Below, in pieces: positions 1-64,000 of a stretch of DNA of 64,000 nt. Within the stretch, counting starts at the first letter, position 1, and the number at the start of each line of letters is the position of its first letter. The stretch is from Ruminococcus flavefaciens AE3010 (GTDB lineage Bacteria; Bacillota; Clostridia; Oscillospirales; Ruminococcaceae), in contig NZ_JAGT01000001.1 in assembly GCF_000526795.1 (NCBI RefSeq), positions 3,392,501-3,456,500 on the forward strand. Reading direction: 5' to 3'. Both the position numbers and the translations under genes were made by a program. The notes beneath the pieces were generated by a model. That model was not told the DNA's origin. It did not search any database and saw nothing but the letters and a program-made list of their open reading frames with translations.

Positions 1-448
1 TGTATTCTTCGGGAGTATCCCTGATGATGACCTTTTGCATGGTATCTGCATCAAAGTCGCACAGCTTATAGTCAAGCTCGGAAAGATCTCCGAAGGGAGC
101 AATTTTGCGCTCCAACTGCGGCTCTTCTGTAACTGCGGGCGCATTGGTGAAATGCCTGTATGTCTTGATACCGCCTGCTGCACCGCCTATGAGTATAGCT
201 GCGGCTGCGGCAGTACTGAGGCATTTTTTCCACATGGGGCGCCTGTAGACGTCAACACCGCTTACGGTCTGCTCGTCGGTCTCTGTGAATTTTACTGATG
301 GGGTATTTGCAATATTGAATTTTCTTTCGCTCATTCTGAACACCTTTTCTTTTTCTTCTGCGTCACTTGGCGGAAATTCCGCTGAAAGTCTGTCTATGAC
401 GCTCTGATCGGTGTTTTCGAGAATATCGAATTCGTTTTTTTCGTTCAT
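1..448 (-). CDS. Membrane protein partner of ECF sigma factor (partial, 3' end outside window)
   Basis: Reading frame on the minus strand starts at an ATG at 446-448, four bases after the stop of the upstream sigma-factor gene, and stays open to the window edge, so the C-terminus is missing. About 149 residues are visible: an acidic N-terminal stretch of about 80 residues, one hydrophobic segment (about 85-98, Ala/Ile/Gly-rich), then the start of an outside domain. Position directly behind an ECF sigma gene and the one-membrane-span layout suggest an anti-sigma or regulated membrane protein. No classical zinc anti-sigma motif is visible. A similar gene follows the second sigma gene at 63.6 kb. 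The function is inferred from context only. Confidence 0.7.
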   Translation of the reverse strand, partial: MNEKNEFDILENTDQSVIDRLSAEFPPSDAEEKEKVFRMSERKFNIANTPSVKFTETDEQTVSGVDVYRRPMWKKCLSTAAAAAILIGGAAGGIKTYRHFTNAPAVTEEPQLERKIAPFGDLSELDYKLCDFDADTMQKVIIRDTPEEY

Positions 449-452
449 AACA

Positions 453-1019
453 TCACCTTCCCTCGCCGATATCCGTAAGTATCTTTCTCAGCTTATCCAT
501 AGCGCGGCTGAGCCTTTTCCTCACCGCTTCGGGCTTAATGCCTACTGTATCGGCAATTTCTGCGGATTTTCTTCCGTAATAATATTTCTGCATTATTATG
601 GAGCTGTCGGGCTCGCCGAGAGACTTCACCGCGTCAAGAAGCGCGTGGCAGGTCTCGGCTTTTTCGGCAAGCTCGCTGACATTTTCAGGAGAGGACAGCT
701 GTACAGCCTCCTCGCCGTCCATAGGGACCGTATCCACCGACCTTGCACGTATCCTGCGGAACATATCCACAGCCCTGTTCCTTGCTATAGCGGCTATAAA
801 GCCTTTGATATCACCGCTGTACTTATTATCGGTGCTGTAGTGCAGGAATACGTCGCTGAAAACATCGCTGACGCATTCGTCAATATCCTCCCGCGAAGCC
901 GAGCTTCTCAGACGATTGAAAACTATTGTGTAGACGTAATTGTAGTATTCGTCGAAAATAAGCCTGTGAGCTTTTTGCGGAGAGCTTTTCAGGAGCTCCC
1001 TTGCCTGCTGGTCGGTCAT
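453..1019 (-). CDS. RNA polymerase sigma factor, sigma-70/ECF family
   Basis: 188 residues. Region 2 (about residues 20-90, with the FDEYYNYVY core and the FIAAIARNRAVDMFRR segment) is joined by a short linker to region 4 (about 125-180, SLGEPDSSIIMQKYYYGRKS, then a helix-turn-helix with IADTVGIKPEAVRKRLSRAM). This is the two-domain ECF layout. The start was set at 1019 because GGAGG lies 6 to 7 bases upstream; the longer frame would add 16 residues without a ribosome site. It is followed at 4 bases by a membrane-protein gene, probably its regulator. The right edge of the window carries a paralogous pair. Confidence 0.9.
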   Translation of the reverse strand: MTDQQARELLKSSPQKAHRLIFDEYYNYVYTIVFNRLRSSASREDIDECVSDVFSDVFLHYSTDNKYSGDIKGFIAAIARNRAVDMFRRIRARSVDTVPMDGEEAVQLSSPENVSELAEKAETCHALLDAVKSLGEPDSSIIMQKYYYGRKSAEIADTVGIKPEAVRKRLSRAMDKLRKILTDIGEGR

Positions 1020-1324
1020 TGTATCCCTCCGTTTATGATGAATTGCTGATGAAGCTTTCAAATGCATTTGTCACGCTCTGTAGTGTATACTCGCAAAAGA
1101 AAGAAGAACTGTGACCATGATAACATATTTCAAAAATAAAAGCAACGCTTTGTTCTCGGCTTGTTAATATTAATGTAATGCTAAAGTCACAATATATATT
1201 CGTTTTGTACACCTCAATGGGTAAAAAGCAAGGATTTTGCTATGAGAATATTTTGCTTTATGAATAAAAGATGTTTTTCTCAGTTTTTTATATCAAAATA
1301 ATGCCAAAAATATTCAAAAAGTGC

Positions 1325-1353
1325 TTGTATATTTCAAAAGGCTGTGATATAAT
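1325..1353 (+). promoter_or_regulatory. Sigma-A type promoter of DUF2520 gene
   Basis: TTGTAT at 1325-1330, 17-base spacer, TATAAT at 1348-1353 preceded by TG (extended -10). The start codon is 44 bases downstream. Confidence 0.7.
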
Positions 1354-1362
1354 GTAGAAAAG

Positions 1363-1382
1363 GTAACCAAATTTGGGGTTAC
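1363..1382 (+). promoter_or_regulatory. Inverted repeat in 5' leader
   Basis: Perfect 6-bp arms GTAACC and GGTTAC separated by 8 bases, between the transcription start and the AGGAGG of the DUF2520 gene. It could be an operator or a small leader hairpin; no regulator is identified. Confidence 0.35.
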
Positions 1383-1396
1383 AGGAGGATATTAAA

Positions 1397-2242
1397 ATGA
1401 AAATTGGATTTATAGGTGCAGGGAAAGTAGGCTTTTCCCTCGGCAGGTACTTTGCTGAGAACGGTATCTTTATCACAGGATACTTCAGCAGAGTGCTGCA
1501 GTCTGCGACTGAGGCTGCAAGATTTACGAAGAGCCGTGCTTACGACAGTATGGCAGAGCTCGTGACTGACAGTGATGTCATTTTCCTTACGGTGCCTGAC
1601 GACGCCATAAAAGAGGTGTACGATCAGGTAAAGGCTTTTGGCATAAGCGGCAAGCAGATATGCCATTGCAGCGGAGCTATGTCCGTTTCCGATGCTTTTC
1701 CCGATATTGCAAGATACGGCGCCAGCGGCTTCTCAATACACCCGCTTTTCCCAATAAGCAGTAAGTATGACTCCTTCAAGGAGCTGGGCAAGGCGTTTTT
1801 CTGCATTGAGGGCAGCGACGAGTTTATCGGCGTCTGGGACGAACTGCTGCGCAAAATGGGCAACGGTACCAAGATGATCTCAAGCGAAAATAAGGCGCAG
1901 TACAATGCAGCCTGTGCTATTTCAAGCAATCTTGTCTGTGCACTTGCAGCAGAGAGCCTTTCGCTTATGGAGAAGTGCGGCTTCTCACAGACGGAAGCGC
2001 TGAAAGCTTTTCAGCCTCTGGTCATGAGCCATATCAAGCGTATCCTTGCAGTAGGTCCTGTGGAAGCATTGTCAGGTCCCGTGGAGCGCAACGACGTGGG
2101 TACTATAAGAAAGCATATCGAATGCATGGAAAGTGATACCGACAAGAGCATGTACAAGGCTGTGTCCATGAAGCTCATAGACGTGGCTCAGCAGAAAAAC
2201 AACGGAGCAGATTATTCGGATATGATAAGAGCTCTGAGATGA
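1397..2242 (+). CDS. Rossmann-fold and DUF2520 domain-containing protein
   Basis: 281 residues. The N-terminus has a dinucleotide-binding glycine motif (IGFIGAGKVGFSLGRYF) typical of NADP-dependent dehydrogenases related to the F420-dependent oxidoreductase fold. The C-terminal half (about 150-280, with SSENKAQYNAACAISSN) matches the helical DUF2520 domain. The physiological substrate of this family is not known to me. AGGAGG at 1383-1388 fixes the start at 1397, eight codons inside the longest frame. Single-gene unit with its own promoter and terminator. Confidence 0.85.
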   Translation: MKIGFIGAGKVGFSLGRYFAENGIFITGYFSRVLQSATEAARFTKSRAYDSMAELVTDSDVIFLTVPDDAIKEVYDQVKAFGISGKQICHCSGAMSVSDAFPDIARYGASGFSIHPLFPISSKYDSFKELGKAFFCIEGSDEFIGVWDELLRKMGNGTKMISSENKAQYNAACAISSNLVCALAAESLSLMEKCGFSQTEALKAFQPLVMSHIKRILAVGPVEALSGPVERNDVGTIRKHIECMESDTDKSMYKAVSMKLIDVAQQKNNGADYSDMIRALR

Positions 2243-2266
2243 TCTGCAAAATATGAACAGAAAGAT

Positions 2267-2293
2267 AAAAGCTCCGCTTCTGCGGAGCTTTTT
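2267..2293. terminator. Bidirectional terminator
   Basis: 11-bp arms AAAAGCTCCGC / GCGGAGCTTTT with A and T runs on both sides, between the convergent DUF2520 and dockerin genes. Confidence 0.85.
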
Positions 2294-2302
2294 GCTGTAT
2301 AT

Positions 2303-3304
2303 TCAGTTTATGCCGAGGAGCTGGTTCTGTATCGCCTGAGCGTCGCCCACTGTTATGCCGTCGCCGTTCATGTCGGCGTTGTAGCAGCCCTGTGCCGAGA
2401 GCTTATACTTATCGGGATTTGCCAGAGACTGCATGATGAGTACTACATCTGACATATCCGTCTGCTTGTCGCAGTTTGCGTCGCCTGATACGGAGCCATA
2501 CAGGTCTATTTCCGAACCTGTCATCTGTACGTCAGCTGATTCTGCCATACACCACATACATTTTACTCCTGCAGCATTGGTTATTTTGCTTGCCACAGCA
2601 ATTTCTTCGAGGAATGTCATTTCTGTATCCATAACAACAGCTAAAGTCTCGTCATCAATTTCTTCTATGTGACAGGGGAGATCGTTTTCGTCGATAGCTG
2701 CCTGTATTTCAGCTTTTTTATCATTGACTCTCCTATATGTTGTAAAATGCTGACGCCTTTTGCCGTTAGCGCCTTCTCTCCAGCTGTACTGAGGATAGCC
2801 CATTGTGTAATATGCCTCGTGGTAATCGAAACCGATAATATCATCTTTGACAGCGGCATATAATTCCTGAGCCTTTTCTAAAGGTATAGCCTCGCCTGTA
2901 TTCTTTATGACATGGATATTCTTTACTTGGTTAATATTATTGAGGTTTGAAGTACATACAGCTTGGGCTTCGGGACAGATAGTTTTTACTGCTTCATATA
3001 CCTTTGACTCGCCTTCTGTGCCAAACACCGAAATAACGATATAAGGTGCTATATGTTTTACTGCTATTACTCTGCCCAATTCGTTTACATAGTAGACACT
3101 GCCTGATCTTATTGAATATTCCTGAACTTCAATTGCGCTTGGGTCTTCTACCTTTGAATAAGGATAGCCGTTGCCCTCAAGTAATTCTGCGAACTGTTCC
3201 TCAGGTGTAATGGTAAGAATAGCATTTGCTGTGAGACTTACGGACAGCGCTGCGGTCATTACCGCCGACATCAAAGCGGCGATTATTCTTTTAGCTTTTT
3301 TCAT
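2303..3304 (-). CDS. Secreted dockerin-domain protein
   Basis: 333 residues. Signal peptide at 1-28 (MKK, hydrophobic core, ANA cleavage site). Residues about 30-270 form a domain I do not recognise; no glycosidase or protease motif is visible. Residues about 272-333 are a type I dockerin with two calcium-loop repeats (GDANCDKQTDMSDVVLIMQ and ADMNGDGITVGDAQAIQ). Dockerins bind cohesins, so the protein is probably displayed on a scaffoldin or cell-surface cohesin. It stands alone between two terminators. Its cargo domain might be an inhibitor, binding or sensory module; that is a guess. Confidence 0.85.
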   Translation of the reverse strand: MKKAKRIIAALMSAVMTAALSVSLTANAILTITPEEQFAELLEGNGYPYSKVEDPSAIEVQEYSIRSGSVYYVNELGRVIAVKHIAPYIVISVFGTEGESKVYEAVKTICPEAQAVCTSNLNNINQVKNIHVIKNTGEAIPLEKAQELYAAVKDDIIGFDYHEAYYTMGYPQYSWREGANGKRRQHFTTYRRVNDKKAEIQAAIDENDLPCHIEEIDDETLAVVMDTEMTFLEEIAVASKITNAAGVKCMWCMAESADVQMTGSEIDLYGSVSGDANCDKQTDMSDVVLIMQSLANPDKYKLSAQGCYNADMNGDGITVGDAQAIQNQLLGIN

Positions 3305-3411
3305 AATATCAACTCCTTTTTACTATGCAAGGCGGTCTTTTTATCCCTTTCAATTTATTAGTACCATTTTTCAGTGGGATTTCTCACATATTTCAAATAT
3401 TTTTTTCTTTT

Positions 3412-3441
3412 TACAAAAAACGCTCTCCGAGTGGAGAGCGT
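3412..3441 (-). terminator. Terminator of the 3450-4415 gene
   Basis: Hairpin CGCTCTCC / GGAGAGCG followed on the minus strand by a run of T, starting 9 bases after the stop codon. Confidence 0.8.
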
Positions 3442-3449
3442 AAATGTTA

Positions 3450-4415
3450 TTATACAGCCTGATCGGGAACTATTATAGCTCCGTTGAGGCTGAGATTTCT
3501 CAGGAATATGAGACGAGCCTTGTCGATACATTCGGGCTTTACCATGTAGTAGAGGTAGTGCTCCATAAGGTTGAACATATCGAATGTGCGTCCCTCTATC
3601 TTGAACTGGCTGAAGCCCATAGGCACGTACTTGTTCCAGATATCGTCGGGAGTAATATGATTTGCAAGCCCCTTTACGTCGAAAAGGCTCCTGTGCTCGC
3701 ACTTGCACTCGAATACAGCCTTTGCCTCGGGGTGAGAAGCTGCGAACTTTGCAGAATCAAATGGCGCATTCGGGTACTTCCTTACGTGATTTGCGTAGGC
3801 TATCTGCTCCAGACCTATCATCTGATAGTGGAGCGAACGGTTGGGACAGACAGGATTGCAGCAGGCATTCACCAGTATCTCGCACTTGTCCTTGTTGGGT
3901 ATCTTTTCGAGAACATCGAATTTATTGTTGAGGTCGTAGTCCAGCACAACTATGTGGTAGTCCTTTTCCACCTCGCTGTAGAGAGTATCGGGATCTGTTA
4001 TGCGCTTGCAGGTGGAGCTTGTCAGCTTATAGTTTGGGTAGGTCTTGCGTATGTAGTCCTCAAGAACGGGGGACATGACTATGCACTCGTTCAAGCCGTT
4101 GTCGGCTATATGCATTACCATGTTGCAGAACTCGTCGCTGAGGTGCTTTTTCTCTATCATAGGATTGGTAAAGGTAAAGCGGAGGGGTATGCCCTTTTTG
4201 TTGAAGTAGCCTGTAACGCCCTTTACGAAGTCCTTCTGGCACATACCGTGGACTACACGTCCGCCGTTCCATAAGGACGGTGGGAACACGCCGTATATCG
4301 AAGCTATCTCAACGCCCTCGCGGAAGAGCTCGGGACTGTTTTCCAGCATAGTGAGAAATACAACGTTGAATTTGAACATTCTTGCAAAATCAGGCAGGTG
4401 AAATCTTACCTTCAT
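3450..4415 (-). CDS. Unrecognised cytoplasmic protein with Cys-rich motif
   Basis: 321 residues, no signal peptide or membrane segment. A cysteine cluster (NACCNPVCPNRSLHYQ at about 200-215) with further cysteines around 257-259 (FECKCEH) suggests metal or Fe-S binding. Alternating hydrophobic strands and helices (NECIVMSPVLEDYI) would fit a TIM-barrel such as the U32-peptidase-like group, but I cannot assign it firmly. The start at 4415 is set by AGGAGG six bases upstream; the longer frame adds 25 implausible residues. It is monocistronic with its own terminator. Confidence 0.75.
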   Translation of the reverse strand: MKVRFHLPDFARMFKFNVVFLTMLENSPELFREGVEIASIYGVFPPSLWNGGRVVHGMCQKDFVKGVTGYFNKKGIPLRFTFTNPMIEKKHLSDEFCNMVMHIADNGLNECIVMSPVLEDYIRKTYPNYKLTSSTCKRITDPDTLYSEVEKDYHIVVLDYDLNNKFDVLEKIPNKDKCEILVNACCNPVCPNRSLHYQMIGLEQIAYANHVRKYPNAPFDSAKFAASHPEAKAVFECKCEHRSLFDVKGLANHITPDDIWNKYVPMGFSQFKIEGRTFDMFNLMEHYLYYMVKPECIDKARLIFLRNLSLNGAIIVPDQAV

Positions 4416-4520
4416 GGTCATCCTCCTAAAAGCGCACTGCGCAGAAATTATAATTGTATTATAACACAGATTCTGCTTAAAATCAACCAATGAGAGAAAA
4501 ACAGCAAGATTTGCGCAGTT

Positions 4521-4699
4521 TAGTGAGTAGAAAGTAGAGAGTAGTAGGGGCGGATATTATCCGCCCGAAGTGTAGAGGACGGCGTCCCGCCGCCCCGCCA
4601 ATAACCGTAAAACTACAAATGGCATTCTGTAGGGGCTGCCTTTGGGCGTCCGCAGGTTTCTATGAAATTAAGACGGGCCGCCAAAGGCGGCCCTACAAT
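4521..4699. repeat. Intergenic palindromic repeat cluster 1
   Basis: A short degenerate tandem repeat (gtgagtagaaagtagagag) leads into TAGGGGCGGATATTATCCGCCCG, a GGACGGCGTCC module, and a pair of GTAGGGGCTGCC...GGCCCTACA ends. It belongs to the window-wide family described in the findings. Confidence 0.75.
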
Positions 4700-4812
4700 G
4701 GTTATTTTGATGTTAGTGCCGTAAGCGAAGTACGATTATCGGCGTTGTTAAGAGTGAGCGAGTTTACAAGCGTCAACGTGGCAAGCGGTCGAGCTGGCTC
4801 AGCTCGAAAAAG

Positions 4813-4841
4813 AGCGCCGCAAAAATGTGCTTTGCGGCGCT
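4813..4841. terminator. Strong hairpin, possible terminator
   Basis: 11-bp perfect arms AGCGCCGCAAA / TTTGCGGCGCT with a 7-base loop. It lies about 155 bases past the stop of the Pro-rich protein gene. The T-run is weak on either strand, so termination is uncertain. Confidence 0.45.
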
Positions 4842-4995
4842 TTCCTTACATCATTGTTATCCGCACTTTTACCGAGCGTGCAGATACAAGGGTAAAAGAG
4901 GATAAAGGGGATTGGGATTGGATCGAAGTGACCTGTCTTTTTGGGGAATACCTTTTCAGGCAAAGACAAGTTTATGTTGAACAGTCAGAGACTGA

Positions 4996-5949
4996 TCATT
5001 CCTCAACTGTTTCAGCAGCTGCTTCTGTAGCAGCCTCTGTTGTTGCCTCAGCTGCAGCAGCCTCAGCAGCCTTGAGAGCCTCTCTCTCCTTAGGTCCAAG
5101 TGGCTTCTCGTGCTCAGCAGGTCCCTTAGGAGCCTCAGGAGCAACAGGAGGTGTAGGAGGTGTAGGAGGAACTGGCTTCTCGCCGTCCTCAGGAGCTACA
5201 GGAGGTGCAGGTGGCTCTGGCTTCTCGCCGTCCTCAGGAGCTACAGGAGGTGCAGGCGGCTCCGGCTTCTCAGCGTTCTCGTCGATAACGGGAGCTACAG
5301 GAGCCTCAGGCTTAACGTGCTGGAAGTGTACGTCAGCGTGAACGTCCTTAGCTTTCATGATCTTTTCCTTAGTAGCATCGTCGATGAAATCGATCTTGCT
5401 TATATCAATAGAATCCTTGAACTGCATGAAGAGATCTGTGAGCTCGAGGTGAACAGGTCCGAGAGGCTTTGCAGGCTTCTCAGCATCGTCCTTAACTTCC
5501 TCAGCCTCAGCCTCTGTTACAGCCTCAGCGTCCTCAGCCTCAACAACGGGAGCTGTGGGCTTCTCGTTCTCGTGGAAGTGAACGTCAACCTTCTCGATAA
5601 GATCCCAGTTCTCGATGATCGTATCGTTGAGGATCTCGATGTTGTTGTCCTCGATAAATGTACGAATCTGGTCGATAAGATCTGTAACATCAAGGATAAC
5701 AGGAGGAGCGGGTGGCTCAGGCTTCTCACCGTCTTCAAGCTCAGCGGGAGCTACAGGCGGCTCAGGCTTCTCGCCATCTTCGAGTACAGGAGCCTCAGAC
5801 TCTTCTGCTTCTGTTACTTCTTCTTCAACTGCTGCAGCTGTTGTAGCTGCTTCTTCTGTTGTTTCTGCTGCGAAAGCGTTGAAGCTTCCTGCTGATGCCA
5901 TCATTGACATTGCAGCCAGTGCAGCAAAAATGCGCTTTTTGCTTCTCAT
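4996..5949 (-). CDS. Secreted Pro/Glu-rich repeat protein, probable SigI target
   Basis: 317 residues. Signal peptide at 1-28 (MRSKKR, hydrophobic core, AFA-AE). The mature part has repeated low-complexity linkers (EDGEKPEPPAPPVAP, at least four copies) joining two homologous modules of about 45 residues, at about 87-135 (LDVTDLIDQIRTFIEDNN...DVHFHE) and about 165-215 (LELTDLFMQFKDSIDISK...DVHFQH). The C-terminus is Ala/Glu/Thr-rich with no anchor motif. I know no family for it. The PEPP linker style matches the extracellular tail of RsgI encoded next door, and the gene has a SigI-like promoter identical in layout to that of sigI. A wall-spanning or wall-sensing role is inferred. Confidence 0.8.
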   Translation of the reverse strand: MRSKKRIFAALAAMSMMASAGSFNAFAAETTEEAATTAAAVEEEVTEAEESEAPVLEDGEKPEPPVAPAELEDGEKPEPPAPPVILDVTDLIDQIRTFIEDNNIEILNDTIIENWDLIEKVDVHFHENEKPTAPVVEAEDAEAVTEAEAEEVKDDAEKPAKPLGPVHLELTDLFMQFKDSIDISKIDFIDDATKEKIMKAKDVHADVHFQHVKPEAPVAPVIDENAEKPEPPAPPVAPEDGEKPEPPAPPVAPEDGEKPVPPTPPTPPVAPEAPKGPAEHEKPLGPKEREALKAAEAAAAEATTEAATEAAAETVEE

Positions 5950-6055
5950 TGTAATTACTCCTTTTTTACGGACGGAAGCGTCCTTTTATTTTACTCCGAA
6001 TGGAGCATTTGACTTAGTGCGAACCTTTTTACTTGTTCGCCTTATGTTAACAGTT

Positions 6056-6083
6056 TACGGAGCATGAAATAAAAAAGCGGGGT
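6056..6083 (-). promoter_or_regulatory. SigI-type promoter of the Pro-rich protein gene
   Basis: On the minus strand ATACCCCG (core ACCCC at 6079-6083), 19-base spacer, CGTA at 6056-6059. Same elements and spacing as the sigI promoter at 8102-8129, and both are preceded by TTTCAGCA. This resembles published SigI promoters (CCCC at -35, CGWA at -10). The leader to the start codon is about 100 bases. Confidence 0.65.
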
Positions 6084-6148
6084 ATGCTGAAAATTTTTTC
6101 AAAAAAATTTTTTTGCTTCGGAAAATACTGTATTTTCGGGACAAATAA

Positions 6149-6182
6149 AAAGAGCACTGCTTGTGCTGTGCAGTGCTCTTTC
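6149..6182 (-). terminator. Terminator of sigI-rsgI operon
   Basis: Arms AGAGCACTGC / GCAGTGCTCT with a T-rich tail on the minus strand, 66 bases after the rsgI stop. Confidence 0.85.
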
Positions 6183-6247
6183 CCCGTCTGAACGACCGTT
6201 AAAGAGGAATGTGAGGTCAGACGGTTCTATGAAGGATCTCATGCTTT

Positions 6248-7354
6248 CTATTTTTCTTGAGGTTTGGGAAGGGGAACAGGAAGTGGAGGGGTAGGGACTT
6301 TTTCTGCTTCGTTCAGTGCTTCGCGAGCAGGTCCTGTATTCTTATCCTCTTCGGGAGCAGGGGGCTCGGGAAGAGGAGCAAGAGCTTTGTATGGTGTTAT
6401 ATCTGAGAATTTGATCGCATCTAAAGCTGCCTTTTCCTGTTTGAGCTTTTCTTCCGGAGCGGCAGGTGCAGGCGGAGCTGCAACACCCTCATCGGGCTTA
6501 GGCGGTTCTGCCTTTTCGTCAGGCTTGGGAGCTGCTGCGCCCTCATCAGGCTTAGGCGGCTCGGGAGCATTTGGCTGTGCAGGAGGTGCAGGCGGAGCTG
6601 CGGGAGTTACCTGTGGAGCCGTGTTATTGTTTGCCGCAGGCGGAGCTGCAGGTGCGGGCTGATCGGCTTCCGCAGGCTTTGGCGGCTCGGGAGCTGCTGT
6701 GTCCTGAGGAGGCTTTGGCGGATCGGGCTTTTGGGTATCCTTTGCGGGATCAGCCTTTGGAGGCTCGGGAGCTTCCTTTTCATGAGGCTTGCTGCCGTCA
6801 AGCTCCTGTACCTTGACCTTTACATCGGGGATACCCGTGATGAGGTCTGATTTATAGGAGTAGTAATCAGCGGAATTATCTGCCTTGATATAGATATCAA
6901 CGGTGTCTCCGCTTTCTATATAGCCTTTGTCCTTTTCGATATCAATGATATCGTTTGCGGCGGTGAGCATATCCTTGCCTTTGCCGTCGTAGTTTGTAAG
7001 TATTTCGTCGCTCTCGGCATTATCGGTGCTGATGCTGAGCACCTTGCCCTTTTTGTTGAGCTCCATTCGTACATTAGCCTCTGACGAGATAAGTACGGTG
7101 GAGTGAGCCTTGTAATTGCCCGAGTAATAGAAAGCTCCTGCGGACACTGCTACAGTGAGACAGGCAGCGGCTGCAACAAATTTAGAAATATGCATGCTTA
7201 TCCTGCTGCGGGCTTCTGTCTCGGCGTTCATCAGAACGGGATCTGTGACAGTCTGTCCCACCTTGTAGCGGAGGTTTGCCGCCTGTACGAAGCGTGATTC
7301 CTCGTCCATAAGGACTGCATAGCCCTCGTGACATTCCATGACCATATATTTCAT
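6248..7354 (-). CDS. rsgI: RsgI-type anti-sigma factor with Pro-rich extracellular domain
   Basis: 368 residues. Residues 1-45 match the cytoplasmic RsgI N-terminal domain (MKYMVMECHEGYAVLMDEES) that holds SigI. One membrane span lies at about 57-77. Residues 80-190 resemble the periplasmic RsgI middle domain, with YDGKGKDMLTAAN and ESGDTVDIYIKADNS. Residues 195-368 are a Pro/Ala/Glu/Lys linker (PEPPKPDE, PAPPA repeats) without any carbohydrate-binding module. In cellulosome clostridia RsgI C-termini sense polysaccharides; here the extended tail may sense or cross the wall. The start overlaps the sigI stop by 4 bases (ATGA), so the two are translationally coupled. Confidence 0.9.
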   Translation of the reverse strand: MKYMVMECHEGYAVLMDEESRFVQAANLRYKVGQTVTDPVLMNAETEARSRISMHISKFVAAAACLTVAVSAGAFYYSGNYKAHSTVLISSEANVRMELNKKGKVLSISTDNAESDEILTNYDGKGKDMLTAANDIIDIEKDKGYIESGDTVDIYIKADNSADYYSYKSDLITGIPDVKVKVQELDGSKPHEKEAPEPPKADPAKDTQKPDPPKPPQDTAAPEPPKPAEADQPAPAAPPAANNNTAPQVTPAAPPAPPAQPNAPEPPKPDEGAAAPKPDEKAEPPKPDEGVAAPPAPAAPEEKLKQEKAALDAIKFSDITPYKALAPLPEPPAPEEDKNTGPAREALNEAEKVPTPPLPVPLPKPQEK

Positions 7355-8073
7355 TTGTTTTCACCACCTTTTAGTACCTGCATTATGTGACCGCGCATTA
7401 TCTCGTAGCCGTTTGTGCATATGAGAAGCACCGCCACAAGATAGCGTCTGTGTCTTTCAAGAGACTTTCTCTCCACATTTGCGCCGTCGGCAATCTTTGC
7501 CAGCGGAACGCGCTTTGTTCTGAGAAAGTCCTCCAGTATTTCGGGATTGTTTCTTGCATACTGAACAGCCTTCTGGCATATTTCAAGAGTACGGCGCTGT
7601 CTGGGAGAATTCTCCGCAACGTCGGTCATTGAAACACCGAAGTCCTGCATCTGAGCTGAAAGCTCGTTGATTTCCTGTTGTGTTGCTTCTCTTAGTTCGT
7701 TTTCTTGGTACTTATCGTGTTCGTCGCGTATTGTATCTTTCAGGTCCGGCTTGTCGTCGTCGGAAACGTCCAGTGATATCTGTCCCTTATTTCTTCTTTC
7801 TTTTCTATAGTTATCTATCAGGCGGTTCTTTATCTGCAAGGCTGCAAATTTGAGGAAGGAACCGCGGAGCTTGGAATAGTTGCGGATAGATTCGTAAAAA
7901 GCGAACATAGCTATACTCAGCTCGTCATCGCTCTTATCTGGCGGACGGTTGAGAAATTTGGCTGTTTCGGACTTGATAAATGGCATATAAGCTTCGATGA
8001 GCTCATCTGCCGCGTGGCTGTCTTTTTTAGCCTTATAGACCTGGGATATGATTTGATGCGCATCAGAATTCAT
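7351..8073 (-). CDS. sigI: RNA polymerase sigma-I factor
   Basis: 240 residues. Region 2 is at about 10-100 (AYMPFIKSETAKFLNRPPD, DELSIAMFAFYESIRNY, FLKFAALQIKNRLIDNYR), typical of SigI rather than ECF factors. The C-terminal SigI-specific helix-turn-helix includes RVPLAKIADGANVERKSLERHRRY. The start at 8073 has GGGGGTGG upstream; the longest frame begins at a TTG inside that site. Its own promoter has the ACCCC-19-CGTA layout, consistent with autoregulation. RsgI is encoded immediately downstream. Confidence 0.93.
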   Translation of the reverse strand: MNSDAHQIISQVYKAKKDSHAADELIEAYMPFIKSETAKFLNRPPDKSDDELSIAMFAFYESIRNYSKLRGSFLKFAALQIKNRLIDNYRKERRNKGQISLDVSDDDKPDLKDTIRDEHDKYQENELREATQQEINELSAQMQDFGVSMTDVAENSPRQRRTLEICQKAVQYARNNPEILEDFLRTKRVPLAKIADGANVERKSLERHRRYLVAVLLICTNGYEIMRGHIMQVLKGGENK

Positions 8074-8101
8074 ATGTGCCACCCCCAATGTAATAATAGT
8101 A

Positions 8102-8129
8102 TACGCACAAAATGTTATGAGAACGGGGT
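8102..8129 (-). promoter_or_regulatory. SigI-type promoter of sigI-rsgI
   Basis: ACCCC at 8125-8129, 19-base spacer, CGTA at 8102-8105 on the minus strand; start codon 28 bases downstream. Matches the element at 6056-6083. Confidence 0.65.
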
Positions 8130-8147
8130 ATCTGCTGAAAAAATTTC

Positions 8148-8337
8148 AGCCGTTAGCCATTAGCCCTTAGCCGCTAGCTTGTAGGGACGGCCATTGGTCG
8201 TCCGTGTTGTGCTTTAGGAAGTATATTTGCGGACGCGCAATGCGCGTCCCTACAATGTGTCATTTGAATTTTTACGGATTATTGGCGGGCGAACGCTGTT
8301 CGCCCCTACAAACTACTCTCTACTTTCTACTCACTGC
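8148..8337. repeat. Intergenic palindromic repeat cluster 2
   Basis: Tandem AGCCGTTAGCCATTAGCC, then TTGTAGGGACG-GCCATTGGTCGTCC, GGACGCGCAATGCGCGTCCCTACA, GGGCGAACGCTGTTCGCCCCTACA, ending in a ctactctctactttctactc tract. Confidence 0.75.
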
Positions 8338-8349
8338 ATTGATTCAGAA

Positions 8350-8384
8350 AAAGCCATAAAGATGCGGGGGCTTCTTTATGGCTG
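8350..8384 (-). terminator. Terminator of acyl-CoA synthetase operon
   Basis: Arms AGCCATAAAGA / TCTTTATGGCT, T-run on the minus strand, 15 bases after the stop at 8399. Confidence 0.85.
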
Positions 8385-8398
8385 TGATAGATTTCTGA

Positions 8399-10075
8399 TT
8401 ATTTTGCTGAGTTTTCCTCGTCCTGATGACGTATCTGGGCACGCTTTATCTTGCCGCCGAGAGTTTTCGGAAGCTCCTTGACGTACTCGATAACACGGGG
8501 ATACTTGTAGGGAGCAGTTTCACGCTTAACGTGATCCTGAAGCTCCTTTGTGAGCTCTGGCGAGGGAGTATAGCCCTCAGCAAGAACTACTGTAGCCTTT
8601 ACTACCTGACCTCTTATGGGGTCGGGAGCGCCTGTGATAGCGGACTCAACTACGGCAGGGTGGGTGAGGAGAGCGCTCTCTACCTCGAATGGTCCTATAC
8701 GGTAGCCCGAGCACTTGATAACGTCGTCGTTTCTTCCTACGAACCAGTAATAGCCCTTGGAATCGCGCCATGCAACGTCGCCTGTGTCGTAATTCTTGCC
8801 GCCGAGAACTGCCTCTGTCAGCTCGGGGTTCTTGTAATAGCCGCAGAACAGACCTGTTGGGTGTTCCTTGTCTATGCCGCATACCATGATGCTGCCCTCT
8901 TCACCGTCATCAGCCTCTGAGCCGTCAGCGCGGAGGAGGTGGATATTGTAAAGAGGTGAAGGCTTTCCTGTTGAGCCGGGCTTAGGGTCTATCCACGGGA
9001 AGTTTGCAATAAGTACTGTACCCTCTGTCTGACCGAAGCCCTCGCGCATCTTCTTGCCTGTGAGCTCGTAGATACGGTTGAATACCTCGGGGTTGAGGGG
9101 CTCGCCTGCGTTGCAGAAGTTCTGTATGGAGGAGAGGTCGTACTTGGTCATATCCTCCTGAAGCATGAATCTGTACATTGTAGGCGGAGCGCAGAATGTG
9201 GTCAGTTTGTAGTGGCTGATTACCTCAAGGATATCCTTGGCGTTGAATCTGCCTGTGAAGTCGTATGCAAACTGGATAGCGCCGCATATCCACTGTCCGT
9301 ATATCTTGCCCCAGCCGAACTTAGCCCAGCCTGAGTCGGATATGGACATGTGGAGCTTGTTCTCCTGTACCTGATGCCAGTATTTAGCGGTAACTATGTG
9401 ACCTAATGGGTGTGCGAAGTTATGACATACCATCTTGGGCATACCTGTTGAGCCCGATGTGAAGTATATGAGCATGGTGTCGGTAGCCTTTGTAGCCTCT
9501 GCACCTGTGGGACGCTCAAAGGTATCGGGATACTTTGCGATCTCGTCCTCGAAGTAGTCCCAGCCCTCGCGGGGCTCTGCAACTGCTATCTTCTTGCGGA
9601 GAGTCTTTATCTCGGGAGCAGCTGCGTCTATCTGTCCGCGTATGTATTCGTCGTCGCAGGCAATGATAGCGGATATCTCAGCCATATTGCCGCGGTAAGC
9701 GATATCATGTGTGGTGAAAAGCAGGTTTCCGGGGATAAGTATAATGCCCAGCTTGTGAAGAGCGGTAGCTATTACCCAGTACTCCCAGCGGCGGCGGAGT
9801 ATGAGAAGTACTACATCGCCCTTTTTGAGACCCAGACTGCGGAAATAGTGGCAGGTCTTGTTTGAAAGCTTAGAAATATCGGTAAATGTGAACGTTTTCT
9901 CCTGCTTGTCGTGACTGAGCCATACAAGAGCCTTTTTCTCGGGCTCCTGCTTTGCCCATTCGTCAACGATGTCCCAGCCGAAGTTGAAATCCTCGGGAAC
10001 GTTTACACGGTAATTTTCCTTGAAATCCTCATATGAGTCAAACTCTATACGGGGAAGATATCGGTCTAAAAGCAT
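8399..10075 (-). CDS. AMP-forming acyl-CoA synthetase (AMP-binding family)
   Basis: 558 residues, full length for the ANL superfamily. ATP/AMP motif YFTSGSTGMPKMVCHNF (about 208-224), NAGEPLNPEV and GQTEGT in the core, then DTGDVAWRDSKGYYWFVGR and the hinge and C-terminal lysine region (PKTLGGKIKRAQIR). It makes acyl-AMP and then acyl-CoA; the sequence resembles acetyl/medium-chain ACSM-like enzymes, but the acid cannot be read from the sequence. It lies 39 bases behind an XRE-cupin regulator gene, so it is probably co-transcribed and controlled by it. A role in fatty or aromatic acid activation is inferred. Confidence 0.9.
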   Translation of the reverse strand: MLLDRYLPRIEFDSYEDFKENYRVNVPEDFNFGWDIVDEWAKQEPEKKALVWLSHDKQEKTFTFTDISKLSNKTCHYFRSLGLKKGDVVLLILRRRWEYWVIATALHKLGIILIPGNLLFTTHDIAYRGNMAEISAIIACDDEYIRGQIDAAAPEIKTLRKKIAVAEPREGWDYFEDEIAKYPDTFERPTGAEATKATDTMLIYFTSGSTGMPKMVCHNFAHPLGHIVTAKYWHQVQENKLHMSISDSGWAKFGWGKIYGQWICGAIQFAYDFTGRFNAKDILEVISHYKLTTFCAPPTMYRFMLQEDMTKYDLSSIQNFCNAGEPLNPEVFNRIYELTGKKMREGFGQTEGTVLIANFPWIDPKPGSTGKPSPLYNIHLLRADGSEADDGEEGSIMVCGIDKEHPTGLFCGYYKNPELTEAVLGGKNYDTGDVAWRDSKGYYWFVGRNDDVIKCSGYRIGPFEVESALLTHPAVVESAITGAPDPIRGQVVKATVVLAEGYTPSPELTKELQDHVKRETAPYKYPRVIEYVKELPKTLGGKIKRAQIRHQDEENSAK

Positions 10076-10114
10076 GATTATAAGAACTCCTTTTTATTTG
10101 CCCAAAAGCGGCTT

Positions 10115-10660
10115 TTATTCAGCGATCATTGTGAGGAATCTTGCCTTGCTGTCACCTACGCAGCGCTGTCCGTGGAGATATGTGGGGTTGAAGTATATGG
10201 AATCGCCCTCGTTGAGGATTATCTCCTGATCTTCAAATGTAACAGCTATACTGCCCTTGAGCACAAGGTTGAACTCCTGTCCCGAGTGGCTGACCAGCTT
10301 TGCGGGCTCGTCTGAGGGTTCAAGTGTAACAAGAAGCGGCTGCATCACCTTATCGGCATAGCGGAAAGCGAGATCCTTGAAGCGGTAGCCGGGATAGCGG
10401 CTTATGCTTCTGCCCTTACCGCGGCGGACGACCTGGAAAGTGTCGATACGGCTGGGTTCGCCTGTGACGAGCTCATTGAAATCGACTCCGAATTTGTTTG
10501 CAATCTCATAGATGACGCTTATAGGAAAGTCACCGTTTTCTTCATAGCCTGCATACTGCTGGACTGATAGACCAAGCTCCTCTGCAAGCTTTTCCTGTGT
10601 GTAGTCGCACACCTCACGCAGCTCACGGATACGTGCTGCGATCTCGTTAATGGTTTCCAT
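10115..10660 (-). CDS. XRE-family transcriptional regulator with cupin domain
   Basis: 181 residues. N-terminal HTH_3 domain (residues 5-65, REVCDYTQEKLAEELGLSVQQYAGYE) and C-terminal cupin (about 105-178, SHSGQEFNLVLKGSIAVTF, EGDSIYFNPTYLHGQRC). Such proteins bind small ligands through the cupin and often regulate the adjacent metabolic gene, here the acyl-CoA synthetase. GGAGG lies 8 bases before the ATG. A promoter with TTGACA lies about 50-80 bases upstream; an autoregulatory site near it is likely but not proven. Confidence 0.9.
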   Translation of the reverse strand: METINEIAARIRELREVCDYTQEKLAEELGLSVQQYAGYEENGDFPISVIYEIANKFGVDFNELVTGEPSRIDTFQVVRRGKGRSISRYPGYRFKDLAFRYADKVMQPLLVTLEPSDEPAKLVSHSGQEFNLVLKGSIAVTFEDQEIILNEGDSIYFNPTYLHGQRCVGDSKARFLTMIAE

Positions 10661-10710
10661 AGCGCAACCTCCTCTTTATTTATATTAATACATTAGACTG
10701 TACAAATTTA

Positions 10711-10740
10711 ATGATAGCACATTTTGGAACAGCTTGTCAA
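10711..10740 (-). promoter_or_regulatory. Promoter of XRE-cupin/acyl-CoA synthetase operon
   Basis: TTGACA (10735-10740), 18-base spacer, TATCAT (10711-10716), minus strand. Confidence 0.7.
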
Positions 10741-10761
10741 GATGTAAGGAAATTTTGGCAA

Positions 10762-10792
10762 AAAAAACACTTCCACAAAGGGGAAGTGTTTT
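10762..10792 (-). terminator. Terminator of zinc-transport operon
   Basis: Arms AACACTTCC / GGAAGTGTT with a T-run on the minus strand, just after the lipoprotein stop at 10804. Confidence 0.85.
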
Positions 10793-10803
10793 GTGCTTTT
10801 TGC

Positions 10804-11262
10804 TCATTCACGTTTGAGGGTAGCTTTTGCAAGCTGGCAGTATTTTGCCTTTCCCTCCATGTAGGTCTCAAATGTACCCGTAACGGTAATAAGGGCGTTT
10901 TCGGGAGGATAGTCGCTGTAGCCGCTGCCCATATCGAATTCCATTCCCTGCTGACAGCAGGCGGTGGCGTCGGAGATGAGCACCGAATAATAGGTCTTGC
11001 CGGTGGATTCGTCCTTATACTCGTTGAAGTTGCCTGTTACCTTGACGGTCTTTCCCACATAGTCGTCGGGAGCCATCATCATGCTGTAAACAGTGCTGTA
11101 GACCATGGTACTGCTCATTTTTGTAAGGTCGATGTCAAACTCGTCCGAGGAGCTGTTTTTCGTGCTCTCGGAGCTGCTGCCCGAGCTCTGCTGACTATTG
11201 CCGCAGCCGAAGAAAAGGGCTGTGCATAAGCATAAAATAACGGCTACTGCAATTTTTTTCAT
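10804..11262 (-). CDS. Small lipoprotein of metal-transport operon
   Basis: 152 residues with a lipoprotein signal (hydrophobic stretch, then FFGC at 16-19), a Ser-rich linker to about 40, then a domain with VGKTVKVTGNFNEY and ALITVTGTFETYMEG that looks like an OB-fold (tRNA_anti-like). Two adjacent Cys (ATACCQQG) lie in the middle. The start codon follows directly on the permease stop (TAAATG), so it is the last gene of the zinc-type ABC operon. A metal-buffering or transporter-accessory role is inferred from position only. Confidence 0.8.
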   Translation of the reverse strand: MKKIAVAVILCLCTALFFGCGNSQQSSGSSSESTKNSSSDEFDIDLTKMSSTMVYSTVYSMMMAPDDYVGKTVKVTGNFNEYKDESTGKTYYSVLISDATACCQQGMEFDMGSGYSDYPPENALITVTGTFETYMEGKAKYCQLAKATLKRE

Positions 11263-12132
11263 TTATTTTCCTCTCCTTAATATGAATGAAGTGAGACAGA
11301 ATATGAAAAATACGATTATATCTGCCGAAACGATAGTAGAGCCCACAGGAGTACCTGCAAGTATGGAGATTATGATGCCGAAGAATGCGCAGAGCACAGA
11401 TATTATCACCGAGCAGATGATAACGCTGCGGAAGCTCTTGAAAACGCGCATGGCCGACAGTGCAGGGAAGATTATCAGCGCGGATATGAGCAGTGAGCCC
11501 ACGAAGTTCATAGCAATGACGATTATCATGGCTATGACAACTGCGATGAGCAGATTGTAAAGGTCCGAGCGTATGCCCGTAGCCTTTGCGAAGCTCTCGT
11601 CAAAGGTGACGGCGAATATCTTATTGTAGAATATGAGGAACACTGCGATAACTATTACCGACATTCCCACGCATATCCACACATCTGAAAGAGTCAGGGT
11701 AAGTATTGCCGTTGAGCCGAAGAGGGTACTGCACACATCGGCGGTGACATTGCCCGAGGTGCGTCCGCTGCCGCTCTGAGCGGCAATGTTCATGAGCATA
11801 TAGCCCAGTGCCAGAGCTCCCACGGATATCATGGCGATAGCGGCGTCGCCCTTTATCTTGGTATTGCTGCCGGTTCTCAGCAGGAGCACCGCAGAGCATA
11901 CAGTAACGGGCATGATGATGAGCATATTGTTTGTGACTCCCGTAATAGTAGCTACAGCCATAGCGCCGAAGGCTACGTGTGAGAGTCCGTCGCCGATGAA
12001 TGAGAAGCGCTTCATTACCAGTGTTACGCCCAAAAGCGAGGAGCACAGTGCGATAAGAAGTCCCACTATAAGAGCATACCGCACGGTGGGCATTGCGAAG
12101 TATCTGCCAAGCTCCGAGAACATATCACTCAT
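11263..12132 (-). CDS. Metal ABC transporter permease (ZnuB/MntB type)
   Basis: About 289 residues and eight or nine hydrophobic segments of the ABC-3 permease family, with the conserved GDGLSHVAFGAMAVA segment and the C-terminal region FVGSLLISALIIFPALSAM. It forms the membrane channel for Zn2+ or Mn2+ with the ATPase and binding lipoprotein encoded upstream. The start is ambiguous: ATG at 12132 and ATG at 12123 both sit behind GGAGG copies; both overlap or abut the end of the ATPase gene. Confidence 0.88.
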   Translation of the reverse strand: MSDMFSELGRYFAMPTVRYALIVGLLIALCSSLLGVTLVMKRFSFIGDGLSHVAFGAMAVATITGVTNNMLIIMPVTVCSAVLLLRTGSNTKIKGDAAIAMISVGALALGYMLMNIAAQSGSGRTSGNVTADVCSTLFGSTAILTLTLSDVWICVGMSVIVIAVFLIFYNKIFAVTFDESFAKATGIRSDLYNLLIAVVIAMIIVIAMNFVGSLLISALIIFPALSAMRVFKSFRSVIICSVIISVLCAFFGIIISILAGTPVGSTIVSADIIVFFIFCLTSFILRRGK

Positions 12133-12847
12133 CCTCCTCACCTCCCATAACAGAGAGGAAAGCCTGACCTATCTTGCTGGTCATGTAGTCCTCTTTCGTG
12201 CCGAAGAACAGCTGTTTTCCGCCGATATGGAGTATATGTGACGCATATCTCACAGCGGCGTTCATATCGTGTGAGACCATGATAACGGTTATGTTGTCCT
12301 TTTTGTTGAGACCCGCTATGAGCTCGTACATCTCGTTGGTAGCCTTTGGGTCGAGACCTGTTACGGGCTCGTCAAGGAGTATCATCTTCCTTGCGGCGCA
12401 GAGGGCTCTTGCAAGGAGCACACGCTGCTGCTGACCGCCCGAGAGCTCCCTGTAGCAGCGCTTGGTGAGGGGCTCTATCTCAAGCCTGCGCATCATGTCG
12501 TGGGCAAGCTTTTTTTCCTCTTTGCTGTAAAACGGACGAAGTCCGCAGCGGTTCATACAGCCTGAGAGGACTATCTCGCGCACGGAGGCGGGGAAGTCCC
12601 TCTGCACCATAGTCTGCTGCGGAAGGTATCCTATCTCATTTTTGCCCATGCCGCCGCAGAGCTCGATGCTGCCGCTGACGGGAGGCTTCAGTCCGAGAAG
12701 AGCCTTTATCAGCGTGCTCTTTCCCGAGCCGTTCTCACCGACGATACATAGGTAATCGCCGCTGCTGACGGTGAAGTTCAGATTTTTGGCGATAACGTCG
12801 CCCTCATAGCCGAGAGAGACATTCTCGCATTTAAGCAGTGCACTCAT
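12125..12847 (-). CDS. Metal ABC transporter ATP-binding protein (ZnuC type)
   Basis: 240 residues. Walker A GENGSGKSTLIKALLG (about 37-52), signature LSGGQQQRVLLARAL, Walker B KMILLDEPVTGLD, switch His in MVSHDMN. It powers the cognate permease. Its start overlaps the binding-protein stop by 4 bases, and its 3' end overlaps the permease start. Confidence 0.93.
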   Translation of the reverse strand: MSALLKCENVSLGYEGDVIAKNLNFTVSSGDYLCIVGENGSGKSTLIKALLGLKPPVSGSIELCGGMGKNEIGYLPQQTMVQRDFPASVREIVLSGCMNRCGLRPFYSKEEKKLAHDMMRRLEIEPLTKRCYRELSGGQQQRVLLARALCAARKMILLDEPVTGLDPKATNEMYELIAGLNKKDNITVIMVSHDMNAAVRYASHILHIGGKQLFFGTKEDYMTSKIGQAFLSVMGGEEDE

Positions 12848-13830
12848 TTATCAAGCACCCTCTTCAAAGTTTCAAGATTTTCGTTCATAAGGGAAATATA
12901 TGCGGCTCCGCTGTTTATGTCCTTTGCTGTTACGGACTGGAGCGAATTGAGCTTTTCGATCGATATGTCCTTTTTCTTTGAATTGGCGATTATGGACTTT
13001 GCAATGGAATCGTCTGAGTTTTCGATGATGAAAACTGTATCAAGGCCGAGCTCGTTCACCTTTTCGGAAAGCTTTGCGATAGTCTCGAAGCTTGCGGCAG
13101 TTTCTGCTGAGCAGCCCACGAATGCTGCGTAATAGTCGATGCCGTAGTCGTCAACCAGATAGCGGAAGGGGAATCTGTCCCCGAAAAGCACTGTCCTTGT
13201 TTTAGCAGCAGCAGCCATTTCAGCAAAGCCCGTATCGAGAGCTTTCAGCTCTGCCTCGTAGGAATCCAGATTAGCGCGGTACTTAGCCGCATTGTCGGGG
13301 TCTTTCTCACAGAGTGAGTCGCAGATAGCCCTGCAGATGACCTCTGCATTCTTTACTGACAGCCATACGTGCTCGTCGTACTCGGGACCTTCCTCTTCGC
13401 CCTCTTCTTCCTCTTCCTCGGGCTCCATGCCCTCCTTCAGCTCCTCTTCCTTGACGCTCTGACCGAGAACGTCGAAGAGCCTGAGTATCTTCATATCCTT
13501 ATTCCGGGCGTCCTGAAGAGTATCGGTGACCCAGCTCTCGGACTCGCCGCCTACGTACATGAGCAGGTCGCAGTTGGAAATGGTCAGTATATCCTGTGCA
13601 GTGGGCTGATAGTTGTGGAGGTCTATACCGCTGCCGAGGAGATATGTTATCTCAGCGCTGTCGGTATCGCCTATTATATTCTTTGTCCAGTCGTACTCCG
13701 AGAAAGTGGTGCAGACTATACTGAGCTTGCCGTCCTTTCTGGCAGCATTGCTGTCTGCGCAGCCTGTGAATATAAAAGCCGCAAGAGCTGCGGTGATTGT
13801 AATCGAAAAAAGTCTGCGTACGGAAAACAT
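12844..13830 (-). CDS. Metal ABC transporter substrate-binding lipoprotein (ZnuA type)
   Basis: 328 residues with a lipoprotein signal (AFIFTGC at about 17-23). Cluster A-1 fold of the ZnuA/TroA/MntC family: DLHNYQPTAQDILTISNCDLL supplies the first His ligand and DEHVWLSVKNAEVICRAI the second. Between them is an acidic run (about 135-155, mostly Glu) where many ZnuA proteins carry a His-rich loop. Zinc is the likeliest substrate, but Mn cannot be excluded. First gene of the operon; a Fur-family box lies in its leader. Confidence 0.9.
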   Translation of the reverse strand: MFSVRRLFSITITAALAAFIFTGCADSNAARKDGKLSIVCTTFSEYDWTKNIIGDTDSAEITYLLGSGIDLHNYQPTAQDILTISNCDLLMYVGGESESWVTDTLQDARNKDMKILRLFDVLGQSVKEEELKEGMEPEEEEEEGEEEGPEYDEHVWLSVKNAEVICRAICDSLCEKDPDNAAKYRANLDSYEAELKALDTGFAEMAAAAKTRTVLFGDRFPFRYLVDDYGIDYYAAFVGCSAETAASFETIAKLSEKVNELGLDTVFIIENSDDSIAKSIIANSKKKDISIEKLNSLQSVTAKDINSGAAYISLMNENLETLKRVLDK

Positions 13831-13855
13831 TTGAACAACCTCTCATATTTGAATT

Positions 13856-13870
13856 TGATAATCATTTTCG
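13856..13870 (-). promoter_or_regulatory. Fur/Zur-family operator
   Basis: Plus-strand TGATAATCATTTTCG matches the 7-1-7 box TGATAATNATTATCA at 12 of 14 positions. It lies just downstream of the -10 of the metal-transporter promoter, a repressing position. Confidence 0.7.
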
Positions 13871-13874
13871 ATTT

Positions 13875-13903
13875 ATTATATACCATGTTTTATGGTTTGT
13901 CAA
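13875..13903 (-). promoter_or_regulatory. Promoter of metal-transport operon
   Basis: Perfect TTGACA (13898-13903), 17-base spacer, TATAAT (13875-13880). Confidence 0.85.
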
Positions 13904-13951
13904 GGGGTATTTTGAAAAAATGAAAATGAGATGATATTTGGGGTGATATAC

Positions 13952-13980
13952 TTGACAATTACTGCTGTTTAATGTATAAT
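13952..13980 (+). promoter_or_regulatory. Promoter of 14014 membrane-protein gene
   Basis: Perfect TTGACA (13952-13957), 17-base spacer, TATAAT (13975-13980). Divergent from the metal-operon promoter, about 50 bases away. Confidence 0.85.
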
Positions 13981-14013
13981 AAATTCGTAATATTGATATA
14001 GGGGGGCGGTATT

Positions 14014-14478
14014 ATGCCAAAAAACAACAAAGACAAAGAGCTTGATAGAATGTACAAGGAGCTCCTTGAAACAAGGGACAGCGCCCGTGCTTCAAACAAG
14101 AGCGAGGGAAACAGACTGCTGTCATTCTTCATAGGACTTCTTCTTCTGGGCGGCGGACTGTTTATGATATTCCAGAATATCGAGGTCACCAGCTCATGGG
14201 GCTACGGCGGCTCGTTTTTCAGGATAGGCGGCTTCGGACTTCCCAACGGACTTATAATGCTGCCGATAATCATAGGTATAGGAATGTTATTCCTCATGGA
14301 GAAGAAGATATTCGGCTGGGTAGTGCTTTCAATAGGCATCATAATAGTTCTGCTCAGTGTAATGATGACCACACATCTCCACTGGATCAGCTCCAGCGCA
14401 TTTACATTCATTGTAATGTTCGGCTTGACTGCCGCAGGCGGAGCAATGGTTCTCAGAGAGCTTTTCAGAAAAGACTGA
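14014..14478 (+). CDS. Small membrane protein, function unknown
   Basis: 154 residues. A charged cytoplasmic N-terminus (KDKELDRMYKELLETRDSAR) is followed by four hydrophobic segments at about 36-53, 78-95, 100-117 and 128-145. I recognise no family. A strong consensus promoter and GGGGGG-type ribosome site suggest appreciable expression. Divergent neighbour of the metal transporter but separated by its own promoter; no functional link is shown. Confidence 0.8.
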   Translation: MPKNNKDKELDRMYKELLETRDSARASNKSEGNRLLSFFIGLLLLGGGLFMIFQNIEVTSSWGYGGSFFRIGGFGLPNGLIMLPIIIGIGMLFLMEKKIFGWVVLSIGIIIVLLSVMMTTHLHWISSSAFTFIVMFGLTAAGGAMVLRELFRKD

Positions 14479-14483
14479 ATAAA

Positions 14484-14514
14484 AATCCCACACCGTAAAG
14501 GTGTGGGATTTTTT
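14484..14514. terminator. Bidirectional terminator
   Basis: AAATCCCACACC / GGTGTGGGATTT arms with A and T runs between convergent genes. Confidence 0.88.
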
Positions 14515-14515
14515 G

Positions 14516-15046
14516 TTACTGTGTTATGTAAGCCGCTATGGGCTCGATGAACTTCTTGTCGGTGTAGTCGCCTGACTTTGAAACGTGCTCTGCCATTGCG
14601 ATCTCATCGGGTGTCTTGTCTTTTTTGCCGTTGAGCATTGCAGCAAAGGTCTTCATGAGCATTTTTGAGCTGAGGGACATCTTTTCGTAATTGAGCCCGC
14701 CCTCGCAGTAGAATACCTTTGCGAACTTTTTCTGCTCGTCGGTAAGGGACTTATTCAGGAGATTGTCAACTCCCGAATATCTCGCAGGGCTTGCGCCTAC
14801 GCAGAACATGGCAAGCTTTTTGCCGTGCCATTTGTCTATCCTGCTGGTGAACCAGTCAGCCTTGTGTATCTTTTCAACAGCGACCCAGCCGCCATAGATT
14901 ATGGCGTCATATTGGTCGAAGTACTTATCGTCCTTTTTGTGAGCGTCCTTGAATGTCATTATCTCGGCGCCCAGCTTTTCTGCCAGCCATTCTGCGTATT
15001 TTTTAGTGAAGCCTGTCTGTGATGAATATACTATTATAGTTCTCAT
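14516..15046 (-). CDS. Flavodoxin-domain protein
   Basis: 176 residues. N-terminal FMN phosphate loop (IIVYSSQTGFTKKYAEWLAE) and YDAIIYGGWVAVEKIHKADWF are typical of flavodoxin-like (Flavodoxin_5 / HemG-like) proteins. The C-terminus lacks the canonical flavodoxin acidic loop. Probably an electron carrier or quinone reductase in the cytoplasm. It lies 65 bases behind metY in the same direction and probably belongs to the HD-metY transcript, ending at the shared terminator. Confidence 0.85.
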   Translation of the reverse strand: MRTIIVYSSQTGFTKKYAEWLAEKLGAEIMTFKDAHKKDDKYFDQYDAIIYGGWVAVEKIHKADWFTSRIDKWHGKKLAMFCVGASPARYSGVDNLLNKSLTDEQKKFAKVFYCEGGLNYEKMSLSSKMLMKTFAAMLNGKKDKTPDEIAMAEHVSKSGDYTDKKFIEPIAAYITQ

Positions 15047-15111
15047 GATTATTACCTCTTTTTGTGGCTCGTTGAATGTATAATTGTAGGTACAGTGCTG
15101 GGATGTAGTGC

Positions 15112-16380
15112 TTAATCGAGAGCTGCAAATGCCTGTTTGAGGTCGTCGAGGATATCCTCAACATTTTCGAGTCCTACGGAGAGTCTTACGAGACCGCCGT
15201 TGATGCCTGCTGCGATGAGCTGTTCATCAGAGAGCTGACGGTGAGTAGCGCTTGCGGGGTGAAGTACACATGTACGGATATCGGCAACGTGAACCTCGTT
15301 GGAAGCAAGCTTCAGCGAATCCATGAACTTGACAGCTGTGTTCCTGCCGCCCTTGATGATGAATGAGATAACGCCGCTTGTACCGTCGGGGAGGTACTTC
15401 TTTGCAAGCTCGTGGTACTTGTTGCTTGCAAGACCGGGGTAGTTTACGGACTCAACGTGCTCGTTTGCTTCGAGGTATTCAGCTACCTTCATAGCATTTG
15501 CGCAGTACTCCTTCATACGGATATGGAGAGTCTCCAGACCGAGATTGAGGTAGAATGCGGACTGTGCGGAAGGATAGCAGCCGAAGTCTCTCATGAGCTG
15601 CATTCTTGCCTTGATTATGTAAGCAGCCTTGCCGTAGGTCTTTGTGTATATAGTTCCGTGGTAGCTCTCGTCGGGCTCTGTGAACTCTGGGAACTTGCCG
15701 TTTGTCCAGTCGAAGTTGCCTGAATCAACGATAACTCCGCCGCCCTGAACCGCATGACCGTCCATGTACTTTGTTGTGGAGTGGATAACGATATCCGCGC
15801 CGAACTCGAAAGGTCTGCAAAGGATAGGGGTGGGGAAGGTGTTGTCGATGATGAGTGGAACGCCGTTTTCGTGAGCTATCTTGGCGAACTTCTCGATATC
15901 GAATACAGTGAGTGCGGGATTAGCGAGAGTTTCGCCGAAAACTGCCTTTGTGTTAGGCTTGAAAGCAGCTCTTATCTCCGATTCGGGAGCGTCTGCGTCA
16001 ACAAAAATACATTCGATTCCGAGCTTTTTCAGCGTGTAAGCGAAAAGATTGACTGTACCGCCGTAGATAGTAGCAGCTGAAATGAAGCTGTCGCCTGCCT
16101 TTAAGATGTTGAGCAGGGAGAGCAGGGAAGCTGCCTGACCGCTGGAGGTACACATAGCGCCGATACCGCCCTCAAGTGCGGCTATCTTGTCCTCGACAGC
16201 CATGACTGTGGGGTTCTCAAAGCGCGAATATATAAGGCTCTTGGTGGGATCATCGAATACTGCGGCAACATCGTCTGTTGAGTCGTAAACGTAAGTAGTG
16301 CTCTGGACGATGGGGACAACTCTTGGCTCAGTATTCTTTGGTGTGTAGCCTGCGTGCAGGCATTTGGTTTCGATCTTCAT
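15112..16380 (-). CDS. metY: O-acetylhomoserine aminocarboxypropyltransferase / cysteine synthase
   Basis: 422 residues, full length for the Cys/Met metabolism PLP family. PLP lysine in HSTTKYMDGHAVQGGGVIV (about residue 205), phosphate-binding TSSGQAASLL, and the large insert typical of MetY rather than MetB/MetC. It makes homocysteine from O-acetylhomoserine and sulfide. CGGAGG precedes the ATG. Downstream of an HD-domain gene by 24 bases and upstream of a flavodoxin gene. No S-box leader was seen. Confidence 0.93.
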   Translation of the reverse strand: MKIETKCLHAGYTPKNTEPRVVPIVQSTTYVYDSTDDVAAVFDDPTKSLIYSRFENPTVMAVEDKIAALEGGIGAMCTSSGQAASLLSLLNILKAGDSFISAATIYGGTVNLFAYTLKKLGIECIFVDADAPESEIRAAFKPNTKAVFGETLANPALTVFDIEKFAKIAHENGVPLIIDNTFPTPILCRPFEFGADIVIHSTTKYMDGHAVQGGGVIVDSGNFDWTNGKFPEFTEPDESYHGTIYTKTYGKAAYIIKARMQLMRDFGCYPSAQSAFYLNLGLETLHIRMKEYCANAMKVAEYLEANEHVESVNYPGLASNKYHELAKKYLPDGTSGVISFIIKGGRNTAVKFMDSLKLASNEVHVADIRTCVLHPASATHRQLSDEQLIAAGINGGLVRLSVGLENVEDILDDLKQAFAALD

Positions 16381-16404
16381 TGTAGGATACCTCCGTTATA
16401 TATA

Positions 16405-16911
16405 TTACTGCACTTTTCTGCGGATTATGCGCTGAACCTTCGGCACACAGAATTCCAGCAGGGCACAGTATTTGTCGATAATTGTGATTATGTATGTTTC
16501 TTTGTATTTCGGCATGGGTCTGGTCACGGGCCACATATGCTTTTCGATCATGTCTCTTTCAAGCCCCGAGATCTTTGTTATCTCTCTGGCATTTGCGCAG
16601 GCGAGCATAGCGTGGTTCTCGCTGTGGGAAGCCTGACCTTTCTGCTTTTCTGCGTTGTACTCCTTGCGGTCGTAGTAGAAGAGGTCGTGGAGAAGTCCTG
16701 CTCTTGCGGCGGAACGGGCGTTTAGCCTGAATTTCCTGCATACCACATAAGTATAGTAGGAAACGTTCACACAGTGCTGGAATCTCGTTGTGGATATATG
16801 GTGGGTGATAGACCTGAGCTCCTGCACCTGTTCACAGCCGATTATATCTTTTACGCAGTCGTAGTAGCTGTTGGCGGTGAGCTCCTTCGAGGAGCATATT
16901 GCCTTTAGCAT
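16405..16911 (-). CDS. HD-domain phosphohydrolase
   Basis: 168 residues. HD signature: His in TTRFQHCVNVSYYTY, HD pair in RAGLLHDLFYYDRKEYN, third ligand region SHSENHAMLACANA, and the later Asp in YIITIIDKYCALLE. Similar small HD proteins are widespread in Firmicutes and uncharacterised. The start at 16911 is supported by GGAGGGG upstream. First gene of the probable HD-metY-flavodoxin operon. Confidence 0.85.
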   Translation of the reverse strand: MLKAICSSKELTANSYYDCVKDIIGCEQVQELRSITHHISTTRFQHCVNVSYYTYVVCRKFRLNARSAARAGLLHDLFYYDRKEYNAEKQKGQASHSENHAMLACANAREITKISGLERDMIEKHMWPVTRPMPKYKETYIITIIDKYCALLEFCVPKVQRIIRRKVQ

Positions 16912-17050
16912 TAGATCCCCTCCTGACAAATTGATTTTGCAGTATAATATATTATATCTTATTTTCCTGATAAAATCAATACAGAAAATGTAGAAATCTA
17001 ATAAAAAGAAGCTATTATATGTTATAGACTCAGTCTATAACTGACGATAT

Positions 17051-17336
17051 CAGTGAGTAGGGGCGGATATTATCCGCCCGAGCCGTTAGCCTGTAGGGGA
17101 GCCCGCCCTCGGGCTCCCGTCAGCCGTTAGACATTAGTTTGTAGGGAACGACGCCCCGCCGTTCCGCCGTCAGTGTATGACTGACAATACAATTATCATG
17201 AAAAATATATGTGACAATGTTCATTTTATCGCTGCCAACGGGCGCCGAAACGGCGCCTCTACACAAGGTTATTTGATTTTGTACGGTTATATTGCCCGAA
17301 TTCTTAGCTCTTAGCTCTAAGTTCTAAGTTCTTAAC
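17051..17336. repeat. Intergenic palindromic repeat cluster 3
   Basis: GTAGGGGCGGATATTATCCGCCCG, GTAGGGGAGCCCGCCCTCGGGCTCCC, a GGAACGACGCC module, then a linker with caattatcat...atatatgtg.caatgttcatt also found in clusters 11 and 12, ending in GGGCGCCGAAACGGCGCC and a ttcttagctcttagctctaa tract. Confidence 0.75.
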
Positions 17337-17477
17337 AGTAAACCATATCTCACAAAAGCAGTACAGAATAATTATGAAGTCCTACAAAAATATGGAAAAT
17401 ATAGATAAAAAGCGACTGCCTGATTTGTGCAGCAGGCACAAATTAAAGAAAAAATAAAATTTCAACGCTTTAGGGTA

Positions 17478-17506
17478 TTGCAAAATGCAGAATGTAGTGC
17501 TATAAT
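17478..17506 (+). promoter_or_regulatory. Promoter of gdhA
   Basis: TTGCAA (17478-17483), 17-base spacer, TATAAT (17501-17506). Confidence 0.75.
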
Positions 17507-17515
17507 TAATCGTGA

Positions 17516-18925
<1,410 letters not shown>

Positions 18926-18962
18926 TCTCAGACTGACACAGTTCAAACAGTAAAGTAATACG

Positions 18963-18997
18963 ATCTCCCGTTGACTTATCAGCGGGAGATTTTTTTA
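18963..18997 (+). terminator. gdhA terminator
   Basis: ATCTCCCG / CGGGAGAT arms followed by seven T. Confidence 0.88.
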
Positions 18998-19099
18998 TTG
19001 CCCTGCCGGATTTGTATAATATAATGCACAAATCAGGCTGAGTCAAATTGTTGAAAACATAGAAATATCGTTTTTAGACAATTGTTATTCCGCTATTGC

Positions 19100-19127
19100 T
19101 TGAAATATGTGCAAAATGTGATATAAT
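19100..19127 (+). promoter_or_regulatory. Promoter of cytidylate-kinase-like gene
   Basis: TTGAAA (19100-19105), 16-base spacer, TATAAT (19122-19127). Confidence 0.6.
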
Positions 19128-19187
19128 ATTATTGTGCTTGTTTTATCAAAGTTTAAATAATATTTTATGTATTTGGAGGAAACACCG

Positions 19188-19811
19188 ATGAAAAAAACTA
19201 TCATAACAATTGAACGACAATACGGAAGCGGCGGAAGCGTCATCGGTAATCTTGTTGCTGAAAAGCTTGGTATCAACTGCTATAATCGTCAGATACTGAA
19301 AATGACAGCCGAGAGATGCGGTATTGCCATGAAAAATCTTGAAAGCGCCGAGGAAAACGTTCCTACCAGCTTCCTTTATTCGCTGCTGCTTTCGGCTAAT
19401 CCCGCAAGAACTATGGAGGAGAATCTCCCTCTCTCAGATAAGGTCTTCATCATGGAGAGCCGTATCATAAATGAGATAGCAGACAGTGAAAAGAGCTTCG
19501 TGCTTGTTGGCAGATGCGGCAACTATATCTTAGAGGACAAGGGCTGCTTCAGCGTCTATATCTATGCGGACCACGATTACCGCATCAAGCGAGCCATAAA
19601 GGAATACGGCGTTGAAGAAAACAAGGCTGAGTCTGTACTGAAAAAGGCAGATAAGCGCCGCGAGACTTTTTATAATGTGAATACAGGAAAGGGCTGGCAG
19701 GACAAGGAACAGTATTCCCTTTGCCTTAACAGTGCCGAGCTTGGGGATGAGCTCTGCGCGGATATCATAGTCAAGGCTTATCAGGAGTACAACAGCCGTT
19801 TTGCGGACTGA
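19188..19811 (+). CDS. Cytidylate kinase-like family protein
   Basis: 207 residues. The N-terminus KTIITIERQYGSGGSVIGNLVAEKLG carries a P-loop-like GSGG motif of the cytidylate_kin-2 family; LVGRCGNYIL is also typical, as is the lid region DKRRETFYNVNTGKGW. The housekeeping Cmk is a different protein; substrates of this group are not established. GGAGGAAA 6-8 bases upstream sets the start at 19188, seven codons inside the longest frame. Followed by DUF421/DUF4363 genes in the same direction, but a hairpin separates them. Confidence 0.85.
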   Translation: MKKTIITIERQYGSGGSVIGNLVAEKLGINCYNRQILKMTAERCGIAMKNLESAEENVPTSFLYSLLLSANPARTMEENLPLSDKVFIMESRIINEIADSEKSFVLVGRCGNYILEDKGCFSVYIYADHDYRIKRAIKEYGVEENKAESVLKKADKRRETFYNVNTGKGWQDKEQYSLCLNSAELGDELCADIIVKAYQEYNSRFAD

Positions 19812-19847
19812 CCAATGCTATTGATGAAATAATGTATATAAATGCTC

Positions 19848-19882
19848 CTTTGCGGCACAATAGCTGCAAAGGAGCTGTTTTT
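19848..19882 (+). terminator. Hairpin overlapping DUF421 ribosome site
   Basis: GCTCCTTTGC / GCAAAGGAGC, perfect 10-bp arms, then TGTTTTT. It looks like a terminator for the upstream gene, yet its 3' arm contains the AAAGGAG ribosome site of the DUF421 gene that starts at 19883. Confidence 0.65.
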
Positions 19883-20599
19883 ATGTGTGTTATACTTATA
19901 CGTTCCATTATACTCTACGTTCTGGTCATATTTGCCGTGAGACTTATGGGCAAGCGGCAGCTCGGAGAGCTCCAGCCCTCTGAGCTTGTCATAACCATAC
20001 TTGTCTCAAATATCGCCACTCTGCCGATCGAGGACGTGAATATCCCCGTAATAGTGGGTGTCACGCCCATACTTGCGCTGGTCTGCTTTGAGGTCATGGT
20101 GTCGTGGATAAATCTGCGCTTTCCAAAGCTCAGGCGGCTCATATCGGGAAGTCCCAAGATAATCATACGAAACGGCTGTATAGAGCGTGATATTATGCGG
20201 GAGCTGCGCTTCTCGGTGGACGACCTGCTCATGGCGCTGAGAGGACAGGAGATATTTGACCTGAGCGAGGTGCAGTGCGCTATAGTGGAGACCACGGGCA
20301 GCGTTTCCGTAATGAAGAAGCAGCTGCTGGATAATCCCACAAGGCGCGATTTGAAGCTCTCGGCGGAGTGCAGCGACCCGCCCGTGCTTATAATATCCGA
20401 CGGCAGGTTCATTCCGCAGGCTATGGAGTCCTTGAAGCTCAGCAGGAGCTGTGTGGAGACAGTGCTGAAAGGCTGCGGTATTGCGGCAGATGACGTGTTC
20501 ATTATGACTGCCGACAGCAGCGGGAGCTGCTATATAGCCGATAAGCAGGGAACACCGCCGAAAATACTGACTATAGGTGATAAAAATGACAAGAGTTAA
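19883..20599 (+). CDS. DUF421 membrane protein (YetF family)
   Basis: 238 residues. Three N-terminal membrane segments include VRLMGKRQLGELQPSELVITILVSN, the hallmark of DUF421. The cytoplasmic C-terminal domain has SGSPKIIIRNGCIERDIMRELRFSVDDL and LRGQEIFDLSEVQCAIVETTGSVSV. YetF-family proteins occur near sporulation and stress genes in Bacillus; the molecular function is unknown. The start at 19883 follows AAAGGAG by 8 bases. It overlaps the DUF4363 gene, a pairing commonly seen. Confidence 0.88.
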   Translation: MCVILIRSIILYVLVIFAVRLMGKRQLGELQPSELVITILVSNIATLPIEDVNIPVIVGVTPILALVCFEVMVSWINLRFPKLRRLISGSPKIIIRNGCIERDIMRELRFSVDDLLMALRGQEIFDLSEVQCAIVETTGSVSVMKKQLLDNPTRRDLKLSAECSDPPVLIISDGRFIPQAMESLKLSRSCVETVLKGCGIAADDVFIMTADSSGSCYIADKQGTPPKILTIGDKNDKS

Positions 20600-20963
20600 G
20601 ATAAGCGCAGCCATTCTGCTGCTGCTTATAGGGATAAGCATATTTTCAAGCTTTTGGGTGAACCGCCGCTGTAACGCCATGCTTTCAGAGGTAGACCTGA
20701 TACATGAGCTTGCGGAAATGGGCGATACCGAGAGCGTTACCCATATGGCTCGGGAGCTTAACGCTGACTGGGAGAGCTTCCGTGAGGGAGCCTCCGTGCT
20801 GCTGAAATACGACAGGCTCATTGAGATAGACCGCCTGTGCTCGCGGATAGTTCACCTTGCGGAGAACGAGGAGGACGAAATGGCGGCGGAGCTTGCAGAG
20901 CTCCGCGATATGCTTGAAATGCTGAAAAGCGGCGAAACGCCGCTTCTTACAAGTGTGTTCTGA
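20586..20963 (+). CDS. DUF4363 family protein
   Basis: 125 residues. One N-terminal membrane span (about 7-23), then a helical charged domain (MLSEVDLIHELAEMGDTES, ENEEDEMAAELAELRDMLEML). The family usually accompanies DUF421 proteins, as here, where its start lies inside the end of the DUF421 gene (14-base overlap), implying translational coupling. A GTG three codons upstream is a possible alternative start. Function unknown. Confidence 0.8.
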   Translation: MTRVKISAAILLLLIGISIFSSFWVNRRCNAMLSEVDLIHELAEMGDTESVTHMARELNADWESFREGASVLLKYDRLIEIDRLCSRIVHLAENEEDEMAAELAELRDMLEMLKSGETPLLTSVF

Positions 20964-20996
20964 GTTGAGAGTTGTGGTGTCGTCTGCAGTGACAAT

Positions 20997-21029
20997 AAAA
21001 AGGGACAGAACGCAGTGTATCTGTCCCTT
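20997..21029 (-). terminator. Terminator of prfB operon
   Basis: AGGGACAGA / TCTGTCCCT arms with a T-run on the minus strand, just after the stop at 21036. Confidence 0.85.
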
Positions 21030-21035
21030 AAATAT

Positions 21036-21551
21036 TTATACCGATAAAATACAGAATCCATATGGACTCTCTTTGTAGTCAAGAGTGGCGGTCTGGTCGA
21101 TACTATGTGTTTTGTGGGAGGCAGGAGCGTAGCCGTTTTCGCTCAGGTATGTGCAGGTGCCTGTGCAGGTCACCACATTCTTTGATGTAAGAACATTGAA
21201 GTTCAGGTCAAAATCGGCGCAGTTCCAGCAATTCGCCTGATAGACATAGAAACGTACTTCTGTATCTTCGTATTGGAGCGTGTAGTTGTATCCGCCGTAC
21301 TTGCCTGCGCGGCTTTTTATACTGTTCCCTTTCACACGAACATGTTCGGATTCCTGACTGTGTTCGCAGATGATCTCACAGTCTGAGAGGGGCACGTCCC
21401 TGCCGTCTATAATAAGCGTTATGTTTCCCTTTATACGGCTGAACGGATAGACGTAGCCATAGAAGACCGATGGCAGAAAGAAATATGTGGAGCAGGCCAA
21501 AGCGACTGCGATGACTGCAATAACGGAAAAGACCTTCAGAAACTTTTTCAT
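21036..21551 (-). CDS. Membrane-anchored exported protein, function unknown
   Basis: 171 residues. N-terminal hydrophobic segment at about 8-30 (signal anchor), then an exported domain with seven cysteines (CEIICEHS, NCWNCADFDLN, VVTCTGTC) that could form disulfides. YTLQYEDTEVRFYVYQ suggests a beta-sandwich. I recognise no family. It lies 35 bases after prfB and ends at the terminator, so it is probably co-transcribed with prfB. Confidence 0.75.
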   Translation of the reverse strand: MKKFLKVFSVIAVIAVALACSTYFFLPSVFYGYVYPFSRIKGNITLIIDGRDVPLSDCEIICEHSQESEHVRVKGNSIKSRAGKYGGYNYTLQYEDTEVRFYVYQANCWNCADFDLNFNVLTSKNVVTCTGTCTYLSENGYAPASHKTHSIDQTATLDYKESPYGFCILSV

Positions 21552-21586
21552 ATATATCCCCTAAAAGTATCAGCAAAGCCGTCAGC

Positions 21587-22705
21587 TTACTTTTCCAGTG
21601 TTCCGTGTGAGAGCGACTTCAGGTATGCATTTATGAAGCCGTCTATGTCACCGTCCATAACAGCCTGTATATTGCCGTTTTCAAAGCCTGTACGTGTGTC
21701 CTTAACGAGAGTATAGGGCATGAATACATAAGAACGTATCTGTGAGCCCCATGCGATCTGGTTCTGAACGCCCTTGATATCCTCGATCTTTTCAAGGTGC
21801 TCGCGCTCCTTGATCTCAATGAGCTTTGAACGGAGCATCTTCATGGCGTAGTCCTTGTTCTGGTACTGGCTTCGCTGAGTCTGACAGGAAACAACGATAC
21901 CTGTGGGCTTATGGATAAGACGTACAGCGGAGCTGGTCTTGTTTACCTTCTGACCGCCTGCACCGCTTGAACGGTAAACTTCCATTTCGATGTCCTCGGG
22001 ACGGATATCAACTTCGATAGAGTCGTCAAGTTCGGGCATAACTTCAAGAGCTGCAAATGATGTGTGTCTGCGTCCCTGTGCGTCAAATGGAGATACGCGG
22101 ACAAGTCTGTGAACGCCTGACTCGGACTTCATATAGCCGTATGCGTTTTCGCCCTCAATGAGGATAGAAGCGGACTTCATGCCTGCTTCATCGCCGTCAA
22201 GGTAGTCAAGGAGCTCCACCTTGAACTCGTGGCGCTCAGCCCAGCGGTTGTACATACGGTAGAGCATCTCTGCCCAGTCCTGAGCCTCTGTGCCGCCTGC
22301 ACCTGCGTGGAATGTGAGGATAGCGTTTGAGTTGTCGTACTCGCCTGTAAGGAGAGTAGCCAGCTTTTCGTCCTCAAGCTTGGTCTTGAAAGCGTCGGAC
22401 TCCTTTTTTATCTCCTCGATGTCGCTCTCGTCGTCAGCCTCGATAGAGAGCTCGATAAGAGTGATGATATCCTCGAGGTTTGCATTGAGCTTGTTGTAGT
22501 GTTCGATCTTTCTTTCAAGAGCCTTCTGCTCTTTCAGGACCTTCTGTGAGTTTTCAAGGTCGTCCCAGAAGCCCTCCTTTGCAGTTTCCTCGCCAAGCTC
22601 CTCAACGCGCTTTTTGGCGTTTTCTATATTCAGAACGTCTGCAAGCTCCGCCATTTCCTTGCGGTAGCCTGTCATTTCGACTCTGAGTTCGTCAAGTATT
22701 ATCAT
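21587..22705 (-). CDS. prfB: Peptide chain release factor 2
   Basis: 372 residues. SPF stop-recognition tripeptide in VRVSPFDAQGRRHTSFAALE (RF2, reads UGA/UAA) and catalytic GGQ in SSGAGGQKVNKTSSAVRLI. The frame is continuous from the ATG at 22705; the programmed +1 frameshift (CUU UGA) found near codon 25 of most bacterial prfB genes is absent. The start was set by AAAGGATTTGAAACT upstream; the longest frame adds 10 residues. Confidence 0.95.
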   Translation of the reverse strand: MIILDELRVEMTGYRKEMAELADVLNIENAKKRVEELGEETAKEGFWDDLENSQKVLKEQKALERKIEHYNKLNANLEDIITLIELSIEADDESDIEEIKKESDAFKTKLEDEKLATLLTGEYDNSNAILTFHAGAGGTEAQDWAEMLYRMYNRWAERHEFKVELLDYLDGDEAGMKSASILIEGENAYGYMKSESGVHRLVRVSPFDAQGRRHTSFAALEVMPELDDSIEVDIRPEDIEMEVYRSSGAGGQKVNKTSSAVRLIHKPTGIVVSCQTQRSQYQNKDYAMKMLRSKLIEIKEREHLEKIEDIKGVQNQIAWGSQIRSYVFMPYTLVKDTRTGFENGNIQAVMDGDIDGFINAYLKSLSHGTLEK

Positions 22706-22737
22706 AGTTTCAAATCCTTTCAAACATAGATACATAC

Positions 22738-22766
22738 ATTATATCATAGTTTGGGACGAAACGCAA
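22738..22766 (-). promoter_or_regulatory. Promoter of prfB
   Basis: TTGCGT (22761-22766), 17-base spacer, TATAAT (22738-22743), minus strand. Confidence 0.7.
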
Positions 22767-22809
22767 GGGGAAATTCGATTTTTTTTACGGGCATTTTTAA
22801 GCCTTTAGC

Positions 22810-22936
22810 AGTTAAGAACTAAGAGCTAAGAACTAAGTAGGGGCGGATCTATCCGCCCGCGCTGATCTCATTGTGGCTTGCGGGCTGCCAAAGGCAGCCC
22901 CTACAAGCTAACGGCTAAAGGCTCATGGCTAAAGGT
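22810..22936. repeat. Intergenic palindromic repeat cluster 4
   Basis: Tandem aagaactaagagctaagaac tract, TAGGGGCGGATCTATCCGCCCG, then GGGCTGCCAAAGGCAGCCCCTACA and gctaacggctaaagg. Confidence 0.75.
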
Positions 22937-22946
22937 TTTTGGGGGC

Positions 22947-22975
22947 TTGACAAATGCGGATTTATCATGTATAAT
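22947..22975 (+). promoter_or_regulatory. Promoter of valS T-box transcript
   Basis: TTGACA (22947-22952), 17-base spacer, TATAAT (22970-22975), both consensus. Confidence 0.85.
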
Positions 22976-22982
22976 AATAAAG

Positions 22983-23246
22983 TATCAAAGGCGATGATGA
23001 AGAGGAGTACTCAGGATCCCCGATTTTCAGAGAGCTGCCGCACGGTGAAAGGCAGTATGACGGACCTGCGGAAGTAGCTTCGGAGCTTCGCGTGCCAACG
23101 GCTTAGGCTCAGTAGTATGCGGCGTGTTCCTCACGTTACAGGGGAGGAGGTTTTGTGACCTCGCAGAGTGCGGGAGAAAGCTCCCGAATTCAGGTGGTAA
23201 CACGGACATTAGTTCGCCCTGAGCCGAATAGACGGCTTTGGCGGAC
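22983..23246 (+). promoter_or_regulatory. T-box riboswitch, Val specifier, upstream of valS
   Basis: Stem I has AGAGAGCTGCC/GGCAG; the upper stem CAGGATCC/GGACCTG is followed by CGGAA and then GTA (23074-23076), a Val codon in the specifier position. T-box bulge CAGGTGGTAACACGG lies at 23191-23205. The terminator pairs AGTTCGCC with GGCGGACT around an inner AGCCG/CGGCT stem, then T6 (about 23211-23246). Uncharged tRNA-Val should stabilise the antiterminator and turn on valS. Confidence 0.9.
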
Positions 23247-23257
23247 TTTTTTATTTA

Positions 23258-23382
23258 TTGTAAGTTGAGAGTTCAGAGTTGAGAATTGAGAGTTATGGTA
23301 CCGTCAAAGACGGAGTATTTAAATAGATCTGCGTAAGCAGATACAATAACTTTCAACTCTCCACTTTCAACTCTCAACTCAT
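23258..23382 (+). repeat. Inverted low-complexity repeat between T-box and valS
   Basis: AAGTTGAGAGTTCAGAGTTG... at the left and ...CAACTCTCCACTTTCAACTC at the right form long imperfect arms about 30 bases each. Similar gttgagagtt tracts occur in cluster 11. It lies within the valS leader, past the terminator. Confidence 0.6.
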
Positions 23383-23419
23383 GATCGAAAAAATGATTTC
23401 TAAAGGAGAATTGATCACG

Positions 23420-26041
23420 ATGGCAAAGGAACTTGCAAAGGCTTACGATCCAAAGGACTTCGAGGACCGTATCTATGCCGCATGGAACGACAAGGGCTGC
23501 TTCCGTGCAGAGGCTGACCCGAAGAAAACGCCCTACACTATAGTTATCCCACCTCCGAACATCACAGGACAGCTCCACATGGGACACGCCCTCGATGAGA
23601 CATTACAGGATATCCTTATCCGCTGGAAGCGTATGAGCGGCTACAGCGCACTGTGGCTCCCGGGTACAGACCACGCAGCTATCGCAACTGAGGCTAAGAT
23701 AGTTGAGGCTATGCGCAAGGAAGGCGTTACCAAGGAAGACCTGGGCAGAGAGGGCTTCATGAAGCGTGCATGGGAGTGGAAAAAGCAGTACGGCGGACGT
23801 ATCGTTGAGCAGCTGAAAAAGCTGGGCTCTTCCTGCGACTGGTCACGCGAGCGCTTTACTATGGACGAGGGCTGCTCAAAGGCTGTAAAGGAAGTATTTA
23901 TAAAGTACTACGAAAAAGGCCTTATCTACAGAGGCGAGCGTATAATCAACTGGTGCCCCAAGTGCCGCACCTCACTTTCAGACGCTGAGGTAACTTATGA
24001 GGATCAGGCAGGTCATTTCTGGCACCTTCGCTATAAGATAAAGGACAGTGACGGCTATCTTGAGCTTGCTACCACACGTCCAGAGACACTTCTCGGCGAT
24101 ACAGCTGTTGCAGTAAATCCAAAGGACGAGCGCTACACAGACCTTGTTGGCAAGACAGTAATACTTCCGCTCGTTCACAGAGAGATACCGATAGTTGCTG
24201 ACGATTACGTTGAAATGGACTTCGGTACAGGCGTAGTTAAGATCACTCCTGCGCACGACCCTAACGACTTCGAGGTAGGTCTCCGCCATAATCTTCCCGT
24301 TATCAATGTAATGAACGACGACGCCACTATCGTTGACGATTACCCTGCATACGCAGGCATGGACCGCTACGAGGCTCGCAAGAAGATAGTTGAAGACCTT
24401 GAAGCTGAGGGCGCTCTCGTTAAGATAGAGGACTACAGCCATAACGTAGGTACCTGCTACCGCTGCGGCACTACAGTTGAGCCAAAGGTATCAACACAGT
24501 GGTTCGTTAAGATGAAGCCCCTTGCAGAGCCTGCAATTGCTGCTGTTAAGAACGGCGATACAAAGTTCGTACCCGAGCGTTTCGACAAGATATACTTCCA
24601 CTGGCTTGAAAACATCAAGGACTGGTGCATCTCCCGTCAGATCTGGTGGGGACATCAGATACCTGCATTCTACTGCGACGCCTGCGGCGAAATGGTGGTA
24701 ACCAAGGAGAGCAGCGCAGTTTGTCCTAAGTGCGGCAAGCCCATGAGACAGGACCCCGATACTCTCGATACATGGTTCAGCTCTGCACTCTGGCCTTTCT
24801 CAACACTGGGCTGGCCTGAGAACACAGAGGACTTAAAGTACTTCTACCCCACAAATACCCTTGTAACAGGCTATGATATCATCTTCTTCTGGGTAATCAG
24901 AATGATGTTCAGCGGTCTGGAGAACATGGGCAAGGTACCTTTCGATACAGTTCTTATCCACGGACTTGTACGTGACGCACAGGGACGCAAGATGTCCAAG
25001 TCTCTGGGCAACGGCATCGACCCCCTTGAAGTCATCAACGAGTACGGCGCTGACGCTCTCCGCTTCATGCTTGCTACAGGTAACTCACCCGGAAACGATA
25101 TGCGTTATATCGACGACAAGGTAAAGGCTGCCCGTAACTTCGCAAACAAGCTCTGGAACGCTTCACGTTTCATCATGATGAATCTCCCCGAGGGCTTTGA
25201 GTTCAAAGGACTTCCCACAGAGCTTGAATTAGAGGACAAGTGGCTGGTAAACAAGTTCAATCAGCTTGCTAAGGAAGTTGGCGAGAATCTGGACAAGTAC
25301 GAGCTTGGCGTTGCTTCACAGAAGATATACGACTTTATCTGGGACGTATTCTGCGACTGGTATATCGAGCTCACAAAGCCCCGTATACAGGCAGGCGGCG
25401 AAACAATGGCAAAGGCTCAGGCAGTTCTTGTATGGGCTATGCAGGGCATGCTGAAGCTCCTCCACCCATTCATGCCGTTCATCACTGAGGAGATATGGCA
25501 GGTACTCAATAACGAGAAGTCCATGATCATCCTTGAGACTTATCCCACATACGACGCTTCTATCGACTTCACAGCCGAGGAGAAGGCATTCGAGAAGATA
25601 ATCTCAGCTATCAAGGCTGTAAGAAATACACGTACAGAAATGAACGTACCTCCGTCGGTAAAGGCTAAGCTCTTTATCGAGACAGCCGACAAGGAGCTCT
25701 TCAATTCCTGCGCAGTATTCTTTGAGAAGCTTGCTTCCGCTTCCGCAGTTGAGACAGGGGACAAGTTCGATATCCCCGATTCTGCCAATGCAGTTACAGA
25801 TTCCGCACGTATCTTCATTCCTATGGACGAGCTTGTTGACAAGGAAAAGGAGATAGCACGTCTCGAAAAGGAAAAAGCAAAGGTTCAGAAGGATATAGAC
25901 TTCCTCAGCGGAAAGCTTAATAATCAGGGCTTTATCGCAAAGGCTCCAGCACAGCTCATAGATGCTGAAAAGGCAAAGCTTGCAAAGGCTGAGGAGAAAA
26001 TGGCAAAAATAGAGCAGTCTATCGCAGCATTCAGAAAGTAA
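23420..26041 (+). CDS. valS: Valyl-tRNA synthetase
   Basis: 873 residues. Class I motifs HMGH (PPPNITGQLHMGHALDE) and KMSKS (GRKMSKSLGNGIDPLEV); a zinc-knuckle CDACGEMVV...CPKCGKPM in the CP region; editing domain around TTRPETLLGDTAVAVNP; C-terminal coiled coil (about 805-873, EKEIARLEKEKAKVQKDID). The start at 23420 follows AAAGGAG at 23402-23408; a TTG at 23411 is possible but too close. Expression is controlled by the upstream Val T-box. Confidence 0.96.
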   Translation: MAKELAKAYDPKDFEDRIYAAWNDKGCFRAEADPKKTPYTIVIPPPNITGQLHMGHALDETLQDILIRWKRMSGYSALWLPGTDHAAIATEAKIVEAMRKEGVTKEDLGREGFMKRAWEWKKQYGGRIVEQLKKLGSSCDWSRERFTMDEGCSKAVKEVFIKYYEKGLIYRGERIINWCPKCRTSLSDAEVTYEDQAGHFWHLRYKIKDSDGYLELATTRPETLLGDTAVAVNPKDERYTDLVGKTVILPLVHREIPIVADDYVEMDFGTGVVKITPAHDPNDFEVGLRHNLPVINVMNDDATIVDDYPAYAGMDRYEARKKIVEDLEAEGALVKIEDYSHNVGTCYRCGTTVEPKVSTQWFVKMKPLAEPAIAAVKNGDTKFVPERFDKIYFHWLENIKDWCISRQIWWGHQIPAFYCDACGEMVVTKESSAVCPKCGKPMRQDPDTLDTWFSSALWPFSTLGWPENTEDLKYFYPTNTLVTGYDIIFFWVIRMMFSGLENMGKVPFDTVLIHGLVRDAQGRKMSKSLGNGIDPLEVINEYGADALRFMLATGNSPGNDMRYIDDKVKAARNFANKLWNASRFIMMNLPEGFEFKGLPTELELEDKWLVNKFNQLAKEVGENLDKYELGVASQKIYDFIWDVFCDWYIELTKPRIQAGGETMAKAQAVLVWAMQGMLKLLHPFMPFITEEIWQVLNNEKSMIILETYPTYDASIDFTAEEKAFEKIISAIKAVRNTRTEMNVPPSVKAKLFIETADKELFNSCAVFFEKLASASAVETGDKFDIPDSANAVTDSARIFIPMDELVDKEKEIARLEKEKAKVQKDIDFLSGKLNNQGFIAKAPAQLIDAEKAKLAKAEEKMAKIEQSIAAFRK

Positions 26042-26045
26042 TTTT

Positions 26046-26077
26046 AAGGGCGCACATTGTGCGCCCTCATTTTTTGT
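26046..26077 (+). terminator. valS terminator (repeat-like palindrome)
   Basis: GGGCGCACATTGTGCGCCC followed by a T-rich tract, 5 bases after the valS stop. The same palindrome recurs at about 42450, so a repeat module seems to serve as terminator. Confidence 0.75.
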
Positions 26078-26281
26078 AGGGGACGGCGTCCTCGACGTCC
26101 CGCCAATTACGCAATAAATAAAATGAATACATTGTAGGGGCAGCGTTCCGCCGCCCGCAGGTAACGATGCAAATATGATGAATCCATGTGTAGGGACGCG
26201 CATTGCGCGTCCGCAAACACAAATGTCAATTACAACAGGGACGACCAATGGTCGTCCCTGCAATTCTATTTTCTACTCACT
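26076..26281. repeat. Intergenic palindromic repeat cluster 5
   Basis: Modules GTAGGGGACGGCGTCC, TTGTAGGGGCAGCGTTCCGCC, TGTAGGGACGCGCATTGCGCGTCC and GGGACGACCAATGGTCGTCCC, ending in a ttttctactcac tract. Confidence 0.75.
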
Positions 26282-26297
26282 AATATGACAAAACAGC

Positions 26298-26324
26298 AAA
26301 GCTCCCCATATCGGGGAGCTTTTT
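26298..26324 (-). terminator. htrA terminator
   Basis: AAAGCTCCCC / GGGGAGCTTT arms; A/T runs on both sides. Confidence 0.85.
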
Positions 26325-26380
26325 GCCGTTATTATTTTATATGAAGGAGTAATGAAAGTGATTTTTGTTGTTGAGCTGGC

Positions 26381-28000
26381 TTATTCCTCGCCCTCAGACT
26401 CGTCGGACTTGTCAGCCTTGTCGTTCTTTTCGGCTTTTTCAGCCTTGTCTGCCTTGGACTTCTTAGCGGACTGCTTCTCGTCCTCTTCTTCCTTAGCGTC
26501 GTCCTGTTCGTCGATTTCTTCCTCAGCGTCGTCCTGTTCGTCGTTTTCTTCCTCAGCCTTGCTGTCCTTCTTAGGCTTGCTCTTTGTGGTCTCTTCTTCC
26601 TTTGACTGCTCCTCAACTACCTTTTCGTCGAGAGTTACCTTGACAGACTTTTCCTCTTCGTCTCTTACGAATGTGATCTCGATCTCATCGCCTGCAGAAT
26701 GAGTATTCAGCTGTGCAACCAGTTCATCAGACGTGGTGACCTTCTTATCGTCTACCTTAACGATGATATCGCCCTTTCTGAGACCTGCCTTTTCAGCAGC
26801 ACTGTCCTTGTTTACGGAATAGATGTAGATACCAACAGGCCAGTCGTACATCTTTGCTGTTGCCTCAGATACGTTCTGAGCGCTGATACCAAGCTGGGGC
26901 TTGCCTGTAACGTAGCCGTACTTCATAAGGTCGTCAATGATAGAAGCTGTCTCGTTTGAGGGGATAGCGAAGCCGATACCCTCAATGGAAGCTCCCGATG
27001 AAGAATAAGATGATGACATCTTTGAAGAGTTTATACCGATGACCTGACCGTATTTGTTGATAAGGGGACCGCCCGAGTTGCCTGAGTTGATAGCGGCATC
27101 GGTCTGGATAAGGTTCATAGCCTTGTTGTTGATGGTGATATTTCTGTTAAGACCCGAGATCATACCGCCTGTAACGGTGTCCATGAGCTCAAAGCCCAGA
27201 GGATTTCCGATAGCGATAACGGATTCGCCCAGTTTCAGCTCGTCGCTGTTGCCGAATTCGGCAGCTGTGAGACCTGTTTCGTCAATTTTGAGGACTGCAA
27301 GGTCGCAGTCTGTATCGTAGCCGATCACCTCAGCGTCATATGTCTTGTCGTTGTCAAGAACTACAGAAACGCTTGAAGCCTCGCCGCCGCCGTACTCGCT
27401 GTCGTAGATAACGTGAGCGTTTGTTACGATGTAGCCGTTGTCCGATATGATAACGCCTGTACCTGTGCCCTTGTATTCTCTGGTAACAGGCTCGCTGTTT
27501 CTGCCGCTGCCGCCGCCGAAGCCGTTTCCGAAACCAAAGCCGAAGTCAAAGAAGTCCTCGAAGTCGCTGAAATCATTGCCGATAGTCTGCTCAGTGGTAA
27601 ATGAGGACTCGATCCCGACTACAGAGGGGAGCACCTTTTCAACGATCTCCTCATTGGAGAGAACATTGCCGCCCACATCTTCTGTCTTGATAAGGCTTAC
27701 AGCCTTTGAAGCGAGGAGCTTCTTTGTAGCTTCCTTGGTTGAGCTTTCAGCGTCGTCTTCAAGCTCCTCAACGAGTGAGCCGCCTGTAAAGCTTTCACCT
27801 GCGAAGTAGCGGTATGCACCGATAGAGCCTGCTGAGACCAATGCCATAGCCATAATGAAAGCGGCAGTCTTCAGAACTGTGTGCTTCTTCTGCTTCTTGG
27901 GAGCCTCAGTGCTGTCTGTGCTGAAGCCTGTATAATTTGCCCCGTTGTTGTTATTGTTGGGGTCCTGCTGATTATTATAATTGTAATTGTAATCACTCAT
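26381..28000 (-). CDS. HtrA/DegP-type membrane serine protease with PDZ domain
   Basis: 539 residues. Cytoplasmic Asn/Tyr-rich N-terminus (NYNYNNQQDPNNNNN), one membrane span at about 43-63, S1C trypsin-like domain with His in IVTNAHVIYD, Asp in TDCDLAVLKID and Ser in NSGNSGGPL, then a PDZ domain (about 370-465, GLRKGDIIVKVDDKKVTTSDELV). After the PDZ comes an unusual tail of about 75 residues made almost only of Glu, Asp, Lys, Ser and Ala. It degrades misfolded exported proteins. Start at 28000 chosen over an in-frame GTG at 28009. Confidence 0.92.
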   Translation of the reverse strand: MSDYNYNYNNQQDPNNNNNGANYTGFSTDSTEAPKKQKKHTVLKTAAFIMAMALVSAGSIGAYRYFAGESFTGGSLVEELEDDAESSTKEATKKLLASKAVSLIKTEDVGGNVLSNEEIVEKVLPSVVGIESSFTTEQTIGNDFSDFEDFFDFGFGFGNGFGGGSGRNSEPVTREYKGTGTGVIISDNGYIVTNAHVIYDSEYGGGEASSVSVVLDNDKTYDAEVIGYDTDCDLAVLKIDETGLTAAEFGNSDELKLGESVIAIGNPLGFELMDTVTGGMISGLNRNITINNKAMNLIQTDAAINSGNSGGPLINKYGQVIGINSSKMSSSYSSSGASIEGIGFAIPSNETASIIDDLMKYGYVTGKPQLGISAQNVSEATAKMYDWPVGIYIYSVNKDSAAEKAGLRKGDIIVKVDDKKVTTSDELVAQLNTHSAGDEIEITFVRDEEEKSVKVTLDEKVVEEQSKEEETTKSKPKKDSKAEEENDEQDDAEEEIDEQDDAKEEEDEKQSAKKSKADKAEKAEKNDKADKSDESEGEE

Positions 28001-28176
28001 ATGTTCCACGTTCCTTTACATTTATTTCTTTATCTGAGGTCCTCCCTCAGCCTGTGATTATATTATATTCACCCTTTGTGATATTAATTTGCGGCAAATG
28101 TAATGTTTTTGAGAATTTTATGTGTAAATTCTATCACAATTCGGGAGCTTATGTGTTGAAACTGAAAAGCCATTTC

Positions 28177-28371
28177 AATGCGTAATGCGTAATTCGTAAT
28201 GCGTAATAAATTGTAGGGGCGCCGTTTCGCCGCCCGTAAACTTTGATGATATGAACACGGGCTGTCGAGGACGCCAGCCCCTACAAAGCGTATCATGTTG
28301 ATTGCATTATCAGGCGCGGGCGGATAATATCCGCCCCTACACTACTTTCTACTCACTACTCACTAATAACT
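28177..28371. repeat. Intergenic palindromic repeat cluster 6
   Basis: Tandem atgcgtaatgcgtaattcgt tract, TTGTAGGGGCGCCGTTTCGCCGCCC, GCTGTCGAGGACGCCAGCCCCTACA, GGGCGGATAATATCCGCCCCTACA, then ctactttctactcactactc. Confidence 0.75.
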
Positions 28372-28373
28372 AC

Positions 28374-28402
28374 TTGCATTATTCCCACATATATGATATA
28401 AT
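28374..28402 (+). promoter_or_regulatory. Promoter of CNNM gene
   Basis: TTGCAT (28374-28379), 17-base spacer, TATAAT (28397-28402). It begins right at the end of repeat cluster 6. Confidence 0.7.
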
Positions 28403-28435
28403 AAAAACATTATATATATTAAGGAAAGGAATTCT

Positions 28436-29707
28436 ATGGACAGTTCAGATATATGGAAGATAGTTCTTGTCATTGCCATGATGGTGTTTTCAGCACTGTT
28501 TTCGGGTACCGAGACCGCCTATTCAAGCGTGAACAAGCTCCGTCTGAAAAATTATGAAGCTCAGGGCAGCAAAAAAGCCAAAAAGGCTCTCAGACTTGCA
28601 AACCGCTTTGATGAGGTGCTCACGGCAGTTCTTATCGGCAATAATATCGTCAATATAGCAACTTCATCTGTAAGCACTCTTATATTCATCAAGCTTGTGG
28701 GCGCTAAGGGTCCTGCGCTTTCAACGATAGTGATAACAGTGCTGGTGCTCATATTCTGCGAGGTGCTCCCAAAGTCCTACGCCAAGAAAAACGCCGAGAA
28801 ACTGGCACTTGCATTTGCAGCGCCCCTGTCGTTTCTCGTTGCGGTGTTCAAGCCATTTGTGTGGCTGCTCAACAAGCTTTCGTCCCTTGTATCCAAGGGC
28901 GATGAAGCTCCCAGCGTGACCGAAGACGAGCTGAAATACATGATAGACGAGATAGAGGAGCAGGGCGTTATCGAGGAGCAGGAGAGCGAGCTTGTGAAAA
29001 GTGCTCTTGAATTTGATGAGATAACCATAAACGAGATACTTATCCCCCGTGTAAAGGTCATAGGCGTTGAGCTTGGCTCTACTATCGACGAGATAAAGGA
29101 GCTTTTCAGCACCGAGATGTACTCCCGTCTGCCCGTCTATGAGAAGAGTCTTGACAATATCGTGGGAATCATTACAAATAAAGCCTTCTTCAAAATGCTT
29201 GTTGAGGGCGGTACCGATGTGAACTCCATAATACAGGAGGTACCCCACATTGCCGATACCAAGCTCATAAGCGAGGCTATGCGGGATATGCAGCGCTCAA
29301 AGGTACATCTTGCCGTAGTCATCGACCAGTACGGCGGCACTAAGGGTATCGTTACCCTTGAGGATATCATCGAGGAGCTGGTTGGCGAGATATACGACGA
29401 GGACGACGAGATCGAGACCAATATAATGATGCTTGCTCCCGATAAATACGAGGTGGCAGGCGATATGAGCATAAGCGATATGCTGGAAATGCTTGACCTT
29501 GACGAGGACATGATAACCACGGACTATACCTCTGTAGGCGGTTGGGTGACTGATGTTATGGAGCATATCCCCGAAGCAGGCGAGACTGCCGAGAGCGGTA
29601 TCTTCCGCATAACGGCTGCCGAGGTCAATGAGCAGAACGTTGAAAAGGTAATAATCGAAGTTCTTCCCACCGACGATGACGATGAAGAAGACGAGGAAGA
29701 AGAATAA
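28436..29707 (+). CDS. CNNM/CorC-family (hemolysin-like) transporter with CBS domains
   Basis: 423 residues. N-terminal DUF21/CNNM domain (about 1-180) with membrane segments and FSGTETAYSSVNKLRLKNYE; a CBS pair (about 200-330, INEILIPRVKVIGVE, RLPVYEKSLDNIVGII, GTKGIVTLEDIIEELVGEI); C-terminal CorC_HlyC domain (340-410); a final acidic run (DDDDEEDEEEE). The family moves Mg2+ or other divalent ions; hemolysin is only a historical name. AAGGAAAGG precedes the ATG. Confidence 0.93.
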   Translation: MDSSDIWKIVLVIAMMVFSALFSGTETAYSSVNKLRLKNYEAQGSKKAKKALRLANRFDEVLTAVLIGNNIVNIATSSVSTLIFIKLVGAKGPALSTIVITVLVLIFCEVLPKSYAKKNAEKLALAFAAPLSFLVAVFKPFVWLLNKLSSLVSKGDEAPSVTEDELKYMIDEIEEQGVIEEQESELVKSALEFDEITINEILIPRVKVIGVELGSTIDEIKELFSTEMYSRLPVYEKSLDNIVGIITNKAFFKMLVEGGTDVNSIIQEVPHIADTKLISEAMRDMQRSKVHLAVVIDQYGGTKGIVTLEDIIEELVGEIYDEDDEIETNIMMLAPDKYEVAGDMSISDMLEMLDLDEDMITTDYTSVGGWVTDVMEHIPEAGETAESGIFRITAAEVNEQNVEKVIIEVLPTDDDDEEDEEEE

Positions 29708-29766
29708 TATAGATATTAATAAGATGATAATCCATTAGATATTTTTTATAAAAGGGGGATACCAAA

Positions 29767-30357
29767 ATGGATAAAACACTTTTAACAGTAATTATCATAG
29801 GAATAATTGTTTTAATACTTTCGAGACGACCAAAGACATTTGATACTCCAGTAAAAAAACAGGAAGAAATTGAAAAAACAAAAAACAATGAGGAAATTCA
29901 AAAAAAAGAGGATATGCAAAATGATGAGGAAACACCAGATAATTTTTTTCCATACAAGAAAAAATATATACTCACAAAAAATGAATACTATTTTTACAAT
30001 AATCTAAAAGAAATTATTGCTCCTTTAAATTTACAAATACTTGCAAAGATAAGGCTTGCAGATTTAATTGAGGTTGATACAAATAAAGCGGGAAAAGAAT
30101 TTATGAAGTATTTCGGTAAAATTAAATCAAAACACATTGATTTTGCAATTGTCGATAATATGAAAGTTATTATGCTTTTGGAACTCGACGATAATAGTCA
30201 TAATAAAGAAGATAGAAAAGAACGAGATAGCTTTGTTAATAATGCATTATTAACAGTTGGGTATACAGTTGTAAGGACAAATGGAAACTTAGACATAATA
30301 AAGAAAGCGTTGATAGACAAAGGCTATCATGAGAATTTATATCAAAACACACAATAA
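29767..30357 (+). CDS. DUF2726 domain protein, membrane-anchored, AT-rich
   Basis: 196 residues. N-terminal membrane anchor (about 5-19), charged linker (PVKKQEEIEKTKNNEEIQ), then DUF2726 (about 65-185) with YILTKNEYYFYNNLKEII, HIDFAIVDNMKVIMLLELDD and GYTVVRTN. This fold resembles nuclease-like (PD-D/E-K-related) domains: note D and E/LELDD positions; activity is not established. Base use is clearly AT-richer, with AAA/ATA/TTA codons, than the neighbours, suggesting acquisition. AAAGGGGG ribosome site upstream. Confidence 0.85.
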   Translation: MDKTLLTVIIIGIIVLILSRRPKTFDTPVKKQEEIEKTKNNEEIQKKEDMQNDEETPDNFFPYKKKYILTKNEYYFYNNLKEIIAPLNLQILAKIRLADLIEVDTNKAGKEFMKYFGKIKSKHIDFAIVDNMKVIMLLELDDNSHNKEDRKERDSFVNNALLTVGYTVVRTNGNLDIIKKALIDKGYHENLYQNTQ

Positions 30358-30360
30358 ATA

Positions 30361-30678
30361 ATGAAGAAGAATAAAGGAAATATTTTTTTATTAATGGGTG
30401 TCATATTCCTTGCAGTTGGACTGCTCGTTAATATACGTGTGATATGTGGGATAATAAGTATGCTCACTTCTTATAAAACCGAAAGCATAGGCATTATCGG
30501 CGGCGCAGACGCTCCCACTGCGATATTCATCTCTGAAAGCATCTTCAAGGATATGAGTATAATCGAAAAAGCGGGCTTGCTGCTGATAATAGCAGCTCCC
30601 ATACTCATTATCATTGGAGTAGTGAAATGTATCATAAATCGTAGGGGGCTGATGCCCGCATCAGCCCGACAAATTTAA
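30361..30678 (+). CDS. Small membrane protein with Na+-decarboxylase beta-subunit motif
   Basis: 105 residues, two hydrophobic segments (about 8-33 and 68-89). Between them lies SIGIIGGADAPTAIFISES, which closely resembles the ion-path motif GGADGPTAI of the OadB/GcdB beta subunit of Na+-translocating decarboxylases. The rest of that 9-TM subunit and all partner subunits are absent. The last ten residues are encoded by repeat cluster 7. No clear ribosome site precedes the ATG, which lies three bases after the DUF2726 stop; coupling is possible. Function unknown. Confidence 0.7.
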   Translation: MKKNKGNIFLLMGVIFLAVGLLVNIRVICGIISMLTSYKTESIGIIGGADAPTAIFISESIFKDMSIIEKAGLLLIIAAPILIIIGVVKCIINRRGLMPASARQI

Positions 30679-30717
30679 CGGAAAGACGCGGGACGCCGAG
30701 GGCGGCGTCCCCTACAA
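30640..30717. repeat. Intergenic palindromic repeat cluster 7
   Basis: GTAGGGGGCTGATGCCCGCATCAGCCCG, then GGGACGCCGAGGGCGGCGTCCCCTACA. Its left part is read as the 3' end of the 30361 gene. Confidence 0.75.
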
Positions 30718-30752
30718 AAAAACCGAAACAGTAGACCTGTTTCGGTTTTTTG
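30718..30752. terminator. Bidirectional terminator
   Basis: AAAACCGAAACAG / CTGTTTCGGTTTT arms with A and T runs, between convergent genes. Confidence 0.88.
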
Positions 30753-30753
30753 T

Positions 30754-32070
30754 TTATTCTACAGTACCCTCGCTTCTGCCGATAGTGAGGACAAAGCCCT
30801 TGTTTATTGGCATAATGCCGTTGGGGTCTACGGTCTTGACCGTATTGTCGGGGAGCTTTACGCTCCATGTGTCGTTGGTAAGATTGCGCAGGGCATGCTT
30901 GCTGGGGTCCTTCTTGTTGCGGACTACCTCGCCGATGACCTTGTGGAAGTCCCCGTCGGTATCGCCTGTCATGCCCTCGTAGAGCTTAGCTCCGCCGAAT
31001 GAGGGCAGCTCAAAGCGCTTGAATTTGATGCTCTCGGTGCAGGTGAGCTGACCGCCGCAGTACATACAGTTCACGGAGTATTTGGGAGCGATGAATGTCT
31101 CCTTGCCGCAGTGAGGGCAGGGAACAGTCTCGCTTCTCAGCTTTACAAAGGCGTCGAGCCATGTGAGCTCGATAACTCGGTCATAGGGCGGCTTAACGGA
31201 GCTCTTTCCGAAGGACTGCACGAAGAGGTCGCGGATATAGTCGGGATAAATCTTCCAGAAGCGGAGAGTGTTGGTGTTGAGCTGATTGTTTGCGGCATTG
31301 CGGTCGTCCTCGGGGTCGAGAACAAATACAGGGTCGGTGCCGTAGAACTTCTTCTCCAGCTCAGGCGTCATGCATGGGGGAGTGGAGTACTTGCCCTCCA
31401 GCGGGTGCTCGATGAACAGCATACGGAAGAGGATAACTGCCAGCGAGAAGCGGTCTGAGCGCTTGTCGGGAGCTCCGCCGAGAACAACCTCGGGAGCCAT
31501 ATAGCGCTGTTTGCCTGCTATGCCGAAGTTAACACCGCGCTCGGAAACATTGTCGTTGTCGCAGATGAGCACATCGCCGTTCTGAGGATTTATGAAAAAG
31601 TTGCCGTTGTTCAGGTCCTGATAGCTGTAGCCGTCATTGTGGAGAGCGCGGAAGCCCTCAATGATATTGATAGCGGCATTGCAGCGTGCTGTGATATTGG
31701 CGAAGCTTGCCTTCATGCGGCGTGTCTTGGGGTCCCACAGCAGGAAGCGTGTCAGCTCCTCATAGCCATTGGGACGGAGGGGCATGATATAGCCGAAGCT
31801 GCCGTCTATCCAGTTGGAGAGCTCCTCAGGCCAGAGAAAAGCGGCAGTGGGAGCACCCTTTTTTATGTTGGCTTTCAGGTTTTCGTAGAATTCCTGGGGA
31901 TTCTTCATTTTGTCGATAGTGGACTTGTGATACCATTTCAGCGCCATTTCCTTGCCGCCGCACTCGACTCTGTAGACATTTCCCTGTCCGCCGCCGCCGA
32001 GGAATTCCAGAATGGTAAATGTTGAATTATATACAGTTTTGCCTTTATATCCTACTTTTAGTTCTGCCAT
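30754..32070 (-). CDS. Atypical protein kinase with zinc ribbon and C-terminal FHA-like region
   Basis: 438 residues, no membrane segment. Kinase domain about 15-300: Gly loop FLGGGGQGNVYRV, Lys in MALKWYH, catalytic loop YQDLNNGNFFIN in place of HRDxxxxN, and DND (ICDNDNVS) in place of DFG, then RYMAPEVV (APE motif). A two-CxxC zinc ribbon follows (CPHCGKETF...CMYCGGQ, about 325-350). The C-terminal 75 residues (ALRNLTNDTWSVKLPD, KGFVLTIGRSEG) look FHA-like. Related proteins are found with PP2C phosphatases and VWA proteins in Firmicutes, but no such neighbour is seen here. Activity is plausible because Lys, Asp and Asn are kept. Confidence 0.85.
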   Translation of the reverse strand: MAELKVGYKGKTVYNSTFTILEFLGGGGQGNVYRVECGGKEMALKWYHKSTIDKMKNPQEFYENLKANIKKGAPTAAFLWPEELSNWIDGSFGYIMPLRPNGYEELTRFLLWDPKTRRMKASFANITARCNAAINIIEGFRALHNDGYSYQDLNNGNFFINPQNGDVLICDNDNVSERGVNFGIAGKQRYMAPEVVLGGAPDKRSDRFSLAVILFRMLFIEHPLEGKYSTPPCMTPELEKKFYGTDPVFVLDPEDDRNAANNQLNTNTLRFWKIYPDYIRDLFVQSFGKSSVKPPYDRVIELTWLDAFVKLRSETVPCPHCGKETFIAPKYSVNCMYCGGQLTCTESIKFKRFELPSFGGAKLYEGMTGDTDGDFHKVIGEVVRNKKDPSKHALRNLTNDTWSVKLPDNTVKTVDPNGIMPINKGFVLTIGRSEGTVE

Positions 32071-32094
32071 GTTTTACTCCTTTCGGTATGGATA

Positions 32095-32367
32095 TCACTG
32101 ATTTGAGAAGCTTTCGTTCTGGGGACGAGCCGTTGTTGCAGGCTCAGAGGTATATGTGGCAGATTCTGTAGTATCTGCCTTGGCAGCCTCTGTTGCTGCC
32201 GGGGCAGCAGGTGCAACGGTGTTTTGACAGAGCCAGTCGCACCATGTAGCGTAATGCTTTGCATAAACGTGAATGCCGTCGCTGGTGTCCTCGGCAGGGA
32301 GAGCTCCCGTGCCGTCGTCGAAGATGCCGTTAACATTGATATAGAAGGTCTTTTTTGTTGTCTGCAA
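32095..32367 (-). pseudogene. 3' portion of frameshifted SGNH hydrolase
   Basis: The frame from about 32350 to 32095 continues the SGNH protein encoded just upstream but in another frame. It carries the block V motif SDGIHVYAKHY with the catalytic Asp and His, then a Pro/Ala/Thr-rich tail. The printed ATG at 32367 is unlikely to be a real start: no ribosome site, and removing one A from the A6 run at 32351-32356 fuses it smoothly to the upstream part (DNKKTFYINVNGIFDD). Confidence 0.75.
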
Positions 32368-33046
32368 GCCCCTGTATATTGCTGTTGAGAATATCTATGC
32401 GCTCATTTGTGATAGCAGAGGTCTGAGCGTATGTGGCAACATGGAGGTTGCCCTCAAGGTATATGATAGCGTCGGGCTGTTTTTCGCGGAGACCGTCAAT
32501 GAGCTTCCTGTAAGCGGAGGTGGTGTACTCTATGTCGTTGCCAACCTCGTTTATGCCCAGCATAACGTATATCTTGCCGAACTTCTTACCGCTGAGGAAG
32601 TCCCATATGGTCTTGCCGTCAACGTAGGATTTGTCTATCTGATATGATGAAAGACCCTTATCGCAGTAGTACTGGGCGTTTTTCAGAGTACCGTAATCAC
32701 GTATGCCCACTGTACGGGAATCGCCTATGAACAGGGCGTCATTGAAGTATGAAGCGTCGCTCTGTACCCAGTCAACAGGTGAGGTAGTGGGCTCTGTAGG
32801 CTCGTCCTCAACAGGAGCAGCTGTTTCGCCCTCTGATGTGGGCTGAGGCTCTGTGGTACTGTCCGCAGGAGCGTCAGTTGCCTTTTCTTCTGTCTGCTGA
32901 GCTTCGGTGTCAGTCTCCTTTGCGGAAGCCTTGGGGGAGTCTACCACCTTGCTGCTCTTCCATATCTGCTTGTAAATATAGGGCGAAGCCACAAAGCATG
33001 TGAAAAGCAGCAGCAGCGTGTATACGAATTGTTTGAACTTGTTCAC
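32330..33046 (-). CDS. SGNH/GDSL-type acetylation partner, 5' portion (frameshifted)
   Basis: N-terminal membrane anchor (about 6-24), Thr/Glu/Pro-rich linker to about 90, then SGNH hydrolase fold: block I LFIGDSRTVGIRD with nucleophile Ser110, and block III YVMLGINEVGND. This frame ends after LLYQC, before the catalytic Asp-His. The complete protein would span 32095-33046. It lies 12 bases after the MBOAT gene, the arrangement of AlgI/AlgJ- or PatA/PatB-type polysaccharide O-acetylation systems. GTG start with AAGGAG upstream. Confidence 0.85.
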   Translation of the reverse strand: MNKFKQFVYTLLLLFTCFVASPYIYKQIWKSSKVVDSPKASAKETDTEAQQTEEKATDAPADSTTEPQPTSEGETAAPVEDEPTEPTTSPVDWVQSDASYFNDALFIGDSRTVGIRDYGTLKNAQYYCDKGLSSYQIDKSYVDGKTIWDFLSGKKFGKIYVMLGINEVGNDIEYTTSAYRKLIDGLREKQPDAIIYLEGNLHVATYAQTSAITNERIDILNSNIQGLADNKKDLLYQC

Positions 33047-33058
33047 TTTATCTTCTCC

Positions 33059-34480
33059 TTAAAATCTGAAATACATGAACGGGTCGTCCAGACCCTTGAC
33101 CATACAGTATACAGCCATCCAGAATACTGCTAAGAGAGCGAGGGCTGTGATAATGGAATTTTTCATTTTCTTGTAGATGAACTCGGGTATCCTTGTGGAG
33201 AAAAGGAGGCCCAGTGCGAAGTATTTCCAGTATTTAGTCCAGTATTCCACATAGTCGTTCTCCATTACCGCGTAGGTCTTCTGGGGCAGGAACGGGATAA
33301 GTCTCTTGAAGTATATACCCAGCTCATGGAAGTCCGTAATGGCGAACAGCAGCCATGTCAGCGGTATTATCAGGAGCATATACAGGTGACCGAGAGGCTT
33401 GACCTTGTTCAGCACCTTGCCTGTCCAGAACTTTTCGGACATGATGATAAGGAAGAGCACCAGTCCCCACAGTACGAAGTTCCAGCTTGCGCCGTGCCAC
33501 AGACCTGTGAAGAGCCAGACAATCAGCATATTGAACACCATGCGTCCGTCACCCTTGCGGTTGCCGCCCAGAGGGATATAGATGTAGTCCTTGAACCATG
33601 AGCCCAGAGTCATGTGCCAGCGGCGCCAGAACTCGGTCATTGTCAGTGACATATAGGGATGATCGAAGTTTCTCGGGAGCTCAAAGCCCATTATCCTGCC
33701 GAGACCTATTGCCATGAGGGAATAGCCGCAGAAGTCGAAATAGAGCTGGAATGAGTAAGCGAATATACCCAGCCACGCAAGCTTTGAGGATATGCTCTCA
33801 TAGCCTATGGCGGAAATATCGCTCCAGAGTCCGCCTATCTGATTGGCAATGAGAACCTTGTAGCCCAGACCGATAGTGAAGGTCTTGAGACCGTCCTCCA
33901 CCTTCTGAATGGTGTGTGTGCGGCTTCTGAGCTCCTTTGCAACGTGGTCGAAGGTAACGATAGGACCTGCAATGAGCTGGGGGAACATGCTTATGTAAGC
34001 GCCGTAATTGACGAGGTTCTTCTCGGCTTTTGCCTTTTTGCGGTAAACGTCAATGATGTAGGAGACGTTCTGGAATGTATAAAAGCTTATACCTATGGGG
34101 AGGATTATATCCTTTACGGTAAAGCTCTGATGGAAGAAGTGATTGATGTTCTCAGTGCCGAATGACCAGTACTTGAAGAAGATAAGCCACCAGAAGTTGA
34201 ACAGGACACCGAATGTGAGCCACAGCTTTCTCAGGTAGCGGCTGTTTTCGATGAACTGCGCGACTATGAAGTTCAGCATAACGGTCAGCAGGAACAGCAG
34301 GATATATACGGGCTTTTTTACGCCGAAGCTGTAGAAAAGCACACTTCCCGCGAATATAACGAAGTTTCTGTACTGTGTCGCTGTTTTGGGATCGTCTTTC
34401 AGACCAATGGCCGGCAGCGAATAAGCTATCATAAAAACAGGCAGGAATATGAAAATAAATTTCAGGCTGCTGAATACCAA
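33059..34480 (-). CDS. MBOAT family O-acyltransferase (AlgI-like)
   Basis: About 473 residues with ten or more membrane segments. MBOAT signatures: NFDHPYMSLTMTEFWRRWHM, YIYIPLGGNRKG, and the catalytic-His region LFTGLWHGASWNFVLWG. It transfers acetyl groups across the membrane to a surface polysaccharide with the SGNH partner encoded downstream. A TTG at 34480 is chosen as start: it sits 5 bases after AAAGGGTGG and gives the usual MVFSSL opening; a GTG at 34489 lies inside that site. Confidence 0.9.
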   Translation of the reverse strand: MVFSSLKFIFIFLPVFMIAYSLPAIGLKDDPKTATQYRNFVIFAGSVLFYSFGVKKPVYILLFLLTVMLNFIVAQFIENSRYLRKLWLTFGVLFNFWWLIFFKYWSFGTENINHFFHQSFTVKDIILPIGISFYTFQNVSYIIDVYRKKAKAEKNLVNYGAYISMFPQLIAGPIVTFDHVAKELRSRTHTIQKVEDGLKTFTIGLGYKVLIANQIGGLWSDISAIGYESISSKLAWLGIFAYSFQLYFDFCGYSLMAIGLGRIMGFELPRNFDHPYMSLTMTEFWRRWHMTLGSWFKDYIYIPLGGNRKGDGRMVFNMLIVWLFTGLWHGASWNFVLWGLVLFLIIMSEKFWTGKVLNKVKPLGHLYMLLIIPLTWLLFAITDFHELGIYFKRLIPFLPQKTYAVMENDYVEYWTKYWKYFALGLLFSTRIPEFIYKKMKNSIITALALLAVFWMAVYCMVKGLDDPFMYFRF

Positions 34481-34650
34481 ATATACCACCCTTTAATTAA
34501 TTCATTTATTATAAAAACGCAGATATGAGCTGTCTGAATAATCTGCGGAAAATAGCGTTATAAAAACTCATACATTACTATTTTACACGTTTGTCAATTA
34601 AATGTCAATACCTTTGGAATAATGTAGCAATTTGCAGTAAACTGCCGCTT

Positions 34651-34750
34651 TTTAGTTATCAGTTATTAGTGATTAGTGGTTAGTAGGTGCGAACAGTGCT
34701 CTCCCGAGCCGTTAGCTTGTAGGAGAGCCCGCCCTCGGGCTCCCCTACAA
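34651..34750. repeat. Intergenic palindromic repeat cluster 8
   Basis: A tagttatcagttattagtga tract, GGTGCGAACAGTGCTC, agccgttagcttgtagg, then GGAGAGCCCGCCCTCGGGCTCCCCTACA. Confidence 0.7.
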
Positions 34751-34904
34751 ATTGGATCATTTTTATGTGTTGCATAGGTCAAAGGCTCTGCGCCGCAATA
34801 ATTGACGTACAGCAACATACGGTGAGCGTTATAACTAATATATTGCTGTTGATATTTCTGAAATTTAATCAAACGCATGATTTAATGGTTAATTTTTTTT
34901 TTTG

Positions 34905-34933
34905 TTGACGGCTTCTGCGGTCGGTGCTATAAT
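34905..34933 (+). promoter_or_regulatory. Promoter of lipoprotein gene 34980
   Basis: TTGACG (34905-34910), 17-base spacer, TATAAT (34928-34933), preceded by a T-rich tract. Confidence 0.75.
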
Positions 34934-34979
34934 TGACAATGAATAAAGCCTGATAACAGGCGAAAAAGGAGAAATTTAC

Positions 34980-35729
34980 ATGAAAAAACAGTTTATCGCA
35001 GCAGCAGTCGTGGCAATGCTGGGACTTACAGCCTGCGGCGAGGCTAAAACAAGCGAAAAGACTTCGGAAAAGGCGACAGAAGCAACAAAATCAGCCGAAG
35101 TAACAACAGAAGCAGCGGAAGAAATAACCACAGAAGCAGCGGAAGAAATAACCACAGAAGCAGCAACAGAGGCGGCTGTTCCAAAAGAGCTCAGCGACAA
35201 ATACGTTGACTTTAATAACATGAGTTTTAAGTATAACGGTCATTTGATGACGCTCGGCGTATCTACATTACAGGATTTCCTTGACGCAGGCTTAGAACCA
35301 AAGGACAATTACGATAAGGTGTGGAAAGAAAGCTTTTACGGTGATCCGCACGTGGCTGGCTGTGCAATTAAATATAATATAAGTGGAAAAGTATTGTTTG
35401 GAGGAGTAGATTTGTATTTCTGCAATCTTAAAGAGGAAGGAACCCCTATGAAAGATTGTGTTCTTTGTTACGTAAACTATGGTGAAAACGAAACTGATAA
35501 AGAAAAAGGGGCTTATAGTAATAATTTTGAATTTTCTTTCCCTTATAATCTTACAGCTGATGAACTGGTCGCAAACAGCGGCGAACCGACTTTCAAAGAA
35601 TCTGAAAATATATTTAATTATACAGAAACATCAACTGTTTTCACCGACGAGGAAAGAAGCATCGTTTTTAGCTTTGATAACAAAAATGATTGGACAATTA
35701 TTGGTGTGAATATGACATGGACTCCATGA
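34980..35729 (+). CDS. Lipoprotein of unknown function
   Basis: 249 residues. Lipoprotein signal with lipobox LTAC at 16-19. Thr/Glu/Ala-rich linker with a duplicated unit (TTEAAEEI twice) to about residue 65, then a domain of about 180 residues (MSFKYNGHLMTLGVSTLQDFLDAG, DELVANSGEPTFKE, NNKNDWTIIGVNMTWTP) of a kind common among uncharacterised Clostridia lipoproteins. AAAAAGGAG precedes the ATG. Monocistronic. Confidence 0.8.
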   Translation: MKKQFIAAAVVAMLGLTACGEAKTSEKTSEKATEATKSAEVTTEAAEEITTEAAEEITTEAATEAAVPKELSDKYVDFNNMSFKYNGHLMTLGVSTLQDFLDAGLEPKDNYDKVWKESFYGDPHVAGCAIKYNISGKVLFGGVDLYFCNLKEEGTPMKDCVLCYVNYGENETDKEKGAYSNNFEFSFPYNLTADELVANSGEPTFKESENIFNYTETSTVFTDEERSIVFSFDNKNDWTIIGVNMTWTP

Positions 35730-35781
35730 CATAATAAAAATACAGCGCAGCAAGGATAATACCTGCTGCGCTTTTATTTTT

Positions 35782-35945
35782 CGGGCGGATAATATCCGCC
35801 CCTACAATGATTTCACGTTATTTGCAACGTAATTAACGGGACGTCGAGGACGCCGTCCCCTACAAATGGTCATTTGAGGTCTTTTTGAGACTTGCGGACT
35901 GCCAAAGGCAGCCCCTACAAGTTAACGGCTAATGGTTAACGGCTC
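35782..35945. repeat. Intergenic palindromic repeat cluster 9
   Basis: GGGCGGATAATATCCGCCCCTACA, GGGACGTCGAGGACGCCGTCCCCTACA, GGACTGCCAAAGGCAGCCCCTACA, then gttaacggctaatggttaac. All modules end in CTACA in the same orientation. Confidence 0.75.
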
Positions 35946-36801
35946 ATTCAATCCCCGCCTGCTGTTTAGCAGCTGTGAGGGTGTTCTTCATGAGCATAGC
36001 GATAGTCATAGGACCTACGCCGCCGGGGACGGGAGTGATGAATGAAGCCTTCTTCTCGGCGGACTCGAACTCAACGTCACCGCAGAGCTTGCCGTTGTCG
36101 AGGCGGTTCATGCCTACGTCGATAACAACAGCGCCCTCCTTTATCATGTCGCCTGTTACGAAGTTAGCCTTACCAATGGCAACAACGAGGATATCAGCGC
36201 CGAGGCATACTTCCTTGAGGTTCTTGGTCTTGGAGTGGCAGATAGTAACTGTGCCGTTCTTTTGGAGAAGCAGCATAGCCTGAGGCTTGCCCACGATATT
36301 GCTTCTGCCGATAACTACGCATTGCTTGCCTGTGATATCTGTGCCTGTGCTCTCGATAAGGCGCATAACGCCTGCCGGAGTACAGGGCAGGAATGAGTAT
36401 TCGCCTATCATTATCTTGCCCACGTTGATAGGGTGGAATGCGTCAACATCCTTGTCGGGAGAGATAGCGTTGATAACTGCCTTTTCGTCAATATGCTTTG
36501 GCAGCGGGAGCTGTACCAGTATGCCGTTTACTCTGTCGTCGCGGTTGAGTACATTAACGAGGTCGAGGAGCTGCTCCTGAGTTGTGGACTCGTCGAGAGC
36601 GTACTCATATGACTGGAAGCCTACAGCCTCGCAGGCTTTTTTCTTGTTGTTTACGTATACTCTTGAAGCGGGATTGTTGCCTACGATAACAACTGCAAGA
36701 CCTACCTTGAGTCCTTTTTCTTCCCTGAGCTTTGCTGTTTCCTCTGCTACCTCATTTTTTACTGCTGCTGAAACTGCTTTTCCGTCGATTAGCTGTGCCA
36801 T
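35944..36801 (-). CDS. folD: Methylenetetrahydrofolate dehydrogenase / methenyltetrahydrofolate cyclohydrolase
   Basis: 285 residues, normal length. Motifs [14 protein letters not shown] (catalytic Lys), [35 protein letters not shown] and [16 protein letters not shown]. It interconverts one-carbon units on folate using NADP. GGAGG lies before the ATG. It starts 2 bases after the lgt stop, the last gene of the yfmF-yfmH-lgt-folD run. Confidence 0.96.
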
Positions 36802-36803
36802 GG

Positions 36804-37988
36804 TTATTTATCCTCCTTGTTTTCATCGGACTTTTCGTCCTCTGTGTCATCATCTTTATTTTCAGAAGCCTCCGCAGGCTTTGCGGGAGCTTCATCATCA
36901 TCGTCGTCATCGAAGTCGTCGTCGTCATCGTCGCTGAGAGCGTCAAGCTCAGACTCGTCGAAATCATCGTCATCATCGTTAAGTATATCCAGCTCGTCGT
37001 CGTCAATGCCGTCTATCTTGGCGTCCTCATGGGAGATACCCATTTTCTTGCGGCGTGACTCTTCGATGAGGTGGTGTGATTCCTCTGTATTAACGTACAG
37101 GGGCATACACTCGGGGTCGCGCTTCTTTTTGGAGAAGAGCACTATCTGGAGTATCACGGAAGCTACGAAGATAACTGCTGACAGAGCCTGTGAGATGCGG
37201 ATATTGCCCAGCATTAGGCTGTCTGTGCGGAGCCCCTCAACGATGAAGCGCTCGGCGCCGTACCATGCAAGGTACATGAGGAATATCTGACCGTCGTACT
37301 TTCTGCGCTTTGACCAGAATGCCAGTATGACAAAGCCCAGCAGACACCATACGGATTCATAGAAGAAGCAGGGGTGTACGGGCTTTTCCCACAGCATATT
37401 GAGACCGTTGTTGTACATGTCTCCGCCCATCTGCATACCGTCGCTGATAGTGCGCTGTATAGTGCCGCCTGTCATGCCCAGGAATGAATCGGTGTTAGTG
37501 CCGAAGGCTTCCTGATTGAAGAAGTTGCCCCAGCGTCCTATGCCCTGACCTATGAGCAAGCCCAGTGCGGTGATATCCAGCATGGGGAGCTTTTTGACCT
37601 TGCGTATCTTGCATATGAGCAGTCCCACTAAAAGGGCTCCTATGATACCGCCGTAAATTGCAAGACCGCCCTGACGGGTGTTGATTATGGACTTCCAGTC
37701 ACCCTTATACTCGTCCCAGCGCATGAGCACGTAGTATATACGAGCACCTATGATACCGCCGATAACTCCGCCTATAACGGCGTCGATAGCCCTGTCGGAG
37801 TCAAGACCGAAGCGTTTCATTCTGGGAAGAACGTAGATAAGTGCAAGGATAAGACCGAGAGTGATGATTATTCCGTACCACTGTATATCAAAGCCGAATA
37901 GAGAGAATGCAGTAGGATCGATGCTGAATTTCCAGCCAAGGTGGGGGAATTGTATTTCGTGTGGTTCTAAAAGTGTTTCTGTGGACAT
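36804..37988 (-). CDS. lgt: Prolipoprotein diacylglyceryl transferase with acidic C-terminal extension
   Basis: 394 residues; the enzyme proper is about 290. Seven membrane segments, the Lgt signature [17 protein letters not shown] and [14 protein letters not shown]. It attaches diacylglycerol to the lipobox Cys of prolipoproteins, several of which are encoded in this window. Residues about 305-394 are an added cytoplasmic tail, mostly Asp/Glu with runs of Asp and a Lys-rich end, not part of the usual enzyme. It follows yfmH at 3 bases. Confidence 0.93.
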
Positions 37989-37991
37989 TGA

Positions 37992-39269
37992 TTAAGCCTC
38001 CGTTTCTATTACGGACAGAACGCATCTGTCACGGCGCAGCTCTGTGCGCATAAATTCAATTACATCTCCGCAGGTGAGCTCTGACATTATGCTTATGGAG
38101 TCATATGGCGAGACACCCTCCATATAAGCGTTGAGCATAAGGCTTGCAACAGCCTCAACGTTGTTGAGCTCCCGCACCATAGCGCCGTAGGCAGACTTCT
38201 TTACGCGCTGGAAGTCCTTTTCATTAATGCCGTCGGCGATAAGGCGGTCTATCTCGGCAAATACAGCCTCGCGGATAAGCCGGGGGCTGTCGGCTTCTCC
38301 CGAGAATATCAGGGTGAAGTAGCCGTCGCCGTAGAATACCTCGCAGTTGAAGGTGGAATTGATTATCTCGTCTTTCAGCAGGCGCTTGCACATGGGAAGT
38401 GCAGGGTCGGTGAGCAGTGACGAGACTATTGAAGCCGCAGAAACGGCTTTCAGACGGTCGGTGCCGCTTTTGGGAGCGCACTTGTAGCCCAGGTGGAAGA
38501 TAGAAGTGCCTATGGGCTGTACCTCATGTACCTCGGGCTCGACAATTTCGGCAGGCTCGGGTGGGAATACGGATTCAAGCCCCTTGTCGCTGCAGGGCTT
38601 CAGGTGCTTGTCGCATATCTCCAGGACCTTGTCCGCACTGATGTTTCCCGCAATGGAAAGCACCATGTTATTGAGATTATAGAATGTATCGTAGCACTTG
38701 TACAGCAGGTCTGCGTCTATCTTTGCTATGCTCTCCACAGTGCCTGCGATGTCGGTCTTTACTGGGTGGGCGTGGTACATAGCCCTGAGCATATTGAAGA
38801 ATACCCGCCATTCTGGGTTATCGTTGGTCATTTGTATCTCCTGACCGATGATGCCCATTTCCTTGTCCACATTTTCCTTTGTGAAGTATGGCTTCTGGAC
38901 GAAATCCAGCAGTATTTCCAGATTCTCCTCATAGTTCCGCGAGCAGTTGAACAGGTAGCAGGTCTTGTCGAAGGAGGTATAGGCGTTGCATGAAGCGCCT
39001 GTTTTTGCGTAGAGCTGGAAAACTCCGCAGTCCTCGTTCTCAAAGAGCTTGTGCTCCAGAAAATGGGCGATACCCTCGGGAACAGTGGTATATTCGCTGT
39101 CGGCGGCTATCTTGAACATGGTGTTCACAGAGCCGTACTTTGTGCCGAAGAGGGCTTCGATACCACTGAATCCGGGCATTTCGCAGATGTAGATATCAAG
39201 TCCGCTGCTGTGCTTTACGCGGATACAGCTGTCGCCTGTACGGGCGCCGGTAAGGATCTCCTTTTCCAT
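37992..39269 (-). CDS. M16 family peptidase, YfmH-like
   Basis: 425 residues. Active zinc motif HFLEH (PEGIAHFLEHKLFEN, about 65-80) with the downstream Glu region. It forms the catalytic half of a YfmF/YfmH-type pair; in Bacillus subtilis these were linked to EF-P 5-aminopentanol modification. The start overlaps the yfmF-like stop by one base (TAATG), so the two proteins are made in coupled amounts. Confidence 0.88.
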   Translation of the reverse strand: MEKEILTGARTGDSCIRVKHSSGLDIYICEMPGFSGIEALFGTKYGSVNTMFKIAADSEYTTVPEGIAHFLEHKLFENEDCGVFQLYAKTGASCNAYTSFDKTCYLFNCSRNYEENLEILLDFVQKPYFTKENVDKEMGIIGQEIQMTNDNPEWRVFFNMLRAMYHAHPVKTDIAGTVESIAKIDADLLYKCYDTFYNLNNMVLSIAGNISADKVLEICDKHLKPCSDKGLESVFPPEPAEIVEPEVHEVQPIGTSIFHLGYKCAPKSGTDRLKAVSAASIVSSLLTDPALPMCKRLLKDEIINSTFNCEVFYGDGYFTLIFSGEADSPRLIREAVFAEIDRLIADGINEKDFQRVKKSAYGAMVRELNNVEAVASLMLNAYMEGVSPYDSISIMSELTCGDVIEFMRTELRRDRCVLSVIETEA

Positions 39270-40534
39270 TATTCCTGTACCTCCTTGTTGAGCATGAGGT
39301 AGATGCTGTCAAGCTTCAGCGACTTTGCGGCTTCCACCATTCTTTCCTTGGTCACATCGCAGTATCTGCGGTAGTGTTCCTCGGGGGTGTAGTAGTCGTT
39401 GTCGAAGAAGCAGTCCGCATACCAGTTGATATAAGAGGCAGGAGTGTCGCCCACCTGCAATATGGCGTTGTCAAGCGCCATAAGGGTACCCTGTATCTCC
39501 ATTTCGGAGATATTGCCCTTCTTTATCTCTTCAAGCTGAGCCAGTATCTCAGCCTTTGCCTTTTCTATGTTTTTCTTCTCTACGCCGCAGTCGATGAAGA
39601 ATGAGCCCTTAATGGACACAGAGCGGCTGGTGCAGTAATAGCACAGGCTAAGCTTTTCGCGCACATTGAGGAAGAGCTTTGAAAAGGGGAGCTCTCCCAG
39701 TATGATGCTGACCATTTTCAGGGCGTACTTGTCGTCGGAATCGGTCTTGAAGTTCAGCACAGCCTTGCACTGGTTCACGTCGTATTCCTCGGAAACTGTC
39801 TCCACCTGAGCTTTCAAAGGGCTGTGGTTGCGTATGCTGACCTCCTTGGGAGCTCTTTCAAGCTTTGCGAAGCTCTCACGGAACATATCCGCGAACTTGC
39901 TGTCCTCCTGAGGTGAGACGAGATATATCTCTATTTTGGCTGTCCTCAGCAGCTCCTGATACGCCTGATAGGCTTCCTCAGCGGTAGAGGAGAGAACTGC
40001 TTCCCGTGAGCCGTATTCCATTATTGCCGCAGGCTCGCCGCGGTAGGCTGTCTGAACGGCTCTTGTAAAGGCGTAGCCGCGCTTCTGGTTGAACTCTGCG
40101 CTTATATTGTCAAGAAGGTCTTTCTTTACCATTGCAAAGGATTCGGCGTCAAATGCTCCGTCGGCAATATTGGGAGCAAACAGGCAGTCGTGTACCACAG
40201 ACACCATTTCACCGCTGATATCCTCTCCGTCGATAGCGTATTTGTCGTCCAGCCATGAGGCGCTGAGTCCCAGCACCTGTGCGTCGCCCTTTTTCTTGGC
40301 GATAGAGCCAACTCCCGCGCCGTAGAGCTCAGAGAGCTTTTCGCTCAGTGAAGCATAGGTGGGGTATTTTCTGTTTGATACCGCAAGTACACCTGTGCCG
40401 AGATTATTGAGAGCGGCAGTCTTTTCGTCTGACTCGGTAAGGAAATATACCACAAGCACGTCAGATTTGAATTTTTCGTCAACTATGGACGTAAATCCGA
40501 TACCCTCGCCAAGCTCTGACCTTTTATATATCAT
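39269..40534 (-). CDS. M16 family peptidase-like protein, YfmF-like (inactive partner)
   Basis: 421 residues. M16 fold without the HxxEH zinc motif, as expected for the non-catalytic partner (YPTYASLSEKLSELYGAGVGS, then the C-terminal domain NVREKLSLCYYCTSRSVS). The start at 40534 follows GGAGA by about 10 bases; the longer frame adds 18 residues. First gene of the run ending with folD. Confidence 0.85.
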   Translation of the reverse strand: MIYKRSELGEGIGFTSIVDEKFKSDVLVVYFLTESDEKTAALNNLGTGVLAVSNRKYPTYASLSEKLSELYGAGVGSIAKKKGDAQVLGLSASWLDDKYAIDGEDISGEMVSVVHDCLFAPNIADGAFDAESFAMVKKDLLDNISAEFNQKRGYAFTRAVQTAYRGEPAAIMEYGSREAVLSSTAEEAYQAYQELLRTAKIEIYLVSPQEDSKFADMFRESFAKLERAPKEVSIRNHSPLKAQVETVSEEYDVNQCKAVLNFKTDSDDKYALKMVSIILGELPFSKLFLNVREKLSLCYYCTSRSVSIKGSFFIDCGVEKKNIEKAKAEILAQLEEIKKGNISEMEIQGTLMALDNAILQVGDTPASYINWYADCFFDNDYYTPEEHYRRYCDVTKERMVEAAKSLKLDSIYLMLNKEVQE

Positions 40535-40685
40535 AAAACTTGTTCTCCGATCATAATACTGCTGCAGGTACTTTTGACAGTTCTGCACATATAATTTATT
40601 ATATCACAGATGAGAATAAATTACCATAGTATTTTTGAATTTTTTTGAATTTTTGCGGCTCGGTGTTTTATATTACAGAAAAAGC

Positions 40686-40715
40686 TTGATTTTTACAGTG
40701 GAAAAGTGGTATAAT
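40686..40715 (+). promoter_or_regulatory. Promoter of RING/zinc-ribbon gene
   Basis: TTGATT (40686-40691), 18-base spacer, TATAAT (40710-40715). Confidence 0.6.
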
Positions 40716-40755
40716 ATAATTTAAGATTTGTAATTCCAATAAAGGGGGCTTAGAA

Positions 40756-41724
40756 ATGGATTATATCGGAGAGATATGTCCCGTTTGCAGCAAGAGCTTT
40801 ACTGCTGATGACGATATAGTTGTGTGTCCCGAATGCGGCACGCCTCATCACAGAGAATGCTATAAAATAGAGAACCATTGCGCGAATATCGCTCTTCACG
40901 GGACAGGAGAGAAGTGGAAACGCAGTGTGCATCAGGAAAAGATGTACAAGGTTTGCCCCATATGCAGATTTCCCAACAGAGCTACGGACGAGAAGTGCCA
41001 GCGCTGCGGCAGCGACCTTGCCGAGGCTACCAGCGATCCCTTTGAGAAAGCAGGCGGGAGCGGCGAACAGCACCATGACCCTTTTTCATCATACACTCAG
41101 GAGGAACTTTTCGATCCTCTGAAATATCTCGGCTACGATCCCGATGAGGATATGGGCGGAGCGTCTTTAAAGGACGTTTCCGATTTCATAGGTCCCAGCA
41201 CTATATATTACGTGCCTAAGTTCAAGCAGATGAAGGAGAGCGGAGCAAGACCCTCATTCAATCTGTTCAGTCTTATCTTCCCGTCGCTGTTCTTCGCAAA
41301 CAGGAAGATGTGGGGCTGGGCGATACTTGCTGCCATTCTTGGGATAATCTTCAATCTTCCCGCAAATCTGCTTATGTATATCGAGGAGTATCCCAGTGAT
41401 ATAGCACTGTTCATAAATGATAACAAGAATCTTATCAAGACCATGAACGATGTCTTTATGATAGCCGATATGGGCGTGAGGGCTCTGTGCTGTCTCTTTG
41501 CCAACTGGCTGTATTTCAGGTTCGCCATGCGGTCTGTGAAAAAGCTGAAGCATAACGGAGCGGGAAGCACCCGCATAAAGTCCGTGGGCGGCGTAAAGCC
41601 CATGAATATGGTTTTTATCATACTGATAAAGTACGGTATCGGTATGGTCCTGATAATGTCGTTTTATTTTATCTTCAATATGCTGACTACCATAAACGAT
41701 TTCAGCACGCTTTGTCTGTGGTAA
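40756..41724 (+). CDS. Membrane protein with RING-like and zinc-ribbon domains (DUF2628-like)
   Basis: 322 residues. N-terminal prokaryotic RING-type region (CPVCSKSFTADDDIVVCPEC, then GTPHHRECYKI), a second zinc ribbon (CPICRFPNRATDEKCQRCG, about 76-95), a linker, and a C-terminal half with three or four hydrophobic segments (NLFSLIFPSLFFANRKMWGW) resembling DUF2628. Such proteins are common and uncharacterised in gut Clostridia; the RING-like part need not mean ubiquitin ligase activity. AAGGGGG precedes the ATG. Confidence 0.85.
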   Translation: MDYIGEICPVCSKSFTADDDIVVCPECGTPHHRECYKIENHCANIALHGTGEKWKRSVHQEKMYKVCPICRFPNRATDEKCQRCGSDLAEATSDPFEKAGGSGEQHHDPFSSYTQEELFDPLKYLGYDPDEDMGGASLKDVSDFIGPSTIYYVPKFKQMKESGARPSFNLFSLIFPSLFFANRKMWGWAILAAILGIIFNLPANLLMYIEEYPSDIALFINDNKNLIKTMNDVFMIADMGVRALCCLFANWLYFRFAMRSVKKLKHNGAGSTRIKSVGGVKPMNMVFIILIKYGIGMVLIMSFYFIFNMLTTINDFSTLCLW

Positions 41725-41816
41725 AAACTGCGGAAAGCAGGCGTTCCGACTGCATAAGGGGAATAGCGGACGTCCGCGAAAAGCATATATTAATGCGTAA
41801 ACAGGGGGGATACGGC

Positions 41817-42350
41817 TTGAAGCTCAGAAAGGCACTGCTGCTGATAATGCCGTTTATGGCACTGTTCCTGTTCAGCTGCGGGCTGCAGGACTATCCTACG
41901 TACACCTACGAGCTGAGCAACGGGCTCGGCGAGAAGTATCTGGTGAATTACTGCGAACAGACAAATTATCCCGATAATATCACCAGAGTAAAGGTGTTCA
42001 AGGAAAAGCACAAGATCAGCGATTTTGAGGGCGGAGCCTATACAGGCTGCGATTCCTACGTACCGTCTCAGGTAATGCTCATATGCAGCAGCGACGGCGT
42101 TGATTATTACTATATCCGGTCACATTTCGGAGAATACATAGCAGCAGACGGTCTTGCGGACCTGAAAATGAACTTTAATATGATGTTGATAAGCGGTGAT
42201 GTTTCCGAGCTTAAAGACACCGAAAAGCATACATATTCAAAGCTTGCGGGACTTATCCGCGACGCGGTCTCAGCCGATGAGGCAAAAAAGCGCTTTTCGG
42301 ACTGCGGATACAGCTCTGAGAAGTTTATTGCCTTTTACAACTATCAATGA
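41817..42350 (+). CDS. Lipoprotein of unknown function
   Basis: 177 residues from a TTG start. GGGGGGA lies 6 bases upstream of that TTG, and it gives a clean lipoprotein signal (KLRKALLLIMPFMALFLFSC). The longest frame would start at 41712 inside the previous gene's end and bury the signal. The mature domain has no recognised family. Located 92 bases after the RING/zinc-ribbon gene in the same direction. Confidence 0.75.
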   Translation: MKLRKALLLIMPFMALFLFSCGLQDYPTYTYELSNGLGEKYLVNYCEQTNYPDNITRVKVFKEKHKISDFEGGAYTGCDSYVPSQVMLICSSDGVDYYYIRSHFGEYIAADGLADLKMNFNMMLISGDVSELKDTEKHTYSKLAGLIRDAVSADEAKKRFSDCGYSSEKFIAFYNYQ

Positions 42351-42353
42351 AAA

Positions 42354-42380
42354 GAGCTCCTCATCTGAGGAGCCTTTTTG
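42354..42380 (+). terminator. Terminator
   Basis: GCTCCTCA / TGAGGAGC hairpin and T5, immediately after the lipoprotein stop. Confidence 0.8.
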
Positions 42381-42507
42381 TTCTGTATGGACGGGCGTCC
42401 CCGACCGCACTTGTATGCCTGATAATCATGTAAATTTCAACACAAGAAAAGGGCGCACATTGTGCGCCCACTACTAATCACTATGCACTAATAACTAATC
42501 ACTACTA
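42380..42507. repeat. Intergenic palindromic repeat cluster 10
   Basis: GGACGGGCGTCC, GGGCGCACATTGTGCGCCC (same as at 26048) and a cactactaatcactatgcac tandem tract. Confidence 0.65.
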
Positions 42508-43974
42508 TGCCTCGTACTTAGGCTCGCAGGTGAGATTGATGCCCAGTCTCTTGAAGATACGCTCGTCAACTGCCGAGAGGATAACTGTAGAATGGACCTC
42601 GCAGCCGCGGAGCTTGGATATCTGCTCCATAGCCTTTTTGGCGTTCTCGTCGGTGTTTGCACAGATAGACAGAGCGATGAGAGTTTCGTCCGTATGCATT
42701 CTCGGGTTGCTGTTGCCAAGGTGATTTACTTTAAGCGCCATGATAGGCTCGATAACGTGAGGAGACATGAGCAGTATATCGTCGTCGATATCTGCAAAGT
42801 GCTTCAGCGCATTCAGCAGCAGAGCCGATACTGCGCCCAGAAGATTCGATGTGCGTCCTGTGATGACAGTTCCGTCGGGAAGCTCCATAGCAGCGGCAGG
42901 TCCCTCAGTAGCCTTTTCCTTTGCGAGAGCTGCGGATACTACCTTTCTGTCCTCAACTGTAACGCTTGCCTGCTTCATGAGGAGCTCCAGCTTCATTACC
43001 TCGTCTTCTGAGATAAGGCCCTTTCTGTACTCGCACATGCCTGTGTAGTAGCGGCGGATTATCTCCTGCTTTGCAGCCTCACAGACTGCCTCGTCGTCGA
43101 TTATGCAGTTGCCTGCCATATTAACGCCCATATCCGTAGGAGACTTGTAGGGAGATTCGCCGAGAATAGTCTCGAACATAGCGTTGAGCACGGGGAATAT
43201 CTCCACATCACGGTTGTAGTTAACGGTAGTCTTGCCGTAGGCTTCAAGGTGGAAGGGGTCTATCATATTAACGTCGTTGAGGTCGGAAGTAGCAGCCTCA
43301 TAGGCGATATTAACGGGGTGACGGAGAGCAAGGTTCCATATGGGAAAGGTCTCGAACTTGGCGTAGCCTGCGTTAAGTCCCCTCTTGTGCTCATGGTAGA
43401 GCTGCGAGAGGCAGGTAGCCATTTTGCCGCTTCCGGGTCCCGGAGCGGTAATGACAACGAGCTTGCGTGAGGTCTCGATGTAGTCGTTCTTGCCGTAGCC
43501 CTCATCGCTGATGATGTATTTAAGGTTGGAAGGATAGCCCTTTATGCTGTAGTGGTGGTAGACCTTTACGCCGAGAGCTTCAAGGCGCTTCTGGAAAGCG
43601 TCGGCTGTGGGCTGATTGTCGTATCTTGTGAGGACAACGCTGCTGACATAGAGACCTATCTTGGTGAAGACATTGAGCAGACGGATAACGTCCACGTCAT
43701 ATGTGATGCCAAGGTCGCCTCTTACCTTGTTCTTCTCGATATCGTCGGAATTGATGACAATTACTATCTCCGCCTCGTCCTTGAGCTGCAATAACATCTG
43801 GAGCTTACTGTCGGGCTTGAATCCCGGGAGCACTCTCGAAGCGTGAAAGTCGTCAAACAGCTTTCCACCGAACTCCAGATAGAGCTTGTCGCCGAACTCT
43901 GCGATACGCTGCCTGATATGCTCAGACTGCATTTTAAGGTATTTTTCGTTGTCAAATCCAATTTTGAAACTCAT
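42505..43974 (-). CDS. DUF1846 domain-containing protein
   Basis: 489 residues, typical length for DUF1846. Characteristic segments: KIGFDNEKYLKMQSEHI at the N-terminus, RLLNVFTKIGLYVSSVVLTRY, TAPGPGSGKMATCLSQLYHE (P-loop-like) and RGLNAGYAKFETFPIWNL. Structures of the family exist, but its biochemical role is unknown to me. Gln/Asn-poor, soluble. GGGAGG precedes the ATG. Monocistronic. Confidence 0.9.
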   Translation of the reverse strand: MSFKIGFDNEKYLKMQSEHIRQRIAEFGDKLYLEFGGKLFDDFHASRVLPGFKPDSKLQMLLQLKDEAEIVIVINSDDIEKNKVRGDLGITYDVDVIRLLNVFTKIGLYVSSVVLTRYDNQPTADAFQKRLEALGVKVYHHYSIKGYPSNLKYIISDEGYGKNDYIETSRKLVVITAPGPGSGKMATCLSQLYHEHKRGLNAGYAKFETFPIWNLALRHPVNIAYEAATSDLNDVNMIDPFHLEAYGKTTVNYNRDVEIFPVLNAMFETILGESPYKSPTDMGVNMAGNCIIDDEAVCEAAKQEIIRRYYTGMCEYRKGLISEDEVMKLELLMKQASVTVEDRKVVSAALAKEKATEGPAAAMELPDGTVITGRTSNLLGAVSALLLNALKHFADIDDDILLMSPHVIEPIMALKVNHLGNSNPRMHTDETLIALSICANTDENAKKAMEQISKLRGCEVHSTVILSAVDERIFKRLGINLTCEPKYEA

Positions 43975-44312
43975 TTTTTCTTCCTCCCGTTAACACTATA
44001 ATAATTTATTATATACCAATCCTCGTCAAATTTCAAGTCCCCAAAATTAAAAAGTTGAGAGTTTAGAATTGAGAGTTGAGAGTGTAGGGGCGCCCTTTGG
44101 GCGTCCGCAAGACATAATGCAATTATCACGGGCGGATATATGCTGCAATGTTCATTTCATTGTCGCCAGCGTACTGCCAAAAGTAGCACCTACAGCGCGG
44201 AGCCCGCGCCGCCTTGCCACGTTGACGCTTGTTTTACTCGCCCACAATAATTATGCATTATGAATTGACGGGCGGATAATATCCGCCCCTACTAACCACT
44301 GAACAATAAATA
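43975..44312. other. Intergenic region with repeat cluster 11
   Basis: Apart from the repeat cluster (44052-44296) nothing is recognised. Part of it (about 44205-44240) is an inverse copy of sequence near 4756-4790. Confidence 0.55.
44052..44296. repeat. Intergenic palindromic repeat cluster 11
   Basis: Tandem gttgagagtttagaattgag tract, GTGTAGGGGCGCCCTTTGGGCG, the linker atgcaattatcacgggcgga followed by a gcaatgttcattt segment shared with clusters 3 and 12, and GGGCGGATAATATCCGCCCCTAC. Confidence 0.75.
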
Positions 44313-44337
44313 GAGCCCTGCCTTTTCAGCAGGGCTC
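44313..44337 (-). terminator. Terminator of pilin gene
   Basis: GAGCCCTGC / GCAGGGCTC arms between the pilin stop at 44375 and the repeats; the T-tail on the minus strand is modest. Confidence 0.65.
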
Positions 44338-44374
44338 AAAATCTTAGTTAATATCTTTGGTCTTACGTCGGTCG

Positions 44375-44938
44375 TTAATTATAATCGCTTTGTGTATTGG
44401 GCCAGAGTCTGTACATAGGAGTATCGTTGCTTCCGTTTCCTACCCAGATCTCAGCGTCCTCAATACCGTTGTTGCGAGTACAGATAAACCAGCGGTTGAG
44501 TGGTTTTCCCTTATCAGACTTAGTGTATTTTACAGGACACTTTCCGGAACCCATCAGATTGTTAAGAGCGTCTTCAAACGGCAGGGCGTCAGCGCTTCCG
44601 TTTGACCATACAGCATGGTTTCCGCCTGCATTTGCGGCACCGTCCTTGGAACATACCACATAGAGATCATAGGTGGTGTTTGAACCTGCACTTGAAATAG
44701 TTACCTGACCCTTATTGGTATTATTCTTTATAAAAGCGTCCTGAATGTCCTCATCGTCTGCCAGAACTGCAAGTACACCCTCATAAATGGTATGTGCCGT
44801 GGATATATCGGCGGTGCGCTTGGACTTCTTAACATATCCGATGATGGACGGAATGAGTATAGCTGACAGTACGCCGATGATGGCGATAACAACTATAAGC
44901 TCTATCAAGGTAAAACCTTGTTTTCTGTTTCTTTTCAT
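44375..44938 (-). CDS. Type IV pilin-like / pseudopilin protein
   Basis: 187 residues. Class III signal: short basic leader, cleavage site G-FTLIELIVV (KQGFTLIELIVVIAIIGVL), long hydrophobic helix, then a globular domain with two or three Cys (VVCSKDG, GKCPVKY, WFICTRN). A prepilin peptidase would process it, but none is encoded nearby, nor are PilB/PilC-like genes, so it must use machinery elsewhere. The start at 44938 follows AAAGGGGGG. Consensus promoter upstream; single gene. Confidence 0.88.
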   Translation of the reverse strand: MKRNRKQGFTLIELIVVIAIIGVLSAILIPSIIGYVKKSKRTADISTAHTIYEGVLAVLADDEDIQDAFIKNNTNKGQVTISSAGSNTTYDLYVVCSKDGAANAGGNHAVWSNGSADALPFEDALNNLMGSGKCPVKYTKSDKGKPLNRWFICTRNNGIEDAEIWVGNGSNDTPMYRLWPNTQSDYN

Positions 44939-44985
44939 AAAAAAGCCCCCCTTTATCATGATGAAGAAAACTAAGATTTTCCTAT

Positions 44986-45014
44986 ATTATACGTTGTTTT
45001 TTTTAGTTTGTCAA
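44986..45014 (-). promoter_or_regulatory. Promoter of pilin gene
   Basis: TTGACA (45009-45014), 17-base spacer, TATAAT (44986-44991), minus strand. Confidence 0.85.
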
Positions 45015-45084
45015 TAGTTTCGTAAAGAAAAAATATCTAAATAATTATTTTTTTTGATTAATTTATACTTGTCGTAAAAAGCAC

Positions 45085-46302
45085 TTATTTTATAACAATT
45101 TTCTTGAATGCTTTCTTTCCCTTGCGGACGATCGTCTCTCCACTGAGGACTATCATTTCCTTGGGGTCGGTCTTCTTTTCGTCGTTGACTGTGATGCCGC
45201 CCTGCTGTACAAGACGTCGTGCCTCGGACACTGAGGGAGCCAGCTCAGCCTTTACCAGAAGTGTGAGAAGTCCGATAGCGCCGTCTGTAAGGTCTGCGGA
45301 GTCTATCTCAGCCACAGGCATATTCTCGTTTGAGCCGCTGCCGCCGAAGAGTGCCTTTGCAGCTGCCTTAGCCTTTTCAGCCTCTTCCTCGCCGTGGACA
45401 AGCTTTGTGAGCTCGTAAGCAAGAAGCTCCTTGGCAGCGTTGAACTGAGCACCCTCCATGGTCTTTTCCATTTCCTCTATCTGCTCAACGGGAACGAATG
45501 TGAGCATTTTCAGGCACTTGATAACGTCTGCGTCGTCCACGTTTCTCCAGTACTGGAAGAAGTCGTAAGGTGAGGTCTTCTCGGGGTCGAGCCATACTGC
45601 GCCCTTTTCGGTCTTGCCCATTTTCTTGCCCTCTGAGTTGAGGAGCAGAGTGATAGTCATAGCGTAAGCGTCCTTGCCAAGCTTTCTTCTGATGAGCTCA
45701 GTACCGCCCAGCATGTTGCTCCACTGGTCGTCGCCGCCGAACTGCATATTGCAGCCGTACTTCCGGAAGAGCTGGTAGAAGTCGTAGCTCTGCATTATCA
45801 TGTAGTTGAATTCAAGGAATGAGAGTCCGCGCTCAAGTCTCTGCTTGTAGCACTCGGCTGTGAGCATGCGGTTTACACTGAAATGAGCGCCTACTTCGCG
45901 GAGCACCTCTATGTAGTTCAGGTTCATGAGCCAGTCAGCATTGTTGACTACGATAGCCTTGTCCTCGGAGAAGTCGATGAAGCGGCTCATCTGCTTCTTG
46001 AAGCAGTCAACGTTGTGCTGGATAGTCTCGGGAGTCATCATCTTGCGCATGTCGGTCTTGCCCGAGGGGTCGCCTATCATGGCTGTACCGCCGCCGATGA
46101 GTACGATAGGCTTGTTGCCTGCCATCTGGAGACGCTTCATAAGGCAGAGTGCCATGAAGTGACCAACGTGGAGTGAATCGGCAGTTGGGTCAAAGCCGAT
46201 GTAGAAGGTAGCCTTGCCTGCGTTGACAAGCTCCTCAATTTCCTTTTCGTCTGTTAGCTGCGCGAGGAGTCCTCTGCGCTTGAGTTCTTCAAAAGTAGTC
46301 AT
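45085..46302 (-). CDS. tyrS: Tyrosyl-tRNA synthetase
   Basis: 405 residues. Class I motifs HVGH ([18 protein letters not shown]) and KMGKT ([14 protein letters not shown], the KMSKS equivalent), Tyr-binding [10 protein letters not shown] and [14 protein letters not shown], and a C-terminal S4 RNA-binding domain (about 340-405, [18 protein letters not shown]). AAAGGAG before the ATG. No T-box lies in the 125 bases before it; a Tyr T-box lies upstream of the two genes that precede it. Confidence 0.95.
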
Positions 46303-46375
46303 AATTTATTTCTCCTTTATAATTTATCATTATTAAACTTGTATCGGCGTTCAGTGAACGCTGTATTGATAAGCA

Positions 46376-46398
46376 ATGAAAACGTCGGGCGTTTTCAT
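46376..46398 (-). other. Hairpin between uvrA and tyrS
   Basis: Perfect 9-bp arms ATGAAAACG / CGTTTTCAT with a 5-base loop and no T-run, so it is a weak terminator candidate at best, or a processing/stability element. A second small hairpin GCGTTC/GAACGC lies about 25 bases further toward tyrS. Confidence 0.5.
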
Positions 46399-46427
46399 GT
46401 ATATCACGACCTTTCGGTGCTTCTGGT

Positions 46428-49250
46428 TTACTTGAGGTACGGTTTCAGGTACTGTCCCGTGTAGGACTTTTCGCACTGAGCCACTTCCTCGGGAGTACCC
46501 TGTGCCACCACAGTTCCTCCGCCGTCGCCGCCCTCGGGACCTAAGTCTATGATGTGGTCGGCGACCTTGATGACGTTGAGGTTGTGCTCGATGACGAGAA
46601 CTGTATTTCCTTGGTCTGTCAGCCTTTGCAGCACGTCAATGAGCTTGTGTACATCGGCTGTATGGAGACCCGTTGTGGGCTCGTCTAATATATAAATAGT
46701 ATTGCCCGTGGAGCGCTTTGACAGCTCCGTGGACAGCTTCACTCGCTGAGCCTCGCCGCCCGAGAGCGTTGTTGCAGGCTGACCTATCTTGATGTAGCCC
46801 AGCCCCACCTCCTGTAAGGTTTTCAGCTTCTTGGCTATCTTGGGGATATGCTCGAAGAACTCCACGCCCTCGTCCACGGTCATTTCAAGGACGTCGTAAA
46901 TGGACTTGCCCTTGTAGTGGATATCCAGAGTTTCGCGGTTATAGCGCTTACCCTTGCAGACCTCGCAGGGCACGTAGATATCTGGCAGGAAGTGCATCTC
47001 TATCTTGATTATGCCGTCGCCCTCGCAGGCTTCGCAGCGTCCGCCCTTTACGTTGAAGGAGAACCGTCCGCTTGAATAGCCGTGAGCCTTTGCGTCGGGA
47101 GTTTTTGCGAAGAGCTCGCGTATATCGCCGAATACGCCCGTATAAGTCGCAGGGTTTGAACGTGGAGTGCGTCCTATAGGGGACTGGTCTATGCAGATGA
47201 CCTTGTCCAGATTTTCAAGCCCCTCCATCTCGGTGAACTGTCCCCACCTTGTCTTTGCGCGGTTAAGCTTTGCCGCAAGATGCTTGTAGATTATCTCGTT
47301 CACCAGCGAGGACTTGCCAGAGCCCGACACTCCCGTAACGCATACAAGCTCCCCGAGGGGAATGGAAACGTCTATATTTTGCAGATTATGCTCGGAAGCT
47401 CCGCGGACTGTGAGGAATTTGCCATTGCCGCTTCGGCGCTTCTTTGGTATCTCTATTTTCTTTTTGCCGCTGAGGTACTGACCTGTTATGGAGGTCTTGC
47501 ATTTGAGGAGCTTGTCCACTGTGCCTGCGAAAACTACCTCGCCGCCGTGGATACCTGCACCGGGGCCGATGTCCACGATGTAATCAGCGGCAAGCATTGT
47601 ATCGTCGTCGTGCTCCACCACTATGAGCGTATTGCCTAAATCGCGGAGCCTTTTCAGGGTAGCTATGAGCTTGTCGTTGTCACGCTGATGAAGTCCTATG
47701 CTTGGCTCGTCAAGGATATAGAGAACTCCCACCAGTGAGGAGCCTATCTGTGTGGCAAGGCGTATGCGCTGGCTTTCGCCGCCTGAGAGAGTTCCTGCCG
47801 CACGGGACAGGGTAAGGTATTCAAGTCCCACGCTTCTCAGGAAGCCCAGGCGCTCATTTATCTCCTTGATTATGCGCTCACCCACGAAGCTGTCATGCTC
47901 CGAGAGCTTCAAGCCGCCGAAGAATTTCAGCCCGTCCTTTACGGAAAGGTCTGTGAGGTCGCTGATGTTCTTGTCACCAACGGTTACGGCAAGGTACTCG
48001 TCGCGGAGACGCTTGCCCTTGCAGACGGGGCACTCCACCTCGCTCATATACTCCTCTATCTCGTTCTTTGACCACTCGCTTGAAGTCTCCCTGTAGCGGC
48101 GTTCAAGGTTATTGACCACGCCCTCAAATGGGGAGTTGTAGCTTCCGCCCCCCAGTGAAGCAGGACGTTTCAGCTCCAAGGTCTCGTCGCCTGTGCCGTA
48201 GAGGAAAAGGTCAAGCTGTTCCTTTTTCAGTTTGCTTACGGGAACATCAATGGGCACGCCGTACTTCTTTGAGATAGCGCGGTAGTACATCATAGCGATA
48301 GATGTCTCGTCGAGGCTGTTCCAGCCCGAGGCGTTTATGGCTCCCTCCTCGATAGACAGGTCTTTGTTGGGGATAATGAGATCGGGGTCGATGTGCCTGA
48401 ACACACCCAGACCCGTACACTTGGGGCAGGCTCCCACGGGGTTATTGAACGAGAACATGACTGGTTCAAGCTCCCCGATGCTGATATTGTGCTCGGGACA
48501 GGCGTAATTCTGGGAGAAAAGAATCTCCTCACCGTCAATGACGTCCGCAATGGCAAGTCCCCCCGAGAGATTGAACACAGTTTCAAGGCTGTCGGTGATT
48601 CGGGACTCGATGCCCTCTTTTATGACTATACGGTCAACGATTATCTCGATGTTGTGCTTCTTGTTCTTGTCAAGCTTTATCTCCTCGCTGAGCTCGTACA
48701 TGATGCCGTCAACTCTTGCACGGACAAAGCCCGATTTTCTTGCGCTTTCAAGCTCCTTTGCGTACTGTCCCTTTCTGTTGCGGACTATGGGAGCAAGAAG
48801 CTGTAATTTAGTGCCCGCGGGAAGCTCCATAAGGGTATCCACCATCTGGTCAATGGTCTGCTGGGAGATGACCCTGCCGCAGACAGGACAGTGGGGAACG
48901 CCTATCCTTGCGTAGAGCAGACGGAGATAGTCGTATATCTCGGTGACAGTTCCCACGGTGGAACGGGGGTTCTTGGAGGTGGTCTTCTGGTCAATGGAGA
49001 TAGCAGGGGAAAGTCCCTCAATGCTGTCCACATCGGGCTTTTCCATTTGTCCGAGAAACATTCTCGCGTAGGAGGAAAGGCTCTCCACGTAGCGGCGCTG
49101 ACCGTCGGCGTAAATGGTATCGAAGGCAAGTGAGGACTTGCCCGAGCCCGAAAGTCCCGTCATGACGATAAGTCGGTCACGGGGGAGCTCCAGATTGATA
49201 TTCTTTAGGTTGTTGGCTCTTGCGCCCTTGATAATTATCTTATCGGTCAT
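46428..49250 (-). CDS. uvrA: Excinuclease ABC subunit A
   Basis: 940 residues, full length. Two ABC ATPase modules with Walker [15 protein letters not shown] (about 31-44) and [13 protein letters not shown] (about 640), signatures [14 protein letters not shown] and [15 protein letters not shown], zinc modules CPVCGRV, CPEH..CPKC and CEAC..CEVC. It recognises DNA damage with UvrB. It starts 18 bases after the small membrane-protein gene and probably shares its T-box-controlled transcript. Confidence 0.97.
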
Positions 49251-49268
49251 AAAAACTCCTTTTGAAGA

Positions 49269-49730
49269 TCAGTCACAGTGCTTGATAATGGTCTTTATGA
49301 GACCAAGAAATGCCGAGTGTATGAATGTGCGGACTGCAATGAGAGCCTGTCCGCCCATGAAAACGTATTTGCAGTATCTGTAGAAGTACTCGCCTGTATC
49401 GCCCTTGTATCTGTCAGCGAGGGCTTCGTAGTAGGGCTCCAGAGTAGTATTGCCGAAGCTGACGAACTCCACGAACAGGGCAAGGAGAATGGCTATAGTA
49501 AAGCCCAGATTCAGGTGAGCGCTGTCCAGTCCCGCAAGTCCAGTTATAAGGTGTACATACCGTGTGGAGAAGCCGATTATCACTATGCACAGCAGGGTGC
49601 ATATTATCATTCGTATGAAAGGGGAGTCCGCCTCGTTATTGGCAGGGCTTGTGAAGCCGATGTGCATAAACATCAGCGATATAAGGAACACAGCCGCGGA
49701 AAGGCTGAGATAGGCAATGACTCTTTTCAT
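49269..49730 (-). CDS. Small membrane protein downstream of T-box
   Basis: 153 residues, four predicted membrane segments (about 4-21, 37-56, 68-88, 118-140). The start at 49730 follows AAGGGGGAAGAA; the longest frame extends into the T-box terminator and is not credible. I recognise no family. It is the first gene after a T-box with an apparent Tyr specifier, so it may be co-regulated with tRNA-Tyr charging; whether it is a transporter is unknown. Confidence 0.8.
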
Positions 49731-49760
49731 ATTCTTCCCCCTTGCATGGAAAATATAAAA

Positions 49761-49990
49761 GCCCCCGAACAGCGTCTTACTGTTCGGGGGCGAAGTTACT
49801 CGCGGTACCACCCCGATTTATCCGTTTATGCGGAACTCGTCAAGCTGTAACGGGCATACCCGTCCGCATTTACTTGGTTTCAATGCGGCAACTCCCGAAT
49901 GTAGGTCACTGTGCGCCCTCATTCCCTCACACCATACGGGAACTCTCTGTATCAGGCACTGCACAGGTTTTATTCGTTCACGGTCTTTGC
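49761..49990 (-). promoter_or_regulatory. T-box riboswitch with apparent Tyr (UAC) specifier
   Basis: Minus strand. Stem I includes CCTGTGC/GCACAG and the AGAGAGTTCCC element; after the upper stem comes TGACC, then TAC (49901-49903) followed by A, the usual specifier layout. T-box motif GGGGTGGTACCGCG at 49801-49814. Terminator with 12-bp arms GCCCCCGAACAG / CTGTTCGGGGGC (49761-49791) and T-rich tail. It precedes the small membrane protein, uvrA and then tyrS. Confidence 0.88.
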
Positions 49991-49996
49991 CCTTAT

Positions 49997-50025
49997 ATCA
50001 TAGCATAAGTTCGGACTGTTGTCAA
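49997..50025 (-). promoter_or_regulatory. Promoter of Tyr T-box transcript
   Basis: TTGACA (50020-50025), 17-base spacer, TATGAT (49997-50002), minus strand. Confidence 0.8.
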
Positions 50026-50275
50026 GTGGGGCGAACTGTGTTCGCCCAAGCCGTTAGCCTTTAGCCGTTAGCTTGTAGGGGCGGATATTATCCGCCCGTG
50101 TATGCCTGACAATGCAATTATGCCGAAATTATTTGTAGGGGCGCCCTTTGGGCGCCCGCAAGTCTTAATGCAATTATCACGGATAAATATATGTGGCAAT
50201 GTTCATTTATTTTCTGTCAACGGGCGGCGGAACGCCGCCCCTACAATTCCGAATTTCTAATTCCGCATTCCGAAT
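50026..50275. repeat. Intergenic palindromic repeat cluster 12
   Basis: GGGGCGAACTGTGTTCGCCC, agccgttagcctttagccgt, TTGTAGGGGCGGATATTATCCGCCCG, GTAGGGGCGCCCTTTGGGCGCCCG, the linker caattatcacggataaatat and a gcaatgttcattt segment shared with clusters 3 and 11, GGGCGGCGGAACGCCGCCCCTACA, and a ttctaattccgcattccgaa tract. Confidence 0.75.
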
Positions 50276-50277
50276 TA

Positions 50278-50308
50278 AAAAAACTCCCACAAGCGTGGGA
50301 GTTTTTTT
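50278..50308 (-). terminator. Terminator of spoVT-like gene
   Basis: AAAACTCCCAC / GTGGGAGTTTT with A and T runs, abutting the stop at 50307. Confidence 0.88.
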
Positions 50309-50849
50309 ACCCCTCTATCTGACGGGCAAGGAACTGGGCGGCGGCGTTTATCAGGCTCTTTTGCAGGTCTGTGACCTCTGTGCACTTCTCGCTTGTGAGA
50401 AAGGCTACAGCTCCCGAAACATCGCCTGCTGTAATGATAGGCAGGGCTGCTATGGCTGTTCTGTCCACGCCCTCCGCAGGGAAGAAGTTGTTTGTGCTGC
50501 CGTCGGGACAGAAGAACTGCCCGCGGTTCTCCATGAGCTCTTCAAGCTGAACTGTGACACGGCGCTCGGCAAACTCCTTGCGGGGAACTCCCGCAGAGGC
50601 TACCACATGGTCCTTATCGAATATGATAACGGGACAGCCTGCTATCTTATGCATGATATCAGCTACATAGACAGCGTTCTCGCTCATTTCGCTGACTGCG
50701 GAATACTTCTTGAATATGACCTCGCCGTCGCTGTTTGTGTATATTTCGAGGGGGTCGCCCTCACGTATGCGCATGGTGCGGCGTATCTCCTTGGGAATGA
50801 CCACACGTCCGAGGTCATCGATACGTCTGACAATGCCTGTTGCTTTCAT
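50307..50849 (-). CDS. spoVT: AbrB-family stage V sporulation protein T-like regulator
   Basis: 180 residues. N-terminal swapped-hairpin AbrB domain (MKATGIVRRIDDLGRVVIPK, EIRRTMRIREGDPLEIY) and C-terminal GAF-like domain (about 55-178), the SpoVT two-domain layout. In spore formers it tunes sigma-G genes; it also occurs in Ruminococcaceae not seen to sporulate. The start at 50849 follows GGAGG; the longest frame adds seven residues. Monocistronic. Confidence 0.9.
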   Translation of the reverse strand: MKATGIVRRIDDLGRVVIPKEIRRTMRIREGDPLEIYTNSDGEVIFKKYSAVSEMSENAVYVADIMHKIAGCPVIIFDKDHVVASAGVPRKEFAERRVTVQLEELMENRGQFFCPDGSTNNFFPAEGVDRTAIAALPIITAGDVSGAVAFLTSEKCTEVTDLQKSLINAAAQFLARQIEG

Positions 50850-51310
50850 AATAAAACCTCCAAAAATCATAGTGATTTTGTGAGGTTAGTATTTCCGTGT
50901 CTGGTTTGATTATGCATTGCGGACAGACGTTTTTCAGGACGGGATATTTTTGCATGTGGAATGCGGTTTTTCCTATTTATTGCTCTTTCAGCTCCAAATA
51001 TTGCTGTTTTTTATAAATAATTTGAGAAAAGACAAATTAAGTATTGACATTTAGATTTTTCTGTGATATAATTTGGAATACTTAGGGTTGTTATTGGCTA
51101 AATAAATACACTCCGTAAATTATTTTCTCATAGATCTGATATTCAATCTCAAAACGTAATGCAGTAACTGAGCCTGTAACGCCTTTTATTTTGGTTTTTT
51201 GATACCGATATGCAATAATTGCAGTATTGACAATGTTATTACGTTTATTAGCAGAAAACGCAACTGCTTTTAATTAGATTCTATGTTAAAATGATCAGGA
51301 GGACATAACA
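50850..51310. other. Intergenic region with long leader
   Basis: Contains the consensus promoter at 51044-51072, which leaves an AT-rich leader of about 230 bases before the surface-protein gene. A second TTGACA lies at 51225 without a good -10 at normal spacing. No riboswitch is recognised and no gene is seen. Confidence 0.55.
51044..51072 (+). promoter_or_regulatory. Promoter of surface-protein/peptide transcript
   Basis: TTGACA (51044-51049), 17-base spacer, TATAAT (51067-51072), both consensus. Confidence 0.8.
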
Positions 51311-52651
51311 ATGAAAAAACAGCATGGTTTGAAGAAAACAGCGGCACTCATAATGTCAATGGCTCTTGCAGCAGGTGCACTGCCTGTAAACGCAGGAGGC
51401 TTTTTCAAGTCAGGCAGTGCTATCGTTGCTAATGCAGCAGAAGAAGAAAAGACACCTGCAGAAGCAAAGACACCTGCACTGGGTACATTCTACAGAGAAG
51501 GCGATACTATCGCTGTAACAGGCGATACATGGTTCAAGATCGATGATGATCCTCATTCGGGTTATCCTGTTGTAAAGATCGACAGTGATCTTAAAATAAC
51601 AGAATATGAGAGCTCTGACAAATATAACCAGTATGTATGGAAAACAGGCGAGACTATGTTTACGGAAGTACATAACGGCTTTTATATTACCCGTGAAGAT
51701 CCTGAAGCTGATGCTGAGGGCTTCTATATAACAGGCGGCAAGGGCACACAGAATGATCCTTTCATTATCGGACTTTCTGCTCCCAAGTTCTGCGGAAAGA
51801 ATCTCACTCTCAGCGACGGTATCGGTCTTAACTTCATCGTTGATACGATCAATGAGGGCAATGCTGCTGATATCAAGGTAAAGATATCGGGCAACTGCGA
51901 AGATGAAGGCACACAGAGCCTCTATGTCAGAAATATCAACGGACAGGACGTATACTGCGCAACAGCAAATGTTGCTGCTAACAATATGGACAGCGTTATC
52001 ACAGCCGAGCTCTATTACGGCGGCAGTGAAACACCTGTTGATACTCTTTCATTCTCAGCAAATGATTACCTTGATACTGTTGACACATCATCAGATGCAA
52101 AGTTCAAGGCTCTTGTAGATGCAGCAAAGCAGTACGGACAGGCTGCTTCCGCATATTTTGGAAAAGGTGATATCCCTGCTGTAAAGGATCACACTGATGA
52201 TATCGTCAATGCAACAGTTTCTTTCGGCAAATTCAGCTTCAGCAAGTATGCACCGATGTTCGATTCAAGTGTAGCAAGTATCTCACTGGTTCTGAACTCA
52301 AAGCTTGCTGTTCGTCTGTATACAGCTAAGTATGAGGATACACACCACAATATAGCTGCATATGATATGTGGACATATGACGAAAACAATAAGCTTGTGA
52401 TCTCACCGTTTTCTGTAATTGAGGTATTCCAGGGGTCAAACGGAAAGTACTGCTTTGAGATCCCGGGTATTAAGCCTACACAGCTCGGTACTACATTCAA
52501 TGTAAACTATCAGGGTACTGATTACTTATTTACTCCTATGGCATGGGCTTACCGTGTACTGAGCAAGGAGGGCGCTCCCAAAAAGGACGTAGCAATGGCT
52601 AATGCGCTTTATGAATACTTTATTGCTGCAACAGATTACGCAGGCAATTGA
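51311..52651 (+). CDS. Secreted surface protein, function unknown
   Basis: 446 residues. Signal peptide with a long N-region; cleavage near residues 28-42 (PVNA or VANA). Residues about 160-280 form a domain seen in other gut Firmicute surface proteins: LSDGIGLNFIVDT, QDVYCATANVAANNMDSVIT, FKALVDAAKQYGQAASAYFG. A related second half (300-446) ends with DVAMANALYEYFIAATDYAG. It has no dockerin, sortase signal or SLH motif. Its stop is 14 bases before a 35-residue peptide gene with its own strong ribosome site, so both are probably on one transcript. AGGAGG precedes the ATG. Confidence 0.82.
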   Translation: MKKQHGLKKTAALIMSMALAAGALPVNAGGFFKSGSAIVANAAEEEKTPAEAKTPALGTFYREGDTIAVTGDTWFKIDDDPHSGYPVVKIDSDLKITEYESSDKYNQYVWKTGETMFTEVHNGFYITREDPEADAEGFYITGGKGTQNDPFIIGLSAPKFCGKNLTLSDGIGLNFIVDTINEGNAADIKVKISGNCEDEGTQSLYVRNINGQDVYCATANVAANNMDSVITAELYYGGSETPVDTLSFSANDYLDTVDTSSDAKFKALVDAAKQYGQAASAYFGKGDIPAVKDHTDDIVNATVSFGKFSFSKYAPMFDSSVASISLVLNSKLAVRLYTAKYEDTHHNIAAYDMWTYDENNKLVISPFSVIEVFQGSNGKYCFEIPGIKPTQLGTTFNVNYQGTDYLFTPMAWAYRVLSKEGAPKKDVAMANALYEYFIAATDYAGN

Positions 52652-52665
52652 AAGGAGATAGAAAA

Positions 52666-52773
52666 ATGAAGGAAAAGTATACAGCTCCCGAAATGGAGAT
52701 AATCAAATTTGACAACGAGGACGTTATCACAACAAGTCCTGCATCAGGTACTCCTGAAACAAACGATTATTAA
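52666..52773 (+). CDS. Short peptide with YxxP leader-like motif, candidate RiPP precursor
   Basis: 35 residues, too short for usual gene finding. AAAGGAGA lies 7 bases before the ATG. The N-terminal part MKEKYTAPEMEIIKFDNE has Tyr5-x-x-Pro8, the motif by which PqqD-like RRE proteins bind lasso precursor leaders. The middle reads EDVITTS, with Thr22/Thr23 like the conserved penultimate leader Thr. The C-terminal part after Ser24 (PASGTPETNDY) is small, Ser/Thr-rich and ends Asp-Tyr. No Cys or Lys is present after residue 14. It faces an operon with PqqD, HprK-like kinase, nucleotidyltransferase, peptidase and exporter, which are its likely partners. Confidence 0.75.
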   Translation: MKEKYTAPEMEIIKFDNEDVITTSPASGTPETNDY

Positions 52774-52833
52774 TGCTATGCAGGTCTGTCCGAAGCTGTC
52801 GGATAAAGACCTGTAACAGACTGTGAAACAGAA

Positions 52834-52871
52834 CAGCAGATGTATCTTTAGGGAACATCTGCTGTTTTTTT
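52834..52871 (+). terminator. Terminator of surface-protein/peptide transcript
   Basis: CAGCAGATGT / ACATCTGCTG arms followed by T7, 60 bases after the peptide stop. Confidence 0.85.
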
Positions 52872-52889
52872 ATATTATGATACCACAGC

Positions 52890-52914
52890 AAAAAAGGACG
52901 GCGTGCAGCCGTCC
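52890..52914 (-). terminator. Terminator of the PqqD-ABC operon
   Basis: GGACGGC / GCCGTCC hairpin with T6 on the minus strand, just after the ABC gene stop at 52929. Confidence 0.85.
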
Positions 52915-52928
52915 CGAGTCTTTATATA

Positions 52929-54635
52929 TCAATTGTTACTCTGCAAGTCTGTGAAGTCAATGACCCTGTCGCATATCTCCAGTGCCGCAGGACGATGCGT
53001 GACAATGACTACCGTTTTATCCGTCATACTCCGTAGATTTTGCAGCAGCAGTTTTTCCGTATGCTCGTCAAGTGCAGACGTGGCTTCATCAAGGAGCAGT
53101 ATCGGGCTATCACTGAATATCGCCCTTGCTATTGCGATACGCTGCATCTGTCCCTCGGAGAGACCTGTTCCGCGCTCACCGAGGAGAGTATCAATGCCGC
53201 TTTCAAGCTCGCTTACGAACTCATAAGCACAGGCTATTTTCAGGGCATTATTAATGCGCTCTTCATCATGCAGTCCGCTTTTATCCGCAAAGCATACCAC
53301 ATCGCGTATCGTTCCGCTCATGAGCTGATTGCCCTGCGGAACGTAGGCGAACAGCCTGTGCCATTCTGCGGATAACGGCTTTTCACCGTCTGTATCGGTC
53401 AGATAGCGCTCTCCGCTGTCCAGCTTATAAATGCTCATCAACAGTTTCAAAACCGTCGATTTTCCGCAGCCGCTGTGACCTGTAAACGCCACATATTCGC
53501 CTTTTTTTATTTCAATACTGATGTTTTTCAGCACTATGGGCTGATCATCTTTTGACAAGTCCTTGATGCTGTCAACTGCAGGATAATAGGTGAAATCGGC
53601 ATTTTTCAAGCCGAAAGCTCCCAGCTTATCGGAATAATATGCCTTGACTGTATCAATGTCAAGTGCAGTTTTTTCGCAGTCATCAGAGAAGCTTTCAATC
53701 TCCATAAGGCGCTCAGCACTTGCGGTCATAGCATAAAATCTCGGCAGATAGCCCGTGATATTGGCAAACGGAGCTTGTATCTGCGATATGAGCTGTGTGA
53801 TAGCGGTCAGCGTACCATAGGAGATAGTACCGAGCAGTATCCCATATCCGCAGTAGCACACGCCGAACAGGTACATTCCGTTCATAGCAATACCGAAGCC
53901 GATGTTACAGAAGTTGGAGAAGCGGTTTCTCTTCATTCGGGAACTCTTATGCGCATGCATTTTGGTAACGGCTTCATCTTCCGTTTGCTGTTCTGCTGCA
54001 AAGGAGCGAATTATCATCATGCTGCCGATGTGCTCCTGCAGGAATATACGGAGCTTACCGTCGCGCTCCTGCACGTTCTTATGGAGCTTTTTCAGCACCT
54101 TGCGGAAGGCATAGGTCAGCAGTATCAGCAGAACGCCGCAGGGGAGCAGTACGCAGGCGAACCGCCAGTCAAGGACGATCATCATAATGACCGCACTTAT
54201 CAGCTTTACCACCATTCCCACCAGTCCGGGAAGTATGTCCACATAGCTTTCGGCAACTACGACTGTATCATTTGTCAGCCTGTTGAGCCATTCGCCCGAA
54301 TGGACGGCGTTCACGCTTGCAAAATCTTTACGCAGGATATTCCGCATGAGCCGAGCCTTGAAGATGTTCTCGAAAGTCGCTCTCGATAACTCGTTCAGCC
54401 AGCGAATTATAGCTCTCATTCCTATCTGCGAAAGTACAAGCAAAACCGTTAGCAGCACATAAAACCAGAAGCCGCTTCTGTCGTGTGCAGTCGCGTTATC
54501 CACGATATTCCGCAACAGCAAGGCATACAGCACACCGCTTGCTCCGTGCAGAGCCTGTACTATCATCAGAGCAAGTATGTACAGCTTTTTCTTTTCAGGT
54601 ACGGCGTATAGCCATTTTATTGCATTATTCTTCAT
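52929..54635 (-). CDS. ABC transporter, fused permease and ATPase (peptide exporter type)
   Basis: 568 residues. Six membrane segments in the first 320 residues (ABC_membrane type I exporter), then an ATPase with Walker A FTGHSGCGKSTVLKLLMS, signature LSEGQMQRIAIARAI, Walker B PILLLDEATSALDE, and H-loop VVIVTHRP. No C39 peptidase domain. It probably exports the mature peptide. The start at 54635 overlaps the peptidase-gene stop by four bases (ATGA); the longest frame adds 27 residues inside that gene. Last gene of the operon. Confidence 0.92.
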   Translation of the reverse strand: MKNNAIKWLYAVPEKKKLYILALMIVQALHGASGVLYALLLRNIVDNATAHDRSGFWFYVLLTVLLVLSQIGMRAIIRWLNELSRATFENIFKARLMRNILRKDFASVNAVHSGEWLNRLTNDTVVVAESYVDILPGLVGMVVKLISAVIMMIVLDWRFACVLLPCGVLLILLTYAFRKVLKKLHKNVQERDGKLRIFLQEHIGSMMIIRSFAAEQQTEDEAVTKMHAHKSSRMKRNRFSNFCNIGFGIAMNGMYLFGVCYCGYGILLGTISYGTLTAITQLISQIQAPFANITGYLPRFYAMTASAERLMEIESFSDDCEKTALDIDTVKAYYSDKLGAFGLKNADFTYYPAVDSIKDLSKDDQPIVLKNISIEIKKGEYVAFTGHSGCGKSTVLKLLMSIYKLDSGERYLTDTDGEKPLSAEWHRLFAYVPQGNQLMSGTIRDVVCFADKSGLHDEERINNALKIACAYEFVSELESGIDTLLGERGTGLSEGQMQRIAIARAIFSDSPILLLDEATSALDEHTEKLLLQNLRSMTDKTVVIVTHRPAALEICDRVIDFTDLQSNN

Positions 54636-55066
54636 CGTTTCAGTTTTCTTTTCAGCCGTTTTGGTATCGTTTTTATTCGCAGTATGAAGGCTCTTATGGG
54701 GAAGAGGTCGCACCACAGGTGAACGTAAATACGGTACTTACAGTCTGTTATGAGAACTTCCTTGCCGTCACGGACAACTGCCGTCAGTACGCCGATAATA
54801 TGCTTGTCCGTTATTCCGTACTCTTTGCAGTAACGGTTATCGCCGCAGATAACATAATCATTATCGCGGACTTTTAGTATACGGTGAAGCACATACTGAC
54901 CGCTATCCCTTTTATAAAGCGGAACGTCGTACTTTTTCAGCCGTCCCTGCGGCTTTTCTATGATCATCAAGTCCTTGTCCTGCCGTATCAGCGGACGCAT
55001 ACTGTCACCCACATTGGTATAGATCAGCCGTCCGTCACGCTCGATAATATCTTCAAATTTAGTCAT
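54632..55066 (-). CDS. S24/S26-family peptidase, ER-type (S26B-like) Ser-His dyad
   Basis: 144 residues. Box B VGDSMRPLI with Ser22, box D-like YVLHRILKV with His61 in the place where bacterial signal peptidase I has Lys (as in SipW/Sec11), and a GDN box (ICGDNRYCKE). It lacks an N-terminal membrane span; the C-terminus is basic (PKRLKRKLKR). A leader peptidase for the short peptide is the natural inference. It overlaps both neighbours by four bases. Confidence 0.85.
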   Translation of the reverse strand: MTKFEDIIERDGRLIYTNVGDSMRPLIRQDKDLMIIEKPQGRLKKYDVPLYKRDSGQYVLHRILKVRDNDYVICGDNRYCKEYGITDKHIIGVLTAVVRDGKEVLITDCKYRIYVHLWCDLFPIRAFILRIKTIPKRLKRKLKR

Positions 55067-55794
55067 TGCATACCCTCAAATGCGACCTTCGCCGCTTCAA
55101 TATCCATATTACAGCCGAGCCTATATAGTTTCACGCCCTCAGCCATTCTGTCCGCAAGGTCGAGCGTTTTCATCAGTTTTTCGCCGTTTGCAGGACGATA
55201 TGACTGCTGCAATAGCATAGAATAGGCTTGCTCTCTTGTGATAGGTTCGATATGATTTTCGGCAGCTCTTGTCAGGATACATATTGCTTTCAGCGGAACG
55301 GCTATATTTGTGCCTAAGCCGTGCTTGCCGTTATATGGCGTACCGTAGGCAATAACTCCATTCTCGGTCACTTTCAGCATTGGCTTATCGTCATTGACCA
55401 TAACAGCTCTTTCGCCGAAATACTCGCGCCAAAGCCTTGTATGCGTGGACTTTCCCGTGCCGCTTTTTGCTGTGAACAGGTAGCCCTCACCGTCAACTGC
55501 GATAACAGAACCGTGAAATACGAACGTATCATAGTCGGGCATTATCTCTGCTATCTTGCGGTATACCGCCGTTTCTTCAAGGAGCTCATCAGAGAAGTTC
55601 GGCAGCGGAAGTCCCTCATAAGCATACTCAGAGTCGGACTTCTGCTTCTCCAAAGCAATATCTTCGGGAGTTATAGTTACCGAAAAATCGGGAGCTTCAT
55701 CAGTTATGTATTCCTTGCAGTATTCGTGGACAAGCTCATGTATGGAGCTTACCTCAATGACCTTATCGGCTATCTTATACTTTCTCTTTGGCAT
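55063..55794 (-). CDS. HprK-like kinase (PEP-carboxykinase fold)
   Basis: 243 residues. Walker A AKSGTGKSTHTRLW (about 109-122) and VMVNDDKPML (Walker B-like, about 131-140), GTPYNGKHGLGTN downstream. It resembles the HPr-kinase homologues of lasso clusters such as paeninodin's, which phosphorylate a Ser of the peptide; it is too short and divergent to be the housekeeping HPr kinase. It overlaps the nucleotidyltransferase gene by 20 bases and the peptidase gene by four. Confidence 0.85.
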   Translation of the reverse strand: MPKRKYKIADKVIEVSSIHELVHEYCKEYITDEAPDFSVTITPEDIALEKQKSDSEYAYEGLPLPNFSDELLEETAVYRKIAEIMPDYDTFVFHGSVIAVDGEGYLFTAKSGTGKSTHTRLWREYFGERAVMVNDDKPMLKVTENGVIAYGTPYNGKHGLGTNIAVPLKAICILTRAAENHIEPITREQAYSMLLQQSYRPANGEKLMKTLDLADRMAEGVKLYRLGCNMDIEAAKVAFEGMQ

Positions 55795-56884
55795 TTTTCT
55801 TCATCACTTTCAAAATTGTAGAGAGATACTTACGGCGTATCAGAAGTACACGTCCCCAGCGGTATACCACGCCTAACGGATAGAGGAAAGGGCATTTGCC
55901 GACAAACTTGACGGAAGTCTTCATGTAGTTCATTGACGGGAACATATTGCGCAGTATATTCTTCGTTTTCGATCTGTGAGGCGCAAAATGAGCCATATGG
56001 TTTTCAACAGTGCCATATGTTCCGTACTTAATGTATTCCTCCAGCAGAGCCTGCTCTGCGTCGTTAAGGACGGGCAGCTCTGAAGATAAAAACACCTTAA
56101 TGGCAAGCGCACGGCGGGAACTCTCGAAATCATCTATCTTCATCTGTCTGCACTGCTCTGTGATGTACTTCCAGTCAAGGGAATCACCCTTGCTTTTCAC
56201 ATAAACATAGCAGTCGAGCAGGTTCCTTATGCCTGTACCGCCGCTTGAAAAATGCTTGTATTCATGGGCGGTCACATACACGTAGAAGTCCTCGTCAGAC
56301 ATATGATAGCCGAACTTCTTACCCTCATCCTGTATCATGAGCCTTTGAGGTTCACGGTAATAGTCGTGCAGATGCTCAATATTAGCTCCGAACAGAACAG
56401 TGTGAAGTTCAAAGTTCAGCACAGGCGGCTTCATATATGTATCATGGTGATGCTTGCCGACACTCTCCGCAGTATAGCCCATACTGAGCATGAGCTCCTT
56501 GACCTTCTGCTGCTTTGTGCTGTCATAGAGGACGTCATTATCCGCCATTTCGCGCATACCGTTTTCGGGATAGAGGTCTTTCAGTATGGAGCCTTTCAGC
56601 GGCATATACCATATGCCGTTCTTCTCAAGTTCCTCTGATATCGCTGTTCGCTCCACGTCCAGCATGATATTCTTGCGGACAGCCTTATTGTATGCCTGTT
56701 CAAATTCATGATCGGTCACGCCTGCCGACTTTAAGGCTGTATGCACTGCAGCTCTGAGAGTATGCCACTTGCAGAACTCATAGAGCTTCTCCATGTCCAT
56801 AGCCAGGACTCTCTCCTTATCGGGAGAAATACCGTTCACGGCACAGGCGAGGAGGTATATGACGTCTTTTGCTGTATTATTCAT
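55775..56884 (-). CDS. Nucleotidyltransferase family protein (NTP_transf_5)
   Basis: 369 residues. Catalytic pattern PLKGSILKDLYP (Gly98-Ser99) then DND at 115-117 (REMADNDVLYD), and a third acidic position around NFELHT. This is the nucleotidyltransferase group found in some lasso and other peptide clusters, where its substrate is not established. Soluble. It overlaps the PqqD gene by eight bases. Confidence 0.87.
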   Translation of the reverse strand: MNNTAKDVIYLLACAVNGISPDKERVLAMDMEKLYEFCKWHTLRAAVHTALKSAGVTDHEFEQAYNKAVRKNIMLDVERTAISEELEKNGIWYMPLKGSILKDLYPENGMREMADNDVLYDSTKQQKVKELMLSMGYTAESVGKHHHDTYMKPPVLNFELHTVLFGANIEHLHDYYREPQRLMIQDEGKKFGYHMSDEDFYVYVTAHEYKHFSSGGTGIRNLLDCYVYVKSKGDSLDWKYITEQCRQMKIDDFESSRRALAIKVFLSSELPVLNDAEQALLEEYIKYGTYGTVENHMAHFAPHRSKTKNILRNMFPSMNYMKTSVKFVGKCPFLYPLGVVYRWGRVLLIRRKYLSTILKVMKKNAKEKV

Positions 56885-57140
56885 TTATCACAGCTCCAAT
56901 ATCGCGGAGCTTGCCAATGATATCGGCAACGTCCTTTTCGGCTGTGGTACGGTCTACATCGTACTTTGCAAGGAGCTTGTCAACGATAGCGCTTTCGGTA
57001 GTATCTGTTTTCAGAGCTTCAATAATAAAAGCGGCTGTGGGATTGCTCCTAATGAGACCGTTGAAGTCTGTTCCTGTTGTTGATACGGTGATATGCTCAC
57101 CCTTAGTTTCGTGTGTCAAGAATTTCGGATTGAGTTTCAT
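56877..57140 (-). CDS. PqqD-family RiPP recognition protein (RRE)
   Basis: 87 residues, the length of a free-standing RRE. Three-strand, three-helix PqqD pattern: GEHITVSTTGTDFNGLIRSN for the strands, TAAFIIEALKT and IVDKLLAKYDVDRTTAEKDV for the helices. Such proteins hold leader peptides for modifying enzymes; the leader with YxxP at 52666 is the obvious candidate. GGAGG before the ATG. First gene of the five-gene operon. Confidence 0.9.
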   Translation of the reverse strand: MKLNPKFLTHETKGEHITVSTTGTDFNGLIRSNPTAAFIIEALKTDTTESAIVDKLLAKYDVDRTTAEKDVADIIGKLRDIGAVINE

Positions 57141-57167
57141 ACTATTCCTCCAAAGTCATTTTTTAGT

Positions 57168-57196
57168 ATTATACCACATAATTACAAAAACAGCAA
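57168..57196 (-). promoter_or_regulatory. Promoter of PqqD-ABC operon
   Basis: TTGCTG (57191-57196), 17-base spacer, TATAAT (57168-57173), minus strand; leader about 25 bases. Confidence 0.7.
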
Positions 57197-57395
57197 TAGG
57201 CAGATCGAAGCCGTCATAATTTCCCTTTGCACTGCTATTGCTGTGGTGATAAGGTCCTCCGCTGTAAATTCAGATTTAACTCCGTGAAAGATTTTTTTGA
57301 ATATCTGTCACAGTTGTGTTACTTTGAACGTTTAGATATATAGAGGCTGAAACAGTATTATCAGCCGTTAAGCTATTTCGGAAAGGAACTAAAAA

Positions 57396-57980
57396 ATGAA
57401 AAGATCAACATTGAAATTAACACTGGCTTTTATGCTTGCTGTATGCACACTGACCGGCTGCGGAAAAGACAGCTCAGAGTCCAAAAATGACAACAGGAAC
57501 AACAGCTCTTCTGCTGCTGTAACAACTGCTTCGGAAGTATCGGGGAGCGCTTTGGCAGCAGCGACGACTGCTGATGATAAAACAGAAGCTGAAACAACTC
57601 AGACCGAGACTGCTCTGCCTGAAAAGACAGAAGCTCCTCAGTCGGATAAAACAGATGTCACATCAGCCGATCAGAGTGAGGGCAGCTCAGATGCTGTTAC
57701 AGAGGCGCAGGCACTGGAGGCTGTAAAAAACTATTGCTTCACTAAAAATCCCAATCTGAAAAACATGGTGGATTCGGATGAATACACTATCTATTGGAAT
57801 GCTTCCGTGAATGATGCCAATGAAATAGTTGTTCTGTTCAGATCTTATACTGCCGCACAAATACGCTATTATATCGATCCGATCTCAGGAGAGACCTATG
57901 TTACCGAGCTTGTCCCCGGAATAATAGATGAGGAACAGCGCACGGAAGAAAGCTTTAATATCAGAGACTACTTAGGGTAA
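57396..57980 (+). CDS. Lipoprotein of unknown function
   Basis: 194 residues. Lipobox LTGC at about 19-22; Ser/Thr/Glu/Asp linker to about 100; C-terminal domain of about 90 residues (EAVKNYCFTKNPNLKNMVDS, NEIVVLFRSYTAAQIRYYID, SGETYVTELVPG) that resembles a PepSY-like or similar small fold. AAAGGAAC precedes the ATG. Divergent from the PqqD operon with 255 bases between; a link to that system is not shown. Confidence 0.8.
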   Translation: MKRSTLKLTLAFMLAVCTLTGCGKDSSESKNDNRNNSSSAAVTTASEVSGSALAAATTADDKTEAETTQTETALPEKTEAPQSDKTDVTSADQSEGSSDAVTEAQALEAVKNYCFTKNPNLKNMVDSDEYTIYWNASVNDANEIVVLFRSYTAAQIRYYIDPISGETYVTELVPGIIDEEQRTEESFNIRDYLG

Positions 57981-58069
57981 CAATAGCCCTGGCAGTTGAA
58001 ATACAGACATGATAGCTCTGTATTATGTTCTCCGAGGAGTTCATCCTCGGATATTACAAATACACAATT

Positions 58070-58100
58070 ATCAAAGGACGGCTTTGCACCGTCCTTTGAT
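58070..58100. terminator. Terminator between convergent genes
   Basis: ATCAAAGGACGG / CCGTCCTTTGAT arms, T-rich on the plus strand, immediately before the dockerin gene's stop. Confidence 0.75.
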
Positions 58101-58101
58101 T

Positions 58102-60552
58102 TTAATAATTTTTAAGGTAGTCCTCTATGGGCATGATATCTTCCTTTGCGGTGGAAGTATATGCGTAGTACGAAAGGATATGGGAGGCATCGACTGCGTT
58201 GATGGTGTCATTCTTATCTATATCCGCAGCCTTTACCTGTGCATCGGTAAAGCCGCCCTCCTTGTTGGTGGAGACGTTTGCGTAATATGTGAGGACTGTA
58301 GAAGCGTCCACAGCATTTATCCTGCCGTCGCTGTTCACATCTCCGAGGGGATCGTTCTTTTTCAGCTTTATAACAAGGTCTTCATTCTGTCCGTATTCCG
58401 TGAATGAGAACTCATAGCTCTGGTCGGAGTATTCATAGCCCTCGGGAGCGCCTTTTACAGATACCTTGTACTTGCTGTTGAGATACAGAAGATTATCGTA
58501 CTTCATAACGGGTACGTCGGTGGTGTTCCACGAATAGGAGTAGCTGCTGTTTTTGGAGCACACAAATTTGAGCTTTACATCGTTTACGGGTTCTCCGCTT
58601 GCTTCGTCAACTACTGATATATTGGCAGAGCAGGCTGTCTCCGCAGTGGGAGCTTCTTCAATAAGGATAATGACCTTTTCTTTGAGCAAGCCGTTCTCTA
58701 CCTTGAACCTGATACCGTTAACGCTCTTTTCGTAGTTTTGTTCAAGGGCTTCAAGCGAGAATTTTTCGCGCAGTGATGAAACGCACATGTACTCGCTGCC
58801 CTTTTGAAGTATCCTGTAGCCGTCTTTGGGAGTTACCCTGAAAGTATACTCGCCGTCGGGCAGGGCTCCTAAGCCCAGCTGATATGATGCCAATCCCGAA
58901 GCGTAGCAGTATCTGTAGCCGTTATCGTCATAGATGCCGTAAGATGCAAGAGGGAAGTCCTTGCTGCTGTAGTTGTATACGCTTCCGTAGCTTGTGGCGC
59001 TGTCCTTCTGAGTGCAGATACAGCAGTCAGCGTCAACATTGCCGTACATATATGACTCATAAAGAGGGACAGCTATTTTATCTGTGTCGCCGCCCTTTTT
59101 GAAGTCAAGCTCTATACTGCCGTCATTATTGTAGGAATTCATTTCCATGGGGAAGCTCAAATAATATGTTGCATTGGGATCGAATTCTATATCAGTGAAT
59201 GTCTTTACGGGCTCTTCGCCGACATTCCAGCTTGCAAGCTCGGTCTTGGTCTTGCTTTCGTCATTTGCACGCTTTATGAGAAGTGCCGTAAGCTTTTTGG
59301 GCGGCAGGAATGTGTTAAGGTCATAGGCTGCTATGGTAACGGCGCAGTGCTTACTGTCAACGGGCACAGGGTCTTCCTTGGGAAGCTCTGCCTTTTTCAG
59401 CTTTGCCGCTTCCTCCTCGGACACAGTGCGCTTTGCCTTTATGACAATATCCTTATGCTCTCCGAATTCGGAGAAGCTGAGGGAATGATCTGTTTCGGAT
59501 TTATAGTAGGCGGGGAGATATTTCACATCTACCTCATAGGTCTTGTCAAGGCTGCGGAGATCGTCGAATTCCATTGGCTGCTCTCCTGTTATCCATGTTA
59601 AGGACGGAGATGAAAGGGAATCGTCCTTCAGTCTGATAACGCAGCCCTCAAGAGGCTTTCCCGTGTCCTCGTCAATGACGGATATGGCTGCGGAGCAGCT
59701 GTTTTCGGCAGTAGGAACCTTCTCAATGTAGAACTCGGTTCTTCTGTCTGACTCGCCGTCCTTTACATTGAATCCTATTCCCTTGGAAAAATCGTGATCG
59801 AAATAATCTGCTGCATGATCGGCGTACCAGTCAGACGTCATAGAAGAAAGGCTGATAACAGCTAATTCACCTTCGGAATTATGCTTCACAAAGCGGTAGC
59901 CGTTGGCGGGCTTTACGTAAGCGGTATAATGGCCGTCAGGCAGCACCAGTGAAGATTTGGAGTCTGAAAAGGCATTTATGTACCTGAAGCCCTTGTCGTC
60001 TTTTATATACGCTTCCTCTATGAGGTCCTTGTCAAAGGCACTTGACAGAGATTTGGAATTGCTTCCAAAGCTTAAAAGGCGTCTTGTAAACTGAGGTTCC
60101 TTTGTTTTTACGAAGCTTGAACCTGTCCCCGGATACGTTGAAATATCAAAGCCGCATATTACTATTTTGTCGGTATGCTCGCTGTTTTCAAGGATAATAT
60201 CTGTCTCCTCGGGCAGGTAGTAATTCTTCGGGATATTCCCGATGATAAGCTTATAGCTGACATCGTCGCTCAGGCTCAGCTTGGAAATGGTCTGTATATC
60301 TGTTGATGCAGGGTCCCACTCGGATAAAACTGTCTTTTCCTCGCCTCTGACTTCCACAAGCTTTGCGTTCAACCCCTCGGGAAGCTTGCAGCCGGGCGCG
60401 ATAACAGAGATCATCACGCCCCCTTCTGTGACCTGTTCCTCTGTTCCTGCGGCATAAGAACGGAATAAGCTGAACTGAACCCCGTTATAAGCCGCGGAAG
60501 TCCCCATAATTGCCACAGCTGACACTGCGGCTAAGATTTTTTTGATCATCAT
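58102..60552 (-). CDS. Large secreted dockerin protein with duplicated beta-rich modules
   Basis: 816 residues. Signal peptide about 1-35. The body is an internal duplication: an N-half (about 45-385) and a second half (about 405-735) share segments such as CSAAISVIDEDTGKPLEG / CSANISVVDEASGEPVND and ISFSE/YEFSFTEYGQNEDLVIKLK, which look like SpaA/Cna-B prealbumin-type domains. C-terminal type I dockerin (about 738-800): GDVNSDGRINAVDASTVLTYY and ADIDKNDTINAVDASHILSYY. No catalytic motif is seen; probably a structural or adhesive cellulosome-surface component. GGAGG precedes the ATG. Confidence 0.87.
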   Translation of the reverse strand: MMIKKILAAVSAVAIMGTSAAYNGVQFSLFRSYAAGTEEQVTEGGVMISVIAPGCKLPEGLNAKLVEVRGEEKTVLSEWDPASTDIQTISKLSLSDDVSYKLIIGNIPKNYYLPEETDIILENSEHTDKIVICGFDISTYPGTGSSFVKTKEPQFTRRLLSFGSNSKSLSSAFDKDLIEEAYIKDDKGFRYINAFSDSKSSLVLPDGHYTAYVKPANGYRFVKHNSEGELAVISLSSMTSDWYADHAADYFDHDFSKGIGFNVKDGESDRRTEFYIEKVPTAENSCSAAISVIDEDTGKPLEGCVIRLKDDSLSSPSLTWITGEQPMEFDDLRSLDKTYEVDVKYLPAYYKSETDHSLSFSEFGEHKDIVIKAKRTVSEEEAAKLKKAELPKEDPVPVDSKHCAVTIAAYDLNTFLPPKKLTALLIKRANDESKTKTELASWNVGEEPVKTFTDIEFDPNATYYLSFPMEMNSYNNDGSIELDFKKGGDTDKIAVPLYESYMYGNVDADCCICTQKDSATSYGSVYNYSSKDFPLASYGIYDDNGYRYCYASGLASYQLGLGALPDGEYTFRVTPKDGYRILQKGSEYMCVSSLREKFSLEALEQNYEKSVNGIRFKVENGLLKEKVIILIEEAPTAETACSANISVVDEASGEPVNDVKLKFVCSKNSSYSYSWNTTDVPVMKYDNLLYLNSKYKVSVKGAPEGYEYSDQSYEFSFTEYGQNEDLVIKLKKNDPLGDVNSDGRINAVDASTVLTYYANVSTNKEGGFTDAQVKAADIDKNDTINAVDASHILSYYAYTSTAKEDIMPIEDYLKNY

Positions 60553-60582
60553 AGTGATACCTCCTTATATCATGATAAGGAT

Positions 60583-60611
60583 ATTATATATTATCGACCA
60601 TGATAATACAA
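60583..60611 (-). promoter_or_regulatory. Promoter of large dockerin gene
   Basis: TTGTAT (60606-60611), 17-base spacer, TATAAT (60583-60588), minus strand. Confidence 0.65.
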
Positions 60612-60695
60612 GAGGGAGCCGCAAATTTTACAATTCGTTAATGAATTAATAAAAAACAGTAAATATGTTGCTTTTATACTTTGGTTTTGTATAAT

Positions 60696-60721
60696 AAAAA
60701 GGCAGCCTATTAAAGGCTGCC
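60696..60721 (-). terminator. Terminator of ABC-F gene
   Basis: GGCAGCC / GGCTGCC hairpin with T5 on the minus strand, 34 bases after the stop at 60755. Confidence 0.8.
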
Positions 60722-60754
60722 CTGTGGAGCTCAGCAACTGCAAAGCTGTTCCTG

Positions 60755-62308
60755 TCAGATTATCTTTGTGGACCATTCCTCGATATTCCAGATGTTATCG
60801 GCAATGTCCATATAGAACTCGGGTTCGTGGCTGACGATAAGAACCGTTCCCTTGTAGTCCTTTATGGCTTTTTTCAGGGACTCCTTAGCGTCAACGTCAA
60901 GGTGATTGGTGGGCTCGTCGAGTACAAGCAGATTGACCTCACGCAGCATTATGCGGCATATCCTCACCTTTGCATTCTCGCCGCCCGAGAGCACTCGCAT
61001 CTGTGAGGTGATATGCTCGGTAGTCAGTCCGCACTGAGCAAGTGCCGCACGCACCTCCGCATTTGTCATGGAGGGATATTCCTCCCATATTACGTCGAGA
61101 GCGGTCTTGGAGGTGCTTTCCTCCTCCTGCTCGAAATAGCCGTATTCAACGAACTGATCGTGCTCAACATAGCCCGATATAGGCGGTATTATCTTCAGAA
61201 GGGTTTTCAGAAGAGTGGACTTGCCTATGCCGTTCACACCGCGGATAGCTATTTTCTGACCGTTCTCCACCTTTATTGATATGGGCTTTGTAAGGGGCTC
61301 GTCATAGCCGAGAACAACGTCCTTGCAGTCGATGACCACACGTCCCGGAGTACGCGCCTTGCGGAACGAGAATGTGGGCTTGGGCTTTTCGCGCATAAGA
61401 GTTATCTTGTCCATTTTGTCCAGCTTCTTCTGGCGAGATTTAGCCATGTTGGTGGTGGCAACGCGAGCCTTGTTGCGGGCGATGAAGTCCTCAAGGTCTG
61501 CGATCTCCTTCTGCTGCTTTTCGTAAGCCTGTTCGATCTGTTTCTTTTTCAGCTCATACATGCGGACGAAGTTGTCGTAATCGCCTGTATATCGCGTCAT
61601 AACGGCATTCTCAACGTGATACACCACGTTTATGACGCTGTTCATGAAGGGTACATCGTGAGATACAAGAATGAACGCATTTTCGTAGTTCTGCAGGAAA
61701 TTGGTCAGCCACCTGATGTGGTTCTCGTCAAGGAAATTGGTAGGCTCATCGAGAATGAGTATCATGGGATTTTCCAGCAGTACCTTTGCAAGAAGCACCT
61801 TTGCTCTCTGCCCCCCCGAAAGCTCCGCAACGTCCCTGTCAAGACCTATCTCGTTAAGTCCGAGACCGTTGGCGTATTCGGATATTTTCGCGTCGATAGT
61901 ATAATAGCCGCTGTAATCCAGTATCCCCTGTATCTCGCCGACCTCCTCCATGAGCTCGTTCATCTCCTCATCGGAGCAGTCGGACATCTTGTCATAAAGG
62001 GAGAGCATTTCAGCTTCAAGCTCGCTGAGGTGATCAAAAGCCTCGCGCAGAACGTCACGGATAGTCTTTCCCTTTGCAAGGGTGCTGTACTGATCCAGAT
62101 AACCTACGGTGATATGCCTGCACCATTCTATCTTTCCCTCATCGGGCTGGAGCTTGCCCATGATTATATTCAGGAACGTGGATTTGCCCTCTCCGTTGGC
62201 GCCCACAAGTCCCACGTGTTCACCTTTCAGCAGGCGGAAAGAGGCGTCGTTAAGTATCTGCCTCGCACCAAATCCGTGGGTAACGTGTTCAACATTAAGT
62301 ATGCTCAT
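60755..62308 (-). CDS. ABC-F family ATPase (YkpA/YbiT-like)
   Basis: 517 residues, two ATPase domains and no membrane part. Walker A GANGEGKSTFLN and GVNGIGKSTLLKTL; signatures LSGGQRAKVLLAKVL and LSGGENAKVRICRIML; the P-site linker (about 240-310) is Lys/Arg-rich (KSRQKKLDKMDKITLMREKP). ABC-F proteins act on ribosomes as translation or antibiotic-protection factors; this one looks like a housekeeping YkpA/YbiT type. Monocistronic. Confidence 0.93.
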   Translation of the reverse strand: MSILNVEHVTHGFGARQILNDASFRLLKGEHVGLVGANGEGKSTFLNIIMGKLQPDEGKIEWCRHITVGYLDQYSTLAKGKTIRDVLREAFDHLSELEAEMLSLYDKMSDCSDEEMNELMEEVGEIQGILDYSGYYTIDAKISEYANGLGLNEIGLDRDVAELSGGQRAKVLLAKVLLENPMILILDEPTNFLDENHIRWLTNFLQNYENAFILVSHDVPFMNSVINVVYHVENAVMTRYTGDYDNFVRMYELKKKQIEQAYEKQQKEIADLEDFIARNKARVATTNMAKSRQKKLDKMDKITLMREKPKPTFSFRKARTPGRVVIDCKDVVLGYDEPLTKPISIKVENGQKIAIRGVNGIGKSTLLKTLLKIIPPISGYVEHDQFVEYGYFEQEEESTSKTALDVIWEEYPSMTNAEVRAALAQCGLTTEHITSQMRVLSGGENAKVRICRIMLREVNLLVLDEPTNHLDVDAKESLKKAIKDYKGTVLIVSHEPEFYMDIADNIWNIEEWSTKII

Positions 62309-62385
62309 ATTTATCCTCCATTTTCGTTATGAAGTAATTATACTATACTTTTACGATATAATCAAGTGCAGCTTTAAAATGACAA

Positions 62386-62406
62386 ACGGGGCTCAGTGAG
62401 CCCCGC
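62386..62406 (-). terminator. Terminator of sigma operon at right edge
   Basis: GGGGCTCA / TGAGCCCC hairpin and T-rich tail on the minus strand after the stop at 62444. Confidence 0.75.
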
Positions 62407-62443
62407 TGTCTTTGATGATGTTTTTCCCGACATAGAGCTTTTG

Positions 62444-63631
62444 TCAGCCTTTCAGCATATTATAAAGCTCTTCATAGTGTTTGCCGTCGAATTGCTCCAC
62501 ATTATCCACTCTCCAGTCGTTGAACTCGGGATCAAGGATAAGCTTTAATTCTACACAAATGCAGTTATTGATATCTTCGACCTGAATATACCACAAAGGT
62601 ATATAAGCAGTATACGATGTATCTGTCTTATCTGCAATAATAACGGGATAAAAATCCGAAAATACGGACGGAAGTTTTCCCCAGCCTCCTACATAGGCGA
62701 GCTCATATAGCTTTCCTCTGTATTCTATCCAGAATTTTGTATGCTCCTTATCTATAGTATCCATATATTCCAGATCGTCGATATCCTTTGCCATTTTGCC
62801 GCCAAAGAACTGTTCATATCGGTTTTCTGACATAGTGCGTCTTGCATAGTTCTTTATCTCTTCCAGACTGCTGAATTTGCTGTCGGTAACATGGCAGTAA
62901 TATGCTATATCGTGTACAGCAGGATAACTGTCGCCCTCAACGCTGTAATCAAAGCACCATATGTCAAGCTCGGGATCGGCTGCAAATTTGATGCCGTCAT
63001 GAATATCGCATTCAATACCTCCTCCCATTGGATAATAGCGGACCTCATCATCTTTCTTGAATAATTCAAGAGCTATACTGCCAAGCTCGTTATCCACGTA
63101 AAGCTTCTCAGCCGCAGGAGCTACAAAGGGTACAGTCGTGTACACTGTAGTCTCGGCAGTGGTTTCCGCAGCGGTCACAGTCTGAGTGGTGGCAGTGCTC
63201 ATCGCGGCAGTACCTGTTGCTGTACCCGCAGATGTTGCAATTGTTGAAACCGCAGCAGTTACGGAAGTGGTGGTCGCAGTTACCGCAGGCTGCTCGATGC
63301 CGCCGCCGTTGTGACCGTGCCTGTTCAGGAGCATGACGCTGCCCAGCACGACTCCTGCCGTAAGAACTATTGAAGCCGCTGTCAGCAGAGGAGCGAGCCA
63401 TGCAGGACGTCTGCTGTGCTCGACTCCGCTGACCTCATTTTCTGTCATATTTATATTGTTATCTTTCTCAGTTCCGTCTTTAGCTTTCTTTTTCGTTTTA
63501 TATTTCTTTTCTGTTGCATCAATGAGCGCGTCAAGCTCTGCGTCTGTTATCTCGGGACATTTTTCGGTAAGGAATTCCATAGTATCCTCCTCTGCATTTC
63601 CGAGAATATCCAATATATTTCTCTCTTTCAC
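62444..63631 (-). CDS. Membrane protein partner of ECF sigma factor
   Basis: About 395 residues. Cytoplasmic N-terminus (1-95) with acidic helices (DTMEFLTEKCPEITDAELDA), one membrane span at about 105-125, then a Thr/Ala/Val-rich stretch and a C-terminal domain of about 235 residues (KFWIEYRGKLYELAYVGGWG). The start is probably the GTG at 63631, behind AAAGGGG and 14 bases after the sigma gene; the longest frame begins inside that gene. It probably regulates the sigma factor; the family is not recognised. Same arrangement as at 1-1019. Confidence 0.78.
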   Translation of the reverse strand: MKERNILDILGNAEEDTMEFLTEKCPEITDAELDALIDATEKKYKTKKKAKDGTEKDNNINMTENEVSGVEHSRRPAWLAPLLTAASIVLTAGVVLGSVMLLNRHGHNGGGIEQPAVTATTTSVTAAVSTIATSAGTATGTAAMSTATTQTVTAAETTAETTVYTTVPFVAPAAEKLYVDNELGSIALELFKKDDEVRYYPMGGGIECDIHDGIKFAADPELDIWCFDYSVEGDSYPAVHDIAYYCHVTDSKFSSLEEIKNYARRTMSENRYEQFFGGKMAKDIDDLEYMDTIDKEHTKFWIEYRGKLYELAYVGGWGKLPSVFSDFYPVIIADKTDTSYTAYIPLWYIQVEDINNCICVELKLILDPEFNDWRVDNVEQFDGKHYEELYNMLKG

Positions 63632-63645
63632 AGCTGCTTCCCCCT

Positions 63646-64000
63646 TTACTCTGTAATACCTATCTCGGCAAGCTTTGTGCGGAGCTTTTCCATAGCTCTC
63701 GTACATCTCGATCTCACCGATGAGGCTGTCATGGAAACATTTTTTGCTATTTCCTCCGATTTTCGGTTATAATAGTATTTCTGTATGAGAATAGTGGAAT
63801 CGGGCTCGCCAAGCTCTTTGATCTTACTGATAAGCAGCCTGCGGAGTTCCGAACTTTCAGCGTGAGCTTCAACGCTTATATCCGCGGGGATAAGCGCCAT
63901 GTCATTCTCATCTGTATTTTCAATGTGCTTCTGAGCTGCACAAAGCCTTCTGAATCTGTCAATGGCTGTTCGCTTTGCAACTGTGCCTATCAGAGCTTTT
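63646..64000 (-). CDS. RNA polymerase sigma factor, ECF family (partial, 5' end outside window)
   Basis: The minus-strand frame is open to the window edge, so the start is not seen; the ATG at 63900 is internal. Visible are the end of region 2 (ALIGTVAKRTAIDRFRRL), the linker, and region 4 (KELGEPDSTILIQKYYYNRK, then a helix-turn-helix EEIAKNVSMTASSVRSRCTR). Paralogous to the sigma factor at 453-1019, sharing LGEPDS and QKYYY segments. Followed by its membrane partner. Confidence 0.88.
   Translation of the reverse strand, partial: KALIGTVAKRTAIDRFRRLCAAQKHIENTDENDMALIPADISVEAHAESSELRRLLISKIKELGEPDSTILIQKYYYNRKSEEIAKNVSMTASSVRSRCTRAMEKLRTKLAEIGITE

Follow-up and report, generated by a model that had tools for sequence, protein, structure and literature searches.

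Five overlapping genes of Ruminococcus flavefaciens AE3010 raise the question of which peptide they would modify and what that peptide would serve. They lie in a window of 64,000 nucleotides (the whole stretch of DNA analysed) and belong to the families that form the core set of the RiPPs termed linear polyphosphorylated peptides (LPP), as described by Popov et al. (Nat Commun, May 2026; PMC13381572) for the lppAKBSDN genes of Paenibacillus alginolyticus: an RRE, an HprK-like kinase, an NTP-transferase, a SipW-like peptidase and an MsbA-like exporter. The features of the locus are the following.

51044-51072, + strand: promoter-like site of the surface-protein/peptide transcript, sigma-70-type (TTGACA-17-TATAAT, 12/12, with TG before the second hexamer)
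51311-52651, + strand: secreted surface-type protein P0006 of 446 aa, with a tandem C-terminal type-A domain and no recognised anchor
52666-52773, + strand: LPP-type precursor peptide of 35 aa, with leader residues 1-24 ending in EDVITTS and an acidic tail of 11 residues
52832-52866, + strand: putative terminator of the peptide transcript, read by eye (12-bp inverted repeat, 11-nt loop, then a T run)
52895-52915, - strand: terminator hairpin of the maturation operon (8-pair stem with 6 GC, then a T run; hairpin scan)
52929-54635, - strand: ABC exporter, LppD-like and MsbA-type (PF00664 ABC_membrane, 118.2 bits; PF00005 ABC_tran, 93.5 bits)
54632-55066, - strand: S26B-type Ser-His peptidase, LppS-like and S24/S26-type (sub-threshold profiles and conserved residues)
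55063-55794, - strand: HprK-like kinase, LppK-like (sub-threshold, Hpr_kinase_C 15.4 and ScmC 28.1 bits)
55775-56884, - strand: NTP_transf_5 nucleotidyltransferase, LppN-like (PF14907, 150.9 bits, above cut-off)
56877-57140, - strand: PqqD-type RRE, LppB-like (PF05402, 56.8 bits, above cut-off)
57168-57196, - strand: probable promoter of the maturation operon (TTGCTG-17-TATAAT by eye, sub-threshold in the scan)

The five genes of the operon are real, and their association is not due to chance, since relatives repeatedly have these five families side by side. As described in the first-pass annotation, they run in one direction with overlaps of 4-20 bases (8, 20, 4 and 4 nt from RRE to exporter) and face a + strand transcript with a surface-type protein and the 35-aa peptide. 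The annotation had also placed them under one promoter and one terminator; the hairpin scan supports the terminator, whereas the promoter was read by eye, and it is from that reading that we infer a single promoter. The hairpin on the + strand exceeded the loop limit of the scan. For the exporter, the start was set at the ATG at 54635 rather than at the upstream GTG at 54716, and MsbA is its top NCBIfam profile by E-value, below the cut-off of that profile.

The same annotation knew of no characterised system of this composition. This no longer holds, because the LPP RiPPs now match it and the set in itself is not new; the annotation's prediction of a product that is cleaved and phosphorylated rather than lasso-cyclised agrees with the leader-cleaved, phosphorylated and linear product reported for the same gene set in P. 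alginolyticus (PMC13381572). All five LPP core families are found together here, the kinase and the peptidase being recognised from their conserved motifs and from profile matches below threshold, and so is a short precursor with a conserved YxxP-bearing N-terminal region and a highly variable C terminus. The operon is probably a variant LPP maturation system of a Clostridia type, devoted to peptides whose partners are surface proteins.

The precursor has 356 relatives in a protein database. Among the 120 homologues listed, the 24 leader residues are near-invariant and the tail is hypervariable and acidic. The last leader position is Ser in 120/120 of them, in a search whose pattern permitted S, A or G. 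Compared with the published consensus YxxPxVLxHQxIxFETxxS, the precursor agrees in the Y, the P, a hydrophobic residue at P+2 and the terminal Ser, and it lacks HQ and FET, so that EDVITTS stands here where the LPP leader, as published, has xHQxIxFETxxS; the distance from Tyr to Ser is 19 residues, versus 18 in the published precursor. It is on account of this partial match that the system is termed a variant and not a plain member.

In the peptidase, S22, H61 and D76 are invariant (alignment, n=13), and its profile weakly matches signal peptidases and SEC11, in addition to sub-threshold matches to Peptidase_S24 (15.8 bits) and archaeal signal peptidase I (22.5 bits). It has the GxSMxP, HR and GDN boxes in common with the S26B signal peptidases SipW and SEC11; unlike these, it is encoded in an RRE operon, and an N-terminal membrane segment was not seen by eye. 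The spacing between Ser and His, 39 residues, is the same as that between S29 and H68 of LppS, whereas the third residue is not clearly equivalent (D76 at His+15 here, D93 at His+25 in LppS). In the kinase, the P-loop K115, H94 and D136 are invariant and D135 is nearly so (alignment, n=12); we would assign these residues, by our own matching, to the H-K-D-D motif of HprK-like kinases (PMC9266682). The predicted model of the nucleotidyltransferase is closest to nucleotidyltransferases such as LnuA.

RRE binding, phosphorylation by the kinase and removal of the leader by the peptidase have been reported for the homologous LPP system, including binding of LppA by LppB, and deletion of lppN changed nothing detectable (PMC13381572). 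For the window, we infer the reactions of the five gene products. The PqqD-like RRE would bind the small precursors, each by its YxxP leader, and the HprK-like kinase would (poly)phosphorylate the invariant Ser of EDVITTS, a phosphate that the NTP-transferase may extend with a nucleotide, a sugar or a sugar-phosphate. With the RRE as its guide, the S26B peptidase would cut off the leader close to VIT/TS, leaving a linear peptide, short and acidic, for the ABC exporter to carry to the cell surface.

It could also be the case that the locus is a degenerate or split lasso system of the paeninodin type with its cyclase elsewhere, the least probable of the readings considered. A discrete RRE, an H-K-D-D HprK-like kinase and an exporter are common to this locus and to the paeninodin-type clusters (PadeK, ThcoK), some of which also contain an NTP-transferase (PMC9266682, PMC7533575), and the tail starts with Gly in most cases (71/113). 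However, the other tails begin with many different residues, the S26B peptidase occupies the position of the B2 protease, and the phosphate acceptor, a C-terminal Ser in paeninodin-type peptides, would here be the Ser at the leader/core boundary. A search of the own genome for the B2 family PF13471 gave no match, and a lasso B2 protease does not usually accompany the set, PF13471 being above cut-off in just 3/60 genomes. No asparagine-synthetase-like cyclase was found among the Pfam-scanned proteins between 50310 and 60552 of the window, and none stands beside the LPP genes as published. A further related system is pseudomycoidin, for which an HprK-like kinase (PsmK) and an annotated nucleotidyltransferase (PsmN) acting on phosphoserine are described (PMC9266682); that product is a lasso peptide with a hexose on its C-terminal phosphoserine, whereas the present system is known from its genes.

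The RRE bears on the same question. Its N33 is invariant and its D70 nearly so (alignment, n=15), the residues by which LppB selects Tyr leaders and which are also present in many lasso and PQQ RREs (PMC13381572); PbaB1 has Gly and Gln at these positions. Both residues are thus a necessary but not sufficient feature of the LPP type, and they count as evidence against a paeninodin-type system rather than for LPP alone. As far as profile scores go, the RRE is nearer to the RREs of lasso systems (33.9 bits for TbiB1 and 30.8 for TfuB1, both actinobacterial, and 25.5 for PbaB1) than to LppB (19.1).

A survey of 60 genomes, 26 of them carrying the peptide and 34 peptide-free, rendered strong kinase matches in 22/26 and 0/34, and strong peptidase matches in 22/26 and 1/34, respectively; at the level of families, strong matches co-occurred in 8/8 versus 0/17. 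The search for a kinase without the short YxxP peptide returned, besides the 0/34 at strong thresholds, two weak kinase matches, in G009 (a stretch of 39 aa) and in G048, which also gave a peptidase match. Three of the 26 peptide genomes (G005, G023 and G032) are without strong matches to kinase and peptidase, G032 having a weak peptidase match and only a fragment of the peptide. All five families were seen at ten loci (the window, L031, L040, L041, L044, L052, L057, L061, L067 and L197). Their order is kinase-RRE-peptidase-exporter-transferase at eight of these, with one inserted gene in L057, and this is the K-B-S-D-N order of the lpp construct as published; the window and L031 have the order RRE-transferase-kinase-peptidase-exporter. 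The exporter is absent from some loci of relatives, such as L036, L037 and L058.

The surface protein had been taken at first as a mere neighbour of the operon. This is to be corrected, as protein and peptide form a recurring pair served by what appears to be a single operon. A longer gene on the same strand (at least 150 aa), usually encoding a large secreted protein, lies within 260 nt upstream of 64/76 precursors and a large gene lies downstream of four more, which leaves 8/76 without a partner. When the distance is limited to 100 nt, 57/76 peptide genes follow a gene of 100 aa or more on their own strand, with medians of 20 nt for the gap and 812 aa for the length; genes of 400 aa or more precede 47/76 peptides at this distance, versus 48/506 ordinary genes of the same stretches. 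The upstream partner does not resemble a surface protein in at least three cases (L123, L138 and L144). For P0006, searches of Pfam and NCBIfam at E 0.1 gave no family. Its type-A domain is present in 16/60 genomes, all 16 being peptide carriers, with a profile that was derived from peptide neighbours and favours close kin; for 31/42 type-A matches, a peptide lies no more than 110 nt from the end of the match, and an adjacent peptide is absent for 4/42. A membrane-helix or LPxTG end was found in 0/58 partners of at least 300 aa (hydrophobicity and motif rule, last 60 residues), although sortase is above cut-off in 57/60 genomes; the search for other wall-binding domains covered eight partners plus P0006.

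The tight coupling of the two genes, with the peptide starting 10-30 nt past the upstream gene in 42/76 cases, would also be expected if the peptide were a small regulator of the surface-protein operon, acting for instance on translation or secretion, and if the phosphorylation system had another substrate. This seems highly improbable, given that the leader contains the RRE-binding YxxP motif and that the presence of the peptide tracks that of the kinase and the peptidase across families.

A free-standing RiPP, antimicrobial or signal, with the surface protein as its receptor, immunity factor or co-regulated passenger, is unlikely, if less so. RiPP cores typically vary behind a constant leader, as these tails do, the exporter is of the general MsbA type, and the LPP authors state that the biological role is unknown and infer that the genes are gained and lost rapidly, as is typical of genes involved in biological conflict (PMC13381572, section 12). 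On the other hand, there are up to 13 precursor matches in one genome (G020), most precursors having a surface protein of their own, which would be odd for a secreted antimicrobial; the type-A domain is confined, among the 60 genomes, to those with the peptide; and 7/8 scanned partners carry LRR_5, Flg_new, FN3, transglutaminase or similar domains, which are not immunity-like.

The new element is the link between LPP-type precursors and surface proteins, which points to what the operon serves. In a departure from the LPP system as published, the precursors are scattered in the genome, mostly with a surface-protein partner, and stalk lipoproteins with a tail motif occur; the words "surface", "adhesin", "secreted", "lipoprotein" and "Clostridia" are absent from the main text of PMC13381572. 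In the LPP-variant reading, the exported peptide would act with the large secreted protein encoded upstream, through the C-terminal domain of the latter, most likely by holding, assembling or regulating it, as the genome evidence suggests. With the link of precursor, surface-protein domain and tail-bearing lipoprotein in Clostridia, the LPP family acquires a role at the cell surface that is concrete and can be tested.

We hypothesize that this role could be anchoring. In its specific form, which we put forward tentatively and regard as somewhat doubtful, the phosphate-decorated peptide would anchor or clamp the giant adhesin-like protein encoded next to it: its phosphoserine, once extended by the NTP-transferase, would be joined to a wall glycan or lipid, the tail of the peptide would dock into the C-terminal domain of the partner, and the lipoprotein stalk, which has an ELPxxP-type tail, would offer this domain a second anchor, bound to the membrane. 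Stalk lipoproteins found nearby end in a motif of the ELPxxP type that peptide tails also have. If anchoring were true, gut and rumen bacteria would display adhesins by means of a modified peptide, without sortase, and such sortase-independent display would, if the attachment takes place as proposed, be the first function for LPP-type peptides.

The 13 precursor matches of G020 are accompanied by one kinase match, which suggests that one maturation operon can serve many precursors in trans, from one to 13 per genome, so that searches limited to the neighbourhood of the operon would miss such peptides.

The operon of five genes that the first-pass annotation had described, and the surface protein and 35-aa peptide facing it, were borne out by the gene calls, consecutive genes of the operon overlapping by 8, 20, 4 and 4 nt.

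52929-57140, minus strand: five-gene operon (PqqD-type RRE, NTP-transferase, HprK-like kinase, S26B-type peptidase, ABC exporter), gene calls confirmed
51311-52651 and 52666-52773, plus strand: facing transcript, confirmed, with a secreted-type 446-aa protein and then the 35-aa peptide (MKEKYTAPEMEIIKFDNEDVITTSPASGTPETNDY)

The PqqD protein and the nucleotidyltransferase scored above the Pfam cut-offs; the kinase and peptidase scored below them and owe their identification to conserved residues. Across 12 aligned kinases, H94, K115 and D136 never vary and D135 hardly does; across 13 aligned peptidases, S22, H61 and D76 are invariant. A lipoprotein-like frame with a Ser/Thr-rich linker (57396-57980, plus strand), which has no Pfam family and lacks the ELP-type end of the relatives' stalk lipoproteins, adjoins the operon divergently.

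The core of the linear polyphosphorylated peptide (LPP) system published in May 2026 (PMC13381572) has the same gene composition. The first-pass annotation knew of no characterised counterpart of the enzyme set, which belongs as a variant to this known and very recent family; the chemistry predicted there (a peptide cleaved and phosphorylated or nucleotidylated, but not lasso-cyclised) is probably right. We speak of a variant because the leader consensus of the peptide family differs from the published one. The RREs of the family carry N33 and D70, as does LppB, the LPP RRE, but these residues are common to many lasso and PQQ RREs, and with the whole RRE profile lasso RREs score above LppB. 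In the published system, the RRE binds YxxP, the kinase places up to four phosphates on Ser3 of the core, and a SipW-like peptidase removes the leader with help of the RRE (PMC13381572). By homology, the RRE of the window would bind the YxxP leader, the kinase would act on the invariant Ser and the peptidase would remove the leader. Our guess for the cut, by analogy, would be VIT/TS, favoured for its best likeness to FET/xxS (hydrophobic at -3, Thr at -1); it would place the invariant Ser at +2, not +3. We infer that the NTP-transferase may extend the phosphate, and that the peptide may be exported and act jointly with the upstream surface protein. Modelling of the NTP-transferase (pLDDT 87.6) gave a structure like that of nucleotidyltransferases, 5uvd and LnuA among them (rmsd 2.4 over 88 columns), with a weak likeness to FKRP, which is a sugar-phosphate transferase; the model is compatible with either nucleotidylation or sugar-phosphate transfer.

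A profile search recovered 356 relatives of the peptide among 359 candidates. In the 120 listed, a near-invariant 24-residue leader precedes a tail that differs between peptides both in sequence and in length (range 7-52 residues and median 13 among the 113 that fit a stricter pattern). The 115 unique tails are acidic, with a median net charge of -3, zero in two and above zero in none. Because the leader was cut with a pattern in which some positions are fixed, D and S are conserved in part by construction; even so, Ser was present in all 120 at the position where the pattern admitted S, A or G.

Across 60 genomes, own one included, the peptide was found in 26. The kinase profile matched 24 at E <=1e-10, of which 22 were kept at <=1e-50 (G009, with a 39-aa stretch, and G048 were dropped); the peptidase profile matched 24 at <=1e-6, of which 23 were kept at <=1e-20 (G032 dropped).

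Co-occurrence of peptide and enzyme in 60 genomes (both; peptide only; enzyme only; neither)
Kinase, kept matches: 22; 4; 0; 34
Kinase, dropped matches restored: 22; 4; 2; 32
Peptidase, kept matches: 22; 4; 1; 33
Peptidase, dropped matches restored: 23; 3; 1; 33
PF14907 alone: 19; 7; 6; 28

The co-occurrence of the families with a YxxP peptide, proposed as a check in the first-pass annotation, held for strong kinase matches (22/26 with the peptide, 0/34 without) and was looser for PF14907. Genome counts are inflated by kinship, and families give a fairer measure: the kinase was present in 8/8 families with the peptide versus 0/17 others (1/17 counting G048). One kinase match per genome was the rule (21 of 22; two in G010), while peptide matches ranged from one to 13. 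In a sample of 398 genomes from the phylum, nine, own genome included, had a match to the peptidase profile. One of the nine is G438 (L197), where the genes for the surface protein, the peptide, kinase, RRE, peptidase, exporter and transferase follow one another in the order that was published. G032, a nearly complete genome with a weak peptidase match and zero kinase matches, holds only a peptide fragment with a stop inside the match (L144 6050-6115), which is what decay following the system's loss would be expected to leave.

The pairing of the peptides with surface proteins is the part that deserves follow-up; no description of it was found in the literature, including a word search of the main text of the LPP paper. 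Three more peptide matches lie far from the operon in own genome.

1.57 Mb: two peptides, behind a surface protein with the type-A C-terminal domain
1.05 Mb: one peptide, behind an LRR-like giant

In stretches around relatives, 76 peptide frames scoring 14 bits or more were examined, with duplicates kept and some nearly identical. Upstream of 57 of these, on the same strand and no more than 100 nt away, lay a gene of 100 aa or longer, at 10-30 nt in 42 cases and reaching at least 400 aa in 47; as a control, 48/506 genes in the same stretches had a gene of 400 aa or more no further than 100 nt upstream. A wider rule, accepting genes of 150 aa or more up to 260 nt upstream and genes of 300 aa or more up to 150 nt downstream, gave 64 upstream partners, 53 of them at least 400 aa long, and 4 downstream, leaving 8 peptides without a partner. 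By a lax rule, the start of the upstream partners is signal-like in 44, cut by an edge in 16 and neither in 4. Pfam found, in 8 chosen partners, LRR_5 (2), Flg_new or its second model (3), FN3 with GLUG (1), a transglutaminase core (1) and no family (1). By eye, the second peptide of L052 sits behind a lipoprotein, and L123, L138 and L144 have upstream partners other than surface proteins, which slightly lowers our confidence; we still consider it fairly likely that this LPP-variant system is dedicated to peptides partnering surface proteins.

Profile A7, built on the C-terminal 200 residues of 14 partners, matched 16 of the 60 genomes, and each of the 16 has the peptide (Fisher p 3.6e-8). Having been made from peptide neighbours, the profile favours close kin. 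Of its 42 matches, 31 have a peptide no more than 110 nt downstream of their end and 7 more, compared by hand, lie in a gene adjoining one (domain further inside or longer gap in 5, peptide upstream of the gene in 2); of the other four, L077 and L171 have a tail lipoprotein behind them in place of a peptide, L170 meets a contig edge and L172 has neither. The type-A domain of the window protein is predicted to form two beta-sandwich modules with helices behind each (300 residues, 28 sequences, mean pLDDT 82.8, pTM 0.82), and its model had no clear relatives among solved structures. No anchor was found by a simple rule in 58 partners, although a sortase scored above cut-off in 57/60 genomes, which suggests that the peptide may serve anchoring; secreted proteins, however, need no anchor at all.

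Beside the peptide-system genes stand small secreted proteins with low-complexity stalks. A rule of thumb picked out 17: 13 on the same strand within 400 nt of a peptide, two by the machinery (L034, L061), one behind a type-A protein (L171) and one unrelated (L115). L130, one of the 13, has a membrane helix at its end and is likewise probably unrelated. The motif [ED]LP-x-[VILM], within 4 residues of the C-terminus, occurred in 9 of 1405 called genes from 122 stretches (8 distinct, L147 and L180 holding the same gene), all of them stalk-type proteins or, by eye, a dockerin protein adjoining the system, and five permuted motifs in none of the 1405. These counts are descriptive, the motif having been chosen after examples from the same loci; gene calling overlooked at least two further carriers (L116, L131), and some genes recur where stretches overlap. 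Among the 115 unique peptide tails, 33 contain [ED]LP and 0 to 4 its permutations; the peptide of the window does not have it. L034 (1863-2213, plus strand) encodes a small secreted protein that by eye is dockerin-like and whose end is the same YELPFIP tail, so that the tail is not confined to lipoproteins. In own genome, a lipoprotein frame (L076 6511-6891, minus strand) ends in a complete YxxP...EDVITTS module with a DLP-type tail; a nested GTG start behind GAGGG could make the module a separate peptide instead.

Five related clusters (L198, L199, L200, L202, L203) encode a radical SAM type protein of 375-383 aa (Pfam-tested in L198 only) and YxxP peptides containing Cys; they may be a branch of this machinery that resembles sactipeptide systems. 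L200 and L202 encode, in addition, peptides that by eye fit the published FETxxS consensus. In L057, a radical SAM protein (PF04055; 4439-5800, plus strand) before the operon and a methyltransferase inside it (7222-7890, plus strand) suggest extra modifications in that relative. Elsewhere in the window, a T-box leader (RF00230, 103.8 bits; 49783-49990, minus strand) lies at the start of a minus-strand reading frame (49269-49811).
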